From Leptolyngbya sp. FACHB-261 (GTDB lineage: Bacteria > Cyanobacteriota > Cyanobacteriia > FACHB-261): DNA of 64,000 nt. This document shows, piece by piece, positions 1-64,000 of the stretch. Under the pieces are notes generated by a model. It ran no database searches. It saw only the letters and a program-made list of their open reading frames with translations, and had not been told where the DNA came from. A program made the translations under genes and the position numbers. Within the stretch, counting starts at the first letter, position 1. Each line of letters begins with the position of its first letter. Where the stretch lies: contig NZ_JACJPL010000031.1 of NCBI RefSeq assembly GCF_014696065.1, positions 1 through 64,000 on the forward strand. The letters run 5' to 3'.

Positions 1-106
1 GTGGTTTGTGCTGAAGAATTGGATGCGACAGCGATTGGATGAGTTTGAGAACTTTCGAGATTGTGTGGATGCTGCGTTCAAGCAATGTCCTAACGTATGC
101 GCGTAG
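1..106 (+). CDS. Transposase C-terminal fragment (IS630/Tc1-like), 5' end outside window
   Basis: An open frame runs from base 2 to a TAG stop at 104-106 and codes for 34 residues, beginning WFVLKNWMRQRLDEF and ending CPNVCA. The W..LKNW...RLxxFxxFRDCVDAAF pattern resembles the extreme C-terminus of IS630/Tc1-type DDE transposases after the catalytic Glu, but the catalytic core is outside the window, so the family is a recollection and not proven. The stop lies 7 bases before the first CRISPR repeat, and the two bases touching that repeat are TA (112-113), which is the target dinucleotide of IS630-type elements. Whether the element is complete cannot be judged here. Confidence 0.55.
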   Translation, partial: WFVLKNWMRQRLDEFENFRDCVDAAFKQCPNVCA

Positions 107-113
107 AGCTATA

Positions 114-2173
114 GTCGCAAAAACAGCAAATCCCTTTGAGGGATTGAAACCTGAAACGGCTGGAACCGGAGCTTAGAGGGAAGGAGTCGCAAAAACAGCA
201 AATCCCTTTGAGGGATTGAAACATTGTGAGGGCTAAGAACGGGGCAGGGAACTGGGAAGTCGCAAAAACAGCAAATCCCTTTGAGGGATTGAAACGGGCC
301 AATTGCCCTTTCGCCCATGTTCTTCTTCATGAGTCGCAAAAACAGCAAATCCCTTTGAGGGATTGAAACTCGCCCTTCATCCTGGATTACTTCTTCCTCA
401 ACTTGTCGCAAAAACAGCAAATCCCTTTGAGGGATTGAAACAAGGAGGGAGAGAAGTGATGGCACAATGCAACTGGATGTCGCAAAAACAGCAAATCCCT
501 TTGAGGGATTGAAACCCGCTGGATGAGTCTTCCAGCCCTGAGTGATCCAGGTCGCAAAAACAGCAAATCCCTTTGAGGGATTGAAACTCAGCCGCTTTGT
601 TAGCCGCTTTTGAGCGCTTAGGTCGCAAAAACAGCAAATCCCTTTGAGGGATTGAAACTTTGACATGGGCTTTATCACTAATGAACGGGGCAGAGTCGCA
701 AAAACAGCAAATCCCTTTGAGGGATTGAAACACGCTGTCCTCGCTGGCTCCAGAGCTGCTGTTATCGTCGCAAAAACAGCAAATCCCTTTGAGGGATTGA
801 AACAGGTAGATTTATCGTTGAGATTAAAGGCGACTGCATGTCGCAAAAACAGCAAATCCCTTTGAGGGATTGAAACAAAAACCCCGCGTAAACGTCGAGG
901 GCTCAGGCTGGTCGCAAAAACAGCAAATCCCTTTGAGGGATTGAAACGAATTACCATCCGCTCAGGATAATCAGGCTTAGCCGTCGCAAAAACAGCAAAT
1001 CCCTTTGAGGGATTGAAACGGTTGAAGCGGCGGCATTGCACCAGAATGCTGTAGGTCGCAAAAACAGCAAATCCCTTTGAGGGATTGAAACGTATTAGCT
1101 CGAAAGCACGCCCGGACCCATCAGGTCGCAAAAACAGCAAATCCCTTTGAGGGATTGAAACAGCTTCCGCTCGACCCCTTGGGCCGCTATAACGGGTCGC
1201 AAAAACAGCAAATCCCTTTGAGGGATTGAAACCGTTTGCCCTGCCAGGGAACTTTGAGGTTGAAGCCTGTCGCAAAAACAGCAAATCCCTTTGAGGGATT
1301 GAAACAACGGGCAATTCAATGGGGAGACCATTGGCATCAAGTCGCAAAAACAGCAAATCCCTTTGAGGGATTGAAACAGCTTGGGGATAGGGGTGCTGGC
1401 TAAGAAACTGCCGTCGCAAAAACAGCAAATCCCTTTGAGGGATTGAAACCACTGCAGCCAACCCTGTATTTATTGAATACCCTTGTCGCAAAAACAGCAA
1501 ATCCCTTTGAGGGATTGAAACCGGAATCAACCCGGAACGGAAGATCTCAACCTCAATGTCGCAAAAACAGCAAATCCCTTTGAGGGATTGAAACTTTAAC
1601 TGATGAAATTACGGTTGGCAAAAGGAAAGGGTCGCAAAAACAGCAAATCCCTTTGAGGGATTGAAACTCCTCTGTGATTGTTCCGAGGGGAACCTGTATG
1701 GAGTCGCAAAAACAGCAAATCCCTTTGAGGGATTGAAACGTGAAATCAAAGAAGTGAACTGGAAACTCTCATGATGTCGCAAAAACAGCAAATCCCTTTG
1801 AGGGATTGAAACATCGAACCAGTCCCGATTGGCGCAGGTGGATTTGGGTCGCAAAAACAGCAAATCCCTTTGAGGGATTGAAACCACTCATGAGGGAGGC
1901 TGAAGCCACACACATAGAGTGTCGCAAAAACAGCAAATCCCTTTGAGGGATTGAAACCTACGCCTCTACTTCGGCGCATTCCGAACGAGCTGGAGTCGCA
2001 AAAACAGCAAATCCCTTTGAGGGATTGAAACGCGGCTACGGACAGCCCGGTAGCTGCGCTAACAGGCCGCGAAAACAGCAAATCCCTTTAAGGGATTGAA
2101 ACCATTGAGACTGCCCTTCTTGCTGCTGGATAGATGGTCGCGAAAACGGTGAATCCCTTTGAGGGATTGCAAC
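114..2173 (+). CRISPR. CRISPR array, 29 repeats of 37 nt, 28 spacers of 33-37 nt
   Basis: Repeats of 37 bases start with GTCGCAAAAACAGC and end with GGGATTGAAAC. They contain a perfect 6-bp stem AATCCC/GGGATT around the loop TTTGA. Repeat starts are 114, 186, 259, 333, 405, 479, 551, 622, 695, 767, 840, 911, 983, 1055, 1125, 1196, 1269, 1341, 1413, 1485, 1558, 1631, 1703, 1776, 1848, 1921, 1995, 2066 and 2137. The first 27 read as identical. The repeat at 2066 has three changes and the one at 2137 several more, so the right end is the old, leader-distal end and the array reads left to right. The GAAAC 3' end agrees with a crRNA handle on the plus strand. No two spacers look alike. No cas genes lie in the window, so the subtype cannot be assigned. 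Apparent ORFs inside the array are artefacts of the repeats. Confidence 0.98.
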
Positions 2174-2241
2174 CAAAGGAACTTCTATCAACCTCAAAAA
2201 GTCAAATTCAAAAACACCAACGAGTTGAACTAAACTCCCAA

Positions 2242-2694
2242 CTAGGCCAGCTGAAACTCTTGCAGTGCAGGCAAAAAATTGTGATTCTCGTGTCCAGAGC
2301 GGCTGAGTTTTAGCAGAGCAAAACGCTGCAACGGCGTGAGTTCAGCCCATTGTTCAGTCGATATTGCCACCCCTGCCACCTGCCCCTTTGCCAGAACACT
2401 ATCGGGAATCACCTCCGCTTCTAACCAAGCTGGCTGAGGCTCAACCGGCAGATTTGTAGCTGTGCTGCCTGTATGCTTCTCGATCAGCTCACATAGAAAT
2501 TGCCGATAAGCCAGAATCTCTGACTCACTAGCACAAGGCAGATCCACCAGAGATTCACGCTCCTGTTGATTGAAGCGATTCCACTGATTCAGCTTCAGCT
2601 TAATGCCGCAGGTATCCAGCTTGAAACGGACCTGCATGGGAATGCAGCGCAGAGACTCCACAAAATCAGCTTCGAATTGAAAGTAAGTTGCCAT
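2242..2694 (-). CDS. narM: Nitrate-reductase-associated protein, NarM-like
   Basis: This 150-residue protein starts MATYFQFEADFVESLRCIPM and matches my memory of the cyanobacterial 'nitrate reductase associated' family (Pfam Nitr_red_assoc). NarM of Synechococcus elongatus, needed for active nitrate reductase, is believed to belong to this family. It is a soluble protein with no membrane segment and no known catalytic motif. The ATG at 2694 is preferred over an in-frame TTG-type codon 12 bases upstream, because family members begin at the MxxYFxFE segment. It is the last gene of the minus-strand nitrate island, 281 bases after nirA copy A, with a REP-like hairpin between them. The location near narB supports a role in nitrate reductase maturation or activity. 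Family assignment is fairly sure; the mechanism is unknown. Confidence 0.75.
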   Translation of the reverse strand: MATYFQFEADFVESLRCIPMQVRFKLDTCGIKLKLNQWNRFNQQERESLVDLPCASESEILAYRQFLCELIEKHTGSTATNLPVEPQPAWLEAEVIPDSVLAKGQVAGVAISTEQWAELTPLQRFALLKLSRSGHENHNFLPALQEFQLA

Positions 2695-2856
2695 AATCGA
2701 TAGCAAAGACCAGCAAGCTCAAACAGAATTGCACAAAATTCAGCAATTAGCTTACCTCGGAGGAGCTTCAAGCTGAAAAAGGCACCAGGAACTGGAGGCT
2801 GTAGCAACCCCTAACACCAACTCACTTTTTAATTGCTACACATTGACCCCTCCTAA

Positions 2857-2877
2857 CCTCCCCTTGCCAAGGGGAGG
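2857..2877. repeat. REP-like hairpin CCTCCCCTT/AAGGGGAGG
   Basis: A 9-bp perfect stem (2857-2865 and 2869-2877) with a GCC loop sits in a CT-rich stretch between nirA copy A and narM. GC-rich short palindromes of this kind are common dispersed repeats in cyanobacteria. There is no U-tract on the minus strand, so it is a weak candidate for a terminator; it might mark the end of the nirA message or act as an mRNA-stabilising hairpin. Confidence 0.6.
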
Positions 2878-2975
2878 TGCCGTAGGCCGTGGGGTTCTGA
2901 TTGGTCACTCTCATTTAGAGAATGGGTATAAAGCTCCTCAAGGTGCCTCAGCGGAGAGCGTGGATTAGAGCCAGT

Positions 2976-4652
2976 TCAATGCTCTGGCTGAGCCATGAGA
3001 GCAGGAGGAACGAAATACTCCGTCTCCTCATCTCTAGAGTGAGGTGTGCCGCCAAAGTGTTCAACCAGCAAATCTCGCAGCACCGGCATCAGATCATCAC
3101 AAGGAATGCCCTTCATAATCCGGGTACCGAGTTCCGGCTCATGGCCCACCTTGCCACCTATCCAGATATCTACCGCTTCAACAACCTTGCCATTCTTGCG
3201 CCCTTTCGTACCCATCAAGCCAATATCGGCCACCTGCGGTTGACCACAGGAATTAGGACAGCCCGTCCAGTGAATACGCACAGGTTTAGGCACAGATAGC
3301 TCTGCTTCTAAGGCCTGAATCATGGCCAGAGCCCGATTTTTAGTTTCAATCAGGGCAAAGCCGCAAAATTGACTGCCCGTGCAGGAAACCAAGCTCCGCA
3401 CCAAGTTGTTCGGCTTGACCGAAAAATGCGCCAGAGGCGGTTCCCTCAAAAAAGGCTCCAGACGAGAATTCGGGATATTGGGAATGATCAGGTTTTGCTC
3501 AACCGTCAGGCGCAGCTCACCCGTGCCATAGACCTCTGCCAGACGCGCTAAGTCAAACATGTCTTGAGCGTACAGACGGCCAATGGGGATATGCAGACCT
3601 GCGAAGTTCAAACCGGGTTGCTTCTGCGGATAGACTCCAATGTGGTCGTGCTTATCCCAGCAAAACTCGTCCTTTTCAGCCGCAGTTTCCAGTGGTTTTC
3701 CCAATTGGTTTGCCACTTCATCCCGGAATTTCTCGATTCCCCACTGGTCAATCAGATACATCAACCGCGACTTTTGCCGATTTGCCCGCAACCCATGATT
3801 GCGATAGACCAGCAGAACGGCCTTGCTCAGCTCAACAACATCGTCAGGAACCACCCAAGCATTGAGAGGAACTGCTGCCTCATAGCGCTTGGGAGAGAAC
3901 ATGCCACCCACAATGACATTGAAGCCAAGGACACCATTTTTATAGGCAGGAATAAAGGCAAGGTCATTGAGTTCGGCGTGGATAGAGTTATCCCGGCAAC
4001 CGGCAATGGCAATATTGAACTTACGCGGCAAGTTGGTAAATGCAGGATTGCCCTTACCCAGGTTAGTGATCATGTCCTGAACCATGCGACACAGGCCGCG
4101 TGTGTCAATCAGTTCATCCGGGTCAATTCCTGCCAAAGGCGAACCGGTGATATTGCGAACATTGTCTACGCCAGACTGAACCGAGGTGAGACCCACTCGC
4201 TCCAATTTGCGAAAGATATCCGGGACATCCTCAATCCGAATTCCCCGCAACTGAATGTTTTGTCGAGTGGTGATATCGGCATTGCCTTGCTCGCCGTAGA
4301 GCTGCACAATTTCGGCTAGAACCTGCATTTGGCTACTGGTGATTACGCCATTCGCCAGCCGCAGCCGCAGCATAAACTTGCCTGGTGTGACCGAGCGGTA
4401 AAACAAGCCCAAAACCCTGAGCCGGAAGTCACGGTCGGCTTCATTCATTGCTTCCCAGCCCACCTGAGCCAAGTGGTCTAGCTCCTGTTTCAGAACTAAA
4501 CCATCTTTCTCTGCTTTAATCTTTTCAAATTTGTTCAGAGGGCCTGCATTCTCGCCTGCCGTTGTCAAATTCTCGAATTTGTTAACAACCTCTGTGTCCG
4601 TCAGATCCTCGGTTGCACTGGCAACTCTATTGGCCTGGCTCGCGTCCGTCAT
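2976..4652 (-). CDS. nirA: Ferredoxin-nitrite reductase, copy A
   Basis: This 558-residue siroheme/[4Fe-4S] enzyme reduces nitrite to ammonium with six electrons from ferredoxin. The cluster and siroheme cysteines are visible as CTGSQFC and CPNSC in the last third; both nitrite/sulfite reductase half-domains and the siroheme-binding NxPRKFNIA segment are present. The ATG at 4652 has a good ribosome site (GGAGG, 8 bases upstream). Against copy B (506 residues) it has about 36 extra residues at the N-terminus, in which the family's usual NKFE start motif occurs twice (near residues 24 and 40), and a longer acidic C-terminal tail. It follows narB by 365 bases and has its own NtcA-like promoter, so it is probably transcribed separately from the main operon. 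All catalytic cysteines are intact, so it should be active. Confidence 0.95.
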   Translation of the reverse strand: MTDASQANRVASATEDLTDTEVVNKFENLTTAGENAGPLNKFEKIKAEKDGLVLKQELDHLAQVGWEAMNEADRDFRLRVLGLFYRSVTPGKFMLRLRLANGVITSSQMQVLAEIVQLYGEQGNADITTRQNIQLRGIRIEDVPDIFRKLERVGLTSVQSGVDNVRNITGSPLAGIDPDELIDTRGLCRMVQDMITNLGKGNPAFTNLPRKFNIAIAGCRDNSIHAELNDLAFIPAYKNGVLGFNVIVGGMFSPKRYEAAVPLNAWVVPDDVVELSKAVLLVYRNHGLRANRQKSRLMYLIDQWGIEKFRDEVANQLGKPLETAAEKDEFCWDKHDHIGVYPQKQPGLNFAGLHIPIGRLYAQDMFDLARLAEVYGTGELRLTVEQNLIIPNIPNSRLEPFLREPPLAHFSVKPNNLVRSLVSCTGSQFCGFALIETKNRALAMIQALEAELSVPKPVRIHWTGCPNSCGQPQVADIGLMGTKGRKNGKVVEAVDIWIGGKVGHEPELGTRIMKGIPCDDLMPVLRDLLVEHFGGTPHSRDEETEYFVPPALMAQPEH

Positions 4653-4742
4653 GGATCGACCTCCGCTAAGATTACGGGTGAATTGAAGCTGTGAGCACTT
4701 AAATCGGGGCTAGATTGGCAACCTAAAAACACTTTTCCTGAC

Positions 4743-4784
4743 AAGCTAAAAGACCTGGCCCATTAAAGCCGTCAAGTTTGTTAC
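4743..4784 (-). promoter_or_regulatory. NtcA-type promoter of nirA copy A (degenerate site)
   Basis: On the minus strand GTAACAAACTTGAC (4784-4771) is followed after exactly 22 bases by TAGCTT (4748-4743). This fits the NtcA-activated promoter layout GTA-N8-TAC-N22-TAN3T, except that the second half-site is GAC and not TAC. The -10 lies about 90 bases before the nirA start. The spacing makes chance less likely, but the imperfect half-site suggests weaker NtcA binding than at the main operon. Confidence 0.65.
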
Positions 4785-4791
4785 ACAAACT
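4775..4791. promoter_or_regulatory. 17-base palindrome overlapping the NtcA-like site
   Basis: AGTTTGTTACACAAACT is a perfect 7-bp inverted repeat around TAC. It overlaps the NtcA half-site of the nirA copy A promoter. Its position at about -41 is right for an activator or repressor operator. Which protein would bind is not known. Confidence 0.45.
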
Positions 4792-4903
4792 GCAACTTGA
4801 TCTACAAACCTTTCTTCTGGAAGGTTTTACAATCGCTCAGTCTTTCTTAAGAGGTATCTTCTATTCACTTGCTCTTCCTCTCTCAAATTCAGCACAATCT
4901 TCT

Positions 4904-4955
4904 TGCTTAGCTCTGCTGTAGGCTGCACAGTGTTTGCTTACAGCAGAGCTAAGCA
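4904..4955. repeat. 17-bp perfect stem-loop between narB and nirA copy A
   Basis: The arms at 4904-4920 and 4939-4955, containing GCTTAGCTCTGCTGTA and its exact complement, enclose an 18-base loop. It lies 63 bases beyond the narB stop in the direction of transcription. No U-run follows on the minus strand, so it is not a standard intrinsic terminator. It may separate the narB and nirA messages by RNA processing, or be a small inverted-repeat insertion. Confidence 0.8.
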
Positions 4956-5017
4956 GTTAATTTGCTCATTACTGCTCACTGACCTGGACTATCTGAATCT
5001 GGGCTATCTGAGCCGAG

Positions 5018-7222
5018 CTATCTAATCTGGGCCAGGTGATTCGGTTTCTCTTGCAACGCTAATTTGTTCTGCTCAGCAGTAACCGGCACTAGTTGCACGG
5101 CGCAGGCTTTCAGCTCTGGCTGCTGGGAGTCGGGACAGGCTTCAGCATGAGTCAGGGCATTAGCTTCCGCCTGCTCCGCCCACAGTGCCCCCCAATGCAT
5201 TGGCACAAACACGGTTCCCGGTGCAATCGCTTTAGTGACCAGCACCCGAAACCGAGCAACTCCCCGGCGCGAGCGCACCTCCAGCCAGTCCTGATCCTTC
5301 ACCCCCAGCGCTCGGGCATCTCGTGGATGCACCTCAAGCAAGGGATGGGGATACATCTGCCGCAGCTTCTCTGTCCGTCCTGTCCGTGTCTGCGTGTGCC
5401 AGTGGCCATACAGCCGCCCCGTGGTCAAGACGTAGGGGTAGCGCTCATCCGGCGGCTCTGCCAAACCGCGAGAGTGATAAGCGCCAAAGCGAGCCCGTCG
5501 ATCTGGCGTGTGGAAGCGCAAGTCCGTGTAGAGCCGGGCAGGTTCGCCCGGCTGGGTAGAGCCAGAATCGCGGCAGGGCCATTGCAAGGGGCCTTCTCGG
5601 CTCAGGCGCTCATGGCTCAGGCCACTCATGTCGCAGGGGCGACCTTTGGTCAGTTGCACGAACTCGGCATAGACCTCGGCACTGCTGCGGAAGGCGAACT
5701 GCTCAGTAAAACCAAGGCGACGACCGACTTCCGCAAAGATCGCCCAGTCTTCTCGGACTTCGCCCTGGCGGGGCTGAAAGGCAGGGCAAAGGGTGACCCG
5801 GCGCTCGGAGTTGGTCATGGTGCCGCTTTTCTCGCTCCACTGGGTCGCAGGGAGCAGAACATGGGCGAAGGCAGAGGTTTCGGTAGGGTAGTAGGCTTCC
5901 TGGTAAACGGTGAAGGGAGAACGGCGCAGAGCCGCTTTGGTGCGCTCCAGGTCAGGCATGCTGACGGCAGGGTTGGTGGCGGCAATCCAGAGGAACCCCA
6001 CCTCGTCCTTTTCCAGACCGGTGACCATATCCCAGACAGTACGTCCAGGTTCAGACGAGATTTGGCCGGGTGGCAGTCCCCAGAACTGCTCGACCTCGGC
6101 TCGGTGTTGAGGGTTGCTGACTGAGCGATAGCCCGGCAGGAGATGGGCCAGCCCGCCTGCTTCCCGTCCGCCCATCGCGTTGGGCTGGCCGGTGAGGGAG
6201 AAGGGACCCGCCCCCGGTTTGCCAATTTGCCCAGTCAGTAAATGCAAGTTGATCAGGCTGCGCACCTTAGCGGTGCCTTCGGTCGATTGATTCACCCCCA
6301 TCGACCAGAGGGACAAAGTGCGTTTTGATTGCGCCCAATAGCGAGCGGCTGTTTCTAGATCGCGCTCTGAAATGCCACAGCGTTGAGCCACAACCGAGGG
6401 CGGATAGTGCTGCACCAACTCAGCTAGAGCCGGAAAACCTGAGGTGCATTCGTCGATGAATTCGTAATTGACACAGCCCCATTGCAGCAGTAGGTGAGCA
6501 ATGCCATTGAGCAAATCAATATCGGTTCCTGGCTGAATCGCCAGATGTAAATCTGCTGCCTCTGCGGTGCTGGTTCGCCGGGGATCAACGACGATCAGTT
6601 TGACCTGACGGTTGGCCTTGTGATGCTTACGCAGACGGTTGAAGATAATCGGGTGGCATTCGGCTGTGTTCGTGCCAATGAGAAAGGCGCAATCGGTCAA
6701 CTCTAGGTCGTCATAACAGCAGGGAGGACCATCGGCACCGAAGCTCTGCAAGTAACCAGCGACGGCTGAAGACATGCATAGGCGTGAGTTGGCATCGAAG
6801 TTGTTAGTGCCGAGGCAGCCCTTGAATAACTTTTGGGCCGTGTAATAATCTTCGGTCACAAATTGACCTGAGCCGTAGAGACATAGGGCATCAGCCCCCT
6901 GTCGATAGCGCACCGTTTGGATACGATTGACGATGCGATCTAGGGCATCATCCCAAGTCGTTTGGCGGAAGGGCTCATCTAAAGAATCACGCACCATTGG
7001 GTGCAACAGGCGGTCTTGATCAATCGATTCGATGATCGTGGCACCCTTAACGCACACCATGCCCTGGCTGGAGGGATGGGCTCGATTGCCCCGAATTTTC
7101 CAACTCGGTTTGCCCTGCTCATCCCGGTGGGTCGCTTGGCCCATTTGAGCTGGCGGCAATGCTTCTAAACCACAACCTACGCCACAGTAGGGGCAGAGCG
7201 TCTTGATACTATCTGTCACCAT
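5018..7222 (-). CDS. narB: Assimilatory ferredoxin-nitrate reductase
   Basis: This 734-residue molybdopterin oxidoreductase reduces nitrate to nitrite using ferredoxin. Four cysteines for an N-terminal [4Fe-4S] cluster are at residues 10, 13, 17 and 57 (CPYCGVGC and GMVCVKG). The molybdopterin-dinucleotide domains follow, including the family segment [13 protein letters not shown] and the C-terminal dinucleotide-binding domain. The ATG at 7222 is chosen because AGGAGA stands 5 bases upstream and the cluster motif follows at once; a longer frame exists upstream but adds non-conserved sequence. It is the last gene of the nirA-nrtABCD-narB operon, 135 bases after nrtD. Length and motifs are normal for cyanobacterial NarB. 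Confidence 0.95.
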
Positions 7223-7300
7223 TTCTCCTAGGGAGACACTGCATGATCGACAGCCATTGAATCTGCCAGACAAGCACCGTTGCCTTTATGCGAAACGCGT

Positions 7301-7354
7301 GCCAAATGTAGGCCAAATAATTCAGGCCAAATGTATGTAAGCTGCGTGCCAAAT
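7301..7354. repeat. Four copies of GCCAAAT in the nrtD-narB gap
   Basis: GCCAAAT occurs at 7301-7307, 7312-7318, 7326-7332 and 7348-7354, the last reaching the nrtD stop region. On the transcribed (minus) strand this reads ATTTGGC. Spacing is uneven (11, 14 and 22 bases). Function unknown; it may be slippage-derived sequence. Confidence 0.6.
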
Positions 7355-7357
7355 GCT

Positions 7358-8197
7358 CTACTCCACGTCATCGTGGGCAAAGCGTCGATAGAGGAAGTCC
7401 AAGGCGTAATTGCGCAGGTTGTAATATTCTGGGTCTTCCATAATGCGGGTGCGATCGCGCGGGCGAGCAAAGGGAATGGTGAGGACTTCACCAATCTGAG
7501 CCGCCGGACCATTGGTCATCATCACTAAGCGATCGGCTAAGAATAAAGCTTCATCAATGTCGTGGGTAATCATCAACACTGTGGCTCGATGATCGCTCCA
7601 GATTTTGAGTAACTCTTCCTGCAATTCCTCTTTGGTAATCGCATCTAGAGCCCCAAACGGCTCGTCTAAAATCAGGACCTTGGGCCGAATCGCTAAGGCA
7701 CGGGCAATCGAAACCCGTTGCTTCATGCCGCCTGAGAGTTCACCGGGTCGCTTCTGAGCCGCTTCCGTTAAACCCACTAAGGCTAAATGCTCGTTAACGA
7801 TTGCTTCTTTCTCTGCCTTAGTTTTATCGGGCCAAACTGACTTGACAGCAAGATAAATGTTCTCGAAGGCACTCATCCAGGGCAGCAGCGAGTAGTTTTG
7901 AAAAACCACCATGCGGTCTGGGCCAGGTTCAGCAATCGGTTCTGACTGCAAGCGCACCTCGCCACTGCTGGGCTTACGAAAGCCCGAAACCATGTCTAGT
8001 AAAGTGGATTTGCCACAACCCGAGTGCCCGATTACACAGATGAATTCGCCTTCGTAAACCGTGAGGTTTACACCTTCTAGAACTGTGTAGGAGCCGGTGT
8101 CTGTGGGATAAACCTTGGAGACATCCTTGATCTCCAAGTAAGGAGCGCGGTCAACTGATTGGGTTTGCTCGGAGCTGCTATTGCTAAGCGTTTGCAT
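7358..8197 (-). CDS. nrtD: Nitrate ABC transporter, ATP-binding subunit NrtD
   Basis: This 279-residue ATPase of the nitrate/nitrite importer shows Walker [10 protein letters not shown] at residues 57-65, the ABC signature LSGGMKQR, Walker B VLILDEP and the switch histidine in MITHDIDEA. It works at the inner face of the plasma membrane as one half of a NrtC-NrtD pair. It lacks the C-terminal substrate-binding-like domain present in NrtC. It is 85 bases after nrtC in the operon. No strong ribosome site is seen upstream. Family and gene order leave little doubt. Confidence 0.95.
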   Translation of the reverse strand: MQTLSNSSSEQTQSVDRAPYLEIKDVSKVYPTDTGSYTVLEGVNLTVYEGEFICVIGHSGCGKSTLLDMVSGFRKPSSGEVRLQSEPIAEPGPDRMVVFQNYSLLPWMSAFENIYLAVKSVWPDKTKAEKEAIVNEHLALVGLTEAAQKRPGELSGGMKQRVSIARALAIRPKVLILDEPFGALDAITKEELQEELLKIWSDHRATVLMITHDIDEALFLADRLVMMTNGPAAQIGEVLTIPFARPRDRTRIMEDPEYYNLRNYALDFLYRRFAHDDVE

Positions 8198-8282
8198 AGT
8201 CCAACGGAGAAATAGAGGATAACAGCGTGAGACGGATCGATTGCCTTGATTTAGTCCGGTGTCAACCCGGATGTAAGTCTGT

Positions 8283-10295
8283 CTAGGCTGCTTCGGTCAC
8301 AGGTGAATCCATACCAATCACGACCTCTTCAATGCGCACTTCGCGCTTGATGCTCAGGCTATTGAGATAGCCAATGGGATCATCGGGATTGAAAACAGTC
8401 CCGTCTGCTAAACGGATAGGACCGCGATCCCGGCCAATATCCAGCAACTCCAATTCCCGGGCGGCGGCTCCAAACACTTCCGGACGACGGACCCGATCTA
8501 GAACTTCAATCCAGTTTTTAGGAAACGCAATCAGACCCCAGCGGGCAAGCTGAGTCATAATCCAGAGCCCCTCAACCCGGTCGGGGAAGTTGGTTCTGTC
8601 AACGAAAAACTGGTTGTAATGCGGTAAGGCTTGGGCTTCTTCTCCTGTGCCACGCGCATAAGGATCAATGAAACCAGGACGGGTATAGATCGGGTCAGTG
8701 CCGACATACTCAGGCTTGGACAGTAGCTGCACAATCTCTTCGCGATGGCGACGGTCATCGCAATATTCGCAGGCTTCCAGCAGCGCTTTGACCAAGGCAA
8801 TATGGGTTTGAGGATAGCGGTTGGCCCAGTCTTCGCGCACTCCCAAAACTTTCTCTAAATGCCCGGACCAAATCTCTAAATCGGTGGCAATGACAAAGCC
8901 TAGCCCTTCATGAACCGCTCGCGAATTCCAAGGCTCACCGACACAGAAGCCGTCAATGTTGCCAGCTTTGAGGTTTGCCACCATTTGAGCTGGCGGAATC
9001 ACGACCAAACTGACATCCAGATCTGGATCAATGCCACCGGAAGCCAGCCAATAGCGCAGCATCAGGTTGTGCATTGAGGAAGGATGAACTACCCCCAGGG
9101 TGTAGCGCTTGCCTGGGGTTTGAGCCATGACGGCCTTGAGGTCGGCGAGGCTGCGCACACCCTGGTCGAAAAGCTGCTTGCTCAGCGTAATCGCGTTGCC
9201 ATTGCGAGCGATAGTCAGGGCGGTGACGATAGGCACGGGTGCATTGCCGCCCATACCCAAGGTCATGGACAGGGGCATTCCTGCAACCATTTGAGCTGCA
9301 TCTAGGCGGCCCGTAACAACGCCTTGGGCAATCGCTTTCCAGTTTGGCTCTCGCGACAGGGTGACCGGTTCCAAACCATGTCGTGTGAAGAAGCCCTTTT
9401 CTTTAGCAACAACCAGGGGCGCACAGTCAGTTAGAGGGATGAAACCGATCTCTAAATTGACCTTTTCCAGACCATTGCGGGCAACAGCCACAGTTTGCTT
9501 GAGCTTGCGCTTCTTGTCTCGCTTCTGCTGATTGAGGAAATAAACAATCTCGCCGCGCAAACCATAATAGCTGGGGTGATTTACGACCTCTAGACGCTTA
9601 CGAGCCCGAGGGAAAGGAACCTCAAGAATTTGGCCGATGTAGGACTCTGGACCGTTGGTCAGCATCACGATCCGGTCTGACAATAACAGCGCCTCATCCA
9701 CATCGTGCGTGACCATAATGCAGGTGACCTGACTTTCTTCGCAGATCTGCATCAACTGCTCTTGCAGTCCGCCACGCGTTAGCGCATCTAGGGCCCCAAA
9801 TGGCTCATCCAGCAGCAGCAGCTTAGGCCGAATCGCCAGCGCCCGCGCAATCGCAACTCGCTGTTTCATCCCGCCTGAAAGCTGGCTCGGCTTCTTAGCA
9901 GCAGCTGCCTTTAGACCCACCAGGTTGATGTGGTGTTCAATGATCTCTTTACGCTCGGCTTTAGGCCGATCTGACATCACGCCATTGACGGCTAAAGCGA
10001 TATTATCGTAGACCGTCAGCCAGGGCAGCAGGGAGTAATTCTGGAATACGACCATACGGTCTGGGCCCGCCTCCGTCACCTGCCGCCCCTGCAAAATCAC
10101 CCCCCCTTTTGTGGGTTGATCTAGGCCAGCGACGATATTGAGCAGTGTCGATTTACCACAGCCGGAGTGGCCGATCAACGAGATGAATTCACCCTGTTGG
10201 ATTTTGAGTTCAATGTTTCTGAGGGCGACGTATTCACCACCGTTGGGTAGCGAGAAAACCCGGTCAATATGATCAACTTCAACAAAGGGTGGCAT
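8283..10295 (-). CDS. nrtC: Nitrate ABC transporter, NrtC (ATPase fused to NrtA-like regulatory domain)
   Basis: This 670-residue two-part protein has an ABC ATPase in residues 1 to about 260 (Walker [11 protein letters not shown] ending at residue 50, signature LSGGMKQR, Walker B LLLLDEP), a basic linker, and then about 380 residues homologous to the nitrate-binding protein NrtA (for example [16 protein letters not shown] and [17 protein letters not shown]). In the known system the C-terminal domain mediates ammonium-promoted inhibition of nitrate uptake. It sits between nrtB (68 bases upstream) and nrtD. Size and fusion are typical of cyanobacterial NrtC. Confidence 0.95.
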
Positions 10296-10363
10296 GGCAG
10301 TAACCGGTAGCAGGACAAGCGGTTAGGGGATAGGTTTGCGCTAGGGCTAGCGCGAAGCAGTTT

Positions 10364-11203
10364 CTATTTCCGTTCTTCGGGAACGACTCGATCTGCAACT
10401 AAGGCGACTAACCGATCCAGCAGCAGACCTACAACCCCGACATAAACCAGAGCGACAATAATTTCGCTCAAGGCAGAACTGTTGTAGGCATCCCAGATAA
10501 AGAAGCCAATGCCAACACCTCCTGTTAGCATCTCAGCGGCAACAATGGCTAACCAGGCCAGACCCACAGCGATGCGCAAACCCGTAAAAATGTAAGGAAC
10601 GGCAGCAGGCAGCAGAATTTTGAAAAAGTAATCCTGCCGCGAGAGACGCAGCACTTTGGCAACGTTGTTATAGTCCTGAGGAATTTGCTGAACGCCAACC
10701 GCTGTGTTGATCAGGATCGGCCAGATAGCCGTGATGAAGATGACGAAAATCGCGCTGGGGTTGGCTTGACGAAATAGAGCCAGGGCAATGGGCAGCCAGG
10801 CTAGCGGTGGAATCGTGCGTAATACTTGAAATAGGGGATCTAGCGCCTGATACATGATTGGTGTAGTGCCAATCAAAATCCCCAAACCAATGCCGATTAG
10901 AGCTGAGAGCGAGTAACCAATTGCCACCCGTTGCAAGCTGGCGAAGATTTGCAGTCCCAGACCCTTATCTGTTCCGCCATTATCGAAAAATGGATCGATG
11001 ATCAGAGGGTCCCAGGTGTCAGTAAAAACTTGCAAGGGCCCTGGCAAAAATGAATCTGGGCTAGAACACAGCAATTGCCAAATGCCTAGAAAAACAGCCA
11101 GCGCAATAGCAGAAGGAATCAGTTTTTTTAGTTGCTGAACAGCGCCAGTGCCGATCTGTTGGATGTTCCTGCTGCTGAAACGGCGGTCTAGCCTTGCGGT
11201 CAT
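10364..11203 (-). CDS. nrtB: Nitrate ABC transporter permease NrtB
   Basis: This 279-residue inner-membrane permease has several hydrophobic helices, starting with a strong one near residues 30-50, and the binding-protein-dependent transport loop near LRLSRQDYFFKILLPAAVPYI, the EAA region that contacts the ATPases. It provides the translocation path of the nitrate/nitrite importer as a homodimer. The ATG at 11203 has the ribosome site AAGGAGAG. It lies 76 bases after nrtA. Normal length for the family. Confidence 0.95.
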   Translation of the reverse strand: MTARLDRRFSSRNIQQIGTGAVQQLKKLIPSAIALAVFLGIWQLLCSSPDSFLPGPLQVFTDTWDPLIIDPFFDNGGTDKGLGLQIFASLQRVAIGYSLSALIGIGLGILIGTTPIMYQALDPLFQVLRTIPPLAWLPIALALFRQANPSAIFVIFITAIWPILINTAVGVQQIPQDYNNVAKVLRLSRQDYFFKILLPAAVPYIFTGLRIAVGLAWLAIVAAEMLTGGVGIGFFIWDAYNSSALSEIIVALVYVGVVGLLLDRLVALVADRVVPEERK

Positions 11204-11279
11204 GCTCTAACTCTCCTTGGCTTATGAGATCGAAAGGGGATTAGGGCTTGGTGGCAAGCCCTAACCGTTTACAACAGGA

Positions 11280-12593
11280 CTAAACCTTTTTGATTTTGAG
11301 GCTCTTCAAGTAAGCGCTTGGATCGGCAGGATCGAATTTGACGCCATCAAAGAAGGTTTCAACCCCACGGGAGCTACTGGCCGGAATCGCAGCTTCTTGA
11401 CCAATTGCTTTGGCCGCCTCTTTCCAGAGGTCCTCTCGATTGACCGCATCCACTAGGGCTTTGGTGTCGGTATCGGCAGGCAAATAGCCCCAACGAATAT
11501 CCTCAGTCAAGAACCACAGATCGTGGCTCTTATAGGGATATGACGCGTTTTCTGCCCAGAACTTCATCAGGTGAGGGCTATTTTCAACCACCTTGCCCGT
11601 GCCGTAGTTAATGGTGCCCTTGGCCCGTTCCACAATGTCTTTATCTGGCACTTTGAACCATTCCCGTTTGGAGACGATTTTGCACATCTCCTCCTTGTTT
11701 TCCATCTGGTCACACCAGACTTGGGCTTCTTGCACAGCCATCAGTAGCGCTTTCGCGGCTTTGGGATTTTTATCAACCCAATCAGCCCGCATGGAAAATG
11801 CTTTCTCGGGATGGTTGTTCCAAAGTTCGCCCGTTGTGAGAGCGGTATAACCAAATTCTTGATTGACCAATTGCGCATTCCACGGCTCACCCACACAGAA
11901 GGCTTCCATGTTGCCAACCTTCATATTGGCGACCATTTGAGGTGGGGGAACTGGCACTGTGGAGATGTCTTTATCAGGGTCAATACCGCCTGCTGCTAAC
12001 CAGTAACGCATCCACAAGTCATGATTTCCGCCAGGGAAAGTCACAGCAGCTTTGATATCTTTACCAGAAGCTTTGGACTTGGCAAAGACATCTTTAAGAA
12101 CCGAGCTGTCTGTGCCAACTTTTAAGTCTTTGTAGGTATTGGCAATTGAAATACACTGACCATCTGTATTGAGACGGGCCAAAATGTACATCGGCACTTT
12201 ATTGCCCTTGGTGACCTTGCCTGTAGAAATCAGATAGGGCATAGGAGTTAGGATGTGAGCCCCATCAATGCCACCGCCATCAGAACCGAGCACAATGTTG
12301 TCTCGGGTGACAGGCCAAGAAGCTTGCTTCACCACCTCAACATCAGGCATGCCATACTTGGCAAATAGGCCCTTTTCTTTGGCGATGATCAGAGGTGCAG
12401 CATCGGTCAGCGCAATAAACCCGAGTTTGGCGGTTGTCACCTCTGGAGCGTCACCAGGAGCCACATTGACCGCTGGAGTTGCATTACTAGCAGCGGTGGA
12501 ACTGGAACCGGAACTGCAACCGTGAGCTAACAGGGTACCGGCTGCGGTCATGCCTGTGGTGATGATGAACTGCCGTCTCGAAAATTTGGTCAT
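11280..12593 (-). CDS. nrtA: Nitrate-binding lipoprotein NrtA
   Basis: This 437-residue periplasmic receptor of the nitrate importer is anchored to the plasma membrane. The N-terminus has a twin-arginine-like RRQF (residues 6-9) and a lipobox LLAHGC with Cys26, followed by a Ser/Thr/Ala-rich linker. The mature domain carries family segments such as GFIALTDAAPLIIAKEKG, PPPQMVANMKVGN and [17 protein letters not shown], shared with the C-terminal half of NrtC. The start at 12593 has the ribosome site GAGGAG. It is second in the operon, 213 bases after nirA copy B; that gap contains a weak stem (TTGGAG/CTCCAA at 12657-12680). Typical length. Confidence 0.95.
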   Translation of the reverse strand: MTKFSRRQFIITTGMTAAGTLLAHGCSSGSSSTAASNATPAVNVAPGDAPEVTTAKLGFIALTDAAPLIIAKEKGLFAKYGMPDVEVVKQASWPVTRDNIVLGSDGGGIDGAHILTPMPYLISTGKVTKGNKVPMYILARLNTDGQCISIANTYKDLKVGTDSSVLKDVFAKSKASGKDIKAAVTFPGGNHDLWMRYWLAAGGIDPDKDISTVPVPPPQMVANMKVGNMEAFCVGEPWNAQLVNQEFGYTALTTGELWNNHPEKAFSMRADWVDKNPKAAKALLMAVQEAQVWCDQMENKEEMCKIVSKREWFKVPDKDIVERAKGTINYGTGKVVENSPHLMKFWAENASYPYKSHDLWFLTEDIRWGYLPADTDTKALVDAVNREDLWKEAAKAIGQEAAIPASSSRGVETFFDGVKFDPADPSAYLKSLKIKKV

Positions 12594-12806
12594 GGCTCCT
12601 CAATTCTCAGTCGATAGTCGTGATTAGTGATTGATGGTTGGCAAACTTACAGCTACTTGGAGCCATAAGAGAGCCTCCAAGCTGAAACCGAGCGTCCTGC
12701 CTAGACATCAGATCTGAGCTGAAATAGAAGATCTAGGAGACAAAACTTGAGCGGTAAAACGCTGGCCTATGGCCGTACTAAAACCAACGGGACTAAATTA
12801 GGGCCA

Positions 12807-14327
12807 CTAAACTAGAGCTGCTTGTTGACGGACCCGTGCTCCAAAATGCTCAATGAGCAACTGTTGTAGAATTGGTTTTAGGTCATCACAAGGGATACTT
12901 TGCATTACACATTCGCCCAGGTGTGCATCTCGCCCGACTTTGCCACCCATATAGATGTCAACAGCCTCAACAACCTTGCCGTTCTTGCGACTTTTGGTTC
13001 CTAAAAAACCAATGTCAGCGACTTGGGGCTGGCCACAGGAGTTAGGGCAACCCGTCCAGTGAATACGGATCGGTCTCGTGAGGTATAACTCTTGCTCCAA
13101 CTCCCGGATCATTTCCAATCCCCGACTCTTGGTTTCAATCAGCGCGAAGTTGCAAAATTGACTGCCTGTGCAAGACACCAAGCCTCGCATTAAGCTGCCT
13201 GGCTCCGTGCTGAATCGCTTCAACAACGGCTCCTGCAAAAATACTTCTAGGCGTGAATCAGGAATGTTCGGAATGATCACATTTTGTTCAACAGTCAGAC
13301 GAATTTCGCCAGAACCGTAAACATCTGCCATTCGAGCTAGGTCGAATAAGTCGTCGGCGTACAAACGGCCTACAGGCACATGCAAACCAACGAAGTTCAA
13401 ACCCGTTTGCTTTTGGGGATGAATGCCAATGTGATCCCGCTTTTCCCAGCAGATCTCATCTTTGGCCGCAGCTGTTGCTAGAGGGAAGCCCAATTGCTTC
13501 TCGACTTCAACCCGGAATTTATCAAGCCCCCATTCATCGATTAGCCACATTAAGCGAGCTTTCTGCCGATTAAGGCGCGGGCCGTGGTCTCGATAAACAA
13601 CTAAGATCGCCTCACAAAGAGGGAGAACATCGCGTGGATCGACCCAGGCATTGAGGGGAACTGCAGCTGCACAACGCTTGGCCGAGAAGAAACCGCCCAC
13701 CAGGATATTGAAGCCTAATATCCCTCCTTTGTAAGCCGGGACAAAAGCAACATCGTTGATCTCTGCATGGACAGAATTGTCTCGGCAACCGGCGATGGCA
13801 ATATTGAATTTGCGCGGTAGATTACTAAAACTAGGGTTTCCCTCACCATTGTTGGTGATCATGTCCTGGACCTTGCGCACTAGGCCTCGCGTATCGATTA
13901 GTTCATCGGCATCGATACCAGCCAGAGGCGAACCTGTAATATTGCGCACGTTATCCATGCCTGACTGCACACTAGTCAGACCGGCTTGTTTGAAACGACG
14001 AAAGATTTCAGGCACATCCTCAATCCGAATGCCCCGCAATTGCAAGTTCTGACGCGTCGTTACATCAGCGACCCCATCCGTACCGTAGCTTTGCACAATC
14101 TCAGCGAGAACTCGCATCTGACCGCTGGTAAGGATGCCATTCGGTAAACGCAGACGTAGCATGAACCGACCAGGCGTGATCTTACGAAAGAACAAACCCA
14201 TCCACTTCAGCCGGTGCAAGTTATCTTCGTCAATGCCTTCCCAACCTTCACTGGCAAAGCGCTCTAGCTCCTCTTTGATTTTCAAGCCATCTTTAGCGGC
14301 TTTGAATTCCTCAAACTTGTTAGCCAT
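12807..14327 (-). CDS. nirA: Ferredoxin-nitrite reductase, copy B (operon-leading)
   Basis: This 506-residue siroheme/[4Fe-4S] nitrite reductase has the usual cyanobacterial length. It starts MANKFEEFKAAKDG, the standard family start, and carries CTGSQFC and CPNSC for the cluster and siroheme, plus NLPRKFNIAIAGC. It is the first gene of the nirA-nrtABCD-narB operon, the arrangement known from Synechococcus and Anabaena, and is preceded by an exact NtcA promoter about 105 bases upstream. It is clearly related to copy A, with long identical stretches around both Cys motifs but differences throughout, so the duplication is not recent. Likely the main, inducible nitrite reductase. Confidence 0.95.
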   Translation of the reverse strand: MANKFEEFKAAKDGLKIKEELERFASEGWEGIDEDNLHRLKWMGLFFRKITPGRFMLRLRLPNGILTSGQMRVLAEIVQSYGTDGVADVTTRQNLQLRGIRIEDVPEIFRRFKQAGLTSVQSGMDNVRNITGSPLAGIDADELIDTRGLVRKVQDMITNNGEGNPSFSNLPRKFNIAIAGCRDNSVHAEINDVAFVPAYKGGILGFNILVGGFFSAKRCAAAVPLNAWVDPRDVLPLCEAILVVYRDHGPRLNRQKARLMWLIDEWGLDKFRVEVEKQLGFPLATAAAKDEICWEKRDHIGIHPQKQTGLNFVGLHVPVGRLYADDLFDLARMADVYGSGEIRLTVEQNVIIPNIPDSRLEVFLQEPLLKRFSTEPGSLMRGLVSCTGSQFCNFALIETKSRGLEMIRELEQELYLTRPIRIHWTGCPNSCGQPQVADIGFLGTKSRKNGKVVEAVDIYMGGKVGRDAHLGECVMQSIPCDDLKPILQQLLIEHFGARVRQQAALV

Positions 14328-14432
14328 GGCGAGAGCCCTTCTCTACATGAACTTGCTCAAACTGCCAACTTGAGAAACCCAAAATTTTGGCTTAAGTCTC
14401 TTGACAAATTGAATCAAGCTGTTGATTCCGTC

Positions 14433-14474
14433 ACGTTAGTCAACTCACCAGTGCCGAACCGTATAGAGCATTAC
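14433..14474 (-). promoter_or_regulatory. NtcA-activated promoter of the nirA-nrtABCD-narB operon
   Basis: On the minus strand GTAATGCTCTATAC (14474-14461) matches GTA-N8-TAC exactly. After exactly 22 bases comes TAACGT (14438-14433), matching the -10 form TAN3T. This is the full class II NtcA promoter consensus. It predicts activation of the operon by NtcA with 2-oxoglutarate under ammonium limitation. The site lies in the 385-base region shared with the divergent HEAT-repeat gene. Confidence 0.88.
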
Positions 14475-14712
14475 CAAATATTGCAAGCTATGTAGTTTTC
14501 GTATTGAACCCATACGCAGCTTGTATTTGGTTGGGATTGAGTCCTAGAGTAGGGAACGCTCCGGGTTAAACAACCTAGAGAACCCGTGACACAGTAGAAA
14601 AAGGCCCAATAATCAGGCCAAACACCAGGCAGATACCTAGGCCAAACCAAGGCCAGACAAAAGCTGCCCATCTAATGACACCGCGCCATCTGCACTTCTT
14701 ACCCAAAGTTCC

Positions 14713-15969
14713 ATGACTTCTTCATCTCTGACTGACTGCGCCTCCCTGCTCCAGGTCTTTCAAACGGAGCCGGAACAGCGAGCGGCAGTGCTCGACCTGA
14801 TGATGCAAGCCTTTGAGAACGGCGATTTCCAGTTGCAATGGGAGGTCGGGCGAGTGCTGTGCGAGATTGGTGCCCCTGCCATTAGACCGTTGGTGGCGCT
14901 GATGCAGGACGACGACCACGATCTGGAACTGCGTTGGATGGCTGCTCGAACTTTGGGGGAACTGGAATGCCCAGAGGTGATTCCACCCCTGGTTGAACTG
15001 CTATGTAGTAGCGGCAACTCCGATTTGCAGGAGATGGCGGCGGCAGCTCTCACCAACTTAGGCGATCAGGCTGTAGCTCCTCTGACGCAGTTACTGGATG
15101 GACCCTGGCAATTGGCAGTAGTTAAGGCACTGGCGCAAATCCGCACTCGGGCAATCGTTGAGCCTTTGCTCAGGGTGGTGCAGGCAGAGGATCCGCAGGT
15201 TCGCGCCTGTGCGATTGAAGCCCTCAGCAGCTTCCATGACTCCCGAATCCCGGCAGTTTTAGTGCAAGCTAGCCAGGATCCAGATGTTCAGGTACGAACC
15301 GAAGCGGTAACTGGCTTGAGCTTGCGCAGTGATTTGGCGCTGGAACTGGATTTGCTGGACTTATTTACCGAAGCGTTATCTGATCCAGCTTTGGAGGTGA
15401 GCTGCTGTGCTGCCACGGCCTTAGGCCGGATGGGTAATATTGCCGCAGCTCGCCTAGCAGCGCACCTAGAACGAGCTGCCTTGCCGGTGCAACGCGAAAT
15501 CCTACGGGCTTTAGGCAGAATTGCTAGCTCCGAAGCCATAACCTACTTGGAGCAAGCAGCAGATAGCCGCTCGGTTGCAGTTGTGCGTGAGGGTATATCA
15601 GTCTTGGGACGTTTGGGAGCCAGCATGGCTCAAGACGGACCCAACTCGCTGGTCTGTAGCCAAGTTACGCCAGTGCTGCTGAAAGCCTTGCAACACCCCG
15701 ATTTAGAAGTTAAAAAGCTAGCCGCCATCGGACTGGCACAAATTGATGACCCAGCAGCGGTGGAGCCCTTGGTGCAATGCCTAGCTGAGCCCGAACCGGC
15801 TGTCCGACTCCATATTATTGCGGCGCTAGAAAAGATTGATCGAACCGGGGCGCAGCAAATGATCGAGCAGCGTCTGCGTCAGGAAGGCTTGGACCCAATC
15901 TGGCAGGAAGGCTTGCAAGCTTTCTTGCGCGAAGAGCTAGACCGAGAACTTAGAGCATCGGGAAGCTAA
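14713..15969 (+). CDS. HEAT-repeat (PBS lyase-type) protein
   Basis: This 418-residue protein is built almost wholly of about 30-residue helical repeats with motifs such as RWMAARTLGELECPEVIPPL, VRACAIEALSSFHDSRIPAV and VKKLAAIGLAQIDDPAAVEP. This is the HEAT/PBS-lyase repeat family that includes phycobilin lyase subunits and NblB-like scaffolds. No catalytic domain, signal peptide or membrane segment is present. It diverges from nirA copy B across a 385-base gap that holds the operon's NtcA site. The position suggests a link to nitrogen control, perhaps as a scaffold in enzyme assembly or phycobilisome turnover, but that is inference from context only. Confidence 0.85.
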   Translation: MTSSSLTDCASLLQVFQTEPEQRAAVLDLMMQAFENGDFQLQWEVGRVLCEIGAPAIRPLVALMQDDDHDLELRWMAARTLGELECPEVIPPLVELLCSSGNSDLQEMAAAALTNLGDQAVAPLTQLLDGPWQLAVVKALAQIRTRAIVEPLLRVVQAEDPQVRACAIEALSSFHDSRIPAVLVQASQDPDVQVRTEAVTGLSLRSDLALELDLLDLFTEALSDPALEVSCCAATALGRMGNIAAARLAAHLERAALPVQREILRALGRIASSEAITYLEQAADSRSVAVVREGISVLGRLGASMAQDGPNSLVCSQVTPVLLKALQHPDLEVKKLAAIGLAQIDDPAAVEPLVQCLAEPEPAVRLHIIAALEKIDRTGAQQMIEQRLRQEGLDPIWQEGLQAFLREELDRELRASGS

Positions 15970-16066
15970 GAAGAGACTAGTAGGGCAAGGTCAGTCTTGC
16001 CCTACTTTATGGAATTTATGGAACCTAAGCTACCTAATCGAGCGCTTTTCCCAGGTTGCCTAGACC

Positions 16067-18493
16067 CTAACCGGCCTGCATATGCTTGTCTAACAGGGCT
16101 TTGGCCCGAGGCTTATAAAGCAGGTAGAACAGCGACTCCAAATAGCGCAGCAGGTCTTCGCGGTTCTCCTGAGAAGAGTAATTCCAGAATCCGTAAGTTT
16201 TGGCTAAGCGCAACAGACGGGAAGTGTGGATCTTCCAGGTATAGCTGCTGTAAACTCGCTCAATGGCTCGCTTAGAAATTTCTTGCCACTGCTCAGGATA
16301 GTGGTCTAGCTTGCTGACGAAGTCGAGCATCAGTTGCCCCATTTCTTCGACATGAGTTGGGTTGATGTAGAAGCCATTCACCTTGTCTTGAATGATCTCT
16401 AACGGCCCACCAAAGCAAGTGCCAAAGACAGGCAGTCCTGAAATCATAGCCTCCAAAATCGTCAGACCAAACGCCTCAAATAAAGCTGGCTGAACAAAGA
16501 TGCCCTGACGATCAGCAATAATGCGATAGATTTCGCCTGAATCATCTTTCGACAGCCGCACTCCTAACCAGCGAATCTTGCCATGTAGGTCGTACTGATC
16601 GATCAGATGGTACATCTTTTGAATTTCGTCAGCTTCTTCGTAATCCTGCGAGTCTTCAGTCCGCAACTTCCCAGCAATGACGATGAGGTTGCAGTGTTCC
16701 TGTAACTCAGGGCAGCGGCCGAAGCACTCCACCAAACCTGTGATATTTTTAATGCGATCCAGACGGGCCATTGTGAACAGTGGCCGCTTTTGGGGTTCTT
16801 TCAGCGAACCAAGCACGTGTAGCGGATCGGTTTCACTGAAGAGCAGCTGCTCCAGGCGTTCTGTTTCACTGGGTAAGCGACGCTCAGTTGCCGTGTGGGG
16901 AAAGTAGAAGTTTTCGTTGACGCCCGGTGGCACAACGTTGAACTTGGGATTGAACAAGTCAATGCCATCGAGCACGTGGTACAAATCTGGCATGGTAAAG
17001 CAATCGTAGGACTCATATTGCCCCGTGCTCTCAGTTGTACCCACAATCTCCTGATAGGTGCTGCTGATGATGAAGTTAGCTGCGTTCATGGCGATTAAGT
17101 CCGCCGTAAATTGCAGCGAGAAATGATAATTGTCCTCAGATTCTTGCCAGTAAAGATTGCTGAACAGGTATTTCGATTTCTCCAAGGCATGAGCGATATT
17201 ACACTGGGTCACCCCCAGGCTACGGGCGAGCAGAAAAGCGACTAGATTACCGTCGGAATAGTTGCCAACAATGAGATCGGGTACGCCTAGAAACTCGCTC
17301 AAAAGTTCCCGCTCAGCATCAATCGCAAAGGTCTCTAGATAAGGCCAGATTTCAAAGCGCGACATCCAGCTTTGGCTGTAGCGTGGGTTGAATTCCCGGA
17401 AAGGAACGCGCAAAATCCAAGCGTTGTCTGTGGCATGGACTTTTTCTAAGCGCTCATTAGAACGGGTGCCATCATTATTAGGAATTAGGCGCGTGAGAAT
17501 AATCACCTTGGGCTTATAATCTAGCCCCGCCAGATGAATATCTTCTTGTAACTGCTGCTCTAGACTCTTGGCCTGGTCAAGGACGTAGACAACTTGTCCC
17601 CCTGTATCTGGACGGCCCAAAACATTCTCCTGACCAAACCAACCGTGGGGCGACACCAGCACGATCTTGAAGATCATGGGAATGCGGGAGATAAATTCCT
17701 CTAGTGCCTGGTGATCTGGTGAGTCGATCAGGTGGTCGAGGATTTCGAGCGTCTCTTGCACTCGACGAACTGTATTGCCCCAGCCCGGCTCAAAGCCTAG
17801 GTTTTGTAAGTCAAATTTGAATTCACTAAAGGGTTGTTCAGCAGGCCGACCACCCAAAAAACTGAGAGCTTGCTTAATACGTTCCGAAAGCTGTTGCCGA
17901 GTGCGAATGCGCTCATTGATCAGCAATTGCTGATTGTCAATTTTGTGCAGACGCAAGAAGTTGAATAAGCTTTCCAGCCATTCCTGAGGGCTTTGAAATA
18001 ACTGGCTCGACAGATAGCGGCTGAGGAACTGTCCGCCTTTGCCAATATTTTTTGGATCTCGAATCTGAGGGGAATAATCATAAAACGGCCCGAAATCTAG
18101 TTCCAGAAGACGGCCTTCATTGGGGTGGTAATGATCAGTCAGACGGTCGCGCAAGGCGAGTAATTCTCGGTCAGTAACCGGCTCAAAGGTCAGTGTTTCC
18201 ATGTGCAGCCGGAAAGTCTCTCGAGTGACGATCTGCGGTCGAATAATCAGATTTAGATCTTCTCCTTCAAGGATGATTTCCTGAGTGTAGTGAATGAGTT
18301 GTCCCAAAGCGGACTGTTGACGAAAGTCTTCGGGCTTCTCCTGCTGGTTACAGTATTCTTCGAAGGCAGTTTGAATATCATTGCGTAGTAGATAGCGATT
18401 CTCCTGTCGTCGTAACTTATTAGCGAACGCCCGTAGATCGACCTGTTCACCGTTGTCGATGATTGATTGAATCAGATTAGACACTTGAGCCAA
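16067..18493 (-). CDS. susA: Sucrose synthase
   Basis: This 808-residue enzyme reversibly cleaves sucrose with UDP or ADP to give a sugar nucleotide and fructose. The N-terminal 270 residues form the SUS-specific regulatory region. The GT-B glycosyltransferase part carries GRPDTGGQVVYVLDQ, the nucleotide-sugar region near RLDRIKNITGLVE, and the EX7E motif in EAFGLTILEAMISG. Length matches plant and cyanobacterial enzymes. It is a lone gene on the minus strand, with a 438-base upstream region containing short repeats. In cyanobacteria it usually serves sucrose turnover and links to glycogen. Confidence 0.95.
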   Translation of the reverse strand: MAQVSNLIQSIIDNGEQVDLRAFANKLRRQENRYLLRNDIQTAFEEYCNQQEKPEDFRQQSALGQLIHYTQEIILEGEDLNLIIRPQIVTRETFRLHMETLTFEPVTDRELLALRDRLTDHYHPNEGRLLELDFGPFYDYSPQIRDPKNIGKGGQFLSRYLSSQLFQSPQEWLESLFNFLRLHKIDNQQLLINERIRTRQQLSERIKQALSFLGGRPAEQPFSEFKFDLQNLGFEPGWGNTVRRVQETLEILDHLIDSPDHQALEEFISRIPMIFKIVLVSPHGWFGQENVLGRPDTGGQVVYVLDQAKSLEQQLQEDIHLAGLDYKPKVIILTRLIPNNDGTRSNERLEKVHATDNAWILRVPFREFNPRYSQSWMSRFEIWPYLETFAIDAERELLSEFLGVPDLIVGNYSDGNLVAFLLARSLGVTQCNIAHALEKSKYLFSNLYWQESEDNYHFSLQFTADLIAMNAANFIISSTYQEIVGTTESTGQYESYDCFTMPDLYHVLDGIDLFNPKFNVVPPGVNENFYFPHTATERRLPSETERLEQLLFSETDPLHVLGSLKEPQKRPLFTMARLDRIKNITGLVECFGRCPELQEHCNLIVIAGKLRTEDSQDYEEADEIQKMYHLIDQYDLHGKIRWLGVRLSKDDSGEIYRIIADRQGIFVQPALFEAFGLTILEAMISGLPVFGTCFGGPLEIIQDKVNGFYINPTHVEEMGQLMLDFVSKLDHYPEQWQEISKRAIERVYSSYTWKIHTSRLLRLAKTYGFWNYSSQENREDLLRYLESLFYLLYKPRAKALLDKHMQAG

Positions 18494-18931
18494 AACCTTC
18501 TAAGCGCAACTGCATTGATATACGATCACTAACATTTGGAACTCCTCGTGCACCAGCGTCATCTACCTGGCAGGGATGTTCTGCTCCCCTCAATCATTGC
18601 TGAGCGTTACGAGCTAAATGCTGACGAGCTAAACACTGATGCATTGATGCCTCTTTGTGCTCTCAATCTTCGCTAGCCGCTCAGATGGATGATGACCCAG
18701 GGCATTCAGGATACAGGGAAATTGGAAGACAGCACGCACATTCATTTCAGGTATTCAAGAGGCTAGGTATTCGAGAGCTTATTGAGCTGAGGGTTAGGTA
18801 TTCGAGGGGAAAGAGTAGGTACTGGAGAAGGAACGTTGGCCGTTGCCCAGTGCCCTGACAGGCTGTCTAGGTAGGCTGCCTAAACAATGCTGTTTAGATA
18901 TATGTACCTAGGTATAGTGCTGCACTCCTCC
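18494..18931. other. Upstream region of susA with short degenerate repeats
   Basis: No gene is supported here. Two families of short direct repeats are visible: ACGAGCTAAA at 18609 and 18623 followed by related sequence, and a TAGGTATTCGAG-like unit at about 18749, 18764, 18795 and 18816, the last being TAGGTACTGGAG. They could be regulatory or slippage-derived. No clear terminator or promoter stands out. Confidence 0.5.
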
Positions 18932-19141
18932 TCACACAGGCTGACATTTACCTGCCCGGATCAAGCCAACCCGTCGAGCAATTGCTTCTGCCTGAGAATT
19001 GAAGGGACCCCAACGCTCTAACGCCTCAGCGCCGTCAGCGACTGGCTCACTAGCTGGGTCCAAGGCCACGATCTGGCAAGGTCCTTCTGCTCTTTTGAGG
19101 ATGTACCACTGACGGGTATCAGTATCAGAGGACTGAGACAT
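18932..19141 (-). CDS. Small conserved cyanobacterial protein (69 aa)
   Basis: The protein starts MSQSSDTDTRQWYILKRAEG and ends RRVGLIRAGKCQPV. The WYIxK..., WGPF.SQ.EAIARRVGLIRAGKCQP pattern is one I recall from many cyanobacterial genomes, sometimes mislabelled as a DDE transposase family protein. It has no transposase features. It is soluble, has no signal peptide, and has a single Cys near the end. The start at 19141 is chosen because the conserved part begins just after it; an in-frame extension upstream is not conserved-looking. Function unknown. Confidence 0.7.
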   Translation of the reverse strand: MSQSSDTDTRQWYILKRAEGPCQIVALDPASEPVADGAEALERWGPFNSQAEAIARRVGLIRAGKCQPV

Positions 19142-19376
19142 CGAAATTCCCACCTTATATGTTTCCAGAATCTTAGACAGACAAATGGGGGGATGGTAAG
19201 CTGTCAACTGCCTCAGCCAGTATTTAAATGGATCCAGAAACCGAGTAGCTGGCTCACTGGGTCCTATCTGACGATCTCCAACTGCAAGAGAGTACATCCC
19301 CCAAACCCGCCTTGCAGATCTGTGCCAGCTCCCACCCAGCCTGCCTGCCCAAACTGCACCAGAGAGGATCTGTACC

Positions 19377-20639
19377 TTGGCTCGACGTTACCTGTTTACC
19401 TCTGAATCTGTGACAGAAGGCCACCCAGACAAAATCTGTGACCAAATCTCGGACACTATCCTGGATACACTTCTAGCCCAGGATCCTACGAGTCGCGTTG
19501 CAGCCGAGGTGGTCGTCAATACTGGTCTGGTCCTAATTACCGGCGAGATCACAACCAAGGCTCAGGTCAATTACACCGACATCGCTCGCCGAAAAATCCG
19601 TGAGATCGGCTACGTCAATGCGGGCAATGGTTTCTCCGCCGATAGCTGTGCGGTGCTAGTTGCTCTAGATGAGCAATCTCCTGACATTGCCCGCGGCGTC
19701 AATGTAGCTCTAGAAAGCCGCGAAGGCGATCCCGCCGAGTTGGAATCGGCTCTAGAGTCGATCGGGGCTGGCGATCAGGGCATCATGTTCGGTTTTGCCT
19801 GCAATGAGACGCCAGAACTCATGCCCCTGCCGATCAGCTTGGCCCACCGCATGGCTCGTCAGCTTAGCGTTGTGCGCAAGTCTGGGCAACTGCCTTACTT
19901 AGGCCCTGACGGCAAAACCCAGGTGACCGTCCACTACGAAGACGGCCGACCTGTAAGCATTGACACCATTTTGATCTCTACCCAACACGCAGCTAGCATC
20001 GATGGCGTCAGCGATGAGGTAACGATTCAAGCTCGGATCCGGGAAGACCTCTGGAGTTTTGTAGTTCAGCCAGTATTTGCAGATGTTGCGATTCAGCCTG
20101 ACGAGCAAACTCGTCTCTTGGTTAATCCCACTGGCAAATTTGTAATTGGTGGTCCTCAGGGCGATTCAGGTCTGACTGGCCGCAAGATTATTGTCGATAC
20201 CTACGGTGGTTATTCTCGGCATGGCGGTGGTGCTTTCTCGGGCAAGGATCCAACTAAAGTTGACCGCAGCGCAGCCTACGCCAGCCGCTATGTTGCCAAA
20301 AATATTGTGGCCGCGGGCCTAGCTGAGAAGTGTGAGGTTCAGCTGAGTTACGCCATCGGTGTAGCCCGCCCAACCAGCATCATGCTTGAGACTTTTGGCA
20401 CTGGCAAAGTCAGTGATGATCTCCTGCTGGAGTTGGTTCAAAAGAACTTTGACCTGCGGCCTGCTGCGATTATCCGTGCCTTCGATTTGCAGCGATTGCC
20501 TGGTCAGCGAGGTGGACGTTTCTACCAAGATGTTGCGGCTTATGGCCACTTTGGTCGAACGGATCTGAATCTACCTTGGGAGCAAACCGACAAAGCAGCC
20601 TTGCTCCAAAGCACAGCCCGTGCAGCAGCCACAGTTTAA
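19377..20639 (+). CDS. metK: S-adenosylmethionine synthase
   Basis: This 420-residue enzyme makes S-adenosylmethionine from ATP and methionine. Motifs are [12 protein letters not shown] near the N-terminus, [10 protein letters not shown] in the middle and [19 protein letters not shown] in the C-terminal half. The start is TTG at 19377: the next residues ([18 protein letters not shown]) are the conserved family start, AGAGAGGA lies upstream, and no in-frame ATG is nearer. A strong terminator follows at 20651. Normal length. Confidence 0.96.
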
Positions 20640-20650
20640 TCTTGCTCATA

Positions 20651-20701
20651 GCCATTACCAACCCTTCTCAGCAGGTTGGTAATGGCTTGGTCAACACTTT
20701 T
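20651..20701 (+). terminator. Intrinsic terminator of metK
   Basis: A 13-bp perfect stem (GCCATTACCAACC at 20651-20663 with its complement at 20674-20686) encloses a 10-base loop. A short T-run follows at 20697-20701. It starts 11 bases after the metK stop. Confidence 0.8.
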
Positions 20702-21262
20702 TAAGAAAAAAACAGCTTTAACTGATTCTTAACCAGCCTCAGAATGTTGCCCCATCTCCAAGCTTTTGGTCAGGGCTTTTGGCGCGAGTGAGCAACATTT
20801 TGGCTCTAGAGAAGCCTCAGCATGGAATCAGAGGCCGATCTTTAGAGCCTTAATTGATATATTTTCATTGCAATTCCTGACTCCTTTGATTGATCCCCGT
20901 AATGAATGCTAGCCCTGACAATAGTGCGAACTAACAACTGGGGATCGCTGGATGCACGCAGCTATACCTATCCACAGGTCACAACCTCGCTTTTTTGCGC
21001 AGCTGATGCCTCCAATGCCTAGAACCCTTTTGTATTAATCAATACAAGCTTTATGCAGGGGTTTAGCTTATCCCTCGTGTAAAGATAGGTAAGCTGAAGA
21101 AACATATAAAAATTGGGAAGCTCTTCTGTTTTTAACTCGCTCCTTCATCAATAGTTGACCCCATTGGTCGACCCCGTTGAAAAGGCCATGACTCCAACCG
21201 GGTAGCGAGAATCTTAAAAAATCATTAAGGTGGTTAAATAGTGTGGTGACTGGTGAATGGGT
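20702..21262. other. Non-coding region between metK and the DUF1815 gene
   Basis: No gene is seen. A perfect inverted repeat TTGTATT-AATC-AATACAA lies at 21030-21047 about 215 bases before the next gene and could be an operator. A run of A/T-rich sequence near 21095-21115 may hold the promoter. No tRNA or known RNA motif was recognised. Confidence 0.5.
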
Positions 21263-21607
21263 ATGTTCCTAAGACTTGCTGAGCAACACAAACAATTCGT
21301 GCAGGACTTGATCATGGACCTGCAAGCCCTGGCGACCGTTCTGGAGCGCCGTGGTTACCTTGCCTCTTGCTATACCTGTGGCAGCCAAATGAACAGTGCT
21401 TCCTTCATGGCTAGCCTGGGCGACGACCACCTGATCCGCTTCTTGGTTTCTGACTACGGCATCACCTGGACGGAGATGCGCGATGATCGTGAGCTGATGA
21501 AATTAGAGGGCGCTGAAGCAATCAGCCAACTGCAAGAACTCGCGAATCTAGTGAAGTACAAGACTCCAGTCACCGAAGCCAGACCAACAGTCGCCTCGAT
21601 CTCCTAA
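21263..21607 (+). CDS. DUF1815 protein
   Basis: This 114-residue protein starts MFLRLAEQHKQFVQDLIMDL and contains LASCYTCGSQMNSASFM and ITWTEMRDDRELMKLEGAE. The pattern fits DUF1815, a family I know only from cyanobacteria and with no assigned role. It is soluble, with a conserved Cys pair (CYTC). The start at 21263 is preferred because relatives begin MFxRLAEQ; an ATG two codons upstream (21257) is possible. It stands alone, with tRNA-Leu on the other strand downstream. Confidence 0.85.
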   Translation: MFLRLAEQHKQFVQDLIMDLQALATVLERRGYLASCYTCGSQMNSASFMASLGDDHLIRFLVSDYGITWTEMRDDRELMKLEGAEAISQLQELANLVKYKTPVTEARPTVASIS

Positions 21608-21712
21608 CCCCCTTCTGGGTCACCTAAAACGAAGACAGCACCTGGTGAAACAGGGCTGCCTTCTGGTGCTGTCGCTGTAGGTGCCATTGCCCTACCTAGA
21701 TAGCGCAGTCAA

Positions 21713-21794
21713 TGCGGACGGAGAGACTCGAACTCTCACAAGTTACCTCACTAGAACCTAAATCTAGCGCGTCTACCAATTCCGCCACGTCCGC
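21713..21794 (-). tRNA. tRNA-Leu (anticodon UAG)
   Basis: Read on the minus strand, a 7-bp acceptor stem GCGGACG/CGTCCGC, a D arm with GGAATTGGTAGA, the anticodon arm CTAGA-TTTAGGT-TCTAG, a variable arm and the T arm GAGAGTTCGAGTCTCTC are all present. The loop places TAG at positions 34-36. Length is 82 bases without encoded CCA. Confidence 0.96.
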
Positions 21795-21885
21795 AGGATT
21801 TAGCGTTAGCTCCCTTCCAATTAAGGTTGGGAAAACCATCATACCAAACTGTGCTCACCCAAATCTGGAAATCTAGAGAAATCTA

Positions 21886-21937
21886 GCAAAAACTACGAGG
21901 CCTAAACTGATATCAGTTTAGGCCTCGTAGTTTTTGC
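21886..21937 (-). terminator. 52-base perfect palindrome, probable bidirectional terminator
   Basis: The sequence from GCAAAAACTACGAGG to its mirror CCTCGTAGTTTTTGC is perfectly self-complementary over 26 bases per arm, with GATATC at the centre and no spacer. The 3' arm on either strand ends in TTTTT, so the hairpin plus internal U-run looks like an intrinsic terminator for the M61 peptidase gene, which ends 43 bases before it. It would also protect the tRNA-Leu gene from read-through. Confidence 0.75.
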
Positions 21938-21980
21938 CTGGTGGCCCAAGTCTCAATCTCTAGCTCTTAGCCCCTAGCTC

Positions 21981-23777
21981 CTAACTGTCAGTCCCGGGCT
22001 GAGGGCTATCGCCTAACCAAGCTTGGTAGTTGCGCTTCTGTGCCTCGGAGAGGTTGGTGAGCCCTACAACCTGGTAACCATCGGGACAGGGCTTACCCAG
22101 GGTGACGCGTCGGGTAAACAGCTCGTCCTGATGGAAAACAGTTAGAGTGACACTCTGACCAGGCTGATAATCCTGCAAGCGATCCGCTAGCCGATCCCCT
22201 TTAACCCGCAGGCCATCGATAGCAAGCAGTTCGTCACCAGGGTCGATCCCTGCTCGTTGAGCAGGAGAGCCGAATTCTACAAAATTGATCAGCTGTGAGC
22301 CATTCTCAGCCTTCACTCGCAACCCGAGGTAAGGTGGCCGTTCGCGCTCTTCATAAGTTTCCTTCAGCTTGAGGCCAAAAGGTTCGAGGTACTGGTTGTA
22401 GTCCAGCTCATCTGTGCCTTCGACATAGCGGTTGAAGAAAGTGCTGAGATCAAGGCCAGCAGCAGCTTCTAGGCTTTCTTGAAGTTGCTCAGCCGTAAAG
22501 CCAATTTCACGTTTGCCAAACTGTTGCCAGAGCAAACGTAGGACATCATCGAGTGAGCGCTGACTGTTAGAAGCGTTGCGAATCAACAAGTCCAGCAGTA
22601 GCGATACAACTTCGCCCTTGAGATAGTAGGAAACCTGGGCATTAGCACTGTTGGCATCGGGCCGGTAGTACTTAATCCAAGCATCGAAGCTTGCCTCTGT
22701 TAGCGATTGCACATGGCGACCAGGTGTCGCCTGCACACGAGTGATTGATGCTCCCAGAAGTTTGAGATAGTGGCTGGCGTTGTAGATCCCAGCCCGTAGC
22801 GGAATCAACTGGTCGTAGTAACTGGTTGTGCCTTCACTGAACCAGAGGCAGGGGGTGTAGTTTTCCTGGTCATAGTCAAACACCTCTAGGGCTTTGGGTC
22901 GGATCCGTTTGACATTCCACAGATGAAAGAACTCGTGGGCAACCAAATTTAGGAAGCGGTAATAGCGGTCTCGATCCCGGAAGCCGAAGCGGGGGTAGTT
23001 GAGGGAGCAGCAATCTTTGTGCTCCAAACCGCCATTTCCCTGGCTAGCCAGGTGCAACAGAAATAAGTAACGGTCGTAGGGCAAGCCCCCAAAGAGATCA
23101 GCCTCAACCTCAATAATTTTTTGAATGTCTGGGATGACCTGGGAGGGATTCAGATTGCCCTGACCCCACACGGCTAGTTCATGTGCTTTGCCACGAACGC
23201 TAAAGGGATAGACAGCATGGGTGCCAATTTCGAACGGACTGTCAACTAGGGTGTCAAAGTCAACCGCCTCATAGGTAGTTTCTGTGTTTGCCACTCGGGG
23301 CAAGGGTGTAGTGACTTGCCATCCCGGTGGGGGAGTAATGCTGACTCGAATCGGCAGGTCTTGATAATCGGGAATGTAGAAAAAGAGAGCAGCACCGTTG
23401 AAATAGCCGTGGCTGCTGTCAAGGTGATTAGTTCGTACCGAGAGCTCGTTGGCGTAAACCCGATAGCGAACCTGGATTTCTGTTTGTCCCTGGGTTTCGA
23501 TGCGCCAATGGCTCTTGCTGCATTTGCGAGCGGGTAGAGGCAGCCCTTCAGAGGTCGTCACGCGCAATTCCTGAAGGTTACGGGCATACTCCCTGACTAA
23601 ATAGGAGCCCGGTGTCCACACCGGAAACTTCAGGTCTAACTGTGCGCCTGTCCAGCCATCGACTACCAGTACCACTTCAAACAAGTGGTTTTGCGGCTCG
23701 GGCATTGCAACCTGATAGGAGAGCCTGACACTAGTGGCAGGTTCCGAGAACGAGAGAGGCCGGAGGACATTGGTCAT
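21981..23777 (-). CDS. M61-family aminopeptidase with PDZ domain
   Basis: This protein of about 598 residues belongs to the glycyl-aminopeptidase (M61) family of zinc peptidases. Visible parts are a beta-sandwich N-terminal region, GGLEH near 277, the zinc motif HEFFH at 281-285, a downstream SEGTTSYYD with the probable third zinc-ligand Glu, and a C-terminal PDZ domain (GSPAQRAGIDPGDELLAIDG). No signal peptide, so it is probably cytosolic. The start is uncertain: ATG at 23777 (MTNVLRPLSF) is taken because conserved sequence begins there; ATGs at 23789 and 23861 are in frame. Likely role is N-terminal processing of peptides. The gene is followed by a palindromic terminator. Confidence 0.88.
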   Translation of the reverse strand: MTNVLRPLSFSEPATSVRLSYQVAMPEPQNHLFEVVLVVDGWTGAQLDLKFPVWTPGSYLVREYARNLQELRVTTSEGLPLPARKCSKSHWRIETQGQTEIQVRYRVYANELSVRTNHLDSSHGYFNGAALFFYIPDYQDLPIRVSITPPPGWQVTTPLPRVANTETTYEAVDFDTLVDSPFEIGTHAVYPFSVRGKAHELAVWGQGNLNPSQVIPDIQKIIEVEADLFGGLPYDRYLFLLHLASQGNGGLEHKDCCSLNYPRFGFRDRDRYYRFLNLVAHEFFHLWNVKRIRPKALEVFDYDQENYTPCLWFSEGTTSYYDQLIPLRAGIYNASHYLKLLGASITRVQATPGRHVQSLTEASFDAWIKYYRPDANSANAQVSYYLKGEVVSLLLDLLIRNASNSQRSLDDVLRLLWQQFGKREIGFTAEQLQESLEAAAGLDLSTFFNRYVEGTDELDYNQYLEPFGLKLKETYEERERPPYLGLRVKAENGSQLINFVEFGSPAQRAGIDPGDELLAIDGLRVKGDRLADRLQDYQPGQSVTLTVFHQDELFTRRVTLGKPCPDGYQVVGLTNLSEAQKRNYQAWLGDSPQPGTDS

Positions 23778-23874
23778 AGGAGGATGCATTCGATCTTTGT
23801 CTTCACTGAGTTTATGGGGTGTTTCCCACCGACACAGTGATGTCTGTATGGAAGAAAACACTAAACTTGAGCTG

Positions 23875-24933
23875 TTACGGTCGGCGCGGTCCTGATGCTA
23901 GAACTAGGCGCAAAGCCAGAACTTGAGTGCGCTGAGGCAAGGGGCGACTGAAGTTGTCATCGCTAATCAGAACTAGGCTACGACTGCCATCGGCTTGGCT
24001 AGGGCCAAAACTCATACCCTCTAGGTTATCGAGAATAAAATTCTCTGCGCCTGCCAGAGTATTGAGATTGAGCAATAGCGTTTTCTGAACTGAACCAACT
24101 GCTTGACCGCTAAGGCTGGTCCGAGCAGTGACATCCTCAGCGTTGCCTAGACTGACCTCGAACAGCTTGGCGCCAAAGCCTACACCAGAAACAGAGCGCT
24201 CTAAGGCGAGAAAGTGCCCGTCGTTATCCAGGGCCAACAGATCGACCAAGCCGTTCTCGTTGAAGAAGGGATTGCTGGGGCTGGGTACCGGCTCAGTTTG
24301 ATAGACAAATTGCCGGGTTGCTTGCCCTGTGCGCAGGTCAAACTCGACAATACGACAGCGGCTACCCTGCTGGAGATCTGAGCTTGGCCCGTCTTGTTGT
24401 AGGGCCTGTTCAGTCGCTACATAAAGCCGTTGCCCATCTGGTGTCAGAGTCAGGCTCTCAAAGGCGCGGTTGTTGCGCAAACCTCGACTCTGGCCAGGCG
24501 TGAAGGCATCCGGTAAACGCAAGCTGCGCAGTAATTTGCCAGTCCGACGGTCAAAAGCATTGAGATAGGGCGCAGTCTCTGAGGAGATCCAAACGGTATC
24601 GGGGCCGGAAAGCGCAATCCCTTCGCCATCCAAGTCCACGCTCAGTGGCACAACCGCCTCAACTCTGGCAGCACTAAAGCCCGCAGAGCTGTAATCAAGG
24701 CTCAATTGGTACAAGCGCGAGCGGTGTGGGTCATCGGACACGCCGTAGAAACGTTGGGTGCTTGGTGCATAGGCGAGACCTGATATTCCGCCAAAGGCAG
24801 TACCCTGAACCTGCTGAGTTGTAGGAAATTCGTAACGTCCCATAAACTCTAGCCGTTCCACAATTGGTGCAGCTTTCAACGGACAAGGGAACCCCAGCAG
24901 CCAAACCAGCGTACAAATAACAGTGTTAATCAA
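23875..24933 (-). CDS. Phytase-like esterase, exported (first paralogue)
   Basis: A secreted protein of about 352 residues, belonging to the esterase-like-activity-of-phytase family (Pfam Phytase-like beta-propeller). Recognisable segments are GGISGLAYAPSTQRFYGVSD, DGEGIALSGPDTVWISSE, NRAFESLTLTPDGQRLYVAT and NLEGMSFGP near the end. A hydrophobic stretch (ICTLVWLLGFPCPLKAA) acts as a signal peptide. The frame extends upstream into tRNA-Ala, which cannot be coding, so the best start keeping the signal peptide is TTG at 24933, directly touching the tRNA 3' end. Substrate unknown; a related gene lies at 52841. Confidence 0.78.
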   Translation of the reverse strand: MINTVICTLVWLLGFPCPLKAAPIVERLEFMGRYEFPTTQQVQGTAFGGISGLAYAPSTQRFYGVSDDPHRSRLYQLSLDYSSAGFSAARVEAVVPLSVDLDGEGIALSGPDTVWISSETAPYLNAFDRRTGKLLRSLRLPDAFTPGQSRGLRNNRAFESLTLTPDGQRLYVATEQALQQDGPSSDLQQGSRCRIVEFDLRTGQATRQFVYQTEPVPSPSNPFFNENGLVDLLALDNDGHFLALERSVSGVGFGAKLFEVSLGNAEDVTARTSLSGQAVGSVQKTLLLNLNTLAGAENFILDNLEGMSFGPSQADGSRSLVLISDDNFSRPLPQRTQVLALRLVLASGPRRP

Positions 24934-25006
24934 TGGAGATAAGCGGATTCGAACCGCTGACCCCTTCAATGCCATTGAAGTGCTCTACCAACTGAGCTAT
25001 ATCCCC
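24934..25006 (-). tRNA. tRNA-Ala (anticodon GGC)
   Basis: On the minus strand GGGGATA pairs with TATCTCC (one G-U pair), followed by D arm GCTCAGTTGGTAGAGC, anticodon arm CTTCA-ATGGCAT-TGAAG and T arm with GGTTCGAATCC. The anticodon reads GGC, giving alanine. The gene is 73 bases, with no encoded CCA. Its 3' end touches the likely start codon of the phytase-like gene. Confidence 0.96.
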
Positions 25007-25179
25007 GAGTTCAGCGCTTTTTTGGGCGCAAATTCTATGCTGCCTTAGACCCGGATCATTGTCAATAGTTTGGGCAATTGAGCTTAGGAATAGACGTCGG
25101 CTTAAGCTCACACCCATTCCCAGAGCACACCATCAGAGTAAGGGCGTTACACTCACAACATAAGCAGCCTGCCTGTCCT

Positions 25180-26730
25180 ATGCGTCCGCCCCGCCTTTTG
25201 CTGTTCATCGCCGGTCTCAGCTTGATTTTGGGGCTGATGCTGTGGTTGGTGAATTCTATTTGGCGGCTTTACATCCAGGTTTCATTCACAGCACCCCCCT
25301 TAGCCTTCATTTTGTTGGTGCTGTTGATCATGTTGCTGGCACTGGTGATTGCGGCCTTTGTCTACTATGGGTTTCTATTTCAACGTCCTACTAAAGGTCG
25401 GCGTCCAGAGCCCCAGGTTTCGTTAATTAAGGCAGAAGCCGCGGAAGAGACGCTGCGGGCTGTGCGCCAGCAAGTTGCACAGATCCAGGATGAGGTGTCG
25501 CGACGGGCACTCCTGGAACGCTCTGAAGACATCGAGGAGAGTTTCAACCGCAAGGAAATTCAGGTTCTGGTTTTTGGCACAGGCTCGGCAGGTAAAACCT
25601 CTCTGGTCAATGCCCTGATTGGCCGGATGGCGGGTCAAGTGGGTGCCGCGATGGGAACCACCAAAACCGGTCAAACCTACCGCTTCAAACTTAAGGGTTT
25701 AGAACGTCGCATTTTGATCATTGATAGTCCTGGCATCTTAGAGGCCGGAGCAGAGGGGACTGAGCGGGAACAGGAGGCCCGTCACCTGGCGACCGAGGCC
25801 GATCTGCTGCTATTCGTGGTCGACAATGATCTCAAAAAATCGGAATACACACCCCTACGGGCACTAGCTGAGATCGGCAAACGCTCGCTATTGGTACTCA
25901 ATAAGATTGACCGCTACACCGACTCTGACCGCGAACTGATTTTGGAGCGCTTACGAGAGCGAGTCGCTCGCTTTATCAGCCCTGAAGATGTCGTAGCAAT
26001 TTGCGCTAACCCCAACGCCTTTCGCACTGAAACTGGCGAAATCCTTCAACCTGATCCAGAAATTCTACCGCTGCTGCGACGGATGGCAGCAGTGCTGAGA
26101 GCTGAAGGTGAAGACCTGGTCGCCGACAATATTCTGCTACAGTCTCAGCGCTTAGGCGAGGAGGCCCGCCGTCTGATTGACGAGCAACGCCTCAGGCAGG
26201 CGGAGAAGGTAGTGGAGCGCTTTCAGTGGATTGGCGCTGTAGTGATTTGCGCAACACCTTTACCCGGCATTGACCTGTTAGCTACGGCAGCTGTGAATGC
26301 GCAGATGGTGGTCGAAATTGCTCGGGTTTACGGCTGTGAGTTAAATCTGGAGCGAGGACGGGAACTCGCTTTCTCTTTAGCTAAAACCCTGGCTAGTCTT
26401 GGCGTTGTGAAGGGAGCCATTCAGCTAGTTACCGATGCCCTGCAATTGAGCGTAGCTGGCTTTCTAGTTGGCACAGCGATTCAGAGTGTTAGTGCCGCTT
26501 ACCTAACTCGAATTGCTGGTAAGAGCTTTATTGAATATTTCCGTCACGACCAGGATTGGGGAGATGGCGGCATTACTGAAGTAGTGCAACGTCAGTTCCA
26601 GCTCAACCGCCGCGACCAGTTCGTGAAGTCCTTTGTGCAGGAGGCGATCAACCGCGTAATTCGGCCCCTATCTGGACAGTCTGAATCAGAACCGGAGGCT
26701 CCGCCCGAGCCGCCACCTCGCAGACGCTAA
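25180..26730 (+). CDS. Membrane GTPase with DUF697 domain
   Basis: This 516-residue protein opens with two hydrophobic helices (LLLFIAGLSLILGLMLWLV, then AFILLVLLIMLLALVIAAFV), then a GTPase domain with P-loop GTGSAGKTS, switch segment IIDSPGILEAG, and NKID, and a C-terminal DUF697 helical region (LLATAAVNAQMVVEIARVYG). It resembles the YcjX/YcjF and Era-like membrane GTPases of cyanobacteria. The ATG at 25180 is chosen because the membrane helix starts there; upstream in-frame codons are TTG types without conserved sequence. Likely acts at the plasma or thylakoid membrane; role unknown. Confidence 0.87.
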   Translation: MRPPRLLLFIAGLSLILGLMLWLVNSIWRLYIQVSFTAPPLAFILLVLLIMLLALVIAAFVYYGFLFQRPTKGRRPEPQVSLIKAEAAEETLRAVRQQVAQIQDEVSRRALLERSEDIEESFNRKEIQVLVFGTGSAGKTSLVNALIGRMAGQVGAAMGTTKTGQTYRFKLKGLERRILIIDSPGILEAGAEGTEREQEARHLATEADLLLFVVDNDLKKSEYTPLRALAEIGKRSLLVLNKIDRYTDSDRELILERLRERVARFISPEDVVAICANPNAFRTETGEILQPDPEILPLLRRMAAVLRAEGEDLVADNILLQSQRLGEEARRLIDEQRLRQAEKVVERFQWIGAVVICATPLPGIDLLATAAVNAQMVVEIARVYGCELNLERGRELAFSLAKTLASLGVVKGAIQLVTDALQLSVAGFLVGTAIQSVSAAYLTRIAGKSFIEYFRHDQDWGDGGITEVVQRQFQLNRRDQFVKSFVQEAINRVIRPLSGQSESEPEAPPEPPPRRR

Positions 26731-26812
26731 GCTCTTTCCCAAGACAGAAAACCCAGCCGATTAGAGGAAGCCCGACTAGGATTGGGGTGTAAAGTTTCTT
26801 GTCAAAGCTTTT

Positions 26813-27433
26813 ATGCAATACACGCTGGTACTCCAACGACTGGCAACTGTCCTGGCCTTGATGATTCTGACTCTAATGCTTGCGGCTGCGTCAAGCGGTG
26901 TACTGATGGCTTTCAACTACGAACCGGTTGCAGGCGAGGCCTTCAATTCTCTGCAAAGCCTAACGGATCAAGTTCCTTATGGTTGGTTAGTCGAAACTGT
27001 GCACAACCTGGCGGGGAACTGGCTGATCGGCCTGGCTTTAGTGCAGATGGTGGTGATGTTTTTGAGCAGGCAGTTCCGGACCAGCTGGCTCAGCTCCTGG
27101 GTCAGCATCATCCTGCTCATTTTGGTCGCCATTGGTTTAGGTTGGACCGCGATGATTTTGCCCTGGACCCAGGATGGCTACTGGCGCTTCAACATTGAAC
27201 TCAGCACCATTCAATCTATTCCCCTCATCGGTCCAACCTTAAGAGAAACATTGACCGGTGGGGGCGCTATTGGCACAGCTACAGTGGAGCGCATGTATGC
27301 ACTGCACAGCTATGTATTAGCCGTTGTTGCAGTTTTCCTGTCAATCATTCACTTGGTAGGCATTGTTCGACAGAGAAGCGAACAGCAATCAAGCGCTGAT
27401 GAAGTTGGAACTGAAGTTGAAGTAAGCGGGTGA
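26813..27433 (+). CDS. Cytochrome b6-like protein (b6 paralogue)
   Basis: A 206-residue four-helix membrane protein homologous to the N-terminal cytochrome b / b6 core. Heme-ligand positions are His64 (ETVHNLAG), His165 (MYALHSY) and His180 (SIIHLVG). The fourth ligand, 14 residues after the first His, is Gln78, not His. PWTQDGYW matches the b6 PWDQVGYW loop. The Cys of true PetB that binds the extra covalent heme is absent. The true petB is not in this window. The pattern predicts one normal heme (His64-His165) and a lost or altered second site. The stop codon lies inside tRNA-Gly on the other strand. Role unknown; perhaps an electron carrier or quinone-linked membrane protein. Confidence 0.85.
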   Translation: MQYTLVLQRLATVLALMILTLMLAAASSGVLMAFNYEPVAGEAFNSLQSLTDQVPYGWLVETVHNLAGNWLIGLALVQMVVMFLSRQFRTSWLSSWVSIILLILVAIGLGWTAMILPWTQDGYWRFNIELSTIQSIPLIGPTLRETLTGGGAIGTATVERMYALHSYVLAVVAVFLSIIHLVGIVRQRSEQQSSADEVGTEVEVSG

Positions 27434-27496
27434 TGAGATTCGAACTCACGACCCTCTCCTTGGCAAGGAGATGCTCTACCACTGAGCCACACCCGC
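27425..27496 (-). tRNA. tRNA-Gly (anticodon GCC)
   Basis: On the minus strand the acceptor GCGGGTG pairs with CACCCGC. The D arm GCTCAGTGGTAGAGC, anticodon arm TCTCC-TTGCCAA-GGAGA and T arm GTGAGTTCGAATCTCAT follow. The anticodon is GCC. The gene is 72 bases and overlaps the last 9 bases of the convergent cytochrome b6-like gene. Confidence 0.96.
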
Positions 27497-27543
27497 GTTT
27501 GCTCTTTCGAGCTTTATCATCATGCCTGAGAAATTCAGGCTTG

Positions 27544-28116
27544 TCAACCTTCAGGTGACGAATCCAGGGCTAAATTAGCGCCGATAGCGCTCCGCAGCGG
27601 ACGCTCTGCACTGCTATTGCCACCAGGTAGATTAGCGGCAGTGCGGATGCTGCGCATGAGGCTTGCCATTTCGATAGCACTCATGCCATATTCCCAGCCC
27701 TTATTGCTCTTAATGCCAGCCCGTTCTAAAGCCTGCTGCATGGTGTCCGTGGTCAAAACGCCAAAGACAACTGGCACGCCAGTCTGAAAACCAATCGCAG
27801 CAATACCTTTAGACACCTCAGACGACACATAGTCAAAATGGGGGGTATCGCCTCGGATTACAGCTCCGAGGCAGATAATCGCGTCATAGCGACCGGAAAC
27901 TGCCAATTGCCGTGCCACCAATGGCACTTCAAAACTGCCAGGCACCCAAGCGTAGTCCACTTGAGTTCCTGACGGATCAACATCAACGCCGTGGCGCTTC
28001 AGTGCGTCTTGAGTGCCTGCCAGTAGCTTGCCAGTGATCAGGTCATTAAATCGCCCAATTACGATGGCAAAACGCAAGTCCTCGGTTTGAGTGAATGTCC
28101 CCTCAAAAACCCCCAT
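27544..28116 (-). CDS. ribH: 6,7-dimethyl-8-ribityllumazine synthase
   Basis: This 190-residue enzyme performs the next-to-last step of riboflavin synthesis, joining ribityl-aminouracil and dihydroxybutanone phosphate. Motifs are VIGRFND near the N-terminus, VPGSFEVPL, the central [14 protein letters not shown] with the catalytic His, and [19 protein letters not shown]-terminal tail of about 25 residues beyond the usual end is Ser/Asn-rich. It follows psbZ by 9 bases on the same strand, an arrangement seen in other cyanobacteria and probably one transcript. Confidence 0.96.
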
Positions 28117-28125
28117 GCAATCTCT

Positions 28126-28314
28126 CTAAACCACTAAAAAGTTCAACAGACCAACCACAACCACGAGCACTAGCCAGACCCCGGAGCCCAGCAGCAGTAA
28201 GCTCTTGGATTGACCCCAGTTTTGGGGCGACGCGTAAGCAACTGGCACTGCGACGACCATCACGAAGGAAAATAGAACCAGCGCTGCCAGGGCCAGCTGA
28301 AACACAATGCTCAT
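28126..28314 (-). CDS. psbZ: Photosystem II protein PsbZ
   Basis: This 62-residue thylakoid protein has two membrane helices ([20 protein letters not shown] and [19 protein letters not shown]) joined by a short loop, [10 protein letters not shown]. Length and the SPxxWxxSK loop are diagnostic of PsbZ (Ycf9), which stabilises the photosystem II core and its antenna contacts. The ribosome site GGGAGAGG supports the start. It leads a psbZ-ribH unit. Confidence 0.95.
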
Positions 28315-28398
28315 TGTAAACCTCTCCCTTGAAATGCTGCTTTTGATGGGGCCAGTCCCCTCCTCATAAAGCTACCAGGGAATCTCCCCCTTTGATTA

Positions 28399-31041
28399 AT
28401 GGACCTCATCCTTTGCCACACAACTGCGGACTTCGATACTTTGGGGGCGGCGGTTGGCGTCGCACGCTTGCTCCCAGGGGCCCGAATTGTCCTAACTGGG
28501 GGTGCCCATCCTGGCGTGCAGCAGTTTCTAGCACTTCATCGCGACGAATATCCTCTAATCGAAGCTCGCTCCGTCAATCTGGAGAAAGTTCAGCAATTGG
28601 TGGTGGTCGATGCTCAAACACGGGACCGTCTCGGTAACTGTGCAGCTTGGCTAGATCAACTGCGCGGACGACCGATTCGGGTCTACGATCACCACCTTGC
28701 AGCTGAGTCCGATTTGGGTGCGACCGAACTGCACATTGAAGCGGTAGGAGCCACTTCTACCTTGATTGCTGAGCAATTGCAGCAGCAGGACATCACGCTG
28801 AATCCTTATGAGGCCACGGTAATGGCCTTAGGGATTCACGTCGACACGGGTTCGCTCACCTTCGATCACACAACCCTGCGCGATGCTCAGGCATTGGTCT
28901 GGTTGATGGGTCAAGGCGCTAGCCTGCCGGTGATTGGCGAATACGTGCAACCGAGCTTATCGCCGCAAGTGCAGGAGCTGTTAACCCAAGCTCTAGAGAC
29001 CCTGGAACCTGAGACGGTTCATGGCTATAGCGTGGCCCAGTTGCTTGTGCACACTCAGGGCTACGTTGGTGGCTTGTCCAGTTTGGCAGCTCAGATTCAA
29101 GAACTAGCCGACTTGGATGCCTTGCTCTTGGGCGCAGTGTATGAAGACCGACTGAGCCTGATCGGTCGTGCCCGCAAAGACATCACTCAGCTCAACGAAT
29201 TGCTGGCGCCGTTGGGTGGGGGCGGCCATGCCAGAGCCGCTTCCGCTAGTATTCGCGGCGTCAATGCGCAACAGACCCTGAACTCCGTTTACGACCAGCT
29301 CAAGGCTCAGATTCCACCGCCGCTTCAGGCGAAGGATCTCATGTCTTCGCCGGTACGGACGATTCGTCCAGATACCACCATTGATGAGGCTCAACGAGTT
29401 CTATTGCGCTACGGACACTCTGGCCTCTCGGTGGTGAATGAGCAAGGTGCCCTAGTGGGCGTCATCTCGCGACGAGACCTGGACATCGCGCTACATCACG
29501 GCTTTGGTCATGCACCGGTGCGAGGTTATATGACCAGTCAGGTCCGCACGATCACACCGGACACGCCCCTGCCCGAGATCGAGACTCTGATGGTGACTTA
29601 TGACATTGGGCGTCTGCCTGTGCTGGATGGCTCTGAGCTGATCGGCATCGTGACGCGCACCGACGTTTTGCGCCAACTCCATGCAATTCACCGTCCCTTG
29701 GGGCTGCCTCCAGGGCTGACTCACCGCTCCTTGGCTAAGCAGCTAGAGCAATCACTAGATCCAACTCTATGGACGATTCTCAAGGCAGCAGCAGAGCAGA
29801 CTCATAGTCGGGGCTGGCAGCTTTACCTGGTCGGAGGGGCTGTGCGGGATGTGCTCTTGGGTCAGGAAAAGATGGTCATTGACCTAGACCTCGTCGTCGA
29901 TGGTGATCACCGGACCCTCCAGCAAGGTGCAGGCATTGAGCTAGCCCAAGTTCTACAGGCGTCCTATCCAGAGGCAAGACTGCAAGTGCACGGTCGCTTC
30001 CAGACCGCGGCGCTGCTCTGGCCAGAACAATCTACTTTGGGACCTGTCTGGATTGACATCGCCACTGCGCGTACCGAGTTCTATCCCTATCCTGCGGCGC
30101 ATCCAGAAGTGGAGGCTAGCTCAATCCAACAGGACCTATATCGTCGGGATTTCACCATCAATGCTCTAGCAGTGCGCCTGAGCGGGCCACGGGCAGGAGA
30201 GTTGCTAGACTTTTTTGGTGGCATGCTCGACTTGGAAGCCGCTCAGGTTCGAGTGCTCCATGCCAACAGCTTTATCGAAGATCCCACACGCATATACCGA
30301 GCTGTGCGCTTCGCAGTTCGCTTGGGCTTTCAGATTGAGCCCCAAACTGAGGGCTATATCCGGCATGCCGTTGACAGTGGGCTTCATGATGCTGTGGGTG
30401 GCGATCGCTTGAAGGGTGAACTGCACTACATCTTGGAGGCTGACTACTGGCGTCCCGCCCTCAAGCTGCTCGCTAATTTAGGAGCTCTACGATGCATCCA
30501 TGCAGAGTTGCAGATGACGCCAGCCCTTTGGCAACAAGTTGCTCGCACCGAGCGCTGGCTCAAGCGCTTCGATACAAAGCCCCAGCGACTGAACCACTTG
30601 CAAACTATCTTAGAGTTGCTAATCGCCAGTCTAAAGCCAGAACAACGGGGCGATGTAGCCCAGAAGCTACATTTGACCACAGACAGTATTGAGCGGCTAG
30701 AAAACCTGGCACAGACCGAGCAAACTCTCTGTCAATACCTGGGTAGGCTCAGCCGTCCTAGCGAGATTGTCTTTGCACTACGCGAGGTTGATCTCGGCAC
30801 GCTAGTTCTGTTCCTAGCGAGGTCTAGACCTCCCTTGCGTCGCTTCCTCTGGTGCTATTTAACGACTTGGTCGCTAGCTCAACCGCCTTTAACAGGAGAT
30901 GACCTTAAGCAACTGGGCTACCGACCAGGTCGTAGCTTTAGGACCATGTTGGACGCACTGCTGGCAGCCAAACTGGATGGTGAGGTGACAACACCCGAGC
31001 AGGCTGTCAGCTTTCTTAAAGAGAACTTTCCTTTGAACTAG
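28399..31041 (+). CDS. DHH-CBS-polyA polymerase fusion, tRNA nucleotidyltransferase
   Basis: An 880-residue fusion. Residues 1 to about 310 form a DHH/DHHA1 phosphoesterase (TADFDTLGAA, DHH at 97-99, GGGGHARAAS). Two CBS domains follow (about 315-435; MSSPVRTI and MTSQVRTI). The C-terminal part is a class II nucleotidyltransferase (LVGGAVRDVLLG, IDLDLVVDGD, RRDFTINALAVRL, EDPTRIYRAVRFAVRLGF) with the tRNA-binding helical region. Cyanobacteria use such proteins for building or repairing tRNA CCA ends, often split into CC- and A-adding enzymes. No CCA is encoded in the three tRNAs here, so this activity is required. CBS domains imply nucleotide sensing. The exact C or A specificity cannot be told. 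Confidence 0.9.
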   Translation: MDLILCHTTADFDTLGAAVGVARLLPGARIVLTGGAHPGVQQFLALHRDEYPLIEARSVNLEKVQQLVVVDAQTRDRLGNCAAWLDQLRGRPIRVYDHHLAAESDLGATELHIEAVGATSTLIAEQLQQQDITLNPYEATVMALGIHVDTGSLTFDHTTLRDAQALVWLMGQGASLPVIGEYVQPSLSPQVQELLTQALETLEPETVHGYSVAQLLVHTQGYVGGLSSLAAQIQELADLDALLLGAVYEDRLSLIGRARKDITQLNELLAPLGGGGHARAASASIRGVNAQQTLNSVYDQLKAQIPPPLQAKDLMSSPVRTIRPDTTIDEAQRVLLRYGHSGLSVVNEQGALVGVISRRDLDIALHHGFGHAPVRGYMTSQVRTITPDTPLPEIETLMVTYDIGRLPVLDGSELIGIVTRTDVLRQLHAIHRPLGLPPGLTHRSLAKQLEQSLDPTLWTILKAAAEQTHSRGWQLYLVGGAVRDVLLGQEKMVIDLDLVVDGDHRTLQQGAGIELAQVLQASYPEARLQVHGRFQTAALLWPEQSTLGPVWIDIATARTEFYPYPAAHPEVEASSIQQDLYRRDFTINALAVRLSGPRAGELLDFFGGMLDLEAAQVRVLHANSFIEDPTRIYRAVRFAVRLGFQIEPQTEGYIRHAVDSGLHDAVGGDRLKGELHYILEADYWRPALKLLANLGALRCIHAELQMTPALWQQVARTERWLKRFDTKPQRLNHLQTILELLIASLKPEQRGDVAQKLHLTTDSIERLENLAQTEQTLCQYLGRLSRPSEIVFALREVDLGTLVLFLARSRPPLRRFLWCYLTTWSLAQPPLTGDDLKQLGYRPGRSFRTMLDALLAAKLDGEVTTPEQAVSFLKENFPLN

Positions 31042-31074
31042 AGTTTGCTGAACTAGAACTGAGGAATCACAGAC

Positions 31075-31557
31075 TCAGGAATTGGTGGTTTGGGTCGCCA
31101 GCATCTGCTTGAGTCTTTCCAGTTCCTGCGCCCATCGGGGGTCTGGTTGTGCGGCTTCTGAGGGGGTAGAAGTTGTGCCAGCGGTACCAGAGCTAGAGCG
31201 GCGAGACTTGTTAGCGCTGCCGCCACCACTGCGCTTACCACCACCACTACTCCCACTACTGCTGGCCTGAGGTGCAGCCGCGGGAGGAGCCACTTCATCT
31301 TTGCCCTTTTCACGGGGTTGAGCCTTCTCTACCCGCAGTGCTTGGTCTGCAAAGACCATGCCATTGAATTTTTCAATTAACTGGTCAGCTTGTTCATCCG
31401 TGTTAACGGTAACAAAGCCAAAGCCTCGGCACTTATTGGTCTTGCGATCTGTAATTAGCTTAATCGAGATATTTTCGCCTTCCTGGATAAACAAATTTTC
31501 CAGAGCTTGACGATCAACATCTTCAGCCAAATTGCCGACGTAAAGACGAATAGACAT
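31075..31557 (-). CDS. rbp: RRM-type RNA-binding protein
   Basis: A 160-residue protein with one RNA recognition motif in residues 1-85: RNP2 is RLYVGNL near the start and RNP1 is KCRGFGFVTV. A Gly/Ser-rich low-complexity region follows (SGSSGGGKRSGGG), with a short C-terminal helix rich in charged residues. Cyanobacterial Rbp proteins of this form bind RNA, and several are cold-induced or help mRNA localise near thylakoids. The ATG at 31557 (MSIRLYVGN) is preferred over the ATG two codons upstream, since family members start there; AGAGG lies upstream. A 25-residue ORF precedes it. Confidence 0.9.
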   Translation of the reverse strand: MSIRLYVGNLAEDVDRQALENLFIQEGENISIKLITDRKTNKCRGFGFVTVNTDEQADQLIEKFNGMVFADQALRVEKAQPREKGKDEVAPPAAAPQASSSGSSGGGKRSGGGSANKSRRSSSGTAGTTSTPSEAAQPDPRWAQELERLKQMLATQTTNS

Positions 31558-31614
31558 GTGCAAGTGACCTCTAGGGTAGGTGTGGAATCGGGACTTGAGG
31601 CAAAGCTAAAAAAC

Positions 31615-31692
31615 TTAGGCAGCAACACTCAAGCGTAATGTTTCCAGGCTTAGCGCCGGACCACCCGCTGCCCGAGCAGTCGACGTTGCCAT
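31615..31692 (-). CDS. Possible small ORF upstream of rbp (25 aa)
   Basis: ATG at 31692 opens a 25-codon frame beginning MATSTARAAGGPALSLE and ending in VAA before TAA at 31615-31617. A GAGGA sequence stands about 11 bases upstream of the ATG. It ends 57 bases before the rbp start and may be a leader peptide or an independent small protein. No family is recognised. A frame of this length can arise by chance. Confidence 0.35.
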   Translation of the reverse strand: MATSTARAAGGPALSLETLRLSVAA

Positions 31693-31920
31693 AGTTTTAT
31701 TATCCTCGCCTTGACGCCTCCAAAATCATGCTGCTAGGGGCTTAACTGAGTGAAGATTCTGGCCTAGCCCTAACCACTGCAAAAACTTTAAGCAAGCGGT
31801 GCGAACGGATGGCTCACACTGTAGCAGCCGTAGTCTTCTGCTCTGCAAAGAACTGGAGAGAAGCTCTCTGCTCATTTACGCCATTCACCACCCTACCATG
31901 CCCGTCCGGTACAGCGCTAA

Positions 31921-31950
31921 ATAAAAACCAGCCGCTGGCTCCGGCTGGTC
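31921..31950 (-). terminator. Orphan minus-strand intrinsic terminator
   Basis: Read on the minus strand, ACCAGCCG-GAGCCAG-CGGCTGGT is followed by TTTTTA. The stem is 8 bp (31927-31934 and 31942-31949). No annotated minus-strand gene ends here: rbp starts well past it and the next minus-strand gene upstream ends at 33567 beyond gdhA. This implies an unannotated short transcript. Confidence 0.7.
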
Positions 31951-32068
31951 GATTGCTTGCTGTGTTGGGAGGAGGAAAACCCAAAAACGCCTGGGGCGCT
32001 GGTCAGGCACAAAAGCAAGAAATAGAGCCAACTTTCCTCGCCACCTGAACCCATCTAGCCTTTCCTGT
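31922..32068 (-). ncRNA. Candidate small RNA between rbp and gdhA
   Basis: A possible promoter on the minus strand, TTGATA (32103-32098), 18 bases, TACATT (32079-32074), would start a transcript of about 145 bases that ends at the orphan terminator. The predicted RNA contains CTCCTCCC just before the terminator hairpin, which is complementary to ribosome-binding sites, a feature common in trans-acting small RNAs, including the cyanobacterial Yfr class. It matches none of those that I can recall. Proposed from sequence only. Confidence 0.4.
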
Positions 32069-32143
32069 TAAGGAATGTAACACGACTAGTGAGCTTTTAT
32101 CAACAATTCTTCACTAGTTTTTGGAGCACAGAGCTCAAAAAAT

Positions 32144-32157
32144 GTAACGAGTTTTAC
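32144..32157 (+). promoter_or_regulatory. GTA-N8-TAC site upstream of gdhA
   Basis: GTAACGAGTTTTAC matches the NtcA consensus exactly, 78 bases before the gdhA start. No TAN3T stands at the 22-base spacing; TAACCT occurs at 13 bases. A match to GTA-N8-TAC is expected about once per 4 kb by chance, so this is suggestive only. Confidence 0.4.
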
Positions 32158-32234
32158 CAAAAGCAGGGGCTAACCTGTGCAAGGGAGTTAGCCTACCCAT
32201 AGATACCCTTCCTGCAATTGCAAGGAGACTCCCG

Positions 32235-33524
32235 ATGATGTCACCATCGCTGCTACCTCTGGTAACCCCCTCCCCAGCGCATATTTGCCCGTTTGATCAA
32301 GCATGCAGCTATCTAGAGGAAGCCGCCAAAGAGTTGCAGCTTGATTCAGGGCTACTGGCAATCCTAAGCAGCCCACGCAAAGTCGTTACAGTGTCTGTTC
32401 CTGTGAAGTTGGACAGTGGCGAAGTCCGAGTATTAGTAGGGCATCGGGTCCAACACTGCAATATTCTAGGCCCCTACAAAGGTGGCACTCGCTACCATCC
32501 TGCGGTGACCTTGCAGGAGGTATCAGCGCTGGCGATGCTAATGACCTGGAAATGTGCGCTCTTAGGAATTCCCTACGGCGGCGCTAAGGGGGGAATCGCG
32601 CTAGATCCAAATCAGTACAGTGTGGGCGAACTAGAGCGGGTTACCCGCCGCTACACTAGCGAACTGATTAACGATATCGGTCCGGCTGTCGATATCCCTG
32701 CCCCTGACATGGGCACCTCGTCACGGGAAATGGCCTGGATGATGGACACCTACTCCATGAACGTGGGTCATGCAGTACCTGGTGTAGTAACGGGCAAGCC
32801 GCTGTCCATTGGCGGTTCCCGAGGCCGTGATCTGGCTACCGGGCGAGGGGTCATGATCGTAGTTCGGGAAGCATTGGCAGAGCGAGGGCTGTCTCTTGCC
32901 GGTGTGCGGGTTGTTATCCAGGGGTTTGGCAATGTTGGTGGTGCTGCGGCCCAACTGCTCCATGATGCAGGCGCTAAAGTTCTAGCCGTGTCTAATGGTC
33001 GGGGCGGGATTTTTTGTGAAACTGGTCTTGATATTCCAGCCTTAAACGTTTATGTAGCTCAGAACCGGCAAGTCCTAGCAGGGTTCCCAGGTAGCATTGC
33101 CATCTCTAATGCTGAGTTGCTGACCCTGCCCTGTGATGTACTGATTCCAGCAGCGCTAGAGAACCAAATTACCGAAGAAAACGTCGCTCGGGTTCAGGCA
33201 ACTATCGTTGCAGAAGCGGCTAATGGGCCGGTGACCCTGGCTGCTGACCGAGCTTTAGAAGCTCGTGGCGTTACCGTACTGCCTGACATTCTGGCCAATG
33301 CCGGTGGCGTGGTAGTCAGTTACTTGGAATGGGTCCAGGGGCTTTCCTATGTATTTTGGGATGAGGAACGGGTTAACCAGGAAATGGAGGGGCTGATGGT
33401 ACAGGCTTACCGACAGGTCACTCACCAGGCAAAATTACGGCAGGTGCCGCTGCGTCTGGCCGCCTACACCTTGGGCGTCGGGCGGGTTGCCCAAGCCTTG
33501 GCTGATCGAGGTCTCTATCCCTAG
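32235..33524 (+). CDS. gdhA: Glutamate dehydrogenase (Glu/Leu/Phe/Val family)
   Basis: A 429-residue NAD(P)-dependent enzyme joining ammonium and 2-oxoglutarate to glutamate, or the reverse. Seen are GPYKGGTRYHP, the catalytic-lysine region PYGGAKGGI, the Rossmann motif GFGNVGGAAAQLLHD and NAGGVVVSYLEWVQ. Size fits the hexameric class with about 420 residues. ATG-ATG at 32235/32238 follows AAGGAG. It offers a second route for ammonium produced by NirA besides glutamine synthetase. A perfect NtcA-like site lies upstream. Convergent with a PMT gene; a short palindrome at 33540-33554 separates the two ends. Confidence 0.93.
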   Translation: MMSPSLLPLVTPSPAHICPFDQACSYLEEAAKELQLDSGLLAILSSPRKVVTVSVPVKLDSGEVRVLVGHRVQHCNILGPYKGGTRYHPAVTLQEVSALAMLMTWKCALLGIPYGGAKGGIALDPNQYSVGELERVTRRYTSELINDIGPAVDIPAPDMGTSSREMAWMMDTYSMNVGHAVPGVVTGKPLSIGGSRGRDLATGRGVMIVVREALAERGLSLAGVRVVIQGFGNVGGAAAQLLHDAGAKVLAVSNGRGGIFCETGLDIPALNVYVAQNRQVLAGFPGSIAISNAELLTLPCDVLIPAALENQITEENVARVQATIVAEAANGPVTLAADRALEARGVTVLPDILANAGGVVVSYLEWVQGLSYVFWDEERVNQEMEGLMVQAYRQVTHQAKLRQVPLRLAAYTLGVGRVAQALADRGLYP

Positions 33525-33539
33525 AAGCCTGGAGCCGCC

Positions 33540-33554
33540 AACCCTGCCAGGGTT
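33540..33554. terminator. Short palindrome between convergent genes
   Basis: AACCCTGCCAGGGTT forms a 6-bp stem with a 3-base loop in the 42-base gap between gdhA and the convergent PMT gene. It has no U-run and is only a weak terminator candidate. Confidence 0.3.
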
Positions 33555-33566
33555 AAGGGGCGCGTT

Positions 33567-35003
33567 TCAAATCCAGGACGTCAACCACATGCGCAGGCGG
33601 AAGGTCTGATAGGTCAGGGGCAAACCCATGAAGATGGGCAGCCAGAATACCAGACCCAGAGCGACTGCGAGGCTAACGCTTAGGCCCAAGCCTCGCAGTC
33701 GGCGGTTTTGCTGATGTGCCTCATAATGTCCGGACCCAAATAGGGGCTGACTGAAACTCCAATCGGTTAGCCAAGCTAGGGCTAGGAAGCTGAAAATCGA
33801 CGCCAACATGTAGTGGTAAAGAAACGTGCAACGGCCCACTAGACTCCAGGGTAGATAGTTAGCGGCATAACCCAGCAGGATGTAAAGCGGTCCCCAGGGT
33901 GCCGCTTCTACATCTTTGCGACGCCGTCCTGGATGGATGAACCAGCTCAGCAGAGAAGCCGTTAAAACCAACAGAGCCAAGGTAGAGAGCCACCAGAGAA
34001 TTGGATTGCCCATGCCGTGCAAGGCATAGACAGTCTCAGGATTAGTTCCTTTGAGGGTCTCGTAGTAGTAGCTCATCGGCCGTAGCAGCAGAGGCCAGGA
34101 CCACCAGGGTGAACAATAGGGATGTATTGGTTTGCCATTGGCTAACGTTTCGCCCAACCTCTGGTGATATTCCAACATCTGGCGATGAAGACCCCATAAT
34201 CCTGGCTCTGGGTTGATCTGCATATGTGGAATCCATTGCAGCCAATACAGCCCAATGGGAATCAGCAGAAAGCAGAACAGGATTTGAGCTGCGCTCAGTT
34301 CGGTTATACGAGAGAGGTTGGTGGTACGCTGCCCTCTGTCCCAACGCAGGAGCCGCAATACCCAAGCAACCAACCACAACAGCAGCATGGCTAGGGCAAG
34401 ACCAAGCCCATTCCACTTGACTGAGATGGCCGCTCCTAGGCTAAGGCCGGACAAGCTTAACCAGCCCCAACGTTGGCGTCCCTCCACCTTCAACCCTAGG
34501 AGAAAGAACCATTGACTCAAAATGCCAAAGAAGACCAGGAAGATATTGATCAAGCCCAATCGGGACTCGACTAGCAGCAAACCATCGGCAGCGGTAAAAA
34601 AGCCAGCCAACAAGGCAAATCCGGGTCGCTGAGCAATTTGCCAAGCCAGTCCAGCCACAACTAAGGGCAGCATTGAGCCGAAGAAGGCTTCGGTCCAGCG
34701 ATAGGTTACTGGACCAGTCCAGCCAAACCGATCAGCAACCCAAAGTCCCACAGCAATGATGTATTTGCCTAGTGGCGGGTGAGGGTCAAAAAGCTTTTCG
34801 CCCTTCAAATAATTGCGGGCGTATTTGGGATAGTAGACCTCATCAAAAACGAGTTCTTTAAAGCGGCCTAAGTCCCAAAAATGCAGCGTGACTGATAACA
34901 GCAGCAGACCTGCCAATCCTAACCAGAACCAGGCTGGCAAGAGCGCGCTGCCTCGATTAAACTGGCCTCGCGTTCCACCGGGTAATGGGCGATATTTCAC
35001 CAT
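33567..35003 (-). CDS. PMT-family (GT39) membrane glycosyltransferase
   Basis: A 478-residue polytopic protein of the dolichyl-phosphate-mannose protein mannosyltransferase family. The first extracytoplasmic loop has the catalytic Asp-Glu motif in VFDEVYYPKYA, followed by DPHPPLGKYIIA, and there are about ten membrane helices. In bacteria such enzymes move mannose from a polyprenyl phosphate donor to exported proteins or glycans. The acceptor here is unknown. It stands alone on its strand. Confidence 0.88.
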   Translation of the reverse strand: MVKYRPLPGGTRGQFNRGSALLPAWFWLGLAGLLLLSVTLHFWDLGRFKELVFDEVYYPKYARNYLKGEKLFDPHPPLGKYIIAVGLWVADRFGWTGPVTYRWTEAFFGSMLPLVVAGLAWQIAQRPGFALLAGFFTAADGLLLVESRLGLINIFLVFFGILSQWFFLLGLKVEGRQRWGWLSLSGLSLGAAISVKWNGLGLALAMLLLWLVAWVLRLLRWDRGQRTTNLSRITELSAAQILFCFLLIPIGLYWLQWIPHMQINPEPGLWGLHRQMLEYHQRLGETLANGKPIHPYCSPWWSWPLLLRPMSYYYETLKGTNPETVYALHGMGNPILWWLSTLALLVLTASLLSWFIHPGRRRKDVEAAPWGPLYILLGYAANYLPWSLVGRCTFLYHYMLASIFSFLALAWLTDWSFSQPLFGSGHYEAHQQNRRLRGLGLSVSLAVALGLVFWLPIFMGLPLTYQTFRLRMWLTSWI

Positions 35004-35072
35004 AGAATTTCCCCGGTCCCCTGGGTTTAAGATGTGTTTGCACAGGCATTCTACATCTGGAGCTACAGAGTC

Positions 35073-35558
35073 ATGACTGACGCTTCTCCTGCTAGTGCTG
35101 GTACAGGGCTAAGCCGACGCCAGCACCTTTGGATCGCAGCCAGCATCTGGACCGTCGTTGGAGCTGGGCTGCTCGCCATGGGCAGTGTGTTTCTGCTGCG
35201 CTATTCCTATCCTGGGCTAGCCGATCCGCTACATCTGAGCTTTGCTGTCCTAGCCCTAGGCATTGGGCTGGTCAAAGGGCGTTTGGTTCTGGATCGTACC
35301 GCCACTCGGGTCATTGACCGAGTTGAGGAACTCAGCCAACCCAACCCCTTCAAAAGTGTCATTCAAATGTTTGGCACTAAAACCCTATTGTTGATTGCCG
35401 CAATGATGGGGCTGGGGGTTCTATTGCGCAGGTTAGGCCTCAGCTACGAAATTCGGGGGCTAGTCTACGTTGCTGTAGGGGTGGCGCTTTTGTGGAGTTG
35501 TCGCCGGTATTGGAGTGCTGCTGCCCAAGTTCCAAGCCGATCAGAGCAGGCGGGCTAA
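35073..35558 (+). CDS. Conserved membrane protein
   Basis: A 161-residue protein with four probable membrane helices (around WIAASIWTVVGAGLLAMGSV, LSFAVLALGIGLVKG, TLLLIAAMMGLGVLLRRLG and GLVYVAVGVALLWS). No catalytic motif is seen. The ATG at 35073 starts MTDASPASAG; an upstream frame adds unconserved residues. It lies 85 bases before the HLIP gene on the same strand and may be cotranscribed. I do not recognise a named family. Confidence 0.75.
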   Translation: MTDASPASAGTGLSRRQHLWIAASIWTVVGAGLLAMGSVFLLRYSYPGLADPLHLSFAVLALGIGLVKGRLVLDRTATRVIDRVEELSQPNPFKSVIQMFGTKTLLLIAAMMGLGVLLRRLGLSYEIRGLVYVAVGVALLWSCRRYWSAAAQVPSRSEQAG

Positions 35559-35648
35559 ACTCACGGACCCAAGATGTAAAACAATGTTGCAGCTCCCCAA
35601 GGCATCAGTTACACTGCTTAACATAAGCACACAAAGAGGGCTTGAACG

Positions 35649-35801
35649 ATGGAAACCGAAAACCGCAATGCCTGGAACTGGGGTTTCACCGCAGGAGCGG
35701 AGAACTGGAATGGTCGCCTGGCAATGATTGGCTTCGTCGCAGCCCTGGCTACCGAGTTTGCTACCGGCCAAGGTGTTTTACATTTCCTGGGTTTGATGTA
35801 A
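35649..35801 (+). CDS. hli: High-light-inducible one-helix protein (HLIP)
   Basis: A 50-residue protein, [13 protein letters not shown] at the start, with the chlorophyll-binding motif in [20 protein letters not shown]. The pattern ExxNxRxAMIGF is diagnostic of the Lhc-like HLIP/Scp family, which binds chlorophyll and carotenoid as a dimer in the thylakoid and quenches excess energy during photosystem II repair. It is one of the shortest genes here. A clear intrinsic terminator follows at 35824. Confidence 0.93.
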
Positions 35802-35823
35802 GCCCCAACAGGACTGAGTTTTT

Positions 35824-35851
35824 GCGGCAGGACAAGCGCCTGCCGCTTTTT
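35824..35851 (+). terminator. Intrinsic terminator of the HLIP gene
   Basis: GCGGCAGG (35824-35831) pairs with CCTGCCGC (35839-35846) around a 7-base loop and is followed by TTTTT. It starts 22 bases after the HLIP stop. Confidence 0.9.
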
Positions 35852-35900
35852 GATGGCTACGAGTATTCTTTAGAACTCAGAACTAAAGCGGCCTAGAAGT

Positions 35901-35939
35901 TAATGCCTCTAACAACTTTGTTTGCTGTTAGAGGCATTA
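35901..35939 (-). terminator. Hairpin downstream of sigA
   Basis: A 14-bp perfect stem (35901-35914 with 35926-35939) with an 11-base loop lies 53 bases beyond the sigA stop. There is no long U-run on either side. It is a probable terminator or message-stabilising hairpin for sigA. Confidence 0.6.
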
Positions 35940-35991
35940 CAAGCCAGCGAAAGGCCACTGTCCTTGGCTCAATAGTGAGCTAACAGGAGTA

Positions 35992-37140
35992 CTAACGAAT
36001 GTACTCTTTGAGGATACTGTTACGGTTGGGATGTCGCAATTTGCGTAGAGCCTTAGCCTCGATTTGACGAATACGCTCACGCGTAACGTTAAATAGCTGA
36101 CCAATTTCTTCAAGCGTTTTCATCCGACCATCATCGAGACCGTAGCGCAGCTTTAAAACATCCCGTTCCCGAGGGCTCAGGGTATCTAATACGCTTTCGA
36201 GGTCTTCCCTTAGCAAGTTTTTGGCAACTTGATCCTCAGGGGTTTCACCATCAGACTCAATGAAATCACCCAAACGGGAATCTTCTTCTTTACCGATGGG
36301 AGTTTCTAATGAAATGGGAAGCTGAGCAGACTTCGCAATGAAGCGAAGCTTCTCAATGGTCATCTCCATCCGGGTAGCGATTTCCTCTTCCGTAGGTTTG
36401 CGACCCAGCTCTTGAGACAATAGCTTGGTTGTCTTCTTAATACGGGAGATAGTTTCGTACAGGTGAACTGGCAGACGAATCGTACGCGATTGGTCAGCAA
36501 TTGCCCTTGTAATAGCCTGACGGATCCACCAAGTCGCGTAGGTTGAGAACTTATAACCTTTCTCGTGGTCGAATTTCTCAGCAGCGCGAATCAGACCTAG
36601 AGAACCTTCCTGAATTAGGTCCTGGAAGGAAAGGCCTCGATTCATGTATTTCTTGGCGATGGAGACAACCAATCGCAAGTTGGATTGGACCATCTTGTCC
36701 TTAGCACGACGCCCTTTGTGCAGGCGTTCGCGGAAGGCACCTAACGGCATATCAACTTCATTCGCCCACTCCCCATCATGAGGTTCGCGGTCGAGCCGAT
36801 CCATTAAACTGTCGCGAATCCGCTCTAATTCCAATAGATCAGCGATCTTACGAGCCAGTTCGATCTCCTCATCGGCCCGCAAGAGACGAATGCGGCCAAT
36901 TTCTTGGAGATAAAGACGAATAGAGTCCTCGGTGTAGTGCTTTTTGCGCGCGGGTCCCCGGCGTCGGGAGGCACGAGCTTTACCGGAGCGTCCTCCCTCA
37001 TCATCATCAGAATCAGAACTGATGTCGTCACCTTCATCGGAGACGTCAATTACAACACTCACGTCTTCATCAATCAGTTGCTCTAGGTCTGCAACCAGAG
37101 GTTTACCGATGGTCTTGAGTAAGTTGTTGGCCTGGGTCAT
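35992..37140 (-). CDS. sigA: Principal sigma factor SigA (RpoD, group 1)
   Basis: A 382-residue housekeeping sigma-70 factor. Seen are region 1.2 ([16 protein letters not shown]), region 2 with [35 protein letters not shown] and [15 protein letters not shown], region 3, and region 4 with [18 protein letters not shown] and [20 protein letters not shown]. An acidic linker (SDSDDDEGG) precedes basic [15 protein letters not shown], typical of cyanobacterial SigA. It has a long 695-base upstream region, fitting complex promoter control. Confidence 0.95.
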
Positions 37141-37835
37141 GCCGCGTTCCTCTTGCTCCTTAATGCAGTACAGGAGAAAACTACCTGCTAATTACGTCTT
37201 TGTGGTTGAACTGGTCGAATCGAATGGGGGCGATGCTTATCAGCAACTGGGGGATGTCTAAACTGCGATCGCGAATAAACTCCGGGGTTTACCAGACTGA
37301 CTAGTCTAGCTAGAGAGGAGCGCAGTGACCAGCCTTTCCAGCAAGTCTATGTGAAACTGTATTCAGGGAGTCAAATGCCCTCCGATTGTAGCCTTTCTCA
37401 CAAAACATGCACGCTTTCCCAATCATTTTGTGAATTTGGTCTGGGCTGACAGTCCTAGGGGACTGAGCTGCAGTAAGCCTTACCAGGGCAAGCTAGACAC
37501 TTGCCCGGAATAGCGAATAACAGCATTGGCTGAGCCAAGTGCTTACGCACCTACCATTTACCATCCATTTATCACCAAAACTAGCTGAATGTCATGGACT
37601 TGATATGACAAGTTAGCTCTGGATGCATCCAGGATGGCACAGGTATTGAAGAGGCATTCCCAGCAAAATGGCTGATTCCAGCTTACCGAGAGGTTTTTAG
37701 AGGTCACCTCACTCAATTCAGAGTAGCGAGAACCGCGGTCGCAGGTTGAGAGCTAGATCCAGCAGGTAGTCATCAGAGCGGCCTAAAATGCGCAATTATG
37801 AAGAATCTAAACAGTCTTAACCGGTTAAGCGGCTT
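37141..37835. other. 695-base regulatory region between sigA and the DUF2854 gene
   Basis: No gene is supported. The octamer GCGATCGC (HIP1) is at 37265-37272. Two inverted repeats are visible: TCACAAAA at 37398-37405 with its complement at 37426-37433 (20 bases apart), and GGGCAAG at 37496-37502 with its complement at 37510-37516 (7-base loop). Neither is followed by a U-run. The region likely holds several sigA promoters. Confidence 0.5.
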
Positions 37836-38378
37836 ATGTTGCGTCGAGTTTCACTAGGGTCGTTGGGCCTGACGGTAGGCGGGATTTTGACCCTGATGGG
37901 CTTCGTGGCTTATTTTGGGGGCAATCCAACTTTGAACCTGATCGGATTTTTTTATGGTATTCCGATTCTGTTGGGTGGAGCAGCCTTAAAGGCATCAGAA
38001 ACAAAGCCGGTGCAACTGTTAATGCAGCCCAACTCAGAAGTACTAGCACTACGCCAGAAACAACAAACTGAAACTCTGAAAAAAGTGCGTGAAAAGGCGA
38101 CGGGCTATCTCTATGGCGAAGCCCATTTAGAAGAGTCCCTCAAACCTTTAGGTTTAGAGCCTACGGATGAAGAACGCCCGATTTTAACTCACCTGGGCGA
38201 AACGATTGTAGAGGGAGCCTATACTTTAGTGTTGCGCCTACATTCCCCTCTTATCGACTTTGCTAGTTGGCAGGAACGCCGGGATAAGATCGAGCGCTTC
38301 TTTGGTCCTGGTATTCGGGCAGAGCTAGAACAGCCTACGCCTGACACAGTAGACCTATCACTAATCGTGGTGCCGTGA
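37836..38378 (+). CDS. DUF2854 membrane protein
   Basis: A 180-residue protein with two N-terminal membrane helices (LGLTVGGILTLMGFVAYF and LIGFFYGIPILLGGAALKA) and a soluble C-terminal domain (FASWQERRDKIERFFGPGI). The pattern fits DUF2854, found in cyanobacteria and plastid-bearing eukaryotes. Function unknown; thylakoid or envelope location is an inference from the distribution of the family. Confidence 0.82.
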   Translation: MLRRVSLGSLGLTVGGILTLMGFVAYFGGNPTLNLIGFFYGIPILLGGAALKASETKPVQLLMQPNSEVLALRQKQQTETLKKVREKATGYLYGEAHLEESLKPLGLEPTDEERPILTHLGETIVEGAYTLVLRLHSPLIDFASWQERRDKIERFFGPGIRAELEQPTPDTVDLSLIVVP

Positions 38379-38420
38379 GGTTACTGTCACTCTAAACGTG
38401 GAGCTTCTTTGGCTTAAGGG

Positions 38421-39530
38421 TTAGCAGCGTCCAGTAATCAGAAAATTCTCCAGCGTTGGGACCTCTACCCAACGCCCCTGCTCGTGCGACTGGTGGGTCA
38501 GATCCATTAGCAGTTGTGAGTAAACACCTTCCCTGAACGAAGGCACCGCCGGCTTACCCTCCCGAATAGCTTGCACAAAACGGTCAACGATGCCGATAAA
38601 AGGAGCCAGTCTGCCATCCGGGTAGGTTTGTTTGGGCAATAGATAGTCTGGCGTTTCTAAAGGGACGAAGTCTTGACCGGCCTGAGCCGCGGAAACCGTG
38701 AAGCCGTGGCCGTAGTCTTTGAGGTTGCGGCTCCCTAAAATCAGGCTGCCTGCTTCCCCGTAAACCTCGACCCAATGACCGCGCCCCGCATAGGTTGCAG
38801 AACTGAGGCTGAGGGTGCAGGGTGTGCCATCGGCTAACTCCAGCAGCAGGGTCGCTGTGTCATCAGCATCGACCGGACGCATCTCTCCCGTTTTGGGGTC
38901 AGGACGCGCAGGCACAGCAGTTGAGAGACTTGCGCACAAGCGCTTGACTGGACCAAACAACCAGGCGATGTAGTCAAAACTGTGGGAGCCGATTGCGCCC
39001 AAGGCACCGCCACCCTGGTCTTTGCGCGCATACCAATTCCAGGCTGCCTTGGCGTCAGCTCGGCTCTGTACTAGCCAGCTGATGTTAATTAACCGTTTAC
39101 GCCCAATCCAACCAGACTGCAGCAGTTCCTGAAAATACTGCCATTGCGGATGACAGCGAAACTCGAAGTCCAGCATGGCAATCTGGTTGCGTCCTTGAGC
39201 GAGGTAGTGGAGGTCTCGCGCTTCCGTGACACTCAGAGTCATGGGCTTTTCGCAAAGTACATGTTTGCTGGCCTCTATCGCTGCACAGGCCATGTTGTAA
39301 TGCAGAAACGGCGGCGTGGAGATGCTAACCGCCTCCACCTCTTGAAGCGCCAGCAAATCCTCGATCCGCTGGCAGGCATGGGGAATTTGGAACTGCTCGG
39401 CAATTGTCTGTGCCTTGCTCAAGTCCGGGTTGAACACAGCGACTACTTGAGTATCAGGATGGGCTTGAAAGCCGGGGATGTGAACCTTCTGGCCGAAGCC
39501 AGTGCCAAGAACGCCAACGCCAATTGCCAT
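38421..39530 (-). CDS. Gfo/Idh/MocA-family oxidoreductase
   Basis: A 369-residue NAD(P)-dependent dehydrogenase. The Rossmann motif GVLGTGFGQKVHIPGF is at the N-terminus, CEKPMTLSVTEA gives the conserved EKP lysine, and GALGAIGSHSFDYIAWLFGP holds the catalytic His/Asp pair. Typical substrates are sugars, inositols or their derivatives; which one is unknown. It begins 9 bases after the methionine-gamma-lyase-like gene, so the two form a unit. Confidence 0.88.
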   Translation of the reverse strand: MAIGVGVLGTGFGQKVHIPGFQAHPDTQVVAVFNPDLSKAQTIAEQFQIPHACQRIEDLLALQEVEAVSISTPPFLHYNMACAAIEASKHVLCEKPMTLSVTEARDLHYLAQGRNQIAMLDFEFRCHPQWQYFQELLQSGWIGRKRLINISWLVQSRADAKAAWNWYARKDQGGGALGAIGSHSFDYIAWLFGPVKRLCASLSTAVPARPDPKTGEMRPVDADDTATLLLELADGTPCTLSLSSATYAGRGHWVEVYGEAGSLILGSRNLKDYGHGFTVSAAQAGQDFVPLETPDYLLPKQTYPDGRLAPFIGIVDRFVQAIREGKPAVPSFREGVYSQLLMDLTHQSHEQGRWVEVPTLENFLITGRC

Positions 39531-39539
39531 TGCTGTCTC

Positions 39540-40778
39540 CTAAGCGGGACCAATTGCTGCCACAACCGCTTCTAAGGCTAAAGCGACATGGGTCCAGTGA
39601 GTACCACCTTGCAAAAAGACAATGTAAGGTTCGCGCAAGGGCCCATCCGCCGAAAGCTCAGAAGTGCTGCCATCAATGAAGCTTCCTCCTGCCATTACCA
39701 GGTCACTTTCGTAGCCGGGCATGGCGGCGGGTATTGGATCGAGGTAAGAGCCAATGGGAGACCAAGCTTGCAAAGCTCGACAAAATGCTTGTAGTTTCGC
39801 TGCGCTGCCTAATTCAATGGCCTGAATGACATCTCGGCGGGGAGCTTCTGGGGCTGGATTAACGCGGTAGCCCAGCTCTCGAAACACGTAACCGGCTAAG
39901 TGGTTGCCTTTCATTGCCTCAGCAACCATCTGGGGCGCTAGAAATAAGCCCTGCAATAGCAACCGGTTTTGGTCTAAGGTGGCGCCCCCGGACGAGCCAA
40001 TACCCGGAGCGGTCAGCCGACAGGCGGCAGCCTCAACTAAATCGGCCCGTCCAGCCAGATAGCCACCCGTGGGCACAATGGTGCCGCCTGGATTTTTCAT
40101 TAGTGAGCCAGCCATCAAGTCAGCACCTACGGCTGTGGGTTCTTGGGCCTCAACGAATTCGCCGTAGCAGTTATCGACAAAACAAACAGTGTCAGGATTC
40201 TGCTGCTTGACCAGATGAACGATCTTCTCGATCTCGGCAATTGAGAGGCTGGAGCGCCAGGAATAACCACAGGAGCGCTGGATTGTAACCATCCGCGTTC
40301 GTTCCGTAACCGAACTAGCAAGCGCATGCCAGTCGACTTGGCCTTCTGGAGTGAGGTCTAGCTCTTGGTAACTGACTCCCAACTCCCGCAGTGACCCTTG
40401 GCCACTGCCTCGCAGGCCAATCACTTCCTCTAAAGTGTCATAGGGATGACCGGCCACCGCTAGCAACTCATCACCTGGACGCAAAATCCCATAGAGGGCA
40501 CAGGCAATCGCGTGGGTGCCGGAGACGAACTGAATCCGGACGACCGCCGCCTCTGCGCCTACGATTTGCGCGAAGACTTCATCAATCACCTGACGCCCCA
40601 AATCATCGTGGCCGTAGCCGGAGACACCCGCGAAGTGATGGGGGCCAACGCGGTGTTCTCGATAAGCCGTCAAGATGCGCTTGAGATGATGTTTGACTTG
40701 ACGGTCGATATTTGCAAAAACTGGCGCTAAGATTTGCTCGGCTTGTTGAACTGGCTCTGAGGTATTCATTTTGATCAT
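39540..40778 (-). CDS. Methionine gamma-lyase-like PLP protein ('aluminium resistance' family)
   Basis: A 412-residue pyridoxal-phosphate enzyme of the Met_gamma_lyase Pfam family. It carries YGHDDLGRQVIDEVFA, FVSGTHAIACALYGILRPGD, FVDNCYGEFVE and GSLMKNPGG with the probable PLP lysine. The true substrate is not established; some members were linked to aluminium tolerance. Paired with the downstream oxidoreductase. An alternative ATG lies three codons in. Confidence 0.87.
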   Translation of the reverse strand: MIKMNTSEPVQQAEQILAPVFANIDRQVKHHLKRILTAYREHRVGPHHFAGVSGYGHDDLGRQVIDEVFAQIVGAEAAVVRIQFVSGTHAIACALYGILRPGDELLAVAGHPYDTLEEVIGLRGSGQGSLRELGVSYQELDLTPEGQVDWHALASSVTERTRMVTIQRSCGYSWRSSLSIAEIEKIVHLVKQQNPDTVCFVDNCYGEFVEAQEPTAVGADLMAGSLMKNPGGTIVPTGGYLAGRADLVEAAACRLTAPGIGSSGGATLDQNRLLLQGLFLAPQMVAEAMKGNHLAGYVFRELGYRVNPAPEAPRRDVIQAIELGSAAKLQAFCRALQAWSPIGSYLDPIPAAMPGYESDLVMAGGSFIDGSTSELSADGPLREPYIVFLQGGTHWTHVALALEAVVAAIGPA

Positions 40779-40841
40779 TAACTCTGCTAACTCACGCTAA
40801 AAGGGCAATACAAGGGCTTAATACTCCGATACAATCAGCGC

Positions 40842-41663
40842 ATGACAACTGCTACTCAAAAACAACTCACCTTGGACTGGCCAGTCATTATCTTTATGGC
40901 TGGCATCCACTTGGGAGCTTTGTTCGCTCCCTTTGCCTTTAGCTGGCCCGCAGTTGGGCTGGCACTGTTCCTGCACTGGATAACGGGAGGCTTGGGCATT
41001 ACGCTGGGCTTTCACCGGCTAGTGACCCACCGCAGCTTTCAGACGCCCAAGTGGCTAGAGTACTGCTTCGTGTTCTGCGGCACTCTCGCTTGCCAGGGTG
41101 GCCCCATTGACTGGATCGGGCTACACCGTATGCATCACGTTTATTCTGACCAACTTCAAGATCCGCACGATTCCAGGCAAGGCTTTTGGTGGAGCCATAT
41201 GGGCTGGATGCTCTATGAGCTACCAGGCCGTGGGGATATTCCCCGGTACGTCAAAGACATTATTGACGATCCGGTGTACCAATTTTTTCAGAAGTACTTT
41301 ATCCCAATTCAGGTGGCTCTGGGAGCCGTGCTGTATCTCTTAGGTGGATGGCCCTTCGTGGTCTGGGGCGTGTTTGTCCGCTTGGTGCTGGTATTCCATT
41401 GCACCTGGTTTGTGAACAGCGCGACTCACTTGTTCGGCTATCAAAGCCATCAATCTGGCGATCACTCGACCAATTGCTGGTGGGTGGCTCTCCTAACCTA
41501 TGGTGAAGGCTGGCACAACAACCACCATGCTTTTCCACAGTCAGCCCGCCACGGCCTACAGTGGTGGGAAATTGACCTGACCTGGATGACTATTTGGCTA
41601 CTGCAAAAAGTTGGCCTTGCTAAAAAGGTCCGGCTTGCCAATAGCGCAACCAGTAACGCGTGA
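40842..41663 (+). CDS. desC: Acyl-lipid (delta-9 type) fatty acid desaturase
   Basis: A 273-residue membrane diiron enzyme. The three histidine boxes are HRLVTH (58-63), HRMHH (94-98) and HNNHH (224-228), with an extra GDHST segment. Hydrophobic regions near 14-45 and 150-190 span the membrane. The pattern fits the DesC delta-9 group, which puts the first double bond into acyl chains of glycerolipids using ferredoxin. Divergent from the methionine-gamma-lyase-like gene with a 63-base gap. Confidence 0.93.
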   Translation: MTTATQKQLTLDWPVIIFMAGIHLGALFAPFAFSWPAVGLALFLHWITGGLGITLGFHRLVTHRSFQTPKWLEYCFVFCGTLACQGGPIDWIGLHRMHHVYSDQLQDPHDSRQGFWWSHMGWMLYELPGRGDIPRYVKDIIDDPVYQFFQKYFIPIQVALGAVLYLLGGWPFVVWGVFVRLVLVFHCTWFVNSATHLFGYQSHQSGDHSTNCWWVALLTYGEGWHNNHHAFPQSARHGLQWWEIDLTWMTIWLLQKVGLAKKVRLANSATSNA

Positions 41664-41746
41664 TGTAGCGTTCGGGCTTGGGACTTTTGCTTACTTTTGC
41701 TTAAGTGACCTGGCCCGAGTGCTTGAGGCTTTTTAGCTAACTGGTT

Positions 41747-42451
41747 TTAGTTCGTTGGTTCGTCAAGCCGTTCATAGCGCTCTAGCAGATCTGGTCGTCG
41801 CTCACGCGTCCGCTGGATCTGCTGTTTTTTGCGCCAGCGCTCAATTTCGGCATGGTGCCCAGATAGTAAAACCTCGGGAACCCGCCAACCTCGAAACTCC
41901 GCTGGGCGAGTGTATTGCGGATAATCCAGCAGATCCTCTTCAAAGCTTTCTGCCTTTAAGGAAGCCTCCTTACCTACTGTGCCAGGGCGCAGACGAATCA
42001 CGCCATTCAGTAAGGCGAGGGCTGGGATTTCGCCACAGGTCAGCACAAAGTCTCCCAACGAAACTTCCAGCGTAATGAGCTGCTCGCAGACTCGCTCATC
42101 AACGCCTTCGTAGTGACCGCAAACCAGTACAAGTTGGGCATACTGGCTGGCCAGTTCCTTGAGTAATGCCTGGTTTAGTGGTTTGCCCTGAGGCGATAGT
42201 AAAATCACCTGACGTGGCTCTAGACAAGGCAATGACTCTACGGCAGCAAACAATGGCTCCGGTTTAAGCAGCATGCCAGCACCGCCTCCGTAAGGCTCAT
42301 CGTCTACTCGACGGTGCTTATCGGTTGCAAAGTCACGGGGGTTAGTGAACTGAACTTCAGCGATACCTTTCTCCAGAGCTTTGCCCATTAGCCCACTGCT
42401 TAGGGGCGAGGCGAAAAACTCTGGAAACAACGTCACGATATCAATGCGCAC
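41747..42451 (-). CDS. trmD: tRNA (guanine37-N1)-methyltransferase
   Basis: A 234-residue SPOUT enzyme that methylates G37 of tRNAs, keeping the reading frame. It has MRIDIVTLFPEFF at the start, DDEPYGGGAGMLLKPEP, the knot region LVLVCGHYEGVDERV and SLGDFVLTCGEIPAL. It starts 29 bases after the phasin-like gene on the same strand. Standard length. Confidence 0.96.
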   Translation of the reverse strand: MRIDIVTLFPEFFASPLSSGLMGKALEKGIAEVQFTNPRDFATDKHRRVDDEPYGGGAGMLLKPEPLFAAVESLPCLEPRQVILLSPQGKPLNQALLKELASQYAQLVLVCGHYEGVDERVCEQLITLEVSLGDFVLTCGEIPALALLNGVIRLRPGTVGKEASLKAESFEEDLLDYPQYTRPAEFRGWRVPEVLLSGHHAEIERWRKKQQIQRTRERRPDLLERYERLDEPTN

Positions 42452-42480
42452 GCGGACCTATGGCTTAGCAATGAGCTTAA

Positions 42481-42921
42481 CTATAAGCCGTCGCCAGATT
42501 CCTCTGAGCGCAGCCGCTCTAATTCTGTCCGTAGTGATGAGATCTGGCGGGTCAACTCTTGCAGATCGGCTTGGACATTCGGATCGACTGGGGAGGTAGC
42601 TGAGCCTAATGGCCCGTCGTCCAAGTCAATCGGAATCTCAGTTGGGCCAGTTGAAGTTGAGGAAGGGTCGTAAGGGTTGTTTTGGGTCCGTTGAGCCTGC
42701 TGCTGAGCAATCAGACCATCGACAAAAGTCCGGGCCTCCTGCTCAGTTACAGCCCCCTTTTCCTCTAGTTCTTGAGCTAGTTCCGTAAACTCCATCTGCA
42801 ACTTGCTGAGGTTAGTCTCCCGTTTGCTAGGATCCTGAATCGCTTCTAGTAGGAGCGTTGCCCCGCCTAGGGCAACACGAAAGCCTTTTTGCAAAAATTG
42901 GGTAGGGTCGTTAGCAGCCAT
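42481..42921 (-). CDS. Phasin-like coiled-coil protein
   Basis: A 146-residue protein. The N-terminal half (FLQKGFRVALGGATLLLEAI, then LAQELEEKGAVTEQEARTFV) matches the pattern of cyanobacterial phasin-like or thylakoid-associated small proteins, and the C-terminal end is a coiled coil (LQELTRQISSLRTELERL). A Ser/Thr/Pro-rich linker joins them. The ATG at 42921 (MAANDP) is taken; a longer frame begins 45 bases upstream. It leads trmD. Function uncertain. Confidence 0.65.
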   Translation of the reverse strand: MAANDPTQFLQKGFRVALGGATLLLEAIQDPSKRETNLSKLQMEFTELAQELEEKGAVTEQEARTFVDGLIAQQQAQRTQNNPYDPSSTSTGPTEIPIDLDDGPLGSATSPVDPNVQADLQELTRQISSLRTELERLRSEESGDGL

Positions 42922-43213
42922 AGGTGACGATTCATGCTTGGTTACCTTGATTTTAGTCGGATCCACTTAAGATCTCCGTTTTCAGGCAAGACCTGGTCCT
43001 GAGTTAGGCCACCTACAGCTGAGCAGAGTTGACCCAGGCCCTGAGCAAGCTGAAATTCGAGCAGTATTGTCTTAACTTATATTTCGCGATGTGCAAAAGC
43101 ATGAAGATATCGAAGTTTATTAAGAATACTTATTAGATTTGTGAGTGGACAATCCCCGGCAATTCAGTAAGAATCAAGCCAGTTTTGCAGTCTGTGATTG
43201 GATCTTGCTCTCC

Positions 43214-43855
43214 ATGCAACTTTTCAACTCCAAGCCTCCCGTTGAACCAGATACACGTACCAAAATTCTGGCTTCGGCCCAGCGTCTATTTGCCCGCAAA
43301 GGCTATGACGCAACAACTACGCGGGATTTAGCAGAGGCAGCAGGCGTTGCAGAAGGAACCTTGTTCCGTCACTTCTCCAATAAGAAAGCCATATTAATCG
43401 AAGTCGCCACTCAGGGCTGGATCGAAATCCTCACTGACCTTCTAACAGAACTCAGCGAACTTGCCAGCTATCGAGCAGTGGCTCAGATCATGCGACGACG
43501 CATGATGAATCTGAGTTATAACGCCGATCTAATGCGGGTTTGTTTTATGGAAGCGCAGTTCCACCCCGATCTGCGGGACCGCATTCAGGCGGAGGTCATC
43601 TCGAAAATGACTGATGTGGCAGAGGCATTCTTCCAAACGGCAATGGACCGAGGCATCTATCGGAAAATGAACCCTCGCGTTGTCGCTCGCGTATTTCTGG
43701 GCATGTTTGCCGTGGCGGGCTTCAGCAATGAAACCTTGACGGATGGGGATACTTCGCCCCGAGCGATGCAGGAAATGGCTGAAGGGTTAGCAGATATTTT
43801 CTTGAATGGGGTTCTCTGCAATCAAGGAGCCGAGCAAGCCTTAGCTTCCTCTTGA
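43214..43855 (+). CDS. TetR-family transcriptional regulator
   Basis: A 213-residue regulator. The helix-turn-helix is in residues about 15-60 (ILASAQRLFARKGYDATTTR and AGVAEGTLFRHFSNKKAIL), followed by an all-helical ligand domain. Target genes are unknown; TetR regulators often control nearby transporters, but the neighbours here are trmD and pmbA. The start is uncertain: ATG at 43214 gives the usual N-terminus, while GTG at 43145 would add 23 residues. Confidence 0.87.
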   Translation: MQLFNSKPPVEPDTRTKILASAQRLFARKGYDATTTRDLAEAAGVAEGTLFRHFSNKKAILIEVATQGWIEILTDLLTELSELASYRAVAQIMRRRMMNLSYNADLMRVCFMEAQFHPDLRDRIQAEVISKMTDVAEAFFQTAMDRGIYRKMNPRVVARVFLGMFAVAGFSNETLTDGDTSPRAMQEMAEGLADIFLNGVLCNQGAEQALASS

Positions 43856-44152
43856 ATGACTAGCTCATCAGAACTCGTTACAAGCGGCAACTCATACAAA
43901 GCAGGAGCCTATTTGTAGGTTTTCATAAACAAGGTTTATAGAAATATCCCCCAAGCCATGACTGGCAGGGGGATGAGGACGCAGTTAGGAGGTACTTGGT
44001 CTCCTGCAGTTAGGAGGTAGTTTAGCCAGATTAGCGAGTAGATAGAACGGACTATCTCTGCTTAATAACTTCTTAAGTTTGGCTAGGCGTATCTACTTAA
44101 CTTTTCTATGGTTGCTCAGCTTAGCTAAGCAAATTTACTTAATCTAAGGACT
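43856..44152. other. Region between the TetR gene and pmbA with hairpin and direct repeat
   Basis: ATCCCCC (43946-43952) pairs with GGGGGAT (43968-43974), and GCCA/TGGC continues the stem inside, making a strong hairpin about 90 bases past the TetR stop. A 14-base direct repeat GCAGTTAGGAGGTA lies at 43981 and 44005. No gene is seen. Confidence 0.6.
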
Positions 44153-45457
44153 TCAAGCACGTCCTGTTACAGAAAGACCCCCTACAACCATGGAAGGCGC
44201 GTAAAGAGAACCGTTCCAGTCGGCATCTCCGCCCAAGCGTAGGATCTGCTTGAGGGCAGTGTAGATATTCCCCGCGACCATTGTGTCTTTAACCCGACCC
44301 ACAATCTGCCCCTGTTTGACGCGATAGCCCAGGTCAACGTTGAGTGAGAGATCTCCTGAAATTCCGGCACCATTGCCCAGAACTTGATCCACGATCAGGC
44401 CATCTTCCAAACCCGCAATCAGCTCCGCCAAGCTGCCTGTGCCCGGTTGCACTACCAGATTAAACAGCCCTGGCGTGGGATAGCTGCCTAAACCCGGTCG
44501 GAAGCCATTGCCAGTGCTGCTCTGCTTGAGGTCCCTTGCGGTGCGGCGGTCAGTGTAAAAGTTCTGCAGTACCCCCTGCTCTAGAAAGCTAAGGGACCGG
44601 GTGGGAGTCCCTTCGTCATCGAAAGGGCAACTAAAAGGGCCAGCTTGGGGCTCTTGACTCAAAGTGAGCTGTTCGGAGGCCACCAACTCGCCCAGGCGAT
44701 CTCCCCAAGGGGAAGCTCCCTGCAGGACCTGCTTAGCGTTAATTGCTGATTGAACCGTACCAAATAGTAAGTCTACGGCTTTAGAAGTCAGCAGGATCGG
44801 TACTTTGCCCTGGGGAGGGGCTGTGTTTTCTTCGGCCCAACGCAGGCGTTGAAGGATTAATTCAGCTAGGGCTTTGGGGTCGAGTGGCTGTCGATCCGTT
44901 TGACCATCGTAGATGCCCAAAAAATCTTCACCCCGCACCCACTCCACTCCCAACGAGCTGCTGAGCGTGATATCGGCATATCCCGCTTCAAAGCCGTTGG
45001 AATTGATTAGGTAAGTGGTTTCGCGATCACTGGTCCATTGGGAGGAGCAAACCACCTCTGGGTAGGCCTGTCGCACCCGCTCAATCGACTCTCGCCCCCA
45101 CTCCAGCAGAGTTTCTACGGGTACAGCTTCGCCTAAGTCAGGATAGCGCTCGGTTCGAGCCTCAGCCAGTTCGATGTCTTCCGGCTCGTTGAGCGCACTC
45201 AAAGCCAGGGCTTTATCCACTAGAGTTTGAGCCTCCACAGGCCCATAAGCAACCGCCAAGCCTGGACGGCCTTGCTTCCATAGGCGCAAGGCAATGCCTT
45301 CGGACTCCAGGCTTTCTAGCTGCTTCAAGCGGTTGGCTTCAAAGTAGACCGGACGGGACTGAGAGGTAGACAGATAAACTTCAGCTGCCTCAGCGCCCTG
45401 CTGACGCGCCAGTTCTAGTAGCTGTTGAGCGCGTTGAGATAAATCGGAATCACTCAT
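44153..45457 (-). CDS. pmbA: PmbA/TldE-type metalloprotease subunit
   Basis: A 434-residue member of the TldD/PmbA family. It has GAEAAEVYLSTSQ near the start, GVEWVRGEDFLGIYDG, and the C-terminal GNGAGISGDLSLNVDLGYRV and NGSLYAPSMVVGGLSVTG. TldD-TldE heterodimers degrade unfolded peptides and mature some peptide products; PmbA lacks the metal site, which lies in TldD. No tldD is in the window. Its start overlaps the end of the upstream Tab2 gene by 4 bases, so translation is coupled. Confidence 0.92.
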   Translation of the reverse strand: MSDSDLSQRAQQLLELARQQGAEAAEVYLSTSQSRPVYFEANRLKQLESLESEGIALRLWKQGRPGLAVAYGPVEAQTLVDKALALSALNEPEDIELAEARTERYPDLGEAVPVETLLEWGRESIERVRQAYPEVVCSSQWTSDRETTYLINSNGFEAGYADITLSSSLGVEWVRGEDFLGIYDGQTDRQPLDPKALAELILQRLRWAEENTAPPQGKVPILLTSKAVDLLFGTVQSAINAKQVLQGASPWGDRLGELVASEQLTLSQEPQAGPFSCPFDDEGTPTRSLSFLEQGVLQNFYTDRRTARDLKQSSTGNGFRPGLGSYPTPGLFNLVVQPGTGSLAELIAGLEDGLIVDQVLGNGAGISGDLSLNVDLGYRVKQGQIVGRVKDTMVAGNIYTALKQILRLGGDADWNGSLYAPSMVVGGLSVTGRA

Positions 45458-46278
45458 AAGTCTGTTTCCTGGAGTAGCCAGAAGCCAGCCAGCTGTTCCT
45501 GGTTAGGGTTAACTTGCACGGCGATGAAATGCACGTTTTGCGCTCGTTTTTTGGCTTCTTCGAAGGCTTTGCCCTCCCCAAGGCCGCCTTCATCCCGCAC
45601 TGCAGACAGCAGCCAGCGCTCATCAGTGCCCGTTTCTAGCACCCAACCCGGACGCTGACCGCCGTCAAACGCTACAAAAGCCGGTTCCAGCCCTGACATC
45701 CAGGCTGCCAACGCCATAGCGCGGGGCGAGAAGATGGCAATGCCGGGCACGATGGTGTCAGGATCCAGCCCTAAAGGGGACAGGTCGAATTGCTCCCCAA
45801 AGTCGGTGGGCCACTCTTCGAGGTCACCTGCCCGCAAGGTGACGTAAGCCCACTGTTGACCCAGTAGGGCATCTGGCAGGGATTGCGGTTTAGCCTGGTC
45901 CATGGCAACCGGAGGCAAACCGGGCAGTTGGTAATTGGGGTGCTGAGGATAAACCTCACGCTCGCGCTCTTGGATCCAGTGCGACAGCGCAAAGGTGCGC
46001 CGCGAAGGCACCAGCGGCAACCCTAAGTCAGTGCAGGCGCGGCTGATAATACTCGCCATGCCCTTGCGGAAGTAGCGAATGCGCTGCGGTGGGTCAGACG
46101 CGGTGCTTAGCAACTCAGAGAGCTGAGCTTTCAACCAAGCCGCGTTGACCTGACCAGCAGGACAATGTTGAGCGTATTCTAGGGAGCGATCTGGTGTGCA
46201 AACCAGTAGTTCCCATACTTTTTTACCGTTGTCGTCCAGTATCGGACGTGAGTAGAAATCCAGTTCCCAGATCGACAT
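45454..46278 (-). CDS. Tab2/Atab2-family RNA-binding protein
   Basis: A 274-residue protein with the family start SIWELDFYSRPILDDNGKK and segments RTFALSHWIQERE and LPDALLGQQWAYVTL. Its plant and algal relatives (Tab2, Atab2) bind psaB mRNA and help its translation in chloroplasts. It is soluble. A role in photosystem I protein synthesis is inferred from the family. Translationally coupled to pmbA by a 4-base overlap. Confidence 0.88.
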   Translation of the reverse strand: MSIWELDFYSRPILDDNGKKVWELLVCTPDRSLEYAQHCPAGQVNAAWLKAQLSELLSTASDPPQRIRYFRKGMASIISRACTDLGLPLVPSRRTFALSHWIQEREREVYPQHPNYQLPGLPPVAMDQAKPQSLPDALLGQQWAYVTLRAGDLEEWPTDFGEQFDLSPLGLDPDTIVPGIAIFSPRAMALAAWMSGLEPAFVAFDGGQRPGWVLETGTDERWLLSAVRDEGGLGEGKAFEEAKKRAQNVHFIAVQVNPNQEQLAGFWLLQETDL

Positions 46279-46390
46279 TCAAAACGAGCGAGCAGCATAC
46301 CTTCCTAGTATCTCTCGGATCCTTTTTAGATTGGATTTAGATTGAAGTTTAAATTCAGGCCACTTGGTTCGGCGGTTTGCTTAGGTCGGA

Positions 46391-46828
46391 TTAAGGATGA
46401 TGGCCAGCGCCTAGCAGGTTGGGATGAAAAGGTCGCTCAGCTTCCTCAAAGCGAATGCCAGAGCGTGAGAGCCAGTCGTGCAAAGGAGCATCGCGCAGGG
46501 TTCGCAGAATTCCTTCCGACAAAATTTGCACTGGTCGATGCCAGTTGCCGAGTTGGTGGGCAACACGGGCGCTAGTCAGCCAATCAGAAGCTTTGATGTC
46601 AATGACCGACTCGGGTGCAGCCACCACCTCAACCGTCAGTTCGGGGACACTAATTAGGGCGTCTCCGTGACGAAGCACCGTAGCCCGAGGCAGAGCTAGA
46701 TGCACCTCTCGTCCTTGGTCAGTAACAAGCCGCTGACGATGGCGGCAACGTTCTTCGTAAGTGAGGGTAACGGTTTCGGTTATTGCGGAGGCAACCCGCT
46801 CTTTCACCAGGATGTGAACGATCAGCAT
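46391..46828 (-). CDS. ureE: Urease accessory protein UreE
   Basis: A 145-residue nickel chaperone. The N-terminal domain shows RQRLVTDQGREVHLALPRAT and VLRHGD; the C-terminal metal-binding domain shows VAHQLGNWHRPVQI with the conserved metal-ligand His. The tail ends in HH-P, shorter than the His-rich tails of some UreE proteins. It delivers nickel to the urease active site with UreDFG, none of which lies nearby. Identified by family pattern. Confidence 0.88.
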   Translation of the reverse strand: MLIVHILVKERVASAITETVTLTYEERCRHRQRLVTDQGREVHLALPRATVLRHGDALISVPELTVEVVAAPESVIDIKASDWLTSARVAHQLGNWHRPVQILSEGILRTLRDAPLHDWLSRSGIRFEEAERPFHPNLLGAGHHP

Positions 46829-47147
46829 GAGTGTCTGGCAACTTAGCTAATCCAGACTACCAAGCGCGATTGCTTTATGCTCTGCACAAGCTGATCTCGT
46901 CGACAAGATTGGGCGAAGTTCTCAGGCTTTGCCTGAAACTTCCTAAACCTGAAATTCATCCTGGAGTCCTTAAATTTGTTGAAGATCTTCTAAGAAACTA
47001 AAAAATGTGCTTGATATTTGCGAGCATTAATACCTCATTAATCAGCATGAATCAATAGGTTGAATTCAACACCAAATGCACTTGCTTAGAACTTTTAGCA
47101 AAAACTAGATCTATTCAAATACAACTCAGATGCAGGGAGGAGTAGTT
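46829..47147. other. Region between ureE and the CpcT-like gene with two palindromes
   Basis: No gene. TCAGGC-TTT-GCCTGA is at 46922-46936, and the 12-base palindrome GTTGAATTCAAC is at 47059-47070, 78 bases before the CpcT-like start, where an operator would be expected. The region is otherwise AT-rich. Confidence 0.5.
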
Positions 47148-47873
47148 ATGGCAAGCAGAGGCAGACTGGCATCAATCATCAGCAGTTACAATCTGGTTAC
47201 TGGTATCCTGGTTGCTGGCGTCCTGGTTATTGGTGCAAAAACTTCCATCAGTGCGCCTGTTACCGCTCAGGCTGCCATACCGATTGATAGCCAAGCACAG
47301 GAAGTTGTCTCTCGCTTAATTGGGGTAATGGACTCCTCTGCCCAAGCGCTCGGAAACCGTGATTATCGAGACGTTCGGCTGACAGTTTGCCAAGTCAAAG
47401 TAGAAGACATGCCTGCTCGTTCTAACAGTTCTGGAGCAACCTTTCTTTATCAAGAACAAGCTCTATCTCTTGCTCTAGATCGACCTTACCGACAGCGTTT
47501 TTTGCGTATTGCTCCCAGCGCTGATCGTCTTCAAGTTGAATCGGCAGTCTTTGAGCCCACTAACGTCACTTCCCTGGTTGGCTTGTGTGGTAAACCGGAG
47601 GCGGAACGAGCGGTCAACTTGAGTGAGATTGGCAGTTCCAACTGCAGTGTGTTTCTCCGCCGCTCCGGCGAGAATTATGTGGGCAGCACCCCGGCCAATG
47701 GCTGTCCTAACAACTACAGAGGCGCCACAACCGTAACCTCTGAGGCTGTGTTATCTAGAAGTGGCTTAGATTCATGGGACCGAGGCTTTGATGCCACAGG
47801 CAAGCAAGTTTGGGGGGCAGAAGCAGGTCCTTACCAATTTCGTCGCATTGACCCAACGACTCAGGATCCTTAA
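47148..47873 (+). CDS. CpcT/CpeT-family protein with a signal peptide
   Basis: A 241-residue protein. The first 40 residues form a signal peptide: basic start MASRGRL, hydrophobic LVTGILVAGVLVIGAKTSI, then small residues with probable cleavage near AQAA. The rest has the T-type bilin lyase pattern: YRDVRLTVCQVKVEDMP, FLYQEQALSLALDRPYRQRF, CSVFLRRSGENYVG, then SGLDSWDRGFDATGKQVWG and AGPYQF. Relatives attach phycocyanobilin to phycobiliprotein beta subunits in the cytosol, so export is unexpected. The start has an excellent ribosome site (GGGAGGAG). Activity unknown. Confidence 0.85.
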   Translation: MASRGRLASIISSYNLVTGILVAGVLVIGAKTSISAPVTAQAAIPIDSQAQEVVSRLIGVMDSSAQALGNRDYRDVRLTVCQVKVEDMPARSNSSGATFLYQEQALSLALDRPYRQRFLRIAPSADRLQVESAVFEPTNVTSLVGLCGKPEAERAVNLSEIGSSNCSVFLRRSGENYVGSTPANGCPNNYRGATTVTSEAVLSRSGLDSWDRGFDATGKQVWGAEAGPYQFRRIDPTTQDP

Positions 47874-48015
47874 GTCAATGCCATATTGGGGCAATGCTGA
47901 ACGGCAGGTCCGACCATTCGGCTCAGGTTAGTTGGTCCGCCGCAGTTTTGTTCATCTTCATCAAGCCACTAGCGGAACCAAAGAGGATTCCAAGATTGAG
48001 ATGATTACCTGGACC

Positions 48016-48552
48016 TCAATCTAGCCGCTTCGCTCTTCGTCTCTGTAGGCGCCGCCGCTGCACTCGATGGGCCAACCATAACCCTAGAAAGTAACTAAAA
48101 AAAGCACAGATTGCACCTACTACAAAGCAACCTACAAACAAGGTGGTCAAAAACTCGGTTCCCAACTGCGTCAACTTCTGCCAAGACAGCAAACTGTCAT
48201 CGCTAAAGATCTGATTTTTACTGCCCAGGAGCCACTGGCCCACGTGGTAATTGAAAGCGTAAATGGGGACATAGGTTAGAGGATTGCTCACCCAAGTTCC
48301 AGCAGCAGCGACCCACCGATTGCCACGCACTAAGGTTGCCAGCAAAATCCCCACAGCGATCTGCAAACCAAAAATTGGATACCAACCGGCAAAAACGCCT
48401 ACTGCCAGCCCGCGAGCAATTTCCTCTGGTGTCGAACGCAGACGCACAAACCGCCAGTAAAAGTAACGAAACTGACGCCGCCAGTCTCGCTTAGAACGCC
48501 TTCGGCTGGAGGAGGAACCAAGAGTCGGTTTTGCCACAGCACTGATCCACAA
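48016..48552 (-). CDS. DUF2062 membrane protein
   Basis: A 178-residue protein of the DUF2062 family: TPEEIARGLAVGVFAGWYPI and WVSNPLTYVPIYAFNYHVGQ are typical. Two to three membrane helices, with basic residues at both ends (RRRSKRDWRRQ; HRVQRRRLQRRRAKR). The family is often near glycan-related genes; the next gene on the other strand is a polysaccharide deacetylase. Function unknown. Confidence 0.87.
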   Translation of the reverse strand: MWISAVAKPTLGSSSSRRRSKRDWRRQFRYFYWRFVRLRSTPEEIARGLAVGVFAGWYPIFGLQIAVGILLATLVRGNRWVAAAGTWVSNPLTYVPIYAFNYHVGQWLLGSKNQIFSDDSLLSWQKLTQLGTEFLTTLFVGCFVVGAICAFFSYFLGLWLAHRVQRRRLQRRRAKRLD

Positions 48553-48684
48553 AACTCGCTAGACTCGGCTCACTGGTGATCAATAGATACCAAATTGATC
48601 CCAAACCGATTTTAGAGCGACTTTCGAGCAGTAATCAGCTGAAAAACTGACCTTTGTGGGTAGTTGTCAGCCTTCCAGGCTCCT

Positions 48685-49404
48685 ATGCTGGGACTCAGCT
48701 CTACAGTGAAAATTCTGCCGTGTGTGCTCATGCTGGCCCCCGTATTGCCGTTTCTACATCAGGTACTCAAACCCGTGTTTCCCGGCTGCCTGTGGTTGGG
48801 GAATTCTCAGCGACGTGAAATTGCTCTGACCTTTGATGATGGCCCCCACCCTGAGCACAGCCCAGATCTGCTGCGGGTTCTAGATCACTATGACATCACT
48901 GCAAGCTTCTTCTGGTTAGGCTCCTGGGTTGAACACACGCCTACAACTGCCAGAGCTACTGTTGCGGCGGGTCACTGGATTGGCTTGCATGGCTATGATC
49001 ATCGTTCTTTTCCTGGGCTCTCACCAGTCGAACTCCGTCACAGCCTAGAGCGGACCCAAGCAGCCATCGAACAGGTTTGTGGTCTGTCGCCTCAGCAGGT
49101 GCGAGATGTGCGCCCACCTAACGGTCTATTCACGCCCCAAACCCTAAAGCTACTGAACCAATGGGGTTATAGGACGGTGATGTGGAGTGTGGTGCCAGTT
49201 GATTGGGAGCGACCCGGTGTAGAGGTTGTGGTGGAGCGGGTTTTGAGCCAAACCGGTAACGGCGACCTATTGGTGTTGCACGATGGCCCCAGTGGTGGGC
49301 AAGATGTTGCTGCCGCCACCGCCCGGCTCCTGCCGGTTCTATTGGCTCAAGGCTACCGCTTTGTCACCATTGAACAGCTTTGGGCCAACCGCGCTCTGAC
49401 TTAA
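48685..49404 (+). CDS. Polysaccharide deacetylase (NodB/CE4)
   Basis: A 239-residue protein with a hydrophobic N-terminal anchor (ILPCVLMLAPVLPFLHQ) and a NodB domain: LTFDDGPHPEHSP (motif 1, two Asp), HDHRSFPGLS-like GLHGYDHRSFPG (motif 2, metal His), then DVRPPNG and LVLHDG. It removes N-acetyl groups from a glycan such as peptidoglycan or a secreted polysaccharide. The start is ATG 48685; an in-frame TTG lies 21 bases upstream. Divergent from the DUF2062 gene. Confidence 0.9.
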   Translation: MLGLSSTVKILPCVLMLAPVLPFLHQVLKPVFPGCLWLGNSQRREIALTFDDGPHPEHSPDLLRVLDHYDITASFFWLGSWVEHTPTTARATVAAGHWIGLHGYDHRSFPGLSPVELRHSLERTQAAIEQVCGLSPQQVRDVRPPNGLFTPQTLKLLNQWGYRTVMWSVVPVDWERPGVEVVVERVLSQTGNGDLLVLHDGPSGGQDVAAATARLLPVLLAQGYRFVTIEQLWANRALT

Positions 49405-49432
49405 TTACACTCTGACTTAGCGGACAGATGAC

Positions 49433-50809
49433 CTAAGGGACAGTCGTATTAGGTTCAATGTTGGGCACCGCATTATTCGGCGAAACCGTCACCGAATCAC
49501 CATCCTGGATCAAGTTAGCGCCAGAAATCACCACTCGATCTCCAGGTTGGACGCCTTCAGTGATTTGGACCGCTCCTGTTGACTGGATGCCCAGCTTGAC
49601 GACTCTAGCCCGCGCCACATTGCTCTCATCCACCACAAAAACATGGTGACTACCATCCGGCTGAGCGTTAACAGCACTAGGCGGCAACACCATCCCCTGA
49701 GCCTGTCCCAATAACACTCGGCCATTGAGGGTCATGCCTGGCTTAAGCTGCGGGTTCGGTGGTAGGGCAATATGCACAGTTACCGGTCCCGAACTGCTGT
49801 TGGCCGCCGAATCAACGGCTCGGACCTGGCCGTTGATCTCCAGTCCTTTATTGCTGCTAGAGCGCACTTCCACTGGCTGCCCCGGTTGTAAACGGGCAGC
49901 CTCGCCGCCACTGACTTGAGCCTCGAGTTTAAGTTGATCGCCACGGGCAAGCAGAAAAAGCTGCTTGCCTGAAGTCACAGCGCCAATACTGGCAAAGCTG
50001 TTAGCAATCGTGCCAGCAACGGGAGCCCGGACTTCAGTTGAGACCTGGGCGAGCTGTGCCTGTAGCTGCTGAACTCGGTCAGCTGCGCTGGCCGCACTAG
50101 CCTGAGCACTAGCGAGGTTAGCCCGCGCCATCTGAACTTCTTGCAACGCTAGGTTGGGACTTAGAGCTTGAGCTTCCTGCTGGCTGATGGCTCCTTGCTG
50201 CAAGAGTTGTTGGTAGCGTTGGGCTCCTGCCTGGATCTTAGTTAAACGAGCCTGAGCTTGCTCTACGGCCGCTTGTTGAAGACCGACCGCAGCAGCGGCT
50301 CTCTGATAGCTAGCAGTAGCCTCCTGAACCTGAGTTTTTAGGGATGTGGTGTCTAGGACCGCCAGCACTTGTCCAGCCAGCACCGTCGCCCCTTTCTCAA
50401 CATTTACAGACTCAATGCGCAAACCAGTTAGAGGCGCAACCACGGGCAGCAACACCTCGGCTCTGACGAAACCCGTGACCGCTAGCAACTGGGGAACCTG
50501 AGTCGTTTGCACCGGCACAACGCTGACAACAGGCGCAACACCTGACGAAGCTGTCGTTGAGGCACCAGTAGTTTGGCCAGCAGTCTGGCTCTGCTGAGCT
50601 TGGGATTGAGGGTCGGAGCTGAGCAGTAAAGCACCCGCTCCCACTGCCAGCATGCCAGCACCAATGAGTAGACCCCAAATCATCCAACGAGGCTGTGACT
50701 CTGTTGCTGGCCGAGTTGCTGGCTGATTGGTTACAACGTCAGGGGCAAGGTGCGGGAACGGTAGATTCTCCGAGGGCAGTGGCTTGGAGTCCTGTTGCGG
50801 TCCTTCCAT
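49433..50809 (-). CDS. RND/HlyD-type membrane fusion (periplasmic adaptor) protein
   Basis: A 458-residue protein: a cytosolic Pro-rich N-terminus, one membrane helix (WMIWGLLIGAGMLAVGAGALL), a linker, then a lipoyl-like domain (RIESVNVEKGATVLAGQVLA), a long alpha-hairpin rich in Gln/Ala, a second lipoyl half (EVRAPVAGTIANSFASIGAV) and the beta-barrel. It bridges an inner-membrane pump and an outer-membrane channel. No pump gene is adjacent, so the partner is elsewhere. The start is ATG 50809. Confidence 0.9.
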   Translation of the reverse strand: MEGPQQDSKPLPSENLPFPHLAPDVVTNQPATRPATESQPRWMIWGLLIGAGMLAVGAGALLLSSDPQSQAQQSQTAGQTTGASTTASSGVAPVVSVVPVQTTQVPQLLAVTGFVRAEVLLPVVAPLTGLRIESVNVEKGATVLAGQVLAVLDTTSLKTQVQEATASYQRAAAAVGLQQAAVEQAQARLTKIQAGAQRYQQLLQQGAISQQEAQALSPNLALQEVQMARANLASAQASAASAADRVQQLQAQLAQVSTEVRAPVAGTIANSFASIGAVTSGKQLFLLARGDQLKLEAQVSGGEAARLQPGQPVEVRSSSNKGLEINGQVRAVDSAANSSSGPVTVHIALPPNPQLKPGMTLNGRVLLGQAQGMVLPPSAVNAQPDGSHHVFVVDESNVARARVVKLGIQSTGAVQITEGVQPGDRVVISGANLIQDGDSVTVSPNNAVPNIEPNTTVP

Positions 50810-50867
50810 GGGCAATTACTTGACTTCCCCATCAGCGTCAGCTTAGCCTAGCAGACTTTCTGACCAG

Positions 50868-51749
50868 CTAAACCATCTCAGCCGCGTGATAGGAGCTACG
50901 GACCAGAGGGCCAGAGCGCACATGGGCGAACCCCATCTCGCGCCCTGCCTTACCTAGCTCCTCAAATTCCGCAGGTGTCCAATAGCGTTGAACTGGCAGA
51001 TGGTCCAGCGAGGGGCGCAGGTACTGACCAATGGTCAGCCGATCACAGCCAACGTCCAGCAAATCGCCTAGGGTTTCGATTAGCTCAGCCCAAGTCTCGC
51101 CGTGACCGACCATCAGGCCCGATTTAGTGATCAACTGGGGATTCAGTTCTTTGGCCGTGCGCAGCACGTTCAGCGACCGCTCGTACTTAGCGCCTCGACG
51201 CACGGGGCCTTGCAGACGACGCACGGTTTCCAGGTTGTGGTTGTAGCAAACGGGACCGGCCTGCACCACCGTTTTGATGCATTGATATTCACCCCGGAAG
51301 TCCGGTGTCAGCACCTCAACTTGAGTCTCAGGCGCGCGGCTATGAATTGCCGCAAGCGTGGCAGCAAACCAGCCAGCGCCTTGGTCCGGCAGGTCATCCC
51401 GTGCGACCGAGGTGAGCACCACATACTTCAAACCCAACAGCACAACCGACTCCGCGACCTTCTCCGGCTCTTGCGGGTCCAAAGGCAGGGGCGCATGTCC
51501 CTTATCGACTTGGCAGAAGGCGCAAGCTCGGGTGCAGGTCGGCCCCATCAGCAAAAAGGTCGCTGTCTGCTGGGCATAGCACTCCCCTCGGTTGGGGCAG
51601 CGTCCCTCCTCACAGATCGTGTGGATGCCTCGCTGCTTGATAATTTGCTGCACTGTCGAGAGTTCACTGGCTCTACCGATAGGGCGGCGAACCCAGTCAG
51701 GCAGAGAAACTGGGCTAGATTGCCGCCGGTCCTTGGGGTCGTGAGGCAT
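50868..51749 (-). CDS. lipA: Lipoyl synthase
   Basis: A 293-residue radical-SAM enzyme inserting two sulfurs into octanoyl groups. The auxiliary cluster is [12 protein letters not shown] and the radical-SAM cluster is CTRACAFC (CX3CX2C). [18 protein letters not shown] and the C-terminal RSSYHA complete the family pattern. Lipoylation serves pyruvate dehydrogenase and glycine cleavage. It is 58 bases before the membrane fusion gene on the same strand, but the functions are unrelated. Confidence 0.95.
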
Positions 51750-52040
51750 TCCTGGTTTAGAGCGAAGGAGAGCGAGGGCAGAAGCGCTTCCCCTCAGTGT
51801 AAAGCTAGTCAGTTTAGGGGCAGGCAGTTTAGAACCTATACCAGGCGCTCCCAGACAGACTAGAATCTAGGGAAAAACGATGAGTCAAGATCTATTTAAA
51901 TTCAGTGAAGTCGGGTTTAGATTTGGGCAAAGATGACTGCACTACATCTTGTCCATCAGGGGCTAGAGTCGGCGGGTGTCTACCCGGCAGGGCTGGAAAG
52001 TCCATTTCGTGAACGCAACTGTGCTAGGAGGGGTTAAGGT

Positions 52041-52595
52041 TTGGCAACTCATAAGGTACTGGTCATTGACGACAGCAAGGTAATCCGGATGAAGGTCCGG
52101 GACATGCTTCCGCAGGGCAACTTTGAAATTCTAGAAGCCGCTGACGGTACTTCGGGTCTGAACCTGATCCAGCAGGAGCGCCCAAGCCTTATCATGCTGG
52201 ACTTTCTGCTACCACGCATGAGTGGCTATGAGGTCTTTAGGCGTCTTCAGGAGCATCCAGAGCTTCAGAATATTCCCCTTGTCCTGATGTCTGGTCGCCG
52301 CGAAGAGGTTACTGAGAAGATCCAGGAACCCTTCGAGTACTTCGAGTTTATTGAGAAGCCCTTTGAGCAACGGGAGCTGGTTGGCGCAATCAAAGAGGCC
52401 ATGATCAAGGCCAAAAAGCGTCCTCAAGCGGCACCTGTGGCAACAGCTAGTAATGGTTCAGCCAATGGGGCTGGCGGTGACGTAGTCGCGCTCAATGCCA
52501 AGGTGGACGAACTGCAAAAGCAGGTCAAACAACTGCTGATGTTCGTCTCACAGCTCAACAAGAAGGTACAGGCAATGGAAAAACGAGGCCAGTAA
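52041..52595 (+). CDS. Single-domain response regulator with C-terminal coiled coil
   Basis: A 184-residue protein. The receiver domain (residues 1-125) has the acidic pair DDS near residue 10, phospho-Asp in LIMLDFLLPRMSG and the Lys in FIEKPFEQREL. An Ala/Gly-rich linker and a coiled coil (VDELQKQVKQLLMFVSQL) follow; there is no DNA-binding domain. The start is TTG 52041, backed by AGGAGG about 10 bases upstream. The output is probably by protein contact, with oligomerisation through the coil. Confidence 0.87.
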   Translation: MATHKVLVIDDSKVIRMKVRDMLPQGNFEILEAADGTSGLNLIQQERPSLIMLDFLLPRMSGYEVFRRLQEHPELQNIPLVLMSGRREEVTEKIQEPFEYFEFIEKPFEQRELVGAIKEAMIKAKKRPQAAPVATASNGSANGAGGDVVALNAKVDELQKQVKQLLMFVSQLNKKVQAMEKRGQ

Positions 52596-52840
52596 ACTGC
52601 TGTTTGAGCATTGTTCGGTGCTGAAAGGTCGTCCGGGCGCTGAGCGGGAAGGCCTTCAGTAGGTGGCTGGCGTTGAGCCGTCAAATCTAGGACCAGACGT
52701 GGTTTTAGCACTTTCGCCAGCACTCTCGACCTGGGTAAAGGACAGCCATCTTGATCAGGGGCAGTTGCTCAGGAGCGGCGGTGAACAGGAGAAGGCAGAT
52801 GACGGAGGCGACTATTCATCCCATCTGTCAGAGCCAGCCA

Positions 52841-54085
52841 CTAGTCACCGTTCAGAAAAAGAGACTGTTTATGCAGAAGCATCCCACCAAGCAGCAGCAA
52901 AGTGGGTCCCATCCAATTTGGCCTGGAGCTTGAGCGAGTAGCTTGAATGCGCACACCCAGCGCCAGAATCTGAGTCGATTGTGTGGAGCTGAAGTTGTTG
53001 TCGCTCACCAATACCAAAGACTGGCGTCCATCGGGCAAGAGGGGACCAAACGTGACGCCCTCAACATTATCTAGAGAGGTATTCAGAGGCAAATTCAGCG
53101 TATTCAAGTTGAGTAGCAACTTCTTGTGAACCGGCTTGAGCTTGCTAAGGTCAAGCGCACTCAAGCTATAGAGCGCACTGATGTCATCTGCACCCGCTAG
53201 AGATATCTCAAACAGCTGGATTGTATTGCCCACTCCCGTGGAAAATGACCGTTCTAAACTGAGAAAATGGCCCTCGTTATCCAAAGCGAGTAAGTCAGCT
53301 AAGCCAGTGGTACTCAAGCCAGTGGTCGGTTTGGCTGCTGCTGCGACCGGCTCAGTTAAGTAGAGATATTCCTGTTCCGGCTTGCCAGTTGACAAGTCAT
53401 ATTTCAGCAGGCGAGATGGACTACGCAGGTCCAACGTGGCGACTGGCCCATCCTGAACCAAAGCATTTTCGGTTGCAGTCCATAGAGTCTGTTGGTTAGG
53501 CGTAACGGTCAAACTCTCCAGGGCTAAATTGTTGCGAATGCCCTGAGCAGGCGAGCTGGGCAGAAATTTTTCTGGAATGGGCAGAGTGCGTAGTTGTTGA
53601 CCCGTTAGCGTAAATTCGCCAACCAATGGATTGATCGAACGATTCGCGTCTCCTTCTGAGGAGATCCAGAGAGTATGGTTACGCGTTAGGGCAATGCCCT
53701 CGGGGTCGAGGCTCAAAGGCGCAAACAACTGCCCATTGCGATCACGCAGCAGGGTCACGTCTGTAAAGGCGACCTTGTCGCTCGACAAACCCCCCTGACT
53801 CAGATCAATGCTGAGGGTATAAAACCGAGCCGGATTGATTTGGCTACGATCATCGGAAATGCTGTAGTAGCAATTGCGGCTTGGGTCGTAAGCAATGCCA
53901 GACAGGCCACCGACTTGAGTGCCCTGGACAGTAATAGCTCCTGTTGCAAACTGAGCTTGTCCCAAGAAATCAAGACCAACCAAGGAGGAAGCCTGGACCG
54001 CTGAGGCAAGCAGCACAGTGACTAGACCGCTACACCAGCACAGCCCAGAAATCCAGGCAGCGATTTGAGCAAACTGGCGCTTCAT
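52841..54085 (-). CDS. Phytase-like esterase, exported (second paralogue)
   Basis: A 414-residue paralogue of the protein at 23875, with a signal peptide (SGLCWCSGLVTVLLASAVQA), GGLSGIAYDPSRNCYYSISD, DPEGIALTRNHTLWISSE, NNLALESLTVTPNQQTLW and DNVEGVTFGPLLPDGRQSLV. It differs by a C-terminal hydrophobic helix (WMGPTLLLLGGMLLH) that may anchor it to a membrane. Substrate unknown. Such proteins act on phosphate esters or phytate-like compounds outside the cytoplasm. Confidence 0.82.
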   Translation of the reverse strand: MKRQFAQIAAWISGLCWCSGLVTVLLASAVQASSLVGLDFLGQAQFATGAITVQGTQVGGLSGIAYDPSRNCYYSISDDRSQINPARFYTLSIDLSQGGLSSDKVAFTDVTLLRDRNGQLFAPLSLDPEGIALTRNHTLWISSEGDANRSINPLVGEFTLTGQQLRTLPIPEKFLPSSPAQGIRNNLALESLTVTPNQQTLWTATENALVQDGPVATLDLRSPSRLLKYDLSTGKPEQEYLYLTEPVAAAAKPTTGLSTTGLADLLALDNEGHFLSLERSFSTGVGNTIQLFEISLAGADDISALYSLSALDLSKLKPVHKKLLLNLNTLNLPLNTSLDNVEGVTFGPLLPDGRQSLVLVSDNNFSSTQSTQILALGVRIQATRSSSRPNWMGPTLLLLGGMLLHKQSLFLNGD

Positions 54086-54209
54086 TGGGCTTGGGGCTCT
54101 AAAATTCCCCGTACTCTAACAGCAACAGGCTAAGGTGCCCTTAAGACCTTGCCCAGTTGTGAAACCTTTAAGTGTGAAACCCTTAAGTTGAAGGCATTTA
54201 AAGGCAAGC

Positions 54210-55256
54210 TCAAATCGAGTAGTCCATGAGCGGGAATGACTTGGCATCCTTGGGTTTGATAAAGACTTTTTGCCCTGGTTGCAGATTCAACTCAGACAAC
54301 TGCTCTCGTGTGATGTGAGCAGTCACCATCTGACCGTCACTCAGTGACAGTTCTGCTTGAATTTCCCAGCCCAAATGGATTACCCGTTTAACCAAAGCTG
54401 GCGTTGTGGCACCATTGGCTGAAGTTTGCACCTGAATGTCGTGGGGCCGAATGAACATCTTGCTGTGCACTGGCTCTAAACCACTGTCTCGGAACAGACG
54501 GGCATCACTGGGTAGCACATTGACGGGGCCGATAAAGCTCATCACAAAAGGTGTTGCCGGCTGGTCGTAGACTTCTGCGGGCGTGCCAATTTGCTCAATA
54601 CGCCCCTGGTTCATCACCACAATCTCATCAGCCACTTCCATCGCCTCTTCCTGATCGTGGGTGACAAAGACGCTGGTGACGTGAACCTCATCATGCAGGT
54701 GGCGCAGCCAGGCTCGCAAGTCCTTCCGCACTTTGGCATCCAAGGCACCGAAAGGTTCATCCAGCAATAAAACCTGCGGCTGAACGGCCAGAGCCCGTGC
54801 CAAGGCAATGCGTTGACGCTGACCGCCGGAGAGTTGGGAAGGATAGCGATTGCCGAGTCCCTTCAGTTGCACCAGTTCCAGCAGTTCTTCCACCCTGGCC
54901 TTGATCTCGGTACGGGGACGCTTGCGGATCTCCAAACCAAAGGCAATATTTTGACGAATGGTCAGGTGCTTGAACAGAGCGTAGTGCTGAAAGACAAAGC
55001 CAATATTACGGTCACGGGCATCTAGGTTCGTGGTGTCACAGTCGTTAATCACCACTGAACCTGAGTCAGGATTCTCCAGACCAGCAATGACTCGCAATAG
55101 GGTGGACTTGCCAGAGCCCGATGGCCCAAGCAACGCCACTAGGGTTCCTTCCTTGACTTCCAGGCTGACCTGGTCAAGGGCTTTGAAGTCACCGAATTGC
55201 TTAGAGACCTGCTTAACTGAGATGCTCACCGACGCCGCTCCTGGGTCTGAGGTCAA
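54210..55256 (-). CDS. cysA: Sulfate/thiosulfate ABC transporter ATPase
   Basis: A 348-residue ATPase with Walker [11 protein letters not shown]-loop, signature LSGGQRQR, Walker [11 protein letters not shown] and [14 protein letters not shown], and a C-terminal regulatory TOBE-like domain ([26 protein letters not shown]). The HxxxxGWE segment fits CysA better than MalK-type proteins. No permease or binding-protein genes are adjacent. It is 86 bases after a rhodanese gene on the same strand, which hints at sulfur use. Confidence 0.87.
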
Positions 55257-55342
55257 TAGGGTTCCAGCTCAAACCTACACTATTCCAGTAGACTTTGAGG
55301 CTTTTAAAGGTTTATCAATAGTCCAAGGCGGTTTAAGGCCGC

Positions 55343-55720
55343 TTAAGGCTTCGCTTCTGGATAACCCGCCTCGCGCCAACCCCGCATCCCAGCATCCATT
55401 GAGATGACCTGGGTGTAGCCCATTTTTTGTAAAGCATCGGCAGCTAGAGCGGAGCGGAAGCCACCCCCACAGTAGAGCACAATCTGGCTGTCTTTATCAG
55501 GAATAGCTGCCTCGATATCACGCTCAATGACCCCCTTACCCAAATGGTTGGCACCAGGGATATGACCTGATTGCCACTCCGACTCTTCGCGGACATCCAC
55601 CAAGTGGAATGGGTCGCCCTGGAGCTGACGCTCGCGGATCTGCTGAATGCTGCATTCCTGAATCCGGCTTTTAGCATCTTCAACCAGGGCCAGGAAGGCG
55701 GGAGAGTGTTGGGGGGCCAT
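55343..55720 (-). CDS. Rhodanese-domain sulfurtransferase
   Basis: A 125-residue single rhodanese domain. The active-site loop is VLYCGGGFRSALAA, with Cys84, and the CH2 motifs FHLVDVREESEWQSGHI are clear. It carries a persulfide on Cys84 for sulfur transfer or cyanide detoxification. It leads cysA and may form one transcript with it. Confidence 0.92.
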   Translation of the reverse strand: MAPQHSPAFLALVEDAKSRIQECSIQQIRERQLQGDPFHLVDVREESEWQSGHIPGANHLGKGVIERDIEAAIPDKDSQIVLYCGGGFRSALAADALQKMGYTQVISMDAGMRGWREAGYPEAKP

Positions 55721-56224
55721 AGATAACTGAATTGAAATGACTGAACTGAGATGACTGAACTCAATGAATGAGCTCCATCTCGCTGCAATACTCTAGATCC
55801 TACCGAGATTAAGCCTGATTTAACGACGAACGCACAGTCAGAAGTTGGTCCTTGAGCTAGATCTTCTCGGTTGCCATTAGTGGTTGCCGTCAGCATAGAG
55901 ATTACACAGCCCAGAGACTACACACCCATGCCACAAGCCCAGCATAGTAATGCAACAGGCAAACCTTAGGCTCTAATGAATAGCGAATGAGGCTTTCCCT
56001 AATGACAGACACTCGCCTGGTTTTTGAGCAACCGTAATTTTCTAACTGCAATTTTTGCCTGGAGGAGGATCGGACAAGATATCTGGCCTCAAAGGCTGAG
56101 GAGGATATTCGAGTTCGTTATGTTAATTCACAATTGCGAGCTTTGAACCTCTGGCCTGAACCTCCGTCCCGAACCTCCAGTCAGTAACCGATAGTGTTCT
56201 TTATTAGACGGCGTACCCGAATCT
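55721..56224. other. Region between the rhodanese gene and the decayed mprF locus
   Basis: No gene is supported. Short direct repeats occur: ATGACTGAACT twice at about 55737 and 55751, and GAACCTCC-like units three times at 56144-56180. An AGGAGGAT and a second GAGGAGGAT occur near 56060 and 56098. Nothing resembles an RNA gene. Confidence 0.45.
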
Positions 56225-57597
56225 ATGTTGACACCGCGTACTCGCCTTGGGCTCCGGCTAACAGCTCTGTTAACTGGCTTAGTGGGTGTGGTCAATCTAT
56301 TCTCGGCAGCGACCCCCAACCTACATAACCGAAGCGAGTGGCTAAGGGAATTTCTGCCATTCGAGGTGCGAGCCGGTGGACACTTGTTTGCGGCGATTAC
56401 TGGCTTTGTATTGCTAACCTTAGCGACTAATATTCTGCGGCGCAAACGAGTTGCTTGGTGGCTAGCGGTTGTGCTGCTCGTCGTCTCAATCGTTAGCCAC
56501 TTACTCAAAGGACTGGATTACGAGGAAAGTCTGCTCTCTACGGTACTCCTGATTCAACTGCTGCTCCTGCGCCAGGTCTTTACCGCTCGCTCCGACCGCC
56601 CCTCAGTTGCGCAGGGCATCCGAACCGTAATCGGAGCCTTGCTGTTTACCTTAGCCTACGGAACAGCCGGTTTTTATTTTCTAGATAACCATTACAAAGT
56701 CAATTTCGGTCTGCAAGCAGCTATCGTTCAAACAATAGCAATGTTCTTCACTGATGATAGTGGTGGGCTTGTACCGACGACACGTTTTGGGCAGTTTTTT
56801 GCTGATTCTATCTACGCGATCGGTGGCGTAACGTTCCTCTATGTGCTGGTTATGTTATTGCGCCCGGTGCTTTGGCGTGATGTCGTCAGTCTAGGGGAAA
56901 GACAACAAGCCCAAGCAATTGTGGAGCAGTCTAGGCCTTCTTCCTTAGCCCGTATGACTCTATTTGAAGATAAGACTTATTATTTCAGCCCAGCGGGCCA
57001 CAGCCTGATTGCTTATGTTCCGAAAGGGCGTGGTGCCATTGCTTTAGGTGATCCCATTGGCCCTGAAGAAGATCGCCGAGAAACGATTATTGGCTTTCAA
57101 CAGTTTTGTGAGCGCAACGATTGGTACCCTGCGTTTTATCAGACTCTACCTGATGATTTGGACCTATACCGAGAGTTAGGCTTCCAAACTCTTCAGATTG
57201 GGGAAGAAGCGGTTGTTAACCTCAAAGAGTTTACTTTAGAGGGCAAAGCAGGCAAGGGTTTAAGAACCCCTTTAAATCGACTTAAGAAACTAGGTCATGA
57301 GATTAAATTTCATGAGCCACCGATCTCAGATGCGCTGTTATCACGGCTAAGTTTAGAGGGATTGGTAACACGAAGGAAGCCCCCCAAGTTGAAAGAGTCC
57401 TAAAATATCTCTATGAACATTTAAACCGGTTCTACAATTTCAAAGGGCTACATGCCTTTAAAGAAAAATTTCATCCCCAATGGCAGCCTCGCTATCTCGT
57501 TTATCCTAGCCTGGTTGCGTTACCAGATGTCGTGGTTGGGCTGGTGCGGGCTGATTCAGGCGATCGGCTACTTGATTACTTTAAACCAGGCTCCTAA
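56225..57597 (+). pseudogene. Decayed phosphatidylglycerol lysyltransferase (MprF-like, DUF2156)
   Basis: The first frame (56225-57403) has about six membrane helices, then a DUF2156 catalytic domain start (GRGAIALGDPIGPEEDRRE, GKGLRTPLNRLKKLGHEIKF). It breaks after LLSRLSLEG. A second frame, offset by one, carries GIGNTKEAPQVERVLKYLY and HLNRFYNFKGLHAFKEKFHP to the TAA at 57595-57597, the normal end of the domain. About 90 residues of the catalytic core are missing at the junction, and the frame is shifted; the simplest history is an in-frame deletion plus loss of one G in the run at 57358-57360. The product cannot be active. The intact gene would add lysine to phosphatidylglycerol. Confidence 0.85.
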
Positions 57598-57600
57598 CCA

Positions 57601-57861
57601 ATGATCACCTAGCGCCGAGCTGTACTCATTGGGCTGATTGTTTTGTTTGGTGTGCTGCTCGCCAGTCATTTCGTTGATGAACTGGAGTTGCTAAATACTT
57701 TACAGCACGGTGAACCCGTCTGGGTTCTGTTAGCTCTGGTGTTGCAGTTATTGTGGTTGCTCAATCAGACGGCTTTGTATCAAGCTATATATGCCTGGCT
57801 AGACTTGCCAGGACGACTATCGCGCCCAAGCAAAAAGTCTCGGCTCGAGGTCAAAACTTAA
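57601..57861 (+). pseudogene. Remnant of a lysyl-PG synthase membrane-domain gene
   Basis: An ATG at 57601 opens MIT followed by a TAG in codon 4, then RRAVLIGLIVLFGVLLASHF and ELELLNTLQHGEPVWVLLAL and further helices until a stop at 57861. The pattern resembles the N-terminal part of the LPG_synthase_TM (UPF0104) family, whose members are about 300 residues. Both the early stop and the truncation suggest a dead gene, the partner of the broken mprF-like gene 3 bases upstream. Confidence 0.6.
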
Positions 57862-58080
57862 ATAGTACTAAACTAAAATAGCTGGGCAATTCCTTACCAA
57901 GACATTTCTAAAACATCACTAAGATCTCTGGCTGTCTGATAACTAGCGCATCTTAGGTTTAGTTCTTAAGGAGTTATGCCGAGCCTACCGATTGGTTCAA
58001 TTCTAACAAGAGCAATGCCCTGTCTACGCTGCAACAGCTCTATGCAAGCGAAACCAGGATTAATTTAATAATGCTGCTGA

Positions 58081-58902
58081 CTAAACTTTGACAACCGACT
58101 GAACTACCTCAGCAATCGCCTGATTAATGATTTCGGGCTGCTCAGCCATTACTAAATGTCCAGCATTAGCAACATTGAGATGTTTACCCTGGGGAAATAG
58201 CGAAGCTAAACTTGCTCCCATTGCGGGCATAAACATTGGATCTTGATCACCACTAATCACTAAAACGGGCACCTGAGAATTGAGTGGCTCTAGATGACGT
58301 CTAAAAAAGTTGTAACCCCAAAAAATCTGTAGTGCTGTATAAGGCGCACGCTGGGTAGGAAGTGGACTCTCGGCAAAAAAACGCTCCATCACGCTGTGGT
58401 GATAAGGGCTAGACAGACGATTGGTCAGCTTTTGCACACTTGGCAGGTAATAAAGATACCGACCGCCCCAAGCTAGAAATTTTATTAGCGGTACCTCCCA
58501 CCAAGGATCGAGGTCATGGGTACCGCCACCAATCACAATCAAAGCGCTCACACTGTGGCGATGTGCCCACTCCAGACCTAGAGGCACGCCATAGCTATGG
58601 CAACAGAGAACCGGGGCCCGAATGTCAAAGCGCTGTAGGAGGAGGCTCAGGTCCCGCTGGTGCCGTCCTAGGGAATAGCGGCGGTAGGCACTGGACTGGC
58701 CGTGTCCTGCTAGGTCGTAAGCCAGAGCTTCCCAGCCCTGGGCTTGGGCAAACTCGTATTGAGAGCGCCAGTTGAAGCGGTTGCCCAGCCCTCCATGCAG
58801 AAAAACAAGTGCTGGAGAGCAGCCTGGACTGTGGCTAACCTGAAGGACCACGCCCTGACGCAGCTGAACTGCTTGACCAGCTAAGGCATCACTTAACATC
58901 AT
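58081..58902 (-). CDS. Alpha/beta hydrolase
   Basis: A 273-residue hydrolase. The oxyanion region is VFLHGGLGNRFNW, the nucleophile elbow is CCHSYGVP (Ser in HSYG), an Asp is in SGDQDPMFMPAM and the catalytic His in VANAGHLVMAEQP. No signal peptide. Substrate unknown; the cap region is short. The start at 58902 has GGAGGCAGGAA upstream (two adjacent ATGs). Confidence 0.88.
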   Translation of the reverse strand: MMLSDALAGQAVQLRQGVVLQVSHSPGCSPALVFLHGGLGNRFNWRSQYEFAQAQGWEALAYDLAGHGQSSAYRRYSLGRHQRDLSLLLQRFDIRAPVLCCHSYGVPLGLEWAHRHSVSALIVIGGGTHDLDPWWEVPLIKFLAWGGRYLYYLPSVQKLTNRLSSPYHHSVMERFFAESPLPTQRAPYTALQIFWGYNFFRRHLEPLNSQVPVLVISGDQDPMFMPAMGASLASLFPQGKHLNVANAGHLVMAEQPEIINQAIAEVVQSVVKV

Positions 58903-58984
58903 TTCCTGCCTCCTACAGCGGTTGCAGAATCCCCGTAACAGCTAGAAACAAAACCTGGAGACTATTGGCAGAGGCTGTTAGAAA

Positions 58985-60226
58985 CTATTGTTCAAGCTGA
59001 TGAGGAAAGGCCCCAGGCCGCACACCTAAATTGAGCGTTTGACCGTTGCGCCGCAGCTCCATCTGTAGGTTACCGCCTACAGAACTGGCCTCAACCTGCT
59101 GTTGCACAGCATCAGCGTCCGCGACACTTTGACCGTTGATCTTTTGAATGACATCTCCTGCCCGCAAGCCAGCTTTTGCCGCCGGTGAACCAGGGGCAAC
59201 CCGCACAACTAGAATGCCCTGGTCTTCTTCAACCGTAATGGCACTGTTGGGGTCGCTGTTGAGGTTCTCTTTAACTTCAGGGGTAAGCGCCAACATCTGA
59301 ATACCCAGATAGGGATGTTCAACTTTGCCCTTGGCAATCAGTTGCTCGGCAATTTGCTCAGCTTTAGCAATCGGAATTGCAAAGCCTAAGCCTTGAGCCC
59401 CCCTGATAATTGCCGTGTTCATGCCAATCACTTCGCCCTGTGCGTTCAGCAAGGGACCACCCGAGTTGCCAGGGTTAATTGCGGCATCGGTCTGAATAAA
59501 GTTCACTCGCTTATCGCTGATGCCAACCTGGTTGCTGGAGCGACCGGTAGCGCTGATGATGCCAGTGGTAACCGTATTGTCTAAGCCTAGTGGATTACCA
59601 ATGGCAATGGCCCATTCCCCTGGTCGTAATTGCTCAGAGCGGCCCAGGCTAACACTTGGCAAATTGTTGGCCTGAATCTTGACCACCGCAACATCGGTGA
59701 CCGGATCTTTGCCTAGGACTGTGCCTTTGAAGCGACGCCCATCTTTCAAAGTCACCATAACTGTGTCAGCACGATCGACCACATGGGCATTGGTCAAAAT
59801 GGTGCCATCCGAGTGGGTAATGAAACCTGAGCCAGTTCCCCGCTCAACCTGTCGGGACGGCTGTTCTGACCCATTCGATCCAAAAAACTGTCTAAAAGGG
59901 TCATTGAAAGCACTAGGTCCCTGGCTTTCTACAGTGCGAGCAGAATCAATACGCACCACAGCTGGTCCCACCTTCTCAACAGCTGCGACTACAAAATTGG
60001 AGTCTGCAGTCAGCGGCAGGGCAGCACGCTGGGCCACTGGTGTGGGTGCCTGGGAGAGCTGAGAAATGGGAGCTGAGGCTGGCTCTGAATTCTGGAGCAG
60101 CAAGCGATCACCGATTAGTGCTGCTCCTGCACCAACCACAAGCATTGATAGACAAATCGTTGATTGCTTCCAGGGAAACTTGCGTTCAACGTCGTTCACT
60201 TCACGACTAGGCTGAATGGTTTTCAT
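58985..60226 (-). CDS. HtrA/Deg-family serine protease
   Basis: A 413-residue protease for damaged envelope or thylakoid-lumen proteins. It has an N-terminal membrane anchor or signal ([17 protein letters not shown]), the catalytic triad His148 (LTNAHVV), Asp178 (VTDVAVV) and Ser255 (NPGNSGGPL), and one PDZ domain ([20 protein letters not shown]). The form resembles HhoA/HhoB/HtrA of Synechocystis. Length is typical. Confidence 0.94.
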
Positions 60227-60400
60227 AAGCGATTGAATTCAGTTGCAGGCTAACAGTTCTTAATTTAAGTAGGGGGTATGACACCAATGTGACAAGGCGA
60301 GCTCAAGCCCATGGAGATTCATAGGCCGAGTCGCTAGCATATTCAAGCTGGTTGTAGCACTGAGATTAGCGCTGAGCTTTAGATCGCGATTAACTTGCTT

Positions 60401-61318
60401 ATGCCCTTGCCGATTATCTATCACACGGACTACGTTGCCGCTCTACCAGCAGGCCATCGCTTTCCGATGACAAAATTTCGCTTGCTTTATGAGTTGCTTC
60501 TAGCCGATGGTGTGGCTCAGAGCAATCAGTTTTGGCAGCCGGAGCGAGCTTCTCAAGCCTGGTTAGAGCAAGTTCACGCAGCAGATTACGTGCAGGCATT
60601 TTGTGAAGGCAGCCTCGACCCTAAAGCTCAACGCCGGATTGGGTTGCCCTGGAGCCCGGCCTTAGTTCAGCGAACCTGCATTGCGGTAGGCGGAACGGTG
60701 CTGACGGCTCAGTTGGCTCTGGCTCACGGCTTGGCTTGCAATACAGCGGGCGGCACCCATCATGCCTTTCCCAGCTACGGCTCGGGCTTTTGCATTTTTA
60801 ACGACTTGGCCGTGGCGACGCGGGTTCTACAAGCGCTGGGCTTAGTGCAACGGGTGCTGATTGTCGACCTCGATGTGCACCAGGGGGACGGCACCGCCTT
60901 CATTTTTCAAGATGACCCCACTGTGTTTACCTTCTCAATGCACTGTCAGGTTAATTTTCCGGGTACGAAGCAGCAAAGCAGTCTAGACGTCCCTCTGCCG
61001 GAAGGGCTGGAGGATGATGCCTACCTGCAGACCCTGGCTGCCTACTTGCCTGATTTACTGTCAGAGTTCAAGCCTGATCTGGTGCTTTACGATGCTGGCG
61101 TCGATCCCCATATTGGTGACCGATTGGGCAAATTAGCTTTGACCGATAGCGGCATTTTTCGTCGAGATATGCAGGTCTTGAGCACCTGTATTGGTCAGGG
61201 ATACCCAGTTGCTAGTGTGATTGGCGGTGGCTACGCCGATGACCTTAGGTCTCTGGCCTACCGTCATTCGCTGCTCCACCGCGCGGCGGCTGAAGTGTAC
61301 TGCCAGCGCCGGCTTTAG
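60401..61318 (+). CDS. Histone-deacetylase-like (acetylpolyamine amidohydrolase) protein
   Basis: A 305-residue zinc hydrolase of the HDAC superfamily. NTAGGTHHAFPSYGSG holds the active-site His pair, VDLDVHQGDGTAFIF gives the metal Asp/His, and LYDAGVDPH the second Asp. In bacteria such proteins deacetylate polyamines, proteins or small amides; the substrate here is open. The ATG at 60401 is used; a TTG lies two codons upstream. Confidence 0.92.
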   Translation: MPLPIIYHTDYVAALPAGHRFPMTKFRLLYELLLADGVAQSNQFWQPERASQAWLEQVHAADYVQAFCEGSLDPKAQRRIGLPWSPALVQRTCIAVGGTVLTAQLALAHGLACNTAGGTHHAFPSYGSGFCIFNDLAVATRVLQALGLVQRVLIVDLDVHQGDGTAFIFQDDPTVFTFSMHCQVNFPGTKQQSSLDVPLPEGLEDDAYLQTLAAYLPDLLSEFKPDLVLYDAGVDPHIGDRLGKLALTDSGIFRRDMQVLSTCIGQGYPVASVIGGGYADDLRSLAYRHSLLHRAAAEVYCQRRL

Positions 61319-61342
61319 AGGTTTAGTCGTAACTTACAGTCT

Positions 61343-62524
61343 TTACCCTTGACACTCTACGCTGGCCGCCAAGGGCAAGGTCAGCCAAAAAGTGGCCCCA
61401 GCCCCAGGACGACTGATCGCACCGACCTGCCCGCCGTGGGCAGTCACAATTTGGCGGCAGAGGTAAAGGCCCAAACCGAGCCCCAGGGAGCGCCGAGCTT
61501 GGGAGCCTCGCACATATAAATCAAATAGAGTCTGACACTGTTGGGGATCAAGACCAATGCCACTATCCTCAATTGTGCAGCGAATGCAATTGTCCTCAAG
61601 GCTTGCGTTGAGCTTGATTTGCAAACCCGGCGGATTGTGCTTTAAGGCGTTAGTGATTAAATTCTCAAACACTCGCCAAAGCTGAGTAGGGTCGGCCTCA
61701 ATTGGCGGTAGATCGTCAGGAGTCGAATTGATCAGAGTTGCCTGGTTTTGAACCAACAGAGGTTCTAAATCAGCCACCAGGGTTTGCAGCAGTGAGCTGA
61801 GCTGCACCTGGGTACAGTGAAGCACAACCCCTTGCACATCGTTCGCATGCGCTTCCAGCAGGGAGTTAATCAGGTGCAACTGTCGCTCGCTGCCCTGGAT
61901 CATCCGCTCTAAAACTGACCGGCGCACTGGAATTAGGTCTTGGTCTAGCGGATTGGCCTCTGCTTTCGCACCACGCTTGAGCAGATTTTTTAACACCATC
62001 AAGGTTCCAGTCACTGGATTGCGCAGATCGTGGGAAACCGCATGCAGCAAAACCCGTAACGCTTCCTCTATGCGCTTACGCTCGTTAATTTCCTGCTGTA
62101 GCGAATCATTATTTGCCTGAAGGCATTGCTTCAAGTTTTCAATCGTTATATGTGTGTTAATCCGAGCTAAGACTTCCTCATGTTCAATGGGTTTAGTAAC
62201 ATAATCAACAGCGCCTACTTCAAAGCCTTTCACCTTGTCCATAGTTTGAGATAGGGCCGTCATGAAAATGATCGGAATATCTCGGGTTGAATCACTGGCT
62301 TTGAGCCGACGGCAAGTCTCAAAACCGTCGATACCCGGCATAATCACATCTAACAGAATGATGTCAGGTTTGACATAACTGATCTGCTCAATAGCGCTCT
62401 CGCCGTCTTGAGCCACCAGAATCTTAAAACCAGAATCACTTAAAAAATCGAAAAGCACTCCTAAATTTGTCGAGTTGTCATCGACAATCAGGATAATGCT
62501 TTTATCGTCAGCTACGTTGCTCAT
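61343..62524 (-). CDS. Response regulator-histidine kinase hybrid
   Basis: A 393-residue protein with a receiver domain first (DDNSTNLGVL, phospho-Asp in IILLDVIMPGIDG, Lys in VTKPIEHEE), then a short coiled coil, a HisKA domain (LLHAVSHDLRNPVTGTLMVL) and an ATPase domain (ENLITNALKH, IEDSGIGLDPQQC, GLGLGLYLCRQIV). Such receivers can control the attached kinase. Its start overlaps the upstream kinase gene's stop by 4 bases (ATGA), so the two are translated together. Confidence 0.93.
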   Translation of the reverse strand: MSNVADDKSIILIVDDNSTNLGVLFDFLSDSGFKILVAQDGESAIEQISYVKPDIILLDVIMPGIDGFETCRRLKASDSTRDIPIIFMTALSQTMDKVKGFEVGAVDYVTKPIEHEEVLARINTHITIENLKQCLQANNDSLQQEINERKRIEEALRVLLHAVSHDLRNPVTGTLMVLKNLLKRGAKAEANPLDQDLIPVRRSVLERMIQGSERQLHLINSLLEAHANDVQGVVLHCTQVQLSSLLQTLVADLEPLLVQNQATLINSTPDDLPPIEADPTQLWRVFENLITNALKHNPPGLQIKLNASLEDNCIRCTIEDSGIGLDPQQCQTLFDLYVRGSQARRSLGLGLGLYLCRQIVTAHGGQVGAISRPGAGATFWLTLPLAASVECQG

Positions 62525-64000
62525 TCTCCAACCGTTGAATATTTCTTGATAAATTCTTGGATTTTCTTGATTTGAAAGCTCTTAGCTAACTGACGTAACT
62601 CCGTTGCAAAAGGCGCCAAGCCAGCGTCAAGTTGCTCAAGTTGGTCAACTTGCTCCAGAATGCCCCGAATATCGCCGATCATTGCTAGGCTCAGCAAAGT
62701 GGCCGTAGTTTCCGGAGAAGGGGCAACCCATAGTCCAGCCTCAGCCACCGCTTTATCCTGAGACGGCTCCACATCATAGTTCCACTTCAGATTCAAATGG
62801 AATTGCAAACGCTCTAGCAGTTCATCTGTGCGGACTGGTTTGGGAATAAAATCATTGCAACCCGCTTCTAAACTGCTCTGCTGGTCGTAGTCAAAGGCAC
62901 TGGCAGACGTGGCAATCACAACCACTGTTTTAAAATCATCAGAGCTGCGTAACTGTTTGGTTGCCTCCAATCCGTTCATGCTTGGCATAATCAGATCCAT
63001 CAAAATGACGTCAGGCTTAAACACTGCTGCCTTAGTCAAGCAATCATGGCCGTCACTGGCCTCTTCTACCGCAAAACCCAAAGGTGTGAGAAAGTTAACT
63101 AGAACTGAGCGGTTCTCCCACTTATCATCAACTACCAGAATCTTGCGTTGGGGACCTTGAAATCCGATGATATTTGGCTCACGGTTGGCGGCAGTTGCGG
63201 ACCAATCAGCCACCTCTGGCAACTCTAGTTCTAGCCAAAACAAACTGCCCTGGCCTAAGTTACTCTTGACCTTAAGCTCACCTCCCATCATCTCAACTAA
63301 TTTTTTGCTAATTGGTAGACCTAGCCCCGTTCCCTCCGTTAAATGGCGCTGTTCACCCACCTGCTGGAAAGGTAGAAAGATTTCCGTCAGTTTGTCAGGG
63401 GCGATGCCAATGCCCGTATCTTCAACTTGAAAGCGAAGCTTGCTACCGTGATACCCCACTTTGAAGGCAACTCCCCCCTGATTTGTAAACTTAACAGCGT
63501 TACCAATCAGATTAATTAAAATCTGCCGCAAGCGCTGTTCATCACCCCGCACTGCCATTGGTAAAGGCGACAACACCTCATAGAGAAAACTAATACCTTT
63601 TTGTTCGGCTCGAACCCGGAAAATAGCAGCAATGCCTTGCAAAAATTCGCGAAAAGCAAACTCGCTCAGATGGAGTTCCATTCTCCGGGCTTCGATTTTG
63701 GAGAGGTCCAAAATATCGTTAATCAATACCAACAGGTGCTCCCCACACTGCTGAATAATGCCTAAGCCATCCTGCTGACGAGGCGTTAAGTTTCGCTCCC
63801 GTTTGAGAATTTGGGCGTAACCTAAAATGCCGTTAAGCGGGGTTCTCAGTTCATGGCTCATGTTGGCTAGAAATTCACTCTTGGCTCGATTAGCAGCCTC
63901 CGCAGTTTCCTTCGCTTGTTGCAGGGCCTCTTCGGCCTGCTGGCGCTCCGTAATCTCGACTTGCAGCTGTTGGTTAGACTCCCAGATTACAGCCGTACGA
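62521..64000 (-). CDS. Hybrid sensor histidine kinase, 5' part outside window
   Basis: The frame is open to the right edge, so the N-terminal sensor part is missing. Seen from the edge are a coiled coil ([18 protein letters not shown]), HisKA with [17 protein letters not shown], an ATPase domain ([40 protein letters not shown]), a receiver domain with [13 protein letters not shown], and a C-terminal helical tail lacking a clear phosphotransfer His. It probably passes phosphate to the downstream receiver-kinase at 61343, with which it overlaps by 4 bases. Signal unknown. Confidence 0.92.

Follow-up and report, generated by a model that had tools for sequence, protein, structure and literature searches.

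Does an array of CRISPR repeats that begins directly behind the end of a transposase gene, with no leader in front of it, represent a locus that has lost its leader and with it the capacity to acquire spacers? The question is posed by the first bases of the window analysed here, a stretch of 64,000 nucleotides from the cyanobacterium Leptolyngbya sp. FACHB-261. In frame 2 of bases 1–106, the translation ends in WFVLKNWMRQRLDEFENFRDCVDAAFKQCPNVCA with a TAG stop codon at 104–106, and the first 37-nt repeat begins at 114, directly after the TA at 112–113 (Table 1). The initial annotation gave this spacing of seven bases exactly, and proposed that a mobile element had inserted at the border between leader and repeat, displacing the leader and stopping spacer acquisition. 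Base 1 of the window is also base 1 of contig C31, in a genome of 6.9 Mb assembled into 36 contigs.

Table 1 Features at the start of the window
Feature	Position	Strand	Remarks
IS630-family insertion sequence (IS), right end	1..111	+	Same 113 bases found at 9 contig ends
Transposase (orfB), last 34 codons and stop	2..106	+	From translation; array co-directional; full-length relative is IS630 (NF033545, 2.7e-41)
Terminal inverted repeat, right, GTCCTAACGTATGCGCGTAGAGCTA	87-111		Part of the IS right end
TA target duplication, the last two bases of split spacer 29	112..113		Other 33 nt on contig C26
Type I-D array, leader-distal half (repeats 30-58 of 58, 28 spacers)	114..2173	+	

The fragment of 34 amino acids alone matched no Pfam or NCBIfam model, and its family was therefore assigned through relatives. 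The 113-base end has relatives in other cyanobacteria that are up to 93% identical, and 88% identical over the full length, whose right ends terminate complete elements with two open reading frames (orfA and orfB, in overlapping frames) and a length of about 0.95 kb where both ends were found. In a relative with 85% identity to the 113 bases, orfB is recognised as an IS630 family transposase (NF033545, 2.7e-41; DDE_3, 1.1e-38) and has a C-terminus nearly the same as the 34-amino-acid piece in the window, which bears out the earlier recognition of an IS630-like transposase end. Frame A of a full-length relative matches HTH_Tnp_IS630 (1.8e-10) and frame B contains the DDE_3 domain. The element thus has the attributes of the IS630 family: a DDE transposase, as seen through the full-length relative, short terminal inverted repeats (TAGCCCTACGCACGCACGTTAGGAC versus TAGCTCTACGCGCATACGTTAGGAC) and a duplicated TA target.

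The same element marks many breaks in the assembly. The first 113 bases of the window recur at eight other contig ends, each time with unrelated DNA beyond them, and eight contig ends carry the left end of the element, which has the matching inverted repeat and reads TA-TAGCCCTACGCACGCACGTTAGGAC. A TA adjoins the inverted repeat at all 17 of the 17 contig ends examined. This recurrence of the 113-base end at contig ends indicates that the contig breaks are an assembly effect of a multi-copy IS; the genome's own copy is assembled only as the C-terminal 34 and the N-terminal 17 amino acids of the transposase, and no middle part of the element was found among the contigs. Contig C34 (L013:162-606) contains a decayed copy of this IS630 element that carries stop codons and has its right end cut off.

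Target duplication can be examined at another copy, which lies within the N-terminal part of an ABC transporter gene on contigs C1 and C2 (L038 and L012), with an intact paralogue nearby. When the C1 and C2 flanks are joined with a single TA, they encode the ABC transporter N-terminus ATTAATTATTACCGGCCCTATTGG, matching GTCAATTATTACCGGCCCTATTGG in the uninterrupted paralogue, and a reading that starts with MPGIRDVINYYRPYWGRAV aligns across the junction to the same-genome paralogue, starting with MAGLRDVVNYYRPYWRRVV. The paralogue DNA at the junction, AATTATTACCGGCCCTATTGG, has one TA only. At the sequence level, this comparison confirms the 2-bp TA duplication upon insertion, as had been expected of an element that enters at TA.

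The initial annotation called for the sequence to the left of base 1, and the other end of the IS, the TA and the leader are all found on contig C26, albeit with the leader 29 repeats away. Of the contig ends with an IS that were examined, those of C31 and C26 alone have this 37-nt repeat, and C26:146-2199 contains 29 perfect copies of it in the same orientation as the C31 array. The order towards the end of C26 is leader, 29 repeats, 33 nt of spacer, TA and the left end of the IS (C26:1; minus strand). The 33 nt together with the TA make up a 35-nt spacer, where other spacers measure 33–37 nt, and removal of the IS and one TA yields a joined array of 58 repeats and 57 spacers split 29/29. The partner flank on C26 and the split spacer thus show that the IS entered spacer 29, exactly halfway along the array. 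We estimate a probability of about 0.93 for this reading, in which an IS630 insertion in spacer 29 has left an array split over C26 and C31 with its leader intact on C26. A multi-copy IS630-family element would have transposed into the TA at the 3' end of spacer 29 in a 58-repeat type I-D array, leaving 29 leader-proximal repeats beside cas1-cas2 on C26 and 29 leader-distal repeats on C31; the assembler would then have stopped at the repeated IS, and the resulting contig break would make the leader look missing.

Could the assembler have created the junction by a false join? The break does lie at a repeat, where such errors are common. However, the contig simply stops at the junction, and a random misjoin would not produce two IS ends that have matching inverted repeats and TA flanks and that carry complementary pieces of one spacer, as is the case here; a false join is barely credible. 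A more substantial alternative, although still unlikely, is that the IS split the array and that later recombination between IS copies moved the halves apart. The genome has at least nine copies that are identical in their terminal 113 bases, which would be enough for homologous recombination, and such a history is compatible with the assembly. No positive sign of it was seen, however, and the flanks on C1 and C2 still match as the two halves of one gene, though this is no proof of adjacency. For the CRISPR locus, the split spacer suggests that the halves on C26 and C31 are still adjacent today.

The genes on C26 define the system as type I-D. Upstream of the array, they follow the order leader, cas2, cas1, cas4, cas6, Cas3'-like helicase, csc1, csc2 and Cas10d-like, of which the helicase was assigned by inspection. 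Csc1, Csc2 and Cas1d score above the cut-off of the I-D-specific NCBIfam models TIGR03159, TIGR03157 and TIGR04093, and the Cas10d-like gene gives a weak match to TIGR03174 (6e-5) that lies below the cut-off. The array accordingly has csc1, csc2, a Cas10d-like gene and an I-D cas1 upstream of it.

We compared the C26 leader with 42 named cyanobacterial I-D loci picked for a clear first repeat, in which the array lies downstream of cas1-cas2, typically about 500–650 nt past cas1, and in the same repeat orientation. The motif ACCTTGAAAA precedes the first repeat exactly in 36 of these loci and with at most one mismatch in all 42, at a distance of 31 nt in 35 loci and of 29–33 nt throughout. On C26, ACCTCGAAAA stands exactly 31 nt from repeat 1, and a promoter-like ACGACA-17-TATACT is located farther upstream. 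The motif is absent from window bases 1–113 on both strands with up to two changes allowed.

An IS placed exactly at the leader–repeat border, with a displaced leader and dead acquisition, would explain why the IS touches a repeat at TA and why the window has no leader. We nevertheless consider it very improbable, given that the sole matching left flank consists of 29 more repeats of the same array with the leader and cas1-cas2 upstream, that the 33 nt and the TA form one normal spacer, and that the conserved leader motif is present on C26 and absent from bases 1–113. The IS does directly abut a repeat, as proposed, although the border is not that of the leader, and the TA is the end of split spacer 29. 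As the 37-nt repeat lacks a TA, spacers are the only part of the array open to this element; the joined spacers offer 80 TA sites, 2 of them at a 3' border, which makes contact between the IS and a repeat a mild coincidence. The leader is neither missing nor displaced, for both it and the first repeat are intact beside cas1-cas2 on C26. The claim that acquisition has stopped likewise finds no support there; with an intact leader next to cas1-cas2, spacer acquisition should be intact, and Cas1-Cas2 are probably still adding spacers at this end.

At the other end of the array, the last two repeats are decayed, with 3 and 5 changes, while the remaining 27 of the 29 distal repeats are perfect. The polarity of the array had therefore been read correctly, its right end being the old one. 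The perfect repeats, together with the identity of the terminal 113 bases among IS copies, are consistent with a recent insertion. A scan of GTDB-based contigs for an uninterrupted array found no match to the exact repeat in other genomes, and the only similar gap in cyanobacterial I-D arrays is a run of N in Scytonema (L115), the remaining gaps that were flagged belonging to distant loci. Spacers of the distal half gave no convincing match to phages, the sole weak one being to Nostoc phage YongM (E 0.01; 80% identity, spanning a repeat–spacer border), those of the proximal half gave no match to phages, and no spacer credibly matched the window or the IS ends.

The insertion may have different consequences for the two halves. 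With the leader found on C26 ahead of repeats 1–29, the view that the IS stands between the promoter and the window's repeats holds. The leader promoter would serve repeats 1–29, and repeats 30–58, which sit behind the IS, are probably cut off from direct leader transcription. The distal half would then be expressed only by read-through over the IS or from a co-oriented transposase transcript, which Cas6 would cut in the repeat that starts 7 nt past the stop codon. The transposase gene is oriented toward repeats 30–58; terminator-like sites were found neither in window bases 1–113 nor within the full-length relative of the element, and no promoter-like sites were found on the plus strand of that relative. 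A co-oriented transposase and the lack of a terminator-like site make read-through expression of the distal half possible, if unproved. It is a more doubtful proposition that the IS630 element supplies a replacement promoter. The transposase transcript would in that case enter repeat 30, and Cas6 would process it into crRNAs, so that the orphaned half stays active while the mRNA is trimmed after its stop codon.

Insertion of an IS or MITE into CRISPR arrays is documented in Mycobacterium tuberculosis and Haloquadratum (PMC7708916, PMC3119063), and the event described here is of this already known, ordinary kind, this time involving an IS630 element. The multi-copy IS6110 splits the direct-repeat (CRISPR) locus of M. 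tuberculosis, entering repeats or spacers (PMC7708916), and resembles the present case in being a multi-copy IS within an array that it divides. IS6110, however, is usually found in the direct repeat, makes a 3-bp duplication and drives deletions by recombination (PMC7708916), whereas here an IS630 element lies in a spacer of a type I-D array with a TA duplication. In Haloquadratum walsbyi HBSQ001, the MITE HqIRS37 is located inside a spacer of a residual CRISPR locus, likewise with intact repeats on both sides, but that element is a MITE and its locus a remnant that lacks cas genes (PMC3119063), in contrast to the transposase-bearing IS, long array and cas operon of Leptolyngbya. IS insertions into cas genes have also been described (PMC10359306); these too affect a CRISPR-Cas locus, yet they inactivate cas genes, whereas the insertion in Leptolyngbya leaves cas genes and leader untouched and may silence only half of the memory. 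The picture of this locus is thereby corrected from a leaderless array to one that is twice as long and divided over two contigs. The locus provides a clean natural setting in which to ask whether expression persists for spacers that lie behind an IS. It also warns that, in draft genomes, a 'leaderless' array at a contig edge may be the product of an IS break.

The leader survey also yielded observations beyond this array. Cyanobacterial I-D leaders share ACCTTGAAAACyAAATA at a nearly fixed distance from the repeat (C26 L009:2200-2290; L086-L156). The motif is strongly conserved and is likely to be a recognition site for Cas1-Cas2 or for a bound factor; a short search of titles and abstracts returned no clear description of an I-D leader motif. 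Other arrays in the genome have related leader ends in front of them. C26 itself contains two further arrays with the same leader motif, near 16.3–20.2 kb (L010:2336-6200) and 535.7–538.1 kb (L020:1763-4200), whose repeat is related but different (GTCGCAAAGAACCTAAATCCCTTTGAGGGATTGAAAC and a close variant), and a remnant of a leader with decayed repeats lies near 23.9 kb.
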